Below are positions 1-32,775 of a stretch of DNA of 32,775 bases, piece after piece; position 1 is the first letter of the stretch; every line of letters begins with the position of its first letter. The DNA lies in the NCBI GenBank assembly GCA_028874985.1, contig JAPPGI010000198.1, positions 1-32,775 of the forward strand, written 5' to 3'. This DNA is from Gemmatimonadota bacterium (lineage in GTDB: Bacteria; Gemmatimonadota; Gemmatimonadetes; Longimicrobiales; Gaopeijiaceae). Below the pieces are notes generated by a model. The model had not been told where the DNA came from and made no database searches. It was given only the letters and a program-made list of their open reading frames with translations. The translations under genes and the position numbers were made by a program.

Positions 1-35
1 GTTGCCGCCAGACCGGCGACTGTGGGAGCGTGTCA
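1..35 (-). promoter_or_regulatory. UGA selenocysteine codon with SECIS-like hairpin in fdhA
   Basis: Read on the minus strand, UGA (35-33) is followed by 18 nt and then the loop sequence GGUCU. The loop is closed by a 6-bp stem, GUCGCC/GGCGGC, with one U-G wobble. E. coli fdhF, as I recall its sequence, also has 18 nt between UGA and GGUCU, the loop bound by SelB. Here the pairing register is shifted slightly, giving a 5-nt loop, and the U at position 17 may be wobble-paired instead of bulged. GGUCU also encodes the conserved Gly-Leu of VAGL, so the loop alone is weak evidence. The codon context and the stem together are strong. Confidence 0.8.
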
Positions 36-1142
36 GGCACGGCTGCAGTTGTCGATGTGATTCGTCCCCAGTCCCGCCCGTATGAAGCGCTGCATCATGT
101 AGGCGGCCTCGTGGGGCGCGCGTCCGGAGGCGATTCCGTAGACGGCGCGGCGCCCGTGGTCCCTCACCACCTTCCTGAGCTTCCCGGCGGCGAAGTCCAG
201 CGCCTCGTCCCACGACGCGGGCCGCAGCCGCCCGGACTTCTCGTCACGCAGGAAGGGGGTGGAGAGACGTTCGGGGTGGCCCACGAAGTCGAAGGCGAAC
301 TGTCCCTTCACGCAGAGCGACCCCTCGTTGGCGGGGCCGTCCATGGCGGGGAGGATGCCGACGATCCTGTCCTCGCGCGTCATGACGTCGACCGCGCAGC
401 CGACGCCGCAGTAGGGGCAGATCGTGCGGGTCTTCTTCGTCTCGCCGGGGACGTCCCTGTTGGCCAGGGCCTTGAGGTCGCCCAGCGCGCCGGTGGGGCA
501 GGTCTGGATGCACTGGCCGCAGAAGGTGCACGCCGAGTCCTTGAGGAGGCCGCCGAACTCGGTCGTGATCTGCGTGTGGAAGCCCCGGTTCATAACCGAG
601 ATGGCGTAGTCGCCCTCCTGTTCGGCGCACACGCGCACGCAGCGGTAGCAGGAGATGCAGTTGTCGTAGTCGCGCTTGATGAAGGGATTGTCGTCGTCGT
701 CGCGGCTTGCGCCCGACCGGGCGCCCTCGAAGCGGCCGGTGCGGGCGTCGTAGCGGTCGAGCAGCTCGGCCATCTCCTGCGACGCGTAGCCGTGCATGGG
801 GTCGACGTCGGTGTCGCGGTTCTCGGACGCCACCATCTCCATGAGGATGCGCCGCTGGACCTCCAGGGCGGCGGTGCGGGTGCGCACCACCATGCCCGGC
901 TGGGCCTCCATCGTGCACGACGCCACCGGGTTGCGCGCTCCCTCCAGCTCGACCACGCAGAGACGGCAGCCTCCGAACGGTTCCAGGCGGGGGTCGTAGC
1001 AGAGGGTCGGGATGTCCTTCCGGTGCCGCTCCGCGACCTCGTAGATCGTCTCGCCGCGGGTGAACGCGACCTTCTCTCCGTCCAGCGTCATCGTGAGCCG
1101 GACGCCCTTCCCGTTCGTCGACGGGGTGCCGTTCCGCTTCAT
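1..1142 (-). CDS. fdhA: Formate dehydrogenase catalytic (alpha) subunit, selenocysteine-containing, 3' end beyond window
   Basis: Molybdenum/tungsten bis-MGD formate dehydrogenase, oxidising formate to CO2 and passing electrons through Fe-S clusters to the FdhB partner. Domains from the ATG at 1142: an N-terminal [2Fe-2S] ferredoxin domain (C48, C59, C62, C76), two [4Fe-4S] motifs (C162/165/168/172 and C205/208/211/215), then the molybdopterin oxidoreductase Fe4S4 motif CPYCGVGC (C242, C245, C249, C277). Codon 370 is TGA (35-33) inside NCSRA-TGA-HAPTVAGL, which matches the known selenocysteine context V/A-U-H-x-P-x-VAGL of E. coli FdhF. The frame stays open to the window edge, so TGA is read as Sec, not as a stop. 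The stretch between the ferredoxin domain and C162 contains no cysteine, so the NuoG-like extra cluster is missing. It lies 5 nt after fdhB in the same operon. The start has only a weak ribosome site (AAGG). Confidence 0.93.
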
Positions 1143-1147
1143 CGTCG

Positions 1148-2902
1148 TCAGCCTTTCGTTGCAGGCGCCGGGCCGCCGCCACCCTGCGCCACATGTTTCC
1201 GAATGCGGTCGGGAAAGTACCGGATCAGACTCTCGGTCAACAGGGGGGCCGCCTGGCCCAGGCCGCAGGCGCTCGTCCTCTTCATGACCTCGTTCAGGTC
1301 GATCACCTCGTCCACCCACGCGTCGACCGTTCCCGGTCCCTTCCCCTCCAGCCGCTCCACCAGCCGCTGGGTTCCGATCCGGCACGGAAAGCACTTCCCG
1401 CACGACTCCTCGGCGAAGAACTCCATCGCTTCGCGGGTGACCCGGATCATGTCGCGGGAGTCGTCGAAGACCATGATCCCGCCCGCCCCCAGAAAGCTGT
1501 CCCTCGACCGGATGGAGGGCTCGTCGAGGGTGACGTCCAGGTCGGGGCCCGCGAGGAAGCCGCCGGAGAGGCCCGCCATGGTGACGGCCTGGATGGTGCG
1601 TCCGGGGGGTGGGCCGCCGGCCCGGTCGTGCAGCAGCTCCCGCAGGGGGAGTCCGATGGGGACTTCGTAGTTGCCGGGGCGCGCGATGTCGCCTGAGAGG
1701 CTGATGACCTTGGTGCCGGCGTGGTCGCCGAGGCCGAGTGCCCGGTACCAGTCCGCGCCGTGGAGGAGGATCGGGGGAGCGGAGGCGAGGGTTTCCACGT
1801 TGTTGACGACGGTGGGCAGGTTCTCGTAGCCGTGGGTGACGGGGAAGGGGGGGCGGTTGCGGGGGAACGGATGTTTCCCCTCCAGCGAGTTCAGCAGCGA
1901 AGTCTCCTCGCCGCAGATGTAGGCGCCGGCGCCGCGACGCACCATGAGGCGGAAGGAGAAGTCCGTGCCCAGGATTCCGTCGCCCAGCAGCCCCGCCGCC
2001 TCCGCCTCCGCGATCGCGCCTTCGAGGATGTCGAACGTCTCCGGGTACTCGTAGCGCAGGTAGACGAACCCGCGCTCGGCCCCCGTCGCGTACGCCGCCA
2101 GCGCCATCCCCTCGATCGTCGCGTGGGGGTCGTGGTCCATCAGCACGCGGTCCTTGAAGCAGCCGGGTTCCCCCTCGTCGGCGTTGCAGACGATCGTCTT
2201 CGGCTCGCCCTCCGCGTCCGCCACCGCCCGCCACTTCCGCCCCGTCGGGAACCCGGCACCCCCCCTCCCCGCCAGCCCGCTCGCGTCGATCACGTCGATC
2301 ACCTCGGCGGGTGTCATCCCGGTCACGGCCTGCTCCAGCGCATCGTAGCCACCATGTTCGAGATACCCTGCAAAAATCGCCCGCCCGGGACGCCGGATCC
2401 CCGCGAAAACGCACTCCTCCGCGCCATCCGGGGCCGGCGGCGGGAGCGGCGACGGCCCGCTCACCAGCGTGCCCGCGGTCCGCCCGGTCAGCACCGTGCC
2501 GCGGTGGATCACCGGGACCGGCTGGTCGCAGCGGCCGGGGCAGGGCATGGCCTGGGGGTCGTGTCCCGCGGCGCGCAGACTAGCCATGAGCACCTCGGCG
2601 CCGCGCATGCTGCAGACGGGGCCGTCGCAGACGCGGGGGCGGTCGAGGCCGTCGGCTTCCCGCGAGAAGTGGTGGTAGAAGGTGACGGTGCCGAAGAGGT
2701 CGGCGATGGGGATGCGGAGTCCCTTCGCGACGGCCCGCAACGCTTCCTCCGAGAGATGGCCGTCGCGTTCGTGCAGGGCGTGGAGGAGGGGGAGGAGGGG
2801 GGCGGGCTCGTCCTTCCAGCGCTCCAGCAGCCCGCGGACAAGCCCCTCCCGGCGTTCGGGCGGCGGTGCATCCGGTCCGGACCGCGGAGCCGACCCGCTC
2901 AC
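1148..2902 (-). CDS. fdhB: Formate dehydrogenase beta subunit, NuoE-NuoF fusion (NAD- and FMN-binding)
   Basis: A 584-residue diaphorase subunit expected to take electrons from FdhA and reduce NAD+. Residues about 20-145 form a NuoE-type thioredoxin-like [2Fe-2S] domain with C92, C97, C121 and C125. Residues about 165-584 are NuoF-like: the FMN/NAD-binding glycine-rich segment GRGGAGFPTGRKW (213-224), NADEGEPGCFKDR (240-252), GAGAYICGEETSL (324-336), and the [4Fe-4S] motif SCGKCFPCR (C501, C504, C507) with C546. The start chosen is GTG at 2902: GGAG lies 8 nt upstream and the NuoE homology begins soon after. The open frame runs further upstream to 3541 but crosses the intergenic region and lies antisense to fdhD, so that part is not coding. 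The stop is 5 nt before the fdhA start, indicating one transcript. Confidence 0.94.
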   Translation of the reverse strand: MSGSAPRSGPDAPPPERREGLVRGLLERWKDEPAPLLPLLHALHERDGHLSEEALRAVAKGLRIPIADLFGTVTFYHHFSREADGLDRPRVCDGPVCSMRGAEVLMASLRAAGHDPQAMPCPGRCDQPVPVIHRGTVLTGRTAGTLVSGPSPLPPPAPDGAEECVFAGIRRPGRAIFAGYLEHGGYDALEQAVTGMTPAEVIDVIDASGLAGRGGAGFPTGRKWRAVADAEGEPKTIVCNADEGEPGCFKDRVLMDHDPHATIEGMALAAYATGAERGFVYLRYEYPETFDILEGAIAEAEAAGLLGDGILGTDFSFRLMVRRGAGAYICGEETSLLNSLEGKHPFPRNRPPFPVTHGYENLPTVVNNVETLASAPPILLHGADWYRALGLGDHAGTKVISLSGDIARPGNYEVPIGLPLRELLHDRAGGPPPGRTIQAVTMAGLSGGFLAGPDLDVTLDEPSIRSRDSFLGAGGIMVFDDSRDMIRVTREAMEFFAEESCGKCFPCRIGTQRLVERLEGKGPGTVDAWVDEVIDLNEVMKRTSACGLGQAAPLLTESLIRYFPDRIRKHVAQGGGGPAPATKG

Positions 2903-3191
2903 GCTGTAAACTCCAGTTTCCAAAATGTCATGTTTACCATACTCTCTATCGTTCGTGGCTCCGCTCTGCGTTACTCCCTGGGCGAATAGCGGCGCTATTG
3001 TTCTTAGGCCGCCGGCTGTCGCCGCCGACCCGCGCACGCACCCGCCCGGTTCCGGCGGACAGGCGTCCGGGTCTTGTCCGGCCGGCCCGCACGCCGCCCT
3101 GTTCCGGCCACCGCCACTTCGCCGCGGGGGCGTGGGGGGTGCATTATACGGGTTGTGATCATCCGCCGACACACAGCACGAGGAGAACTTC
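2903..3191. promoter_or_regulatory. Divergent control region between fdhB and fdhD
   Basis: This 289-bp gap separates the outward-facing fdhBA and fdhD-mobAB operons and must hold both promoters. The fdhB-proximal 100 bp is clearly AT-richer than the surroundings. It contains a perfect 15-bp palindrome at 2985-2999. AGGAG at 3181-3185, 6 nt before ATG 3192, is the ribosome site for fdhD. I could not assign a convincing -35/-10 pair in either direction. Confidence 0.55.
2985..2999. repeat. Perfect inverted repeat, candidate operator
   Basis: AATAGCG-G-CGCTATT: 7-bp perfect arms around a single base, inside the divergent fdhB/fdhD region, about 83 bp upstream of the fdhB start and 193 bp upstream of fdhD. 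The size and symmetry fit a dimeric repressor or activator site. No T-tract follows, so it is not a terminator. The cognate regulator is unknown and is not encoded in the window. Confidence 0.4.
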
Positions 3192-4073
3192 ATGACCATG
3201 GCGGGCCGGCGGCGGGCGGCCCGGGTCCGCGTGGGGCGCCTGCGGCAGGGGCGGTTCGCGACCCGGGGCGACAGCGTCGCGGTCGAGGAACCGCTGGAGG
3301 TGCGCCTCGAGGTGCCCGATGGGAGAGACGTGCGCGAGCATCCGGTGTCGGTCACGATGCGCACCCCGGGCGACGACTTCGAACTGGCCGCCGGGTTTCT
3401 CTTCACCGAGGGCGTGGTCGGCGATCCCGCGGCGCTGGCCGGTGTCAGGTACTGCCGTTCGGTGGAGCCCCAGGAGTACAACGTGGTGACCGCGTCGCTG
3501 CGCGATCCGGCCGCCTTCGACCCGTCCAGCCTGGTCCGCAACTTCTACGTCACCTCTTCCTGCGGGGTGTGCGGCAAGGCCTCGCTCGAGGCGGTGGAGG
3601 TCATGGGGTGCCGGCCGGTCGCGCGGGGGACGCTCACCATCGGCGAGGCGGAGGTGCGGGCGCTGCCGGGGAGGTTGCGCGCGGCCCAGCGGGTCTTCGA
3701 CCGCACCGGCGGCATCCACGCGGCGGGGCTCTTCGACGCCTCCGGGGGCGTGACCGTGGTGCGCGAGGACGTGGGCCGCCACAACGCGGTCGACAAGGTC
3801 GTCGGGTTCCTGGTTCTCTCACGGGAGCTGCCGGGATCGGACCGCGGGCTGGTCGTCTCGGGCCGTTCGTCCTTCGAGATCCTCCAGAAGGCCGCCATGG
3901 CCGGGTTTCCCATGGTCGTGGCCGTGGGAGCGCCCTCGAGTCTGGCGGTGGACTTCGCCCGCCGGTTCGACATGACCCTGGTCGGTTTCGCAAACCGGGG
4001 CGGCTACAACGTGTATTCCGGGAGTGAACGGATCGGCGGCCTCCCGGGGGCACGGGCGGCGGACGCCGGATGA
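3192..4073 (+). CDS. fdhD: FdhD, sulfurtransferase for formate dehydrogenase activation
   Basis: A 293-residue FdhD/NarQ family protein. In E. coli, FdhD accepts sulfur from IscS and passes it to the bis-MGD cofactor before insertion into formate dehydrogenase. Family marks seen here are the conserved cysteine pair in SSCGVCGK (C124, C127), the segment GDDFELAAGFLFTEG (60-74), and VREDVGRHNAVDK in the C-terminal half. Start ATG 3192 follows AGGAG at 3181-3185. The gene is transcribed away from fdhBA and its TGA overlaps the ATG of the mobA-mobB gene (ATGA at 4070-4073), so the two are translationally coupled. Its position beside a Mo-dependent formate dehydrogenase fits its role. Confidence 0.96.
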   Translation: MTMAGRRRAARVRVGRLRQGRFATRGDSVAVEEPLEVRLEVPDGRDVREHPVSVTMRTPGDDFELAAGFLFTEGVVGDPAALAGVRYCRSVEPQEYNVVTASLRDPAAFDPSSLVRNFYVTSSCGVCGKASLEAVEVMGCRPVARGTLTIGEAEVRALPGRLRAAQRVFDRTGGIHAAGLFDASGGVTVVREDVGRHNAVDKVVGFLVLSRELPGSDRGLVVSGRSSFEILQKAAMAGFPMVVAVGAPSSLAVDFARRFDMTLVGFANRGGYNVYSGSERIGGLPGARAADAG

Positions 4074-5146
4074 GCCTGCTGGGAGCGATCCTGGCCGGGG
4101 GCGGGAGCCGTCGCTTCGGTTCGCCCAAGACGCTTGCCCGGCTGCACGGCAAGCCGCTTTGGAGGGTGGCGGCGGAGCGGCTCGAGACGGTTTGCGACGA
4201 TGTGGTGGCGGTCGTGAACCACCCCGCCGTGGCGCAGGCGGTGGAGGTGGAGACGCTGCCGGACCGTCGGCCCCTTATGGGTCCCCTGGGAGGAATCGAC
4301 GCGGCGCTCTACCGGGCGCGCCGCGATGGGCACAGGGCGGTGCTGGTGGTCGCCGTGGACATGCCCTGGGTCGGGACCGCCGCGCTCCGGCATCTCGCCG
4401 ACGCCTGGCGGAAGCACCGGCGCGTCTGCCTGCCGCGGGCGGGGCCGCCCTTCGGCTTCCACCCGCTCTGCGGGGTCTACCCGACTACGAGCCTCGCCCG
4501 CCTGGCCCGGGCGCTGGCCGCCCGGAGCCTCGAGGCCGGAGCCTTCGCGCAGTCGCTGGACCCGGTCCTGGTGGACACGGGTCTGCCCGCCGGCGCGCTG
4601 CGCAGCGTGAACCGGCCCGGCGACCTGCCGCCACCCGCCTTCTCGATCATCGGCAACAAGAAGTCGGGGAAGACGACGCTCGCGGTCGCGGTGATCGGCG
4701 AGCTGGCGCGGCGCGGTCGCCGCGTTATGTCGGTCAAGCACGGCCACCACTTCCGTCTGGACACCCGAGGCTCGGATTCCTGGCGCCACCGGCACGAGGG
4801 CCGCGCCGAACGCGTGCTCCTCGCGGGGCCCGACGGGTTCGCGCTCATGGGCGACTGGGGGCAGGAAGGCGAACCGTCGCTCGACCTTCTGCTGGCACGC
4901 CACCTGCCGGAAGCCGAGATCGTGGTGGTGGAGGGATTCCGCCGGGCCCGCGTGCCCAAGGTCGAGATCCACCGTTCGGCGGCGCAGCCGGAGCCGGTCC
5001 TGAATCCCGAGAGGGCGGAGGCGATGGGGGCGCTGGCCGTCGTGACGGATCGTCCCGGGCTCCCCTGGTCCGTCCCGGTCCTGGATGCCGACGCCCCGGA
5101 TCTGGCCGCCCGCGTCTCGGACCTTGCGGAGGCGGCTCTGCTGTGA
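4070..5146 (+). CDS. mobA: MobA-MobB fusion: molybdenum cofactor guanylyltransferase and GTP-binding adapter
   Basis: This 358-residue protein joins two Mo-cofactor enzymes. Residues 1 to about 185 are MobA, which attaches GMP to Mo-molybdopterin to form MGD; the nucleotide-binding loop LAGGGSRRFGSPK is at 8-20, followed by PLMGPLGGI and VDMPWV. Residues about 190-358 are MobB, a P-loop GTPase-like protein with GNKKSGKTT (195-203), the MobB segment VKHGHH, and VVVEGFRR. The start overlaps the fdhD stop. Making both from one polypeptide beside fdhD and fdhBA suggests dedicated cofactor supply for this formate dehydrogenase. The gene has no recognisable intrinsic terminator behind it. The 166 bp to the next gene are GC-rich with no clear promoter. 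Confidence 0.94.
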   Translation: MSLLGAILAGGGSRRFGSPKTLARLHGKPLWRVAAERLETVCDDVVAVVNHPAVAQAVEVETLPDRRPLMGPLGGIDAALYRARRDGHRAVLVVAVDMPWVGTAALRHLADAWRKHRRVCLPRAGPPFGFHPLCGVYPTTSLARLARALAARSLEAGAFAQSLDPVLVDTGLPAGALRSVNRPGDLPPPAFSIIGNKKSGKTTLAVAVIGELARRGRRVMSVKHGHHFRLDTRGSDSWRHRHEGRAERVLLAGPDGFALMGDWGQEGEPSLDLLLARHLPEAEIVVVEGFRRARVPKVEIHRSAAQPEPVLNPERAEAMGALAVVTDRPGLPWSVPVLDADAPDLAARVSDLAEAALL

Positions 5147-5312
5147 CGCGGCAACCCGCGCACCGCGCGCGCCCGTCGCCCGCAACACGACGCCGAGGCT
5201 GGCCAAAAGACCTTCCGGACACCATCTTGGAGCCTGTTTGCCCCGTGCGCGGGCATGTCGCGCGCCGGCGTTCGGAACCACTCGCATGAACCAGGACGGA
5301 GAAGAGAGAAAC

Positions 5313-7058
5313 ATGACAAGTTGGCCACGCATCGGGACTTTCGGGGCCGGAGCACTGACGTTGCTGTTCGCGATTCTGTCGCCCGCGCAGGCGAGTGGGC
5401 AGGTGAGCGAGAGGTTCAACGTCCTGGTGACCAATCTGGTGCCCCTGAACGGTGCCGATGACGACTTCGGCAAGGATCTCGGGAAGGTGCTGCGAAGGCT
5501 GATCGGCGACCTGGCGACCCACCGGGCGGTGGAGGAAAAGGATGTCCGGGCCGTCCTCAAGCAGCACGACCTCAAGATGGAGGACCTGAACTGCGCCGTG
5601 TCGCTTCAGCTTGCCACGCACGGCCTGGCCCGAATCGTCTTCTGCGGATCCTACACCGAGAACCGCCAGGACCGGACATTCTCCCTGACGGGTGTCCAGT
5701 TCGCCTCGCCCGGAAGCTCGCCCCTCAAGGTTCCGGACAAGACCTGGCACCGGCAGGAGGTCGATGCGGCCGCCCAGGATATCGCCGCTTCCTTCGAGGC
5801 CTACGTCACCCAGCTCCGGAACGCGCAGTTCTGCGCCGACTTCTACACCTCCCGGGACTACGACAGTGCCGAGAGGACCTGCAGAATGGCGCTCCGGATC
5901 GCACCGGACGACCCTCAGGTCCTGCTGGTCCTGGCCCAGCTTCTGCGCCAGACCGATCGTCTGGATGAGGCGTACGGCGAGGTTCGCAGGGTCCTCGAGC
6001 TGGATCCCCTGAACGAGACCGCGCTGCAGTTGGCGGGTTTTCTGGCCACATCCCTGGGCCGTGACGCGGAAGAGGCCCGGGGGTACTACGACAAGTTCCT
6101 GCAGTTGAAGCCGGGCAACGTTCCGGTGCGCCTGAAGATCGCCTACGAGCTGGCGCAGGCGGGAGATCCCGAGGGCGCGATGCTGTTCGTGGAAGAGGGT
6201 CTGGCCATCGAGTCCGACAACACCGACCTGCTGGAGCAGCACGCTTCGTTCGCGATCGAGGCCGGACGGCGTCTTCAGGAGGAGGGCGAGCCGCTTTCGC
6301 CCGAAGCCGCGGAACTGTTTCGCAAGGGATCGGAGTCCTACGGACGGGCCTACGACGCGAACGGTTCGGAGATGGCCGTCAGCCACCTCTACCAGATGAT
6401 GGCCGCCCTGGTCCGGCTCGATCACCTGGACCGGGCCCTCGCGGTGGTCGGGGATATCCTGGAGACTCATGGTCAGGAAGCCAGAATGTGGGTGATCAAG
6501 GGCGACATTCTCAAGAAGCTCGACCGGCTGGAGGAGGCCCTGACCGCCCTGGACGCGGCGGAGGAGCGCGACCCCGTCTACCCGAACATCAGAGCCAAGC
6601 GGGGGCAGTGGTTCCTGGAAGCGGGCCGCGAGGAGGAGGCCCTGCCGGTGCTGAAGGAGGCGGTCGACAGGGGCGAGCAGCCCGCCGACGTCATCGCCTC
6701 CATGCTCTTCGGGGCGGCGGTGCGCAAGGGCATCGATGTCGACGACTGGGACTACGCGCTGAAGATGATCGCGATGGCCAAGGCGTTCGAACCCCAGCTC
6801 TCGGAGGCGAGGCGGGGCCAGCTGGATTTCTACAGAGCCTACGCCCTGTACAGTCAGGCCGTAGCCCAGCAGGAGCCCCAGAACCGGCAGAGCGCCGAGT
6901 TGACGCTGCCCAAGTTCCAGGAGGTCGCGCGGCTGCTGGCACTCCCCCACGTGGCCGGCTACGGCGGGGAGAAGCAATCGGGGCTGTTCAAGCAGCTCAC
7001 CGTCAACAACCAGGAGTACATCAAGATACAGGAGGCGGTTCTCCAGATAGGACTCTGA
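5313..7058 (+). CDS. Secreted TPR-repeat protein, first of a tandem paralogous pair
   Basis: A 581-residue exported protein of unknown function. The signal peptide has a hydrophobic core (about 8-24) and a likely cleavage after AQA at 25-27. Residues 33-165 form a folded domain (NVLVTNLVPLNGADDDFGKDL onward) whose layout loosely resembles the N-terminal domain placed before TPRs in TolB-N/CsgG-like proteins; this comparison is tentative. Several TPR-like helical pairs follow at about 180-300 and 400-480. Cysteines C94, C111, C174 and C190 are shared with the downstream paralogue. Start ATG 5313 was preferred over ATG 5286: it is preceded by a GGAG-containing leader like that of the paralogue, and the two proteins then align from residue 1. 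A periplasmic scaffold role is possible but unproven. Confidence 0.85.
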   Translation: MTSWPRIGTFGAGALTLLFAILSPAQASGQVSERFNVLVTNLVPLNGADDDFGKDLGKVLRRLIGDLATHRAVEEKDVRAVLKQHDLKMEDLNCAVSLQLATHGLARIVFCGSYTENRQDRTFSLTGVQFASPGSSPLKVPDKTWHRQEVDAAAQDIAASFEAYVTQLRNAQFCADFYTSRDYDSAERTCRMALRIAPDDPQVLLVLAQLLRQTDRLDEAYGEVRRVLELDPLNETALQLAGFLATSLGRDAEEARGYYDKFLQLKPGNVPVRLKIAYELAQAGDPEGAMLFVEEGLAIESDNTDLLEQHASFAIEAGRRLQEEGEPLSPEAAELFRKGSESYGRAYDANGSEMAVSHLYQMMAALVRLDHLDRALAVVGDILETHGQEARMWVIKGDILKKLDRLEEALTALDAAEERDPVYPNIRAKRGQWFLEAGREEEALPVLKEAVDRGEQPADVIASMLFGAAVRKGIDVDDWDYALKMIAMAKAFEPQLSEARRGQLDFYRAYALYSQAVAQQEPQNRQSAELTLPKFQEVARLLALPHVAGYGGEKQSGLFKQLTVNNQEYIKIQEAVLQIGL

Positions 7059-7417
7059 CCGGTTGCCGGGACCGGGTAAGAGGGTAGCGACGGATCTTCC
7101 GGGGCGCGTGGGGGGGGGGCTGCCGCCGGACCTTTCGGACCGTTCCCGTGGTAGCATACCGAAATGAATACAATTCCGTCCCGCACCCGAACCGTCTTCG
7201 GTGGAGGTGGTCCCCGTTTCGGCGCGGGCCGCGGGACCTCGCGGTTGACCCTGACCGAAGGGGAACCGTACATTACGGAGTCTCCCAACAAATTCGTGGA
7301 TACTGGCATTCCTGCGGTGACGGCCCTAACGTTGGCGTCTGTCCGCCCCGGCGCGCCGGGCCGAGTCTGTGGGCGGTACCTTCGACAGTGCAGGGACCTA
7401 GAACGGAGATAGGCAAC
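7059..7417 (+). promoter_or_regulatory. Intergenic region between the TPR paralogues, with candidate promoter
   Basis: A 359-bp gap without a gene. The open frame of the second TPR gene extends back to 7148, but the translation there is not protein-like and lies before a signal peptide, so I treat it as untranslated. Best promoter candidate: TTGACC (7245-7250), an 18-bp spacer, then TACATT (7269-7274). The leader ends with GGAG at 7405-7408 before ATG 7418. A run of ten G occurs at 7110-7119. A short stem CCGGT/ACCGG just after the first TPR stop has no T-tract and is not a convincing terminator. Confidence 0.4.
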
Positions 7418-9169
7418 ATGAGGAGTCGGTTACGGATTGGGATCGTCGGAGTCTGGGCGTTCGCATCGTTGCTCGGGCCCCTGGCGCCGGTGCCGGCGAG
7501 CGGGCAGGCGAGCGAACGGCTCAAGGTGATGGTGACCAACCTGGTTCCGCTGGACGGCGCGGATGACGACTTCGGCAAGGATCTCGCCAAGGCCTTGCGG
7601 GAGCTGATCAACGACTTCGCGCGCCATCAGGCGGTCGAGGAGAAGGAGATCCGCGACGCAGCCAAGAAGTTCGACCTCAAGATGGAGGAACTGGACTGCG
7701 TTCGGTCACTGCAGATGGTGGGCCAGGGAATAGCCCGCATCACCTTCTGCGGATCCTACACCGAGGACCGGGAGGCGAAGACGTTCACCCTCAAGGGTGT
7801 TCAGTTCGTGGCTTCGGGGGCGGCGCCGCTGGAAATCCCCGACAAGACCTGGCACCGCGACGACTACCGCTCGGCCGCCCAGGAGATCGCCGCCAAGTTC
7901 GATGAGTTCGTGACCCAGCTCACCAACGCCCGGTTCTGCGCCGAAGACTACGAAATGGAGAACTGGGACGCCGCGGAGTCGCGCTGTGTCGTCGCGCTCC
8001 GCATTTCACCGAACGACGCCCAGGTACGGCTGATCTACGCCCAGGTGCTGCGGCGGACCGAACGCCCCGAGCTGGCGTACGAGGAGGTTCTCAAGGTCCT
8101 GGAAATCGAGCCCATGGACAACACCGCGCTCCAGTTGGCCGGCTTCCTGGCCGCGATACTGGACCATCCGGAGGAGGCGCGGGAACACTTCAACCGGTTG
8201 CTGCAGCTGGATCCCGGCAACGTGCCCGTGCGGTTGAAGATCGCCTACGAGGTGGCTCAGGAGGGACAGCCCCGCGTGGCGATGCTCATCGCCGAGGAGG
8301 GTCTCGCACTCGAGCCCGACAACATCGACCTTCTCAAGCACCACGCCTCGTTCGCGATCCGGTCGGGCCAGGATCTGCAGGTCGAGGGCCAACCGCTGTC
8401 GCTTGAGACCGCCGAGTTCTTCAAGAAGGGCGTGGAGTCCTACAATCGGGTGTACGAGATGCTGGGCTCCGAGATGGAATCCAGCCACCTCTCGCTGATG
8501 ATCGGCGCGCTCAACGCTCTGGAGAGACTTGATCAGGCGCTCGATCTCGCCGACAAGGCACTGGAAACCCATGGCGACGAGGCCAAGTTCTGGTCCACCA
8601 GGGGCGACATCCTCAACAAGCTCGGGCGCGTGGACGATGCCCTGGCCTCCCTGGACGAGGCGGAAATCCGCGATCCCACCTATCCGAACATCAGGGCCAG
8701 GCAGGGAAGCTGGCTACTGCGCGACGGGCGCGAGGAGGCGGCGTTCCCCCTCCTGATGGAGGCGGTGGAAAAGGGCGAACAGCCGGCCACCAGCATCGCA
8801 AGCCTCTTCTTCGGTGTGGCGGTCAGCAAGGGGATACAGCCCAAGGAAGGGCCCAAGAACCCCCAGTTCGCGCTCCGCATGCTCGAGATGGCCAAGACCT
8901 TCGAGTCCGAGCTCCCCGACAGGATGCGGGGGCAGCTGGACTACTTCCAGGCCTATTCCCTCTACCTGATCGCGGAGCTGGAGCAGAAGCCGGAAACCGT
9001 GCAGAGCGCCCAGCGCACCCTTCCCAAGTTCCGGGAGGTGGTGCGCCTGTTGGGGCTGCCTCACGTGGTCGACTACGCCAGGGCCAGTCAGGCGAAGCAC
9101 CTCCAGCAGCTGAGCGACAACACCCAGCAGTTCATCGCGATCCAGAAGGCGGTCATCCAGAAGGGGTAG
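7418..9169 (+). CDS. Secreted TPR-repeat protein, second of a tandem paralogous pair
   Basis: A 583-residue paralogue of the preceding gene, aligning without gaps over the first 200 residues, including the motifs VTNLVPL-x-GADDDFGKDL, FCGSYTE (110-116) and PDKTWHR (141-147). It has an N-terminal signal peptide with likely cleavage after VPA (25-27). The conserved cysteines are again C94, C111, C174 and C190; an even number in an exported protein suggests disulfides. TPR-like repeats fill the central and C-terminal parts. Start ATG 7418 has GGAG 9 nt upstream. The gene probably has its own promoter in the 359-bp gap and ends before a strong terminator at 9204. Function is not recognised. Retention of both copies with conserved spacing implies they are not simply redundant, which is inference. 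Confidence 0.85.
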   Translation: MRSRLRIGIVGVWAFASLLGPLAPVPASGQASERLKVMVTNLVPLDGADDDFGKDLAKALRELINDFARHQAVEEKEIRDAAKKFDLKMEELDCVRSLQMVGQGIARITFCGSYTEDREAKTFTLKGVQFVASGAAPLEIPDKTWHRDDYRSAAQEIAAKFDEFVTQLTNARFCAEDYEMENWDAAESRCVVALRISPNDAQVRLIYAQVLRRTERPELAYEEVLKVLEIEPMDNTALQLAGFLAAILDHPEEAREHFNRLLQLDPGNVPVRLKIAYEVAQEGQPRVAMLIAEEGLALEPDNIDLLKHHASFAIRSGQDLQVEGQPLSLETAEFFKKGVESYNRVYEMLGSEMESSHLSLMIGALNALERLDQALDLADKALETHGDEAKFWSTRGDILNKLGRVDDALASLDEAEIRDPTYPNIRARQGSWLLRDGREEAAFPLLMEAVEKGEQPATSIASLFFGVAVSKGIQPKEGPKNPQFALRMLEMAKTFESELPDRMRGQLDYFQAYSLYLIAELEQKPETVQSAQRTLPKFREVVRLLGLPHVVDYARASQAKHLQQLSDNTQQFIAIQKAVIQKG

Positions 9170-9203
9170 TGACCTCCGGTCGCTGACGGCCCACCGGTCT
9201 TTC

Positions 9204-9246
9204 GGGGGCGTCGCGGGACGGAATCCCGCGGCGCCCCCTTTCCGTT
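9204..9246 (+). terminator. Rho-independent terminator after the TPR pair
   Basis: A 15-bp stem (9204-9218 with 9224-9238), perfect apart from one U-G wobble, with loop CGGAA, followed directly by the T-rich run TTTCCGTT. It lies 34 bp after the stop of the second TPR gene and isolates that unit from the dcw cluster. Confidence 0.8.
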
Positions 9247-9411
9247 GAAGCCGGCCCGTGAAGTGCGGTCGGCCTGTCCGGAACCCGGCCCCGTATCCGC
9301 ATCTCCGACCCCTTCTCGGGCTTCCCGCCGGCCGCCCCGTTCCCGCGCGCCACGGGGGGGCGTACCCCCCTACACCGAGCCCTCCCCGGGGTTCCCGGTG
9401 GGCACTCCGGG
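9247..9411 (+). other. GC-rich spacer upstream of mraZ
   Basis: No gene seen. It contains a compact hairpin, GGGGGG (9355-9360) / CCCCCC (9365-9370) with loop CGTA, but no T-tract after it. Possibly a further transcription barrier before the mraZ promoter, or without function. Confidence 0.3.
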
Positions 9412-9440
9412 TTGCGATGTGGGGCAAGGTGCATTAAAAT
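9412..9440 (+). promoter_or_regulatory. Candidate sigma-70-type promoter of the dcw cluster
   Basis: TTGCGA (9412-9417), a 17-bp spacer, then TAAAAT (9435-9440, five of six matches to TATAAT). It is the only AT-rich stretch near mraZ and has the expected spacing. The last T of the -10 is the first base of the MraZ box array, so bound MraZ would cover the promoter. Confidence 0.65.
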
Positions 9441-9464
9441 GGGACAAAATGGGATGAAATGGGA
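9440..9464 (+). promoter_or_regulatory. Three MraZ boxes (autoregulatory operator)
   Basis: TGGGA at 9440-9444, 9450-9454 and 9460-9464, separated by exactly 5 nt. This is the TGGG(A/N)-N5 repeat array known to be bound by the MraZ ring upstream of its own gene. The array sits between the -10 and ATG 9474 and predicts repression of mraZ and the following operon by MraZ. Confidence 0.88.
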
Positions 9465-9473
9465 TACTGAAAC

Positions 9474-9905
9474 ATGTCCGGACTCCTCGGCCGCCACGAA
9501 TACCAGATCGATGCGAAGGGCCGCGTCAGCCTGCCCTCCGCATTTCGCAGGGCTGTGTCCGGAAAACCGCTTGTTCTCCTTCAGTGGCAGGAGGGCCACC
9601 TGGACCTCTTTCCCGAACAGACCTGGTCGGAGATCAGGAAGAACCTGCTGAGCCACCGCAGAGCGCGGAGGGACGGGGGCGCCTACCTCAGGCGGATCAC
9701 CTCCAGCGCCGTCGAGGTGGAGCCCGACAAGCACGGTCGCATCCGCATTCCGCTGTGGCTGCTGGAACGGGCCGAACTGGGATCGACGGTGCTGTTCGTC
9801 GGAGCGCTGGACCGTATCGAGCTCTGGAACCCGGCACGCTTCGACGAGCACCTGCGCGAGCCGGACGCAAAAGAAGACCGCTTCGCAGCCCAGATCTTCG
9901 GTTAG
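9474..9905 (+). CDS. mraZ: MraZ, transcriptional regulator of the division cluster
   Basis: A 143-residue protein, the usual length for MraZ. It contains the two AbrB-like swapped-hairpin repeats with their DxxxR signatures, DAKGRVSLP near the N-terminus and DKHGRIRIP in the second half. MraZ forms a ring that binds TGGG-type direct repeats and represses its own operon; three such repeats lie directly upstream. The leader has no strong Shine-Dalgarno sequence. It is the first gene of the cluster, 13 nt before rsmH. Confidence 0.96.
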   Translation: MSGLLGRHEYQIDAKGRVSLPSAFRRAVSGKPLVLLQWQEGHLDLFPEQTWSEIRKNLLSHRRARRDGGAYLRRITSSAVEVEPDKHGRIRIPLWLLERAELGSTVLFVGALDRIELWNPARFDEHLREPDAKEDRFAAQIFG

Positions 9906-9918
9906 CGGGGGGGTTTCG

Positions 9919-10845
9919 ATGAGCTTCCCCGAATACCACCGGCCCGTCCTTGTCGCCGAGGTCATGCGGTATCTGCTGGGGAAGCGCGGCCTGTACCTGG
10001 ACGGAACCGTCGGGGCCGGAGGCCACGCCGCCGCGCTGCTCGCACGCTGCCCCGGGTGCCGTCTTCTCGCCGTCGACCGCGACCTCGAGGCGCTCGCGGC
10101 CGCACGGACGCGCCTCGCTCCCTTCGGGAACCGCGTTCGCTTCGCTCACATCTCCTTCCGGGATGCGGGAAACGATCGGGAAGTGCGGGCCGAGGGGCTC
10201 GCGGGAGCGCTGCTCGACCTCGGCGTCAGCTCGCACCAGCTGGATCGCGATGAGCGCGGGTTCACCTTCCGGCCGGGCGCCGCCCTGGACATGAGGATGG
10301 ACGCGGAGGCCGGCCCTTCCGCGGCCGAATTCCTATCCTCAGCGACCAGAGTCGAGCTGTCGGGAGCGCTACGCGCGGGAGAAGCGCCCCGCGCGTCGGC
10401 CGTCGCCGCGCGCATCGTGCGGCGCAGGCGGGCCGGATCCCTGCGGGTCAGCGACGACCTCGTGGCGGTACTCGAGTCGGTCCTGGGCCGCCGCGCCAGC
10501 CATGCCGAGAAGGCGCGGCTCTTCCAGGCGATCCGCATCCGCGTGAACCGTGAGATGGAGGCGATGCGGGACGGGCTCCCGGCGATCCGCGACGCGCTGC
10601 GGCCGGGCGCCGCCTTCGTGATCGTCTCCTATCACTCGGTCGAGGACCGGGTGGTCAAGAGGGCCTTCCGGGAATGGAGCGATCCCCTCCGCGGGCTGCC
10701 GCCGGGGCTGCCCGTGCGCGCCGCGGAGTCCCGTGCCCTGGGCTCGCCGCTTACCCGGAAGCCGGTCAGGCCGGGGCGGAGGGAGATCGCGGCCAACCCG
10801 AGGGCGCGGCAGGCGAGGCTCAGGGCCTGGAGGCGCGCAGCGTGA
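9919..10845 (+). CDS. rsmH: RsmH, 16S rRNA (cytosine-1402-N4)-methyltransferase
   Basis: A 308-residue SAM-dependent methyltransferase (formerly MraW) that modifies C1402 in the decoding centre of the small subunit. Seen: the N-terminal HRPVLVAEVM, the SAM-binding glycine-rich loop LDGTVGAGGHA, the acidic residue of AVDRD, the family block LLDLGVSSHQLD-x-DERGFTFR, and near the C-terminus ISYHS-like IVSYHSVEDRVVK. Length is typical. The G-rich stretch before ATG 9919 acts as ribosome site. Its TGA overlaps the GTG start of ftsL. Confidence 0.97.
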   Translation: MSFPEYHRPVLVAEVMRYLLGKRGLYLDGTVGAGGHAAALLARCPGCRLLAVDRDLEALAAARTRLAPFGNRVRFAHISFRDAGNDREVRAEGLAGALLDLGVSSHQLDRDERGFTFRPGAALDMRMDAEAGPSAAEFLSSATRVELSGALRAGEAPRASAVAARIVRRRRAGSLRVSDDLVAVLESVLGRRASHAEKARLFQAIRIRVNREMEAMRDGLPAIRDALRPGAAFVIVSYHSVEDRVVKRAFREWSDPLRGLPPGLPVRAAESRALGSPLTRKPVRPGRREIAANPRARQARLRAWRRAA

Positions 10846-11126
10846 CCCGCAAGGCCGGGCCGGGTCGGGTGATCGTCGCCCTGGTGGCATACGCGGTCGC
10901 GTTGACGGCCGTCGCCTGGCGCCAGTCCACGACCCGGGAGACGATGGCGGAGATCGACCGGCTCTCCCGTGAACTGGCGGTCGCCGCCGACGAGCGGGAG
11001 GAGCTGGCCCGCGAGCTGGCGGGGCTCGAAGCGCGCCGTTGGGTCGTCGAGGCGGCCGACCGGCGGCTCGGCCTTCGTCCTCCGAGCGAGGCGGAAGTGG
11101 TGATCGCCTCGGGGAGCTTGCGGTGA
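10842..11126 (+). CDS. ftsL: FtsL-like cell division protein
   Basis: A 94-residue bitopic membrane protein, recognised mainly by position between rsmH and ftsI and by architecture: a short basic N-terminus, one transmembrane helix (about residues 10-26), then a heptad-rich coiled coil (about 30-65) and a short periplasmic tail with RLGLRPPSEAEVV. FtsL joins FtsB and FtsQ and activates FtsWI septal synthesis. Start GTG 10842 overlaps the rsmH stop (GTGA) and has GGAGG 8 nt upstream. A longer open frame from 10674 lies inside rsmH and is not used. Sequence conservation in this family is low, so the name relies on context. Confidence 0.85.
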   Translation: MTRKAGPGRVIVALVAYAVALTAVAWRQSTTRETMAEIDRLSRELAVAADEREELARELAGLEARRWVVEAADRRLGLRPPSEAEVVIASGSLR

Positions 11127-13150
11127 ACGGCCGCCGCAAACCGCCCGACGCGAGCCGGACCCTGCGGGTGCGGCGGCGGCTCGCGCTGCTGTGCTGGGTC
11201 GTCGCCGCGGCGGTCATGGTCGCGCGGTCCGCGGAGGTTCAGGTGGTGGAGCGGGCCGAGTGGACGGCGGAGGCGCTGGCCCAGCACGAGAAGAGCAGGG
11301 TCGTCCCGGCCGCGCGCGGCCGCATTCTGGACCGCAACGGGGGTGAACTCGCCGTGAGCCGCTGGAGGGCGGTGGTGGGGGTGTCGCCGCGCGAGATCCG
11401 GAACCGGGACGAGGTTGCCGCCGCGCTGGTGGAGCATCTCGGCGTATCGGCCCGTACGGCGAAGGCCGTGTCCGCCGGGACAGAGACGTGGAAGGTCGTC
11501 CCGGGCCGCTACTCGATGACGGAGGCCGAGGGGCTGCGGGGGCTGAGGGGCGTGTACGTGGAGCGCGAGCCGCGACGGTTGTACCCCCGTGAAGAACTGG
11601 CCCGGGGATTGCTTGGAGTGGTGCGGGAAGGCGTTGGCCGGGGAGGAATCGAGCAGTCCATGGATTCGGTGTTGGCCGGACAGTCGGGCCGGGAGATCAT
11701 CGTGCGCGACAACCGTGGCCGGGAAATCCCCGGTCAGGTCCTGGTCGTGAAGCCGCCCGTCGCCGGCCGGGACGTGATGCTGACCATCGACCAGGACCTG
11801 CAGGCGATCGCCGAGGAGAAGCTCGCCGACGCCATCGACTCCGCCGGGGCGGAGGGAGGAGACCTCGTGATCACCGATCCGGGGACCGGCGAGATCCTCG
11901 CCATGACATCGGTGGTCCACGGATCGAATGCGGCCCTGTCGGCGGTCAACACGACGTATGAGCCGGGGTCCACGATGAAGCCGTTTACCACGGCGGCGCT
12001 GCTGCATCACCGCATCGCCGCGCTGTCGGATTCCGTGGACACCGGGCACGGGTCGTGGTCGGTGAACGGACGCACCATCACCGATGTCGGCAACGGCGGC
12101 GGCTGGCTTACGCTGCACGAGGTGATGAAGCGGTCGTCGAACGTGGGGATCGCCAAGTTCGCCACCCTTCTCTCGCACGGCCAGCAGTACACGACCCTCC
12201 GGGACTTCGGCTTCGGGACCCTGACGGGGGTGCCGCTCCCCGGTGAGGCGTCCGGCGTCCTGCGGAGGCCCGAAGAGTGGAGTCTGCTTTCGAAGCACTC
12301 GCTCGCGTACGGCTACGAACTCTCGGCCACCGCGCTGCAGATGGCGATGGCCTTCGGAGCACTGGCCAACGGCGGCTGGCTCATGGAGCCGCAGCTCGTC
12401 CGGGAGGTGCACAGCCGGGACGGAGGGGCGGTCCGCCTTGGCAGACCCAGGGCGATCCGGCGGGCGGTGCCCTCGCCGGTTGCCGAGGCCCTGACAGCCG
12501 TGCTGGTGGACGTGGTGGAGGGTGGAACCGGGGCCCGCGCCCGCATGACCACCTTCCGCGTGGCCGGAAAGAGCGGAACGACGCACGCCATCGGAGGGAA
12601 CGGTCGCTACGAGGAGGACGCCCATCACGCCTCCTTCGGGGCCTACTTCCCCGCGGAGGATCCCCAGCTGCTCTTCTTCGTGAGGCTGGACCGCCCGCGC
12701 GAAGCCTACTTCGGGGGCGAGGCCGCGGCCCCGGTGACGCTCGCCACGCTCGAGACCCTCCTGTCGGCGCGGCAGACCCCCATCGACCGGCAGGCCCTCG
12801 CGCTGGCGTCGCGGCAAGCCGTCCCGACTCCGCGCGCCACCCCCGTCGTGCGCTTCGCAGTCGCGGCCGACGACGGTGCGATGGACGCCTGGCCCGCGGC
12901 CGCAGACGCTTCGCCCACCCCGGGCCGGCCAACGCGCATGACGGTCCCGGCGCTGGAGGGCGCATCGGTGAGGGTGGCCCTGCGCAGACTGCACAAGCTG
13001 GGCCTGCGGATCCGCCTGGAGGGAAGCGGGATCGTCCGGACCACCGTCCCGGGAGCGGGCCGGCCGGTGGGTGCGGGTGACACCATCCGCGTCCTCGCGG
13101 GCGATCACGCCCGCGGCGGGGCCCGGGCCATGCCGGATCAGGGAGGGTGA
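11123..13150 (+). CDS. ftsI: FtsI/PBP2x-like peptidoglycan D,D-transpeptidase with C-terminal PASTA domain
   Basis: A 675-residue class B penicillin-binding protein for septal peptidoglycan cross-linking. Order: basic cytoplasmic end, transmembrane helix (about 19-35), pedestal domain beginning with RGRILDRNG (66-74), and transpeptidase domain with catalytic S283 in STMK, SSN (338-340) and KSGTT (from K483). The last ~60 residues form one PASTA repeat (MTVPALEGAS... to the end), as in SpoVD, PBP2x and Mycobacterium-type enzymes. PASTA is absent from E. coli FtsI. Start GTG 11123 overlaps the ftsL stop and has GGGGAG 6 nt upstream. A proline/alanine-rich linker precedes the PASTA unit. Confidence 0.95.
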   Translation: MNGRRKPPDASRTLRVRRRLALLCWVVAAAVMVARSAEVQVVERAEWTAEALAQHEKSRVVPAARGRILDRNGGELAVSRWRAVVGVSPREIRNRDEVAAALVEHLGVSARTAKAVSAGTETWKVVPGRYSMTEAEGLRGLRGVYVEREPRRLYPREELARGLLGVVREGVGRGGIEQSMDSVLAGQSGREIIVRDNRGREIPGQVLVVKPPVAGRDVMLTIDQDLQAIAEEKLADAIDSAGAEGGDLVITDPGTGEILAMTSVVHGSNAALSAVNTTYEPGSTMKPFTTAALLHHRIAALSDSVDTGHGSWSVNGRTITDVGNGGGWLTLHEVMKRSSNVGIAKFATLLSHGQQYTTLRDFGFGTLTGVPLPGEASGVLRRPEEWSLLSKHSLAYGYELSATALQMAMAFGALANGGWLMEPQLVREVHSRDGGAVRLGRPRAIRRAVPSPVAEALTAVLVDVVEGGTGARARMTTFRVAGKSGTTHAIGGNGRYEEDAHHASFGAYFPAEDPQLLFFVRLDRPREAYFGGEAAAPVTLATLETLLSARQTPIDRQALALASRQAVPTPRATPVVRFAVAADDGAMDAWPAAADASPTPGRPTRMTVPALEGASVRVALRRLHKLGLRIRLEGSGIVRTTVPGAGRPVGAGDTIRVLAGDHARGGARAMPDQGG

Positions 13151-13152
13151 CC

Positions 13153-14631
13153 GTGCCCGTTCACGGGATCGTGGCCGCGCTGGAGGGCGCCGGGGTCGCC
13201 GTGGGCCCCGTCGTGCCGGCCGACGATGCGGTGGCCGGATTGAGGGTCCGGGGGGTGCAGCAGGATTCACGCCGGGTCGGGCCGGGCGACCTCTTCGTGG
13301 CCTGGTCCGGCGCGATGCACGACGCGCACGACCATCTGGCCGCCGCGGCCGCCTCCGGCGCCGCCGCCGCGATCGTGGAGCGCCCCGTCCCCGGTGCGGC
13401 GGTCCCCCAGATCCAGGTGGACAACGCCCGCCTCGCCGCCGCCGTCGCCGCCGGGCTGGTGGCGGGCCCCGCCTGGCGCTCGCTGCGCACGGCCGGGGTC
13501 ACCGGAACCAACGGCAAGACCACCACGACCGCCCTGCTGCGCGGCCTGATGGGCCGGCGGGCGCCCGCCGCGGCGATCGGCTCGCTGGGGGTTGTCGGGC
13601 CGGACGGCCGGGTCCGGGAGGGCACGGCGGGACTGACGACCCCGGGTCCCGTGCAGTTGACCGCCTGGCTGACGTCGCTGGCGCACGCCGGCGTGCACGG
13701 GGTCGTCATCGAGAGCTCCTCGCACGCCCTGGACCAGTTCCGGCTCGACGGGATCCGCTTCGATGTCACCGCCTTCACCAACCTCACCCGCGAGCACCTG
13801 GACTACCACGGAAGCTACGAGCGCTACCTGGCCGCGAAGGCCCGCCTGCTCGAGCTGGGCAGGGAAGGGGCGTATGCCGTAGTCAACGCCGACGACCCGG
13901 CCTGGAGCGCCCTGCGCCCGCGGGGCCCGGTGGTCACCTACGGACTGGGCCCGGACGCATCGCTGCGGGCCGCACGGGTGCGGCGCACCTCCCTGGGATC
14001 CGGCTTCGACCTCGTCTGGAGGGGGCGACGCGTGCACGTCGCGCTGCCGCTGCCGGGCGGCTTCAACATCTCCAACGCCCTCTGCGCCGCCGGGTGCGCG
14101 CTGGCCCTGGGCCAATCCCTCGGCGATGTCGCGTCCGGACTGGAGGCCGCGGCCCCCGTCCCGGGCCGGATGGAGCTCGTGGCGCGGGAGCCCTTCCAGG
14201 TGCTGATCGACTTCGCGCACACTCCCGACGCCCTGAAACAGGTGCTCGCGGCGATGCGCCCCCTGGCATCCGGGCGGCTGATCGTGGTCTTCGGGGCCGG
14301 GGGAGACCGGGACCCGGCCAAGCGCCCCGCGATGGGCGCCGCGGTGGCCCGGCACGCCGACCTCGCCGTCGTGACCTCCGACAACCCGCGCAGCGAGGAC
14401 CCGGCGGAGATCGTGGCGCAGGTGGTCGCGGGCGTGTCGGGGTGCGAGACGGTCGAGATCGTGGACCGGCGCGAGGCCATCCACCGTGCCCTCGACCTCG
14501 CCGCGCCCGGCGACACCGTGCTTCTGGCCGGCAAGGGCCACGAGACCTGCCAGGTCGTCGGCACGGAGCGGCGGCCCTTCGACGAGCGCCGCATCGTTCT
14601 CGACCGCCTCGCGGAGGGAGGAAGCGCATGA
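13153..14631 (+). CDS. murE: MurE, UDP-MurNAc-L-Ala-D-Glu:meso-diaminopimelate ligase
   Basis: An ATP-dependent Mur ligase adding the third residue of the stem peptide in the cytoplasm. The P-loop GTNGKTTT is at 118-125, and the specificity motif DNPR at 410-413 marks meso-diaminopimelate over lysine. The N-terminal UDP-binding domain includes QQDSRRVGPGDLFVA. Two GTG starts compete: 13147 overlaps the ftsI stop, but the strong GGGAGG (13141-13146) abuts it directly. GTG 13153 lies 6 nt after that site and is preferred, giving 492 residues. The TGA overlaps the murF ATG. Confidence 0.96.
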   Translation: MPVHGIVAALEGAGVAVGPVVPADDAVAGLRVRGVQQDSRRVGPGDLFVAWSGAMHDAHDHLAAAAASGAAAAIVERPVPGAAVPQIQVDNARLAAAVAAGLVAGPAWRSLRTAGVTGTNGKTTTTALLRGLMGRRAPAAAIGSLGVVGPDGRVREGTAGLTTPGPVQLTAWLTSLAHAGVHGVVIESSSHALDQFRLDGIRFDVTAFTNLTREHLDYHGSYERYLAAKARLLELGREGAYAVVNADDPAWSALRPRGPVVTYGLGPDASLRAARVRRTSLGSGFDLVWRGRRVHVALPLPGGFNISNALCAAGCALALGQSLGDVASGLEAAAPVPGRMELVAREPFQVLIDFAHTPDALKQVLAAMRPLASGRLIVVFGAGGDRDPAKRPAMGAAVARHADLAVVTSDNPRSEDPAEIVAQVVAGVSGCETVEIVDRREAIHRALDLAAPGDTVLLAGKGHETCQVVGTERRPFDERRIVLDRLAEGGSA

Positions 14632-16001
14632 CCGGATCCCCGTTCCGCTGGAGCGACGCCTCGGTGCGGCGCGCGCTGGGCCTCCCCGGCGGGGACCCCG
14701 CGCGCCTCTACGAGGACATCTCCACCGACACCCGGACCCTCGGGCCCGGCGACGTCTTCGTCGCCCTGGAAGGAGCCCGCTTCGACGGCCACGCCTTCGT
14801 CGGGCGGGCCGTGGCGCGGGGTTGCCGGGCGGTGGTCGCGCACCGCGAGCCCGGGGACCGTGCCGTACCCGTCTACCGGGTCCCCGACACGCTCACGGCC
14901 CTCGGCGACCTCGCGCTGCACCGGCGGGACCGGGCGAACGTCCCCGTGGTCGGAATCACCGGCTCCTCGGGCAAGACGACCGTCAAGGACATGACGGTGC
15001 GCGCCCTCTCGAAGAGCTACGACGTGCACGGCACGAGGGGCAACGAGAACAACCGGGTGGGCGTTCCCCTCACGATCCTGTCGATGCCGGAGCTCACCAC
15101 CGCGCTGGTGCTGGAGATGGGGACCAGCGAACCCGGCGAGATCGCGGAACTGGCGCGGATCGCGCGCCCGACGATCGGTGTGGTCACGACCGTCTCGGAG
15201 GCGCACACCGAGCGGCTGAAGGACCTGCGCGGCGTGCTCGCCGAAAAGCTCGACCTGATCCGCGCGCTCGGCCCGGCGGACACGGCCATCGTTGGCGACG
15301 AGCCGGAGGAGCTGGCCGGCGAGGCCCGTGCGCTCCGCCCCGACGTCGCGGTCTGCGGCTGGACGCCCCAGGCGGATCGCGCGCTGCGGCCCGATGCGGC
15401 GTACGGGAACGAGGACGGCACCTACGGCTTCGGCTGGCGCGGGCATCCCGTCAGGCTCCGGGTCCCGGGCATGCACAACGTGAACAACGCGCTGCTGGCG
15501 CTCGCCGTCGCCCACACGCTCGGGGTTCCCCCCGAACAGGCCGCCGCGGGCATCTCGGCCGTGTGGCCGGGCGCCTTGCGCGGAGAGGTCCGCACGCTGG
15601 GCGGGCTGACGCTCCTGGTCGACTGCTACAACGCCAACCCGGCGGGGGTCAGGGCCGCCGCCCTGTCCCTGTCGATGATAGGCGGCGAGGGCCGCTGGGT
15701 CGTCGTGCTCGGCACGATGCTGGAGCTCGGCGAGCGGTCCGCTGAGATCCACCGGGACACGCTCGCGGCGATCCTGCAGCTCGACCTGGACCTGTACGTC
15801 CTGACCGGCGCCTTCGCGCGGGCCGCAAGGGACTTCGCGGACGACAGGATCGCGGTGGCGGAGGAGCTGGCGGAACTGGCCTGGCGGCTGCCCCGCATGG
15901 TCGGCCCGGGCGACAAGGTGCTGCTCAAGGCGTCGCGCGGCATCCGTCTCGAACGGGTCATCCCGGCGCTCGAGCACCGCTTCGGAAGGGCGAGGGTCTG
16001 A
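14628..16001 (+). CDS. murF: MurF, UDP-MurNAc-tripeptide:D-Ala-D-Ala ligase
   Basis: A 457-residue Mur ligase that adds the D-Ala-D-Ala dipeptide to UDP-MurNAc-tripeptide. Features: ISTDTRTLGPGDVFVAL in the N-terminal domain, P-loop GSSGKTT (112-118), the MurF block GTRGNENNRVGVPLTIL, MGTSEPGEI, and in the C-terminal domain VDCYNANP and GTMLELGERS. ATG 14628 overlaps the murE stop (ATGA). No ddl for making D-Ala-D-Ala is in this cluster, so the dipeptide ligase must be encoded elsewhere. Confidence 0.97.
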   Translation: MTGSPFRWSDASVRRALGLPGGDPARLYEDISTDTRTLGPGDVFVALEGARFDGHAFVGRAVARGCRAVVAHREPGDRAVPVYRVPDTLTALGDLALHRRDRANVPVVGITGSSGKTTVKDMTVRALSKSYDVHGTRGNENNRVGVPLTILSMPELTTALVLEMGTSEPGEIAELARIARPTIGVVTTVSEAHTERLKDLRGVLAEKLDLIRALGPADTAIVGDEPEELAGEARALRPDVAVCGWTPQADRALRPDAAYGNEDGTYGFGWRGHPVRLRVPGMHNVNNALLALAVAHTLGVPPEQAAAGISAVWPGALRGEVRTLGGLTLLVDCYNANPAGVRAAALSLSMIGGEGRWVVVLGTMLELGERSAEIHRDTLAAILQLDLDLYVLTGAFARAARDFADDRIAVAEELAELAWRLPRMVGPGDKVLLKASRGIRLERVIPALEHRFGRARV

Positions 16002-17110
16002 TGCTCCACCACCTGCTCCCCCGCCTCGAAGACCTCCACATCGTCTTCAACCTCTTCAACTACATCACCGTGCGCTCGGCCGGGGCGATGGCGACCTCGC
16101 TGGTGCTCACGCTGTTGCTGGGCCGCCGGGTCATCGTCGGGCTCAAGGGTCGCGGCATCGTGGACGTCCCCGGCAGGAACGGGTACGGCGACGGGAGCCG
16201 GGGCGGCGTCAAGGCCAACATGGGCGGGCTCCTCATCGTCTCGGTGGCCACCCTTGCGACGCTGCTCTGGGCCGAGCTGGCGAACAGCTACACGGTCATC
16301 GCCCTGGTGGTCATGCTGTGGATGGGGTCGCTGGGCTTCCTGGACGACTACCTCAAGGTGGTGCGCCGCACCCCGAGGGGCCTGGTGGAGCGCTACAAGT
16401 GGGCCGGGTCGATCGGGCTCGGGCTGGCGCTGGGACTGTTTCTGGTGCTCGGGGCCCCCGAGTCGGCGGTGGGCGCCACGACCACGAACCTGCCCCTCTT
16501 CGACGAGTGGCAGCTGGTCTTCACGGCGCCGGCCTACCTGTTGTGGGTCACGGTGGTGATCAACGGCGCCACCCACTCGGTCAACATGACCGACGGCCTC
16601 GACGGCCTCGCGCCCGGGCTCGCCGCGATCGCCACGGGCACGTTCGGCGTCTTCGCCTACGTGATCGGGCGCGTGGACACCTCGGCGTACCTGGGACTGT
16701 TCTACCTGCCGGGCGCCGGGGAGCTGGCCGTCTTCGCCGCCGCGATCACGGGAGCCGCGCTGGGGTTCCTGTGGTTCAACGCGCAACCCGCCCAGGTCAT
16801 CATGGGCGACACGGGGTCGCTGGCCCTCGGCGGGGCGCTCGGCGCCATGGCCGTGCTTCTCAAGGCGGAGCTGCTGCTCTTCACCGTCGGCGGCGTATTC
16901 GTGGCCGAGGCGGCCTCGGTGATCATCCAGCGGGAGTACTTCAAGTACACGAAACGGCGCTACGGCGAAGGCCGGCGCGTCTTCAGATGTGCCCCCATCC
17001 ACCACCACTTCCAGATGGCCGGGTGGAAGGACGAGCAGGTCGTGGTCCGGTTCTGGATCCTGGGAATCCTCTGCGCGATGGTCGGCTTCGCCACGCTCAA
17101 GCTCCGATGA
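16001..17110 (+). CDS. mraY: MraY, phospho-MurNAc-pentapeptide translocase
   Basis: A 369-residue polytopic membrane enzyme that transfers phospho-MurNAc-pentapeptide to undecaprenyl phosphate, making lipid I. Diagnostic cytoplasmic-loop motifs are intact: GFLDDYLK with the catalytic aspartates, NMTDGLDGLA, WFNAQPAQVIMGDTGSLALGG and APIHHHF near the C-terminus. About ten hydrophobic helices can be seen. The start ATG shares one base with the murF stop (TGATG). Length matches the family. Confidence 0.98.
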   Translation: MLHHLLPRLEDLHIVFNLFNYITVRSAGAMATSLVLTLLLGRRVIVGLKGRGIVDVPGRNGYGDGSRGGVKANMGGLLIVSVATLATLLWAELANSYTVIALVVMLWMGSLGFLDDYLKVVRRTPRGLVERYKWAGSIGLGLALGLFLVLGAPESAVGATTTNLPLFDEWQLVFTAPAYLLWVTVVINGATHSVNMTDGLDGLAPGLAAIATGTFGVFAYVIGRVDTSAYLGLFYLPGAGELAVFAAAITGAALGFLWFNAQPAQVIMGDTGSLALGGALGAMAVLLKAELLLFTVGGVFVAEAASVIIQREYFKYTKRRYGEGRRVFRCAPIHHHFQMAGWKDEQVVVRFWILGILCAMVGFATLKLR

Positions 17111-17166
17111 GGGAGCAGCGCGTGCCGTCCTCCGCCGTCCCCGGATCCGGGAGCGAAAGGGAGTGA
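17107..17166 (+). CDS. Micro-ORF bridging mraY and murD (putative coupling ORF)
   Basis: A 19-codon frame, MREQRVPSSAVPGSGSERE. Its ATG overlaps the mraY TGA (ATGA at 17107-17110) and its TGA overlaps the GTG of murD (GTGA at 17163-17166). It has no ribosome site of its own, so it would rely on re-initiating ribosomes leaving mraY. No homology is recognised. It could act by carrying ribosomes across the 52-nt gap, or be a chance frame in GC-rich DNA. Confidence 0.3.
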   Translation: MREQRVPSSAVPGSGSERE

Positions 17167-18572
17167 GGGAAGAAAGAGAACGAGAACAGGTCGCCGTGAT
17201 CGGGTTGGGCGCCAGCGGAGACGCCGCGGCCCGGCTGGCCCTTCGGAAAGGATCGAAAGTTCATGTCACGGATACGAGCAGCGAGGACGCGGTTGCAGCT
17301 CGTGGAGCCGTCCTCCGGGACCTCGGCGCCGAGGTCCGGCTGGGCGGACACGACGTCGGGAGAATCGCCTCGGCGGACACCGTCGTCGTCAGTCCGGGAA
17401 TCCCGCCCGGCGCGCCGGTGCTCGCCGCCCTTCGCGCACGGGGTGTCGCTTGGGTATCGGAGCCTGAGTTCGCCTGCCGGTTCATCGAGGGTCCACTGAC
17501 GATCGTGACCGGCACGAACGGGAAGACGACCACCGCGGCGCTCTGCGCCCACCTCCTGCGCGAGGCGGGCGTGGACGTGGCTCTCGGGGGGAACATCGGG
17601 GGCGGCCTGGGGCCTCCCGCGTCGACCCTCGCGGCCGCGCACCCCGCGGCGGACCGCATCGTGCTGGAGCTGTCGTCGTTCCAGCTGGCGGACATCCGGG
17701 ACCTGACGCCCGACGTGGGCGTCATGACGAACCTGGGCGCGGACCACATGGACCGCTACGCCACGGTGGCCGAATACCACCGCGACAAGCGCCGCCTCTT
17801 CGAAGCGGGTGACGAGAACACCACGTGGGTGGTCAACGGCGACGACCCCGCCGTCCTGGCGATGGCCGAGGGCGTGCCGGGAACCCGTCTCGCCTTCTCG
17901 CTGGAGACGGCCCCGTCGCCGGGGGCGTATCTCTCGGGCGGCGACCTGGTGCTGGACGCGGGGGGCTCGGACGGCGCGGCGGACCCACCGCGACCGCGCC
18001 GGGTCGGGGCCGCCTCGGACGTGCGGCTCCTGGGGCGCCACAACCTGGCGAATGCGCTGGCCGCACTCCTCGCCGCGACCGCCTCGGGCGCCTCTCCCGG
18101 GTCGGTGCGGGGGGCGCTGCGGTCGTTCGCACCGCTTCCCCACCGGCTCGAACCGGTCGGGACCTTCCGGGGGACGCGCTGGGTGAACGACTCGAAGGCG
18201 ACCAACGCGGCCGCCGCGGCGAGCGCGCTCGCCAGCGTGGACGGCCCGGTGGTGCTCCTGCTGGGCGGCAGCGACGGGGGGCAGGACTTCGGCGGCCTCG
18301 TCCCGGCGATGCGGGGGAAGGTGCGGGCCGTGGTGGCCTACGGAGCCGCGGGCGCGAGGGCCGCGGCGGAGGTGGCGGAGGCGGCCGGGAGCGACATCGC
18401 GGTGCAGCGGGTCGGCGGCCGCTTCCGGGAGGTGGTCGCCGCGGCCCGCGCGGCGGCGAGGCCGGGCGACACCGTGCTGCTCGCGCCGGCGTGTTCCAGC
18501 TTCGACATGTTCGCGAACTACCAGGTCCGGGGGGACGCCTTCCGGGCCCTGGCCCCGGATGTCCCCCGGTGA
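17163..18572 (+). CDS. murD: MurD, UDP-MurNAc-L-alanine:D-glutamate ligase
   Basis: A 469-residue Mur ligase adding D-glutamate to UDP-MurNAc-L-Ala. It opens with a Rossmann-like strand, VAVIGLGASG, then VVVSPGIPPGAP, the P-loop GTNGKTTT (from G117), LELSSFQL, TNLGADHMDRY, WVNDSKATN and the C-terminal LLLGGSDGGQDF. Start GTG 17163 gives a short charged lead before the first strand and has GGAG 9 nt upstream. GTG 17196 is possible but would begin right at the nucleotide-binding strand. The TGA overlaps a GTG that may be the ftsW start. Confidence 0.95.
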   Translation: MREEREREQVAVIGLGASGDAAARLALRKGSKVHVTDTSSEDAVAARGAVLRDLGAEVRLGGHDVGRIASADTVVVSPGIPPGAPVLAALRARGVAWVSEPEFACRFIEGPLTIVTGTNGKTTTAALCAHLLREAGVDVALGGNIGGGLGPPASTLAAAHPAADRIVLELSSFQLADIRDLTPDVGVMTNLGADHMDRYATVAEYHRDKRRLFEAGDENTTWVVNGDDPAVLAMAEGVPGTRLAFSLETAPSPGAYLSGGDLVLDAGGSDGAADPPRPRRVGAASDVRLLGRHNLANALAALLAATASGASPGSVRGALRSFAPLPHRLEPVGTFRGTRWVNDSKATNAAAAASALASVDGPVVLLLGGSDGGQDFGGLVPAMRGKVRAVVAYGAAGARAAAEVAEAAGSDIAVQRVGGRFREVVAAARAAARPGDTVLLAPACSSFDMFANYQVRGDAFRALAPDVPR

Positions 18573-18637
18573 CGGGGGGGCGGCGGTTCCCGCGTGGCGG
18601 CCCGGGCGGGCGCCACCCGTGGCGTGCGGGAGGCTCG

Positions 18638-19861
18638 GTGGCGTGGGCCCTCGACGTGGCCCCGAAGACGCGGCCCTCGCTCCCCGTCTCCGGACTCGGC
18701 CGGGGCTGGGAGCCGGCCGTCATCGTCGGGCTCGTCGGCGTCCTGCTCCTCTTCGGCCTCCTCACCCTTCACGGCGCGAGTTCGGTCATGGCGCAGCGGA
18801 GCGATCTCCCGCACTACCACTACGTCGCCCGGCAGGCGACCGGAGTTGCCCTGGGCATCGTGGCCATGCTGGTCTGCGCGCGTGTTCCCACGGTGTGGTG
18901 GCGGCGCTTCGCTCCCCACATGATGCTCGTCTCCGTGGCCCTGCTCGTCGTCGTCATTCTCCCCTTCACGCACGCGATCGCGCCGGAGGTGAACGGGGCG
19001 CGCAGGTGGCTCAGGGTGGGGTTGACCCTGCAACCGTCGGATCTGGCCAAGCTTGCGGCGGTGGTCTGGACGGCTGCGCTGCTGGTGCGCAAGCGGGAAC
19101 ACCTGCGGAACCTGCTGCGGGGACTGGCCCCGTTCCTGGTGGGGTGGGCCTGCATCGTCCTGCCGATCGCCCTGGAACCGGACTTCTCGACCGCGTGCCT
19201 GATCGCGGCCACCGGGGTGATCGTCATCTTCGTCGGCGGGGCCCGCATCGGCCACTTCATTCTGCTCGGCCTGGTCCTCCTGCCGTTGGCGGCGCCCGTG
19301 CTGGTCTCGGGATACCGCGCGGCCCGGTGGGAGTCCCTCTTCCTCGACCCGGGGGTCCCCGCCGCCGGTTCGGCCTTCCAGAGCTACCAGAGCCTCGTGG
19401 CCATCGGCTCGGGCGGCGTCACCGGGGTCGGCTTCGGAGAGGGACGCCAGAAGTTCGGGTTCCTGCCCGAGGCCCACAACGACTTCATCTTCGCGATGAT
19501 CGGAGAGGAGTGGGGGTTCGCCGGGTCGCTGGTCGTCATCCTGTGCTTCCTGACCCTCGTCTTCATGGGGTTCCGGGTGGCGCGCCAGGCCCGCGACCTC
19601 TTCGGCGAGCTCCTCGCGGTCGGCGTCGCTTCACTGATCGGCCTGCAGGCGTTCCTCCACATCGGAGTGGGTCTGGGGGTCCTTCCAGCGACGGGCCTGT
19701 CCCTGCCGTTCATCTCGTTCGGGCGCACGAACCTGGTGGTGATGCTCGCCGCCGTGGGCATGCTGCTGGCCATTGCGCGCGAGGCCCCGGACGACCATCC
19801 GGATCGTTCCGACGACGCCTGGGAGAACCTGGTGCTCGCACACGACGGGGGGCGGGGATGA
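18638..19861 (+). CDS. ftsW: FtsW, SEDS-family septal peptidoglycan glycosyltransferase
   Basis: A 407-residue polytopic SEDS protein that polymerises lipid II with FtsI at the septum. Family motifs: NGARRWLRVG, QPSDLAKL, LEPDFSTA, and FGEGRQKFGFLPEAHNDFIFAMIGEEWG containing the conserved SEDS acidic segment. The usual SYGGS motif near the C-terminus reads SFGRTN here. Start GTG 18638 has GGGAGG 4 nt upstream. An in-frame GTG at 18569 overlaps the murD stop (GTGA), would add 23 cytoplasmic residues, and is a real alternative given the overlap habit of this cluster. The stop overlaps the murG start. Confidence 0.95.
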   Translation: MAWALDVAPKTRPSLPVSGLGRGWEPAVIVGLVGVLLLFGLLTLHGASSVMAQRSDLPHYHYVARQATGVALGIVAMLVCARVPTVWWRRFAPHMMLVSVALLVVVILPFTHAIAPEVNGARRWLRVGLTLQPSDLAKLAAVVWTAALLVRKREHLRNLLRGLAPFLVGWACIVLPIALEPDFSTACLIAATGVIVIFVGGARIGHFILLGLVLLPLAAPVLVSGYRAARWESLFLDPGVPAAGSAFQSYQSLVAIGSGGVTGVGFGEGRQKFGFLPEAHNDFIFAMIGEEWGFAGSLVVILCFLTLVFMGFRVARQARDLFGELLAVGVASLIGLQAFLHIGVGLGVLPATGLSLPFISFGRTNLVVMLAAVGMLLAIAREAPDDHPDRSDDAWENLVLAHDGGRG

Positions 19862-21063
19862 TGGTGGTGTTTTCCGGAGGGGGCACCGCCGGGCACTTCC
19901 ATCCGGCCCGCAACATCGCGGAGGCGCTCAAGGGCGAAGTGCCGGGCGTGCAACCCTACTTCGTGGGGACGGAAGGGCGCGTCGAAGCCGCGGAGTTGCC
20001 GGGCCTCGGCCATCCGTACCGGCTGCTCCCGGTGGAGGGGCTGCGGAGCCCGCCGGGGGCGCGCCGCGGTTCCGGCGGCGTCGCGAGGCTGCCCGGCTTC
20101 GTGTCGGCGGCCGCCGCGAATGCGCGGGCCCTGTGGCTCATGGCCCGGGCCGTGGCCCGCCTGGTGCCGGACTTTCGCAGACGCGGGGCGGCCGGGGTGG
20201 TGGTCACCGGGGGCTACGTCTCGGCGCCCGCCGGGATCGCCGGGTGGCTGCTGGGACTTCCGGTCGTGGTGCAGGAGCAGAACCGCAACCCGGGCAGGAC
20301 CACCCGGCTCGTGGCCCGCTGGGCCCGCCAGATTCACCTCGCCCATCCGGAGGCGACCGCGGGCCTCCCCGGTCGCGCCCGCCGGCGGGTCGTCCACTCC
20401 GGCAACCCCATCCGTCCCCTCCCGCCGGCGGAGGAGCGGGACCGCGAAACCGCCCGCCGGGCGCTCGGCCTGCCCGTTTCCGGTTCGGTGATCCTGGTGG
20501 TGGGCGGCAGCCAGGGGGCCCGCAAGATGAACTTGGCGACGAACCAGATTCTGCAAGACGACATGCCGAACGAACGGGAATTCGTCTTGTGGGTGACCGG
20601 GCGGGCCCACTTCGCCGCCGCCGAAGCGGCGCTGGCCGGCCGGACGCGCGACCGGTTCGCGATCGTCCCCTACCTGGAGCCCGAGAGGATGTACCGGGCG
20701 CTGGCCGCGGCCGACCTGGCGGTCTCGCGCGCCGGAGCGATGGCCACCTCGGAGTTCCTGGCCTGGGGTCTCCCGGCGATCCTGGTCCCCCTCCCCACCG
20801 CCGCCGCCGACCACCAGACCGCGAACGCACGCGCCCTGGAGGAGGCGGGCGCGGCGGTGCACCTCCCCGAACGGGACCCCTTCGGCGCCGAACTGCGGGG
20901 CGCGCGGCTCTGGAGAGAGGTGCGGCGTCTCCTCGACACCCCCGGCCTCCTTTCCGCGATGTCGGAGGCGGCCCGGTCGCGCGCGCGGCCCGACGCCGCC
21001 CGCGATGTCGCCGCCGCCATCGCCGATCTGCTCCGCCGCCACGCCGCGGAGGCGCCGTCATGA
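19858..21063 (+). CDS. murG: MurG, undecaprenyl-PP-MurNAc-pentapeptide GlcNAc transferase
   Basis: A 401-residue GT28 glycosyltransferase converting lipid I to lipid II at the inner membrane face. Seen: the N-terminal glycine-rich loop FSGGGTAGHFHPA (GTGGH-type motif with one substitution), VTGGYVSAPAG, VVQEQNRNPG, and in the UDP-GlcNAc-binding C-terminal half VVGGSQGA, RAGAMATSEFLAWGLPAILVPLP and ADHQTANA. ATG 19858 overlaps the ftsW stop. ATG 19861 is an equally plausible start one codon later. The TGA overlaps the murC ATG. Confidence 0.97.
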   Translation: MMVVFSGGGTAGHFHPARNIAEALKGEVPGVQPYFVGTEGRVEAAELPGLGHPYRLLPVEGLRSPPGARRGSGGVARLPGFVSAAAANARALWLMARAVARLVPDFRRRGAAGVVVTGGYVSAPAGIAGWLLGLPVVVQEQNRNPGRTTRLVARWARQIHLAHPEATAGLPGRARRRVVHSGNPIRPLPPAEERDRETARRALGLPVSGSVILVVGGSQGARKMNLATNQILQDDMPNEREFVLWVTGRAHFAAAEAALAGRTRDRFAIVPYLEPERMYRALAAADLAVSRAGAMATSEFLAWGLPAILVPLPTAAADHQTANARALEEAGAAVHLPERDPFGAELRGARLWREVRRLLDTPGLLSAMSEAARSRARPDAARDVAAAIADLLRRHAAEAPS

Positions 21064-22481
21064 GCGCCGCCGCCGGTCTCCGGGCCCTCGCCGCACGCGG
21101 TCCGGTGCACTTCGTGGGCGTATCCGGCGCCGGGATGTCGCCGCTGGCCGAGCTCGTGCTCGTCGGCGGAGGCACGGTATCCGGGTGCGATCTGGCGGCC
21201 GGACCCGCCCTCGCCCGGCTCACCCGCCTCGGCATGGAGTTCAGCGAAGGCCACGACCCGGCCCACGTCGACGGCGCCGCGGCGGTGGTCGTCACCTCGG
21301 CGGTGCCTTCCGGCCACCCCGAGCTGGCGGCGGCGCGGGCGCAGGGCATCCCCGTCATCAAGCGGGCCCGGGCACTGGGCGAGTGGGTGGCCGGGGGACG
21401 CGTGGTCGGCGTGGCCGGAACCCACGGCAAGACGACCACGACCGCCATGGCCACGCACGTCCTGGAGCATGCGGGCCTGGACCCGAACGGGGTGGTCGGG
21501 GGCGAGGTGGCGGGCTGGGGAGGGAACCTTCGGGCCGGCGGGTCGGACGTCTTCGTGGTCGAGGCCGACGAGTACGACCGCTCCTTCCACGAACTGGCGC
21601 CCGAGGTGGCGGTCGTAACGAACGTGGAGGCCGACCACCTCGACACCTACGGCGACCTGGACGGGGTGCGCGACTCCTTCTCGGAGTTCCTGGAAGGGCT
21701 CGATGCCAGGGGAACGCTGTGGATCTGCGGCGACGACCCCGGGGCCGCGCGGCTGGGCGTCCGGGCCGGGGACCGCCTGCGGAGCTACGGAACGGCGGCG
21801 GGTGCCTGCCTGCGCGCGACCCGGGTGCGCGTCGGCCCGTCCGGGAGCGCCTTTTCGGTGACCGAGGACGGCGCCCGCGCGGGTGACTTCGCCGTGCGGG
21901 TCCCGGGTCGCCACAACGTGCTGAACGCGCTGGCGGCGGTGGGGGTGGGGCGGTCCTTCGGTGCGGGGTGGGACGACATCCGCGCCGGCCTCGCGGCGTT
22001 CCGCGGCGTCGGGCGGCGCTACGAGGTGCTGGGGAGCGCGGCGGGGGTGCGGGTGGTCGACGACTACGCGCACCACCCCACCGAGATCGCGGCCACGCTG
22101 GCCGCCGCCCGCGGGGCCGACCCCGGGCGGCGTCTGGTGGCGGTCTTTCAGCCGCACCTCTTCACCCGCACCCGGGACTTCCACCGCGAATTCGGGCGAG
22201 CCCTGGGCGCGGCGGACGCGGTGTGGGTGACGGACGTGTACCCGGCCCGCGAACCGGCGCTTCCGGACGTCGACGGCGCGATGGTGGCCGGCGCCGTGCC
22301 GGCCCCGCCCGAACGCGTCACTTACCACGCGGAGTTCGCGACCCTGGCGGCGGCGGTCGCGGAAGGGCTCGTGCCCGGCGACCTCTGCGTGGTCATGGGG
22401 GCCGGTTCCATCGGCGACGCCGCCCGCGAAATCCTGGCGCTTCTGGAGCTTCGCGCCCGGGGCGGGGAGGAGGCGGCATGA
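21060..22481 (+). CDS. murC: MurC, UDP-MurNAc:L-alanine ligase
   Basis: A 473-residue Mur ligase adding the first stem-peptide residue. Features: HFVGVSGAGMSPLAEL at the N-terminus, P-loop GTHGKTTTT (from G120), VEADEYDRSF, TNVEADHLDTYG, and in the C-terminal domain VVDDYAHHPTEI and FQPHLFTRT. Length and order are standard. It overlaps murG upstream and ftsQ downstream by 4 nt. murB, often fused to or next to murC, is absent here. Confidence 0.97.
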   Translation: MSAAAGLRALAARGPVHFVGVSGAGMSPLAELVLVGGGTVSGCDLAAGPALARLTRLGMEFSEGHDPAHVDGAAAVVVTSAVPSGHPELAAARAQGIPVIKRARALGEWVAGGRVVGVAGTHGKTTTTAMATHVLEHAGLDPNGVVGGEVAGWGGNLRAGGSDVFVVEADEYDRSFHELAPEVAVVTNVEADHLDTYGDLDGVRDSFSEFLEGLDARGTLWICGDDPGAARLGVRAGDRLRSYGTAAGACLRATRVRVGPSGSAFSVTEDGARAGDFAVRVPGRHNVLNALAAVGVGRSFGAGWDDIRAGLAAFRGVGRRYEVLGSAAGVRVVDDYAHHPTEIAATLAAARGADPGRRLVAVFQPHLFTRTRDFHREFGRALGAADAVWVTDVYPAREPALPDVDGAMVAGAVPAPPERVTYHAEFATLAAAVAEGLVPGDLCVVMGAGSIGDAAREILALLELRARGGEEAA

Positions 22482-23275
22482 GGCGTCCCCCCGTCAGCCG
22501 CCGTTTCGCCCTTCGCCGCCTGGCGCGCCGTGCCGGCATCCTGGCCGCGGTGGCCGCCGGCCTGTCGCTGGCCGCACCGGCCGGCCTCCACCTCGTCCGG
22601 CGGCTGCCCGTCTTCCACGTCGGGCGCGTGGAGGTCACGGGGATCGGCTACCTGACCCGGGACGGCGTGCGGGCCGCGGCCGGCGTGGACTCCACCACCT
22701 CGGTCTGGGAGAGCACGGCCCGGATGGCGGCACGTCTCCGGTCACACCCCATGATCACGGCGGCGAGGGTCGAGCGGGCGCTGCCGTCGACCCTGGTCGT
22801 CACCGTCGAGGAGGCCGTCCCGGTGGCGCTGGTCGCCCTGCCGCTGGTCGAGCCGGTGGACCGGAGCGGCAACCTGCTCCCGGTGGACCCCACCGCGCCC
22901 ATGCTGGACCTGCCCGTCCTGCGCACCGTCACGCGGCACGCGGCGGTCTCGTGGGGCATGCGCATCCTGGCGCGCGACATGGGGTACCTGCTCGAGTCGG
23001 CTCCCGAGGTCTTCGCGATCGTCTCGGAGGCGAGCCTGGACGACCGCGAAGCGACCCTGATGCTCGGCGACGAGGGACTCACGGTCCGGTATCACCCCCC
23101 GATCTCCGAGCAGCGCGTGCGCGACGCCGTCGTCGCCCTCAACGACGCGCACGAGCGTTTTCCGGAGCGAGTCGCGCACGAGATCGACCTCCGCTTCGCG
23201 GACCAGGTGATCGTGAGGACCACGCCGGCGCCGCCACCGGCCGAACCGGCCGCGGAAACGGAGGTGGGAGGATGA
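22478..23275 (+). CDS. ftsQ: FtsQ/DivIB-type cell division protein
   Basis: A 265-residue bitopic membrane protein. A strongly basic N-terminus (about 1-19) and one transmembrane helix (about 20-40) are followed by a periplasmic POTRA-like domain starting FHVGRVEVTGIGYLTRDGVRAAAGV, and then the beta domain with VERALPSTLVVTVEEAVPVAL. FtsQ binds FtsL/FtsB and links the early and late divisome. It ends in a short proline/alanine-rich tail. Position between murC and ftsA supports the call. ATG 22478 overlaps the murC stop. Confidence 0.92.
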   Translation: MRRPPVSRRFALRRLARRAGILAAVAAGLSLAAPAGLHLVRRLPVFHVGRVEVTGIGYLTRDGVRAAAGVDSTTSVWESTARMAARLRSHPMITAARVERALPSTLVVTVEEAVPVALVALPLVEPVDRSGNLLPVDPTAPMLDLPVLRTVTRHAAVSWGMRILARDMGYLLESAPEVFAIVSEASLDDREATLMLGDEGLTVRYHPPISEQRVRDAVVALNDAHERFPERVAHEIDLRFADQVIVRTTPAPPPAEPAAETEVGG

Positions 23276-24498
23276 AGTCGATGCTCGTGACCGGCCTGGA
23301 CGTCGGTTCCACGTACACGCGCGCCGTCATCGGCGAATACGTGCGCGATTTCCACCGCCCCGAGATACGCGTGCTCGGCGTGGGCCGCACTCCCACCAAC
23401 GGAGTTCGCAAGGACGCGGTCACCGACCTCGACGGGGCGACCGAGACGGTCCGCCGGGCCCTCCAGGAAGCCGAACTGATGGCGGGAATGCGCGTCGACC
23501 GGGTCTACGCGGGCATCTCCGGCGATCACATCGACGTGAACCGCTCCGTGGGGGTGGTGGCGGTCGCCACCGACGAGATCGTGCCGCGGGACGTGAGGCG
23601 GGTGCAGGCGGTGGCGCGGGCGGTGCCCGTGGTGCGGGACCGGGAACTGCTGCACGCCATTCCCCAGAACTACTTCGTCGACAACCAGGGAGGCATCAAG
23701 GACCCCATCGGCATGTCGGGCACCAGGCTGGAGACGGAACTCTTCCTGGTGACCGGTTGCTCGGCGGTTCTGGCCAACGTCGTGCGCGCCGTGGAGCGCG
23801 CCGGATACCGGGTGCAGGAGACGGTCCTGGAGCCGATCGCGGCGTCGCGCGCCGTGTTGGCCGAGGACGAGCGGGAACTGGGTGTGGCCATGGTGGACCT
23901 CGGCGGCGCCACCACCGGCTTCTCGGTTCACTACGAGGGCAGGATCCGGCACCTGGAGGTGCTGCCCTTCGGCGGGAACACCATCACCAGCGACCTGATC
24001 CGGGGGTTGTCGATCCCGTTCGCCGAGGCGCGCAGGATCAAGGAACTGCACGGATCCGCGCGGGCCCGCGCACTGAAGCCCGACGACATGATTCAGGTCC
24101 CCGGCACGAACGGGGGCAGTCGCAGGGTGGCCCGGGCCATGGTCGCGGGGCTCGTCGAAGAGCGGCTGCAGAGCATCTTCCGCGAGGTCGACAGAAGGCT
24201 CCATGACGTCTTTCCGCAGGTGTCGCTGGGCGCGGGGGTCGTGATCACGGGCGGGGTGGCGGTAACACCGGGAATCGTCGAGGTCGCCAGGCGGTGCCTC
24301 TCGGCCCCCGTGCGCATCGGGGCCCCGGGAGAGGGCCTTTCGGGGCTGCTGGACGTGGTCTCGGGTCCGGGTTTCGCAACGGCGGCCGGGCTGGCCCTGC
24401 ACGGGGCGGACTGCTTCATGGACACCGGGCGCGGCGTTTCGACGCCGGCCTCCGGGGTGGTCACCAGGGTGGGCGCCTGGCTCAAGGAGTTCTTCTGA
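23272..24498 (+). CDS. ftsA: FtsA, actin-like membrane anchor of the Z-ring
   Basis: A 408-residue actin-fold ATPase tethering FtsZ to the membrane. Seen: phosphate-1 LDVGSTYTRAVI, the 1C-domain region YAGISGDHI, phosphate-2 MVDLGGATTGFSVH, adenosine motif VVITGGVAVTPG, and the C-terminal amphipathic membrane helix VTRVGAWLKEFF. Start ATG 23272 overlaps the ftsQ stop with GAGG 7 nt upstream. ATG 23281 is an alternative with GGGAGG 9 nt before it. The gap to ftsZ is 73 bp. Confidence 0.96.
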   Translation: MKSMLVTGLDVGSTYTRAVIGEYVRDFHRPEIRVLGVGRTPTNGVRKDAVTDLDGATETVRRALQEAELMAGMRVDRVYAGISGDHIDVNRSVGVVAVATDEIVPRDVRRVQAVARAVPVVRDRELLHAIPQNYFVDNQGGIKDPIGMSGTRLETELFLVTGCSAVLANVVRAVERAGYRVQETVLEPIAASRAVLAEDERELGVAMVDLGGATTGFSVHYEGRIRHLEVLPFGGNTITSDLIRGLSIPFAEARRIKELHGSARARALKPDDMIQVPGTNGGSRRVARAMVAGLVEERLQSIFREVDRRLHDVFPQVSLGAGVVITGGVAVTPGIVEVARRCLSAPVRIGAPGEGLSGLLDVVSGPGFATAAGLALHGADCFMDTGRGVSTPASGVVTRVGAWLKEFF

Positions 24499-24575
24499 TG
24501 CGGACATATCGATACGGAAACAGGCAGGACCACACCAACGGGACACGGGTCCCGAGCAAGGAGATGAGACGATGA
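24498..24575 (+). CDS. Micro-ORF bridging ftsA and ftsZ (putative coupling ORF or leader)
   Basis: A 25-codon basic frame beginning MRTYRYGNRQDHTNG. Its ATG shares a base with the ftsA TGA (TGATG at 24496-24500) and its TGA overlaps the ATG of ftsZ (ATGA at 24572-24575). It also contains the AAGGAG ribosome site of ftsZ. About 72% of its codons end in G or C, which seems low for these genes, so coding pressure is not evident. It may be translated only to couple ftsA and ftsZ, or the gap may simply be an ftsZ leader. Confidence 0.3.
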   Translation: MRTYRYGNRQDHTNGTRVPSKEMRR

Positions 24576-25939
24576 TTTTCGAACTCGACGAAGCCCCGCG
24601 GAACCGCGCGCTCATGCGCGTCATCGGAGTCGGGGGAGCCGGGGGCAACGCGGTCAACCGGATGATCGACGAGAAGCTGGAAGGCGTCGAGTTCATCTCG
24701 GCCAACACCGACGCCCAGGCCCTTGCCGCCTCGAAGGCACCGTGCACGATCCAGCTCGGCAAGCGCCTCACCCAGGGGCTGGGAGCGGGAGCCAGGCCGG
24801 GCATCGGCCGCCAGGCCATCGCCGAGGACGCCGACGAGGTTCGCGCCGCTCTCGAGGGGGCCGACCTCGTCTTCATCACGGCCGGCATGGGGGGCGGCAC
24901 GGGGACCGGCGCCGCCCCCGTGATCGGCGAGATGGCGAGGGAGCTGGGGGCCCTAGTGATCGCCGTCGTGACCCGCCCGTTCCGCTTCGAGGGCAAGAAG
25001 CGGCTGCGCCAGGCCGAAGGGGGCCTCACCGAGCTGAGCCGCACCGTCGACACCATGATCGTGGTGCCGAACGAGCACCTGCTCTCCGTCGTGGGCAAGG
25101 GCACCGCCTTCCGGGACGCCCTCAAGAAGGCCGACGAGGTCCTTCTCCAGGCCACCCAGGGGATCAGCGACCTCATCCGCGTCAGCGGCGAGGTCAACGT
25201 CGACTTCGCCGATGTGCGCACGATCATGTCCTCCTGCGGCGCCGCACTCATGGGCACCGGGGTCGGCCGCGGCGAGAACCGCGCCCTCAAGGCGGCCCGC
25301 GACGCCGTCACCTCCCCTCTCCTGGACAACGTGTCGATCCACGGCGCCCAGGGAGTCCTCATCAACATCACCGGCGGCGCGGACCTCACCATCGACGAGG
25401 TGACCGGAATCTCGATGATGATCCAGGACGAGGTGGGCGACGACGCCGAGATCATCTTCGGCGCCGTTCACGATTCGTCGATGGACGGGGAGCTCAGGGT
25501 CACGCTCATCGCCACCGGCTTCGAGGAGGGCCAGGAGGCGGAGGAGTCCGAACCCGTCATCCAGCGGCGCTTCGGCGCCTTGCGGTCGCAGCAGGTGGGC
25601 GTGCGGGCCGCCGGAGCGGCGGGATCCCGAGGCGACGTGGTGCAGCCTCCGGCCATCGTGCGGCGCGAGGCGGTGGGCGGCGGCCGCCTGCCCCGGGCGG
25701 CGCTTGCAACGCCGGCGCCCTTCTACGGATCGAACCCGGGAGGCGGACGCGGGTCCGGGGACGACGGCCGCGCCCTGCTGGAGGCGGCCCGCCCGGCCAC
25801 GGACGCGGTTCGCCCCTCGCGGTTGGCGGGGAGGAACGTGGCGCGCCCCTCCCTGGGTGGCGCCAACCGGGCGAAACCCGATGCGCTGGGCCCGAGGGAG
25901 CTGGAGCTGCCCACGTTCATACGGAGGATGGAAGCCTGA
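24572..25939 (+). CDS. ftsZ: FtsZ, tubulin-like Z-ring GTPase
   Basis: A 455-residue cytoskeletal GTPase that polymerises at midcell. Features: VIGVGGAGGNAVNRM, the tubulin signature GGGTGTG at 107-113, the T7-loop region NVDFADVRTIMS, a long variable linker (about 325-440), and the conserved C-terminal peptide ELPTFIRRM that binds FtsA and other partners. AAGGAG lies 8 nt before ATG 24572. The stop overlaps a CTG that is the likely start of the downstream M23 peptidase. Confidence 0.98.
   Translation: MIFELDEAPRNRALMRVIGVGGAGGNAVNRMIDEKLEGVEFISANTDAQALAASKAPCTIQLGKRLTQGLGAGARPGIGRQAIAEDADEVRAALEGADLVFITAGMGGGTGTGAAPVIGEMARELGALVIAVVTRPFRFEGKKRLRQAEGGLTELSRTVDTMIVVPNEHLLSVVGKGTAFRDALKKADEVLLQATQGISDLIRVSGEVNVDFADVRTIMSSCGAALMGTGVGRGENRALKAARDAVTSPLLDNVSIHGAQGVLINITGGADLTIDEVTGISMMIQDEVGDDAEIIFGAVHDSSMDGELRVTLIATGFEEGQEAEESEPVIQRRFGALRSQQVGVRAAGAAGSRGDVVQPPAIVRREAVGGGRLPRAALATPAPFYGSNPGGGRGSGDDGRALLEAARPATDAVRPSRLAGRNVARPSLGGANRAKPDALGPRELELPTFIRRMEA
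25923..25927 (+). promoter_or_regulatory. Ribosome binding site deciding a CTG start
   Basis: GGAGG inside the last codons of ftsZ, exactly 8 nt before CTG 25936. No other start codon in any frame lies at that spacing with a long downstream open frame, so it supports CTG as the start of the M23 peptidase. Confidence 0.5.
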
Positions 25940-27234
25940 GAAACCGATCCCGCGGGAGAGGCCCGCGGCGACCCGGTGCGTTCGCGGCGGTCCTCGCCGT
26001 CGCGACCCCGGGCGCCTGCGACCGGGTCCGGGAGGCGGGCGAGCTGGATGCGGTGCATGCCCGGGCCCCGGAACGGCTCGAAGTGCGTCACATCTCCCCC
26101 GGGGTCACCTTCGGACGGATCCTGCGGGGGGCCGGACTCGACGCCGACGAATACGACAACCTTCTCCTCGCCTTCGACGAACAGGCGAATCCGAGACGGA
26201 TCCGGTCCGGCGCGGAGGTCCGGATCCGCTGGCGCGGAAAGCCCGAACGCCTGGCGGCGGTGGAGGTCGGCCTGGACCGCGACCGCACCGTTCTCCTCGA
26301 GCGCGCCGGCGGCGGCTGGATGTCATCCGTTGTCAGGCTGCCCGTCACGACCGACACGATCCGCGCCACGGGCGAAATCGAGAGCAGCCTCTGGTCGGCC
26401 GTCGTGGACCTCGCCGAACTGCGGGAGATGCCGGAGACCGACCGCGACCGGCTCGTCGCAAGGCTCGACCGGGTCTTCCAGTGGCAGATCGACTTTTCGC
26501 GGCAGCTACGGGTCGGGGACACCTTCCGCTTCGCGTTCGAGCGGCAGAAGCGGCCCGACGGGAGCATGCGTTCGGGGCGGCTTCTGGCGGCCGAACTCGT
26601 CAACGACGGACGCCCTCTGCACGCCGTCTGGTTCGTACCGGACCGGGAGGAGCCGGGCGACTGGTTCGACCTGGAGGGACGGTCCGTGCGCCGCGCCTTC
26701 CTGAAGAAGCCGTTGCGGCTGGCCCATATCTCCTCGGGGTTCACGAACCGGCGTTTCCACCCTGTCCTGCGCACCTGGCGACCGCACCGGGGCGTCGACT
26801 ACGCGGCGAGGCCGGGATCCCCGGTGGAGGCGACGGGGCGTGGTGTCGTGGCCCGCCGGGAGTGGAGCGACAGCTACGGGAGGGTGATCGACATCCGCCA
26901 CGCCAACGGCTTTCTGACGCGCTACGCCCACCTGAGCGGATGGGCGGGGGGCACGGCGGTGGGGTCGAGCGTGGAGCAGGGGCAGCTGATCGGCTATGTG
27001 GGGATGACGGGAATGGCGACCGGCCCGCACCTCCACTACGAAATGCACCGAAGCGGTCGGCCGGTCAATCCGCTGGTGATCGACGTGCCCTCCGGCGAGC
27101 CGGTTCCGGAAGCCGCACGGGAGCGCTGGGAGCGGGAGAGGGACGAGCGCCTGGACATGTTGCCCGGTTTCGGGGGTATCGAGACATTGCGGGTGCGACG
27201 GGCGTCCGCCGGCGCGACCGACGGCGGTCGCTGA
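25936..27234 (+). CDS. MepM-like M23 peptidoglycan endopeptidase, apparent CTG start
   Basis: A 432-residue LytM/M23 metallopeptidase resembling MepM (YebA), which cleaves D-Ala-mDAP cross-links in the periplasm. A LysM/OapA-like segment (about 40-90) and the Csd3-like middle domain precede the zinc site: H284 and D288 in HRGVD, then H365 and H367 in HLH. No ATG, GTG or TTG precedes the signal region in this frame. CTG 25936 overlaps the ftsZ stop, has GGAGG 8 nt upstream, and gives a basic start, a hydrophobic core and a weak lipobox-like TPGAC. Starting at GTG 26053 would remove the export signal. It directly follows ftsZ, suggesting a role in opening cell wall during division. Confidence 0.88.
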   Translation: MRNRSRGRGPRRPGAFAAVLAVATPGACDRVREAGELDAVHARAPERLEVRHISPGVTFGRILRGAGLDADEYDNLLLAFDEQANPRRIRSGAEVRIRWRGKPERLAAVEVGLDRDRTVLLERAGGGWMSSVVRLPVTTDTIRATGEIESSLWSAVVDLAELREMPETDRDRLVARLDRVFQWQIDFSRQLRVGDTFRFAFERQKRPDGSMRSGRLLAAELVNDGRPLHAVWFVPDREEPGDWFDLEGRSVRRAFLKKPLRLAHISSGFTNRRFHPVLRTWRPHRGVDYAARPGSPVEATGRGVVARREWSDSYGRVIDIRHANGFLTRYAHLSGWAGGTAVGSSVEQGQLIGYVGMTGMATGPHLHYEMHRSGRPVNPLVIDVPSGEPVPEAARERWERERDERLDMLPGFGGIETLRVRRASAGATDGGR

Positions 27235-27279
27235 GAGGCACCGGCGGCCCGCACTTCCGGCGTTCACTCCCACCCTCCC

Positions 27280-29229
27280 ATGTCCCTGGCAGCCGTCCTC
27301 CCACTTCTCCTCCTGGTCGTGCTCGGCGCATTCTGCGGCTGGGTCTACTGCCGGCGCGAGTTCGCGGTGCGTGGCCGGACCCTGCTTCTGGGCGCGCGGC
27401 TGGTTGCGCTGGCCGGGGTGCTGGCGCTGCTCTGGAACCCGGTCGTGCCGGCAGCGGCGGGTGGAACCCCGCCGTCCCGCTTCGTCATCCTGGACGCCAG
27501 CGCTTCCATGACCGCGCTCACCGCGGAGGGTGCCCCGCTCTGGGTGGAGGCGGTGGAGCGGGCCCGGACGCTGGCCCGCCGCGGCGCCCGCCTGCTGCTG
27601 GCCGGCACCACGGTTGCCGCGTGGGACCCGGACTCGCTCGACGCGGCGGTGCCGTCAGGGACCGAGTCGCTGCTCGCGGGCGCGGTCGGGATCGCGGCCG
27701 AGGCCGGCGCGCGGGAACTCACCCTGGTGACCGACCGCAGGGTGGGCGACCCCGTCGCGGCCACCGCGGTCGCGCGGCGTCTGGGCGTGAGCCTCACGGT
27801 CGACTCGCCCGCCGGCGCCGGCGAGAATCTGGGACTGGCCCGCCTCGTCCTTCCGGCCACGGCCGAGCCCGGCGGGACGCTCGGCGGATCGGTCGAGGTG
27901 GAGGGCTCGGCCGGCGTCGATTCGGTGACCGTGACCGTCTCGGTCGACGGCCGCCCGCACACCTCGCTGCGGCTGGCCGCTCCCGCGGCGGGGGGCGTGA
28001 CCGCGGCAAGGTTCTCGCTGGGCGCCGCGGAGGCGCTCGGCGCGGGACCGCACCGGGTAACCGCGCGGCTCGACCACCCGGATGCCTTTCCCCACGACGA
28101 CGAGCGCACGGCGGTGGTGCGGGTCGACCCGGAGGAGACCGGCGTGCTTCTCGTCTCGTTCGCTCCGGACTGGGAACCCCGCTTCCTGCTGCCCGTCCTG
28201 GACCAGGTCACCGGACTGCCGGTGCGGGGCTTTCTGCGCACGGGACCCGACCGCTTCCACCCCATGGCCGCCCCGGCCGCGCTCCGCCCCGAGCCGGTCG
28301 ACACGGCGACCCTCGCCCGCCTGCTGCGGCGTGCCGGGATGGTGGCGGCGCTGGGCGTGGACGCCGCCGCCCTGGACCTCCTCGAGGGAGCGACGGCGCG
28401 GACGCGGAGGCTGCTCCTCTTCCCGCGTGACGGGGCCGGGGCGGCGGCGGGGGGCGTCGCCGCGGCCGATCCGCTGCCCGGGCAGTGGTACCTCGACGAG
28501 GCCCCGCCATCGCCGATCGCGGGCGAGGCGGGCCGGTTCGTCGCCGGTGGGCTGCCGCCCCTTTCCGACATCCTTCCGGTCGTCGACGGCGGTGGCGGAG
28601 TGGCGCTCGCCGTCCGGCTCGGCGGCGCCGGGGACCCCGAGGCCGCGCTGGTGCTGCGGCAGGAGGGCCGACGCCGGACGGCGACGGTGCTGGCCCGCGG
28701 TTTCTGGCGCTGGGCGTTCCGCGACGGCGCCCCCCGCGAACACTACCGGAGGCTGTGGGCGGCCGTCGGCGGCTGGCTCATGGCCGACGAGCCGCCGCCG
28801 GCGGGTCCGGGGGTCGGACCGGTCCGGGCGGTCGCCCCGCGGGGCGTTCCCGTGCGCTGGCGCGGCCCCGGCCACGAGGGGGAGGAAGTCACGCTGACGG
28901 TCACGGATGCGGCCGGCGCCACGGTCCTGGATTCCGCCGTATGGGTGCCGCCGGGCGGTTTCTTCGCGACCCCGCCGCTTCCCCCCGGGCGCTACGCGTA
29001 CACGGCGGCCGCCGCGGACACCGCCACCGGCGAATTCGAGGTGGAGTCGTTCACGGGCGAGATGCTGCGGCGCGCGGTCGACCCCGCCGAACTGACCGTG
29101 CGCGCGGGCCCGGCGGGCGCTTCGCCGGAGGGCGGCCGGCCGCTCCGCACCTCGCCGCTGCCCTATCTCGCGATCCTGGCGGCGCTGTGCTCGGAGTGGG
29201 TGGGACGGCGGCGGGCGGGACTGCGTTGA
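27280..29229 (+). CDS. Membrane protein with von Willebrand A-like motif, unknown function
   Basis: A 649-residue protein not recognised as a named family. Two N-terminal transmembrane helices (about 4-20 and 37-52) and one at the very C-terminus (PYLAILAALCSEWV) flank a large extracytoplasmic part. Right after the second helix, ILDASASM (70-77) gives a MIDAS-type DxSxS (D72, S74, S76), as in von Willebrand A domains. The middle contains beta-rich CARDB-like stretches (VEGSAGVDSVTVTVSVDG) and VLLVSFAPDWEPRFLLPVLDQV, which resembles membrane proteins with vWA plus glutamine-amidotransferase-like domains. There is no Shine-Dalgarno before ATG 27280, and the gap from the peptidase is 45 bp. Its stop overlaps the ftsY start. 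Confidence 0.8.
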   Translation: MSLAAVLPLLLLVVLGAFCGWVYCRREFAVRGRTLLLGARLVALAGVLALLWNPVVPAAAGGTPPSRFVILDASASMTALTAEGAPLWVEAVERARTLARRGARLLLAGTTVAAWDPDSLDAAVPSGTESLLAGAVGIAAEAGARELTLVTDRRVGDPVAATAVARRLGVSLTVDSPAGAGENLGLARLVLPATAEPGGTLGGSVEVEGSAGVDSVTVTVSVDGRPHTSLRLAAPAAGGVTAARFSLGAAEALGAGPHRVTARLDHPDAFPHDDERTAVVRVDPEETGVLLVSFAPDWEPRFLLPVLDQVTGLPVRGFLRTGPDRFHPMAAPAALRPEPVDTATLARLLRRAGMVAALGVDAAALDLLEGATARTRRLLLFPRDGAGAAAGGVAAADPLPGQWYLDEAPPSPIAGEAGRFVAGGLPPLSDILPVVDGGGGVALAVRLGGAGDPEAALVLRQEGRRRTATVLARGFWRWAFRDGAPREHYRRLWAAVGGWLMADEPPPAGPGVGPVRAVAPRGVPVRWRGPGHEGEEVTLTVTDAAGATVLDSAVWVPPGGFFATPPLPPGRYAYTAAAADTATGEFEVESFTGEMLRRAVDPAELTVRAGPAGASPEGGRPLRTSPLPYLAILAALCSEWVGRRRAGLR

Positions 29230-30113
29230 CGCCGCGGCTCTGGAGGCGCGCCCTCGCGCGGGCGGTTCCCCGGGTCTTCCATCGGATCGACGCGGAGGCG
29301 CTGGAGGATCTGGAGGAGCGCCTGATCATGTCCGACTTCGGGGTGGAGGCGAGCATGCGCCTGGTGGAGGCCGTCCGCGAGGCGGCCCGCGACGGCGGGG
29401 TGGGCGACCGGGAGGCCCTGCGGGGCGTTCTCGCAGGAGCGATTCGGGCGGTCTTCGCGGACGACGCCGAAGAGGGGCTGGCCGTGGCCGCCGGTGCGCC
29501 GACCGTGTATCTGGTGGTGGGCGTCAACGGGGTGGGGAAGACGACGACGGTCGGGAAGATGGCGCACCGGCTGGTGGCGGAGGGGAAGAGCGTGATCGTG
29601 GCCGCGGCCGACACCTACCGCGCGGGTGCGATCCGGCAGCTCGAGCGCTGGACGGAGAGGGCGGGGGCCGGGTTCGTGAGGGGGCAGCCGGGCGGGGATC
29701 CCGCGGCGGTGGCCTACGATGCGCTCGGCGCGGCGCTGGCCCGCGGCAGCGACGTGGTGCTGGTCGACACCGCGGGGCGGCTCCACACGCACAAGGGCCT
29801 CATGGAGCAGCTCGCCAAGGTGGAACGGGTGATACGCGCGCGGCAGGAGGGCGCTCCCCACGAAACCCTGCTGGTCCTCGACGCCACGGTGGGGCAGAAC
29901 GGTCTGGTGCAGGCGCGTGAATTCTCGAAGTTCGTGACCGTGACCGGGATCGTGGTCGCCAAGATGGATTCGACGGCCCGGGGCGGGATCGTGGTGGCGC
30001 TGCGCGAGGAGCTGGGGATTCCGGTGCGCCTGGTCGGAGTGGGGGAAGCGCTCACCGATCTCGAGCCCTTCGATCCGGACGACTTCGTCCAGGGGGTGCT
30101 GGACGCACCGTGA
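29226..30113 (+). CDS. ftsY: FtsY, signal recognition particle receptor GTPase
   Basis: A 295-residue SRP-receptor GTPase that docks SRP-ribosome complexes at the membrane. It consists of the NG core only: a helical N domain (about 1-85), G1 GVNGVGKTTT (99-108), ADTYRAGAIRQL, G3 DTAGR (181-185), KMD (246-248) with STARGG, and the closing GVGEALTDLEPFDPDDFV. The acidic A domain of E. coli FtsY is absent; a basic amphipathic N-terminus (LWRRALARAVPRVF) may bind membrane instead. TTG 29226 overlaps the preceding stop (TTGA) and is the only sensible start. The TGA overlaps the GTG of recG. Confidence 0.95.
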   Translation: MTPRLWRRALARAVPRVFHRIDAEALEDLEERLIMSDFGVEASMRLVEAVREAARDGGVGDREALRGVLAGAIRAVFADDAEEGLAVAAGAPTVYLVVGVNGVGKTTTVGKMAHRLVAEGKSVIVAAADTYRAGAIRQLERWTERAGAGFVRGQPGGDPAAVAYDALGAALARGSDVVLVDTAGRLHTHKGLMEQLAKVERVIRARQEGAPHETLLVLDATVGQNGLVQAREFSKFVTVTGIVVAKMDSTARGGIVVALREELGIPVRLVGVGEALTDLEPFDPDDFVQGVLDAP

Positions 30114-32242
30114 GCCTCACTCCCCTGGACAAGCCCGTCCAGTTCCTGAAGGGCGTCGGTCCCCGCCGGGCGGAGTCGCTGGCCCGCATGGGCATCCTGA
30201 CCGCGCGCGACCTGCTCTACCACGTGCCCCGCCGCTACGACGACGCCTCGACGATCACGCCGCTCTCGCGGGTCGAGGTGGGCATGGACGTGACCGCCGT
30301 GGGCGTCGTGCGCAACAAGGGGGTCGTCCCCACGCGGTCGGGGCTGCGCATCTTCCAGGCTGTGATCAGGGACGACACCGGGATCATCACCTGCGCGTGG
30401 CCGGGACAGCCCTGGCTCGACCGGACGCTGCGGGTGGGGGACCGGATCCTGGTCACCGGTCCCGTGAAGTTCTTCCACGGCCGCCAGATCCAGCCGCGCG
30501 AGCACACGCTCCTCGCGAGGGCGCCGGCCGAACGCCGTACCCATACGGCCATATCCGACAACCCTACGGCCACATCCACCCCCGACCCGGCCCCGCACGG
30601 CACGATCTTCGTGTCCTATCCCGCGTCCGAGCACGTTCCCCAGTGGATCTTCCGGCGCCTCGTCGCACAGAATCTCGGCTGGCTGCTGCGGCAGGTCCGC
30701 GGCGACGAATACCTTCCGGCGGCCGCCCGCGACGCCCTCGGCCTCCCGGAACTCTCCGCCGCGCTCGACACCCTCCACCGCCCCGCCTCCGTCGACCACG
30801 CCGACGCCGCCAGACGCCGCCTCGCCTTCGACGAACTCTTCCTGCTCCAGCTCCTGCAGGCGCGGGTTCGCCACCGCGCGACGCGGGAGCGCCCCGGGAT
30901 CGTCTTCGAGCGTTCCAACCGCCTCATCCGGGCGCTGCACGACAGCCTGCCGTTCACGCTCACCGGGGCGCAGGTGCGGGTGCTGCGCGAGATCTACGCC
31001 GACATGGCCTCGCCCCGCCGCATGAACCGGATGCTGCAGGGCGATGTCGGGTCGGGGAAGACTCCGGTGGCGCTCTTCGCGATGCTGCTGGCCGTGGAGG
31101 GCGGCTACCAGGCCGCGCTGATGGCGCCGACCGAGATCCTCGCCGAGCAGCACGCCCGGCGCATCCGCGAGTTCCTGGCGGGGCTGCCCGTGGGCGTGGA
31201 ACTCCTGGTGGGCTCGGCCACGGGACGGCGCCGCGCGGAGGCGCGGGCGCGGGTGGCCGGCGGCGAGGCCCGCCTGGCCGTGGGAACCCACGCGCTGATC
31301 CAGGAGGACGTGGAGTTCGCCGCCCTGGGCCTGGCGGTGATCGACGAGCAGCAGCGCTTCGGCGTGCGGCAGCGTCTGGCCCTCGCCGAGCGCGATCCCG
31401 CCCCCGACGTGCTGGTGATGTCGGCCACGCCGATCCCGCGCTCGCTGGCCATGGCCCTGCACGGCGACCTCGACCTGTCCGTGCTGGACGAGCTGCCCCC
31501 CGGCCGGCGCCCCGTCACCACCCGGCTGGCCGGTCCCGGGGACAGGGCGGAGGTGTTCCGGGAGGTGGCGGACCGTCTCGCCCGGGGGGAGCAGGCGTAC
31601 GTGGTCTACCCGGTCATCGAGGAGTCGGAGGAGGCGCGGCTGCGCTCCGCCGAGACCGAGTACGAGCGGCTGCGGGACGAGGACTTCGCGGGCCACGAGG
31701 TGGCGCTCCTGCACGGGCGCGTGGCCGCCGACGAGAAGGACCGCATCATGCGCGCCTTCCTGGCGGGCGAGATCCGGGCGCTCGTGGCCACGACGGTGAT
31801 CGAGGTGGGGATCGACGTACCGGGGGCGACGGTCATGGTGATCGAGAACGCCGAGCGCTTCGGGCTCTCCCAGCTGCACCAGCTGCGGGGCAGGGTGGGG
31901 CGGGGGGACCGGGGGGGGCTCTGCGTGGTCATCTCGGACGGTGCCGCCGGGAGCGAGCGGCTGCGCGTCTTCGCCCGCACCGCGGACGGCTTCGAGATCG
32001 CGGCGGCGGACCTCAGGATCCGGGGGCAGGGGGACTTCTTCGGCGCGGAGCAGCACGGCCACCGCACCGGCCTCCGCTTCGCCGACATCCTCGCGCACGG
32101 GGACCTGGTGGGGCCGGCCCGCGACCGCGCCCGGAGCCTGGTCGACGCCGACCCCGAGCTGGGCCGCGACGAGAACGCGCTGGTCCGCCGGCTGCTCGAG
32201 CAACGCTACGGGGACCGGGCCGGGCTGTTCGGGGTGGGGTGA
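30110..32242 (+). CDS. recG: RecG, ATP-dependent DNA helicase (branch migration)
   Basis: A 710-residue superfamily 2 helicase that reverses stalled forks and migrates branched DNA. An N-terminal wedge/OB-fold domain begins PVQFLKGVGPRRAESLARMGI and includes LLYHVPRRYDD. The helicase core has motif I GDVGSGKT (311-318), APTEILAEQH, motif II DEQQRFGV (from D412; E. coli has DEQH), MSATPIPRSLA, LHGRVAADEKD, ATTVIEVGIDVP and QLRGRVGRGDRGG, ending with the RecG-type GQGDFFGAEQHG. A Thr/Pro-rich insert (about 140-165) separates the wedge from the following helices. GTG 30110 overlaps the ftsY stop. Confidence 0.97.
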   Translation: MSLTPLDKPVQFLKGVGPRRAESLARMGILTARDLLYHVPRRYDDASTITPLSRVEVGMDVTAVGVVRNKGVVPTRSGLRIFQAVIRDDTGIITCAWPGQPWLDRTLRVGDRILVTGPVKFFHGRQIQPREHTLLARAPAERRTHTAISDNPTATSTPDPAPHGTIFVSYPASEHVPQWIFRRLVAQNLGWLLRQVRGDEYLPAAARDALGLPELSAALDTLHRPASVDHADAARRRLAFDELFLLQLLQARVRHRATRERPGIVFERSNRLIRALHDSLPFTLTGAQVRVLREIYADMASPRRMNRMLQGDVGSGKTPVALFAMLLAVEGGYQAALMAPTEILAEQHARRIREFLAGLPVGVELLVGSATGRRRAEARARVAGGEARLAVGTHALIQEDVEFAALGLAVIDEQQRFGVRQRLALAERDPAPDVLVMSATPIPRSLAMALHGDLDLSVLDELPPGRRPVTTRLAGPGDRAEVFREVADRLARGEQAYVVYPVIEESEEARLRSAETEYERLRDEDFAGHEVALLHGRVAADEKDRIMRAFLAGEIRALVATTVIEVGIDVPGATVMVIENAERFGLSQLHQLRGRVGRGDRGGLCVVISDGAAGSERLRVFARTADGFEIAAADLRIRGQGDFFGAEQHGHRTGLRFADILAHGDLVGPARDRARSLVDADPELGRDENALVRRLLEQRYGDRAGLFGVG

Positions 32243-32775
32243 GGGGGGTTGACAAGCTCCACCCGTTGGGGAGACTGCTTTCGGCTACACCACGGAGGAG
32301 AGGAAGATGTCGAGCAAAATGGGGTGGCTCAAGGACTGAGTGGAGCGCACCCATCGTCGCCATGATCGCGGATTTCTTCGGCAAGATCAAGCAACCCGGC
32401 ACCCCGGACGGCGGCTGGGCGGTCATGCTCCGACCGCTGCCTTCGCCAGAGAGGCGCTTGAGCTTGACGCGTGCGTCGTCCTTGGCCTGTCCCATTCCGA
32501 CATGCTCGCGTCCCGGGTTTTGCCGCGGCGACGGGCGGGCGCCTGATCACAGCGAAAGCGGGACCGCCGAGTCGACGAAGCGGGGGGCGCCGCTGGACAG
32601 GCGGTCGGGGGGCGGCGGTGGTGCCGTCGGCGAAGAGGTCGTCGGACATGGTGAAATCTCCTGAAATGCAAGTGTCGCAATGGGTTTTCCGAGGGCGTGG
32701 CATGCCCGCCTGCTATATCGTGGGGAATCGCGATGCCGGGATTGCCCGGACCCCCGGTCAAACCGCAACGCCCGC
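32243..32775. other. Terminal region without a recognised gene
   Basis: 533 bp with no recognisable protein. On the plus strand GGAGGAG (32294-32300) stands before ATG 32307 of an 11-codon frame, MSSKMGWLKD then TGA (32337-32339), with GTG 32340 next in the same frame. On the minus strand AGGAG precedes ATG 32649 by 8 nt and opens MSDDLFADGTTAAP, but the rest of that 106-codon frame is Arg/Pro-rich like a shadow frame. No clear terminator follows recG, and no tRNA-like structure was seen. Confidence 0.4.
32307..32339 (+). CDS. Possible 10-residue micro-ORF downstream of recG
   Basis: ATG 32307 is preceded by a very strong Shine-Dalgarno-like run (GGAGGAGAGGAAG) and encodes MSSKMGWLKD before TGA. 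No family is recognised. It might be a leader peptide, the start of a gene broken by a premature stop, or chance. The ribosome site is the only supporting evidence. Confidence 0.2.
   Translation: MSSKMGWLKD

Follow-up and report, generated by a model that had tools for sequence, protein, structure and literature searches.

A 19-codon frame bridging mraY and murD in a Gemmatimonadota bacterium, probably a displaced murD start

Introduction

In the dcw cluster of a Gemmatimonadota bacterium (family Gaopeijiaceae; assembly GCA_028874985.1), a short open reading frame exactly fills the gap between mraY and murD, overlapping the stop codon of the one gene and the start codon of the other. Is this frame kept as a relay that passes re-initiating ribosomes across the gap, as was proposed in a first-pass annotation made from the sequence alone, or did it come about in another way? 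Termination-reinitiation at ATGA and TGATG overlaps is described in the available parts of two earlier papers (PMC6728339, PMC10666635). The overlaps of the window's own dcw junctions and both ends of the frame are of this kind; unlike the gene pairs treated there, the present locus has a 19-codon frame between two genes. The window is the whole stretch of DNA analysed, that is, 32,775 nucleotides of contig JAPPGI010000198.1 on the forward strand, and its genome is referred to as G000.

Materials and Methods

A search for MraY gave matches in 22 of the 23 genus genomes and 118 of the 121 family genomes. At E 1e-60 or better, the order yielded matches in 148 of its 154 genomes, the class in 380 of the 394 that were sampled, and family f7 in 138 of a sample of 148. 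The mraY-murD junction was read in 234 cases including that of the window: 112 from the family, 52 of 53 retrieved from other parts of the order and class, and 70 of 70 from f7. Within the family, 112 of the 118 matched genomes were used; G006, G020, G036, G058, G077 and G116 were omitted because their mraY match was weak, incomplete or truncated at a contig end. From the rest of the order all 33 genomes were fetched, one of which (G125) had no murD in its stretch. The class was represented by 20 picked genomes and f7 by the 30 best matches plus 40 spread over its genera, out of 138 matched.

Shine-Dalgarno pairing was scored against an assumed anti-Shine-Dalgarno sequence, not one read from the host 16S rRNA. 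When the 16S 3′ end was searched for, the own genome yielded only fragments up to model position 870 and G022 gave no match.

Results

On the forward strand of the window, mraY (16001..17110; Pfam PF00953) is followed after a 52-nt gap by murD (17163..18572; PF21799, PF08245, PF02875), which starts with GTG and has an N-terminus alignable with those of relatives. The neighbouring dcw genes were likewise confirmed by Pfam. A micro-ORF of 19 codons (17107..17166, same strand), encoding MREQRVPSSAVPGSGSERE followed by a stop, extends from ATG 17107-17109 to TGA 17164-17166. Its start overlaps the mraY stop, TGA 17108-17110, as ATGA, and its stop overlaps the murD start GTG 17163 as GTGA (17163-17166), the latter being the overlap that a coupled short upstream ORF has with the gene after it. 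The first-pass annotation had described this frame as exactly spanning the gap with both overlaps, and its coordinates proved exact. Two copies of the direct repeat TGAGGGA were found on the same strand, one on the mraY stop (17108..17114) and one on the murD start (17164..17170). Ahead of murD stands GGGAG (17149..17153, forward strand), a possible Shine-Dalgarno sequence of GTG 17163.

According to the same annotation, this kind of overlap recurs at other dcw junctions, and the window bears this out. Overlaps of −4 were found at murE/murF, murD/ftsW, ftsW/murG, murG/murC, murC/ftsQ, ftsQ/ftsA and ftsI/murE, and an overlap of −1 at murF/mraY. In addition, a 94-codon frame begins at a −4 overlap on the rsmH stop and ends in GTGA at 11123-11126; if it is taken as ftsL, by position only, and ftsI starts at GTG 11123, both of its junctions are −4. 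Should this ftsL/ftsI assignment hold, only two gaps are left in the row from rsmH to ftsZ, namely mraY-murD and ftsA-ftsZ (73 nt).

The ftsA-ftsZ gap is also bridged exactly, which was not among the claims of the first-pass annotation. A second micro-ORF on the forward strand (24498..24575), with 25 codons encoding MRTYRYGNRQDHTNGTRVPSKEMRR followed by a stop, extends from ATG 24498 to TGA 24575; it overlaps the ftsA stop by 1 nt (TGATG) and the ftsZ ATG at 24572 by 4 nt (ATGA), both genes having been identified by Pfam. The Shine-Dalgarno sequence of ftsZ scored −8.8 kcal/mol, a value that roughly 10% of random positions attain. Elsewhere in the window, at 5085-9169, two adjoining large ORFs of 657 and 673 aa appeared similar by eye and are perhaps tandem paralogues.

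Of the 234 junctions, 116 have the murD start directly on the mraY stop, 60 have it no more than 25 nt away and 57 at a greater distance; in one no start was found. In f7, 68 of 70 junctions were direct or near; the remaining two were those of G276, with a TAG stop, and G267, with a TGA stop and a chain-bridged gap. The latter (L274) is 71 nt long and holds three chained micro-ORFs, joined one to the next by GTGA, of which the final one overlaps murD.

No gap is present in G018, G003 and G022 (MraY 92-93% identical), which are the nearest relatives whose junction could be read. In these three, GTGA on the mraY stop opens murD, and the sequence that follows it aligns with that following GTG 17163. 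ATG 17107 therefore occupies the place of the relatives' overlapping murD start. Relative to these genomes, the window carries a 56-nt tract (17107..17162, forward strand), which is common to G000 and G017 and absent from the other three; it was read as an insert, or else as lost in the others. The tree gives no firm sister pairing of G000 and G017, and the tract may have been gained in these two or lost in G018, G003 and G022. In G017 the tract has the same length and a similar sequence, with 12 of 60 positions differing from G000. In a comparison of the overlaps across related genomes, the check that had been suggested for a relay, both were retained in G017 despite these differences, and the nearest readable relatives were gapless.

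The differences between G000 and G017 were distributed 3/7/2 over the codon positions of the micro-ORF; in mraY of the same pair the distribution was 27/18/95. One codon change was synonymous and nine were non-synonymous, in two sequences that give little power. No sign of purifying selection on the peptide, as would be expected of a conserved small protein, was found in this comparison of two sequences. In the murD frame the same differences fell 2/3/7 over the codon positions, and 14 of 19 residues agreed; for the micro-ORF frame, counting the stop, the figure was 11 of 20. This pattern would suit translation of the tract as part of a MurD lengthened at its N-terminus. Between the mraY stop and GTG 17163, however, the murD frame contains no ATG, GTG or TTG, and an accumulation of 7 of 12 differences on a single codon position says little when two sequences are compared, so that such an extension appears very improbable.

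No second copy of the tract was found in the own genome, where one match with two mismatches to an 18-base piece was obtained. Among the genus matches listed, which are ordered by E-value, the only copy of the tract was that of the same junction in G017, the other matches being short and at E 0.001 or worse. A genome-wide repeat was rejected on these grounds. The fold of the tract was compared with shuffled sequences (z 0.77), 149 of 200 shuffles being equally or more stable, and a structured tract was rejected for this reason. GGGAG is partly covered by a local hairpin; when a longer stretch is folded, G000 and G017 pair this motif differently.

GGGAG is the same in G017, and in both genomes the murD GTG scored −6.6 kcal/mol and the micro-ORF start, which is without a Shine-Dalgarno sequence, +0.3. 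The value at murD is not rare, random positions reaching it fairly often: with the settings used for dcw starts, −6 is attained at 30% and −7 at 18% of randomly chosen window positions. The other overlapping dcw starts of the window scored −4 to −14 kcal/mol, so overlapping starts here need not be without a Shine-Dalgarno sequence. Over 163 of 164 junctions (G128 being without a start), −5 kcal/mol was reached by 2 of 75 direct murD starts, 50 of 70 displaced ones and 0 of 46 left-over NTGA starts, counts that come from related genomes and are not independent. Within mraY, 23% of random positions reach −5 and 13% reach −6. That displaced murD starts carry a Shine-Dalgarno sequence is supported by these counts, and the contrast with direct starts is partly forced, because conserved mraY coding sequence precedes a direct murD start.

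The best single case for a relay was found in genus g48. A clade of four genomes (G130, G133, G134 and G137; L236, L232, L235 and L230; support 100/99) has gaps of 55, 157, 352 and 361 nt, which differ in content. In each of them a frame stays open from the mraY stop onwards and ends in an exact overlap of 4 nt with murD; the frame of G137 begins with CTG. In a second g48 clade, with TAG or TAA mraY stops and long gaps, the corresponding frame was closed in all three genomes: G131 and G132 have several stops in it, G135 a single one.

A palindrome, AGTCCGCCTNCGCGGACT, was seen by eye in the mraY-murD gaps of G131, G132, G133 and G137. All 10 g48 genomes searched contained 30 to 287 matches each, forward and reverse, in a count that allows one mismatch and in which a few sites may count twice. 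The palindrome, which possibly represents a MIRU-like or REP-like family, was not found in searches of the G000, G017 and G141 genomes.

In the clade of g3 and g34-g37, 16 of 28 genomes bridge the gap exactly and several frames are broken; by eye, 3 of 8 length changes shifted the murD body by a number of nucleotides divisible by three. Changed frames or in-frame stops in relatives had been named beforehand as what would speak against a bridging frame under selection. They do occur in this clade, yet the four g48 genomes keep an open frame. In g3, g34, g36 and g37 (for example L148, G099) the gap opens alike, with GTGAGCGAATATGNTGCG or a sequence near it, and many members have a frame of 13-15 codons beginning VSEYAA. 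Here the start of the gap may carry another signal, because its DNA is partly kept even where the frame is broken.

How often an exact bridge arises by chance was estimated from dinucleotide shuffles in which both overlaps were given. At mraY-murD the expectation was 0.94 at the actual gap length and 0.34 with random phase, and for the ftsA-ftsZ gap with random phase it was 0.21. DTGA-to-DTGA frames of 10-40 codons are common as such, since 11 were observed on the forward strand of the window and a mean of 27.7 in 20 shuffles.

In 36 genomes the mraY stop is TGA, a start codon overlaps it and the gap measures at least 25 nt; under a null conditioned on this, with shuffles that did not count as gaps removed, an unbroken path to murD was present in 23 of them against 13.5 expected. 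When lineages were merged by hand (g3 with g34-g37 as one, and G130, G133 and G134 as one) and called bridged if more than half of their genomes were, 6 of 10 were bridged against 4.0 expected (P 0.16), a count that omits G137 for its CTG start and G113 and G034 because a further start in frame with murD lies no more than 25 nt away. When the genus of the finding, which was chosen because it bridges, was left out, the figures were 5 of 9 against 3.6 (P 0.26); with G130, G133 and G134 counted apart they were 8 of 12 against 4.75 (P 0.047). With gap lengths fixed, 21 of 43 genomes were exact against 14.7 expected. Unconditioned nulls, which gave expectations of 17.8 for the 23 of 36 genomes and 5.5 for the 6 of 10 lineages, were dropped, as they counted in-frame N-terminal extensions as successes; genomes with such extensions had been classed as direct and removed, and the conditioned null favours a relay more. 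Bridged lineages exceed the conditioned expectation slightly, and chance explains most of what is seen at the mraY-murD micro-ORF.

Discussion

Extra DNA at an overlapping start most likely produced the micro-ORF as a by-product, which may still pass ribosomes on. In the reading that we consider probable, ATG 17107 is the displaced ancestral murD start, turned into a bridge by the tract bounded by TGAGGGA. In the ancestor, murD would have begun on the mraY stop as NTGA without a Shine-Dalgarno sequence and would have been translated by ribosomes re-initiating after mraY; the state of G018, G003 and G022 suggests such an overlap as ancestral in the branch of G000. The 56-nt tract would then have come between two copies of the junction, both marked by TGAGGGA. 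The upstream NTGA would have remained with mraY, and the downstream GTGA, preceded by GGGAG, would have become the new murD start. Because 56 leaves a remainder of 2 on division by three and the tract has no stop in that frame, the old start now opens 19 codons that close on the TGA of the new start. Re-initiation at 17107 is likely, because the equivalent site is the sole murD start seen in three close relatives, and murD is presumably fed partly by ribosomes relayed from there and partly through GGGAG. Direct coupling of mraY to murD over 52 nt is unlikely, since a distance of 38 nt lowered re-initiation by 80-100% in three E. coli gene pairs according to the available part of PMC10666635. 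Several points weigh against the displaced-start reading: the tract could be older and have been lost in G018, G003 and G022; the Shine-Dalgarno contrast is partly forced, and the score at murD is not a rare one; and the g48 bridges at four gap lengths, together with that of ftsA-ftsZ, exceed what a pure by-product leads one to expect.

These same bridges argue for the relay of the first-pass annotation, taken here as a frame kept by selection because murD needs coupling to mraY. The overlaps retained in G017, the chain of three micro-ORFs in G267, and the excess of unbroken paths among the 36 gap genomes and of bridged lineages when the three g48 members stand apart also favour it. The lineage counts with these members merged or without this genus (P 0.16 and 0.26), the 16 of 28 exact bridges and 3 of 8 frame-keeping length changes in g3/g34-g37, the GGGAG that murD has of its own, the peptide without constraint and the gapless relatives do not, and we regard a selected relay as possible but doubtful. 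A wider form of it would see the Gemmatimonadota dcw cluster as an unbroken chain of overlapping stops and starts, here from rsmH to ftsZ, in which inserts of any sequence or length survive only if they bridge, the micro-ORFs being sequence-free ribosome relays. Its examples would be mraY-murD, ftsA-ftsZ, the g48 gaps of up to 361 nt and the G267 chain; so general a rule seems to us unlikely. At the other extreme, ribosomes would leave after mraY and murD would be initiated by its own Shine-Dalgarno sequence alone, leaving the micro-ORF inert. The score of GGGAG, with nothing comparable at the micro-ORF start, and the unconstrained peptide are consistent with this; the site itself equals the murD start of three close relatives, which lacks a Shine-Dalgarno sequence and is preceded by last mraY codons that are much alike, and we hold an inert frame to be quite unlikely.

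Mycobacterial interspersed repetitive units (MIRUs) are inserts at a DTGA stop/start overlap that carry DTGA at both ends. Judged from the available part of PMC12548453, they are the closest known analogue of the displaced murD start. The tract similarly has ATGA (17107) and GTGA (17163) at its ends, and G018, G003 and G022 have GTGA without it, a likeness of arrangement. Whereas MIRUs are interspersed in many copies (PMC12548453, same part), no second copy of the tract was found in its genome and, among the genus matches listed, it recurs only at the G017 junction. The available parts of two papers on small mobile repeats (PMC2229807, PMC10969869) describe elements fused in frame to genes and do not use the term MIRU. 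In the short ORF of E. coli iraD (PMC5574718, available part) the stop also overlaps the start of the next gene, with control shown; that ORF lies in a leader and is a CsrA target, unlike the present one between two operon genes. Salmonella mgtQ, between mgtC and mgtB, is likewise an intergenic short ORF and affects translation of the next gene; according to the available part of PMC8092293 it works with alternative stem-loops, unlike the tract, with a fold no more stable than shuffles (z 0.77). Bridging frames in Gemmatimonadota were not described in the titles and abstract openings of the top matches in the literature searched.

If the relay fails, the locus advises caution, as an exact bridging frame is ordinary given overlapping starts and GC-rich DNA. 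If it works, an operon whose genes start on their neighbours' stops could take insertions and keep its coupling, and these junctions would offer a natural series of gap lengths for testing how far ribosomes get handed on.
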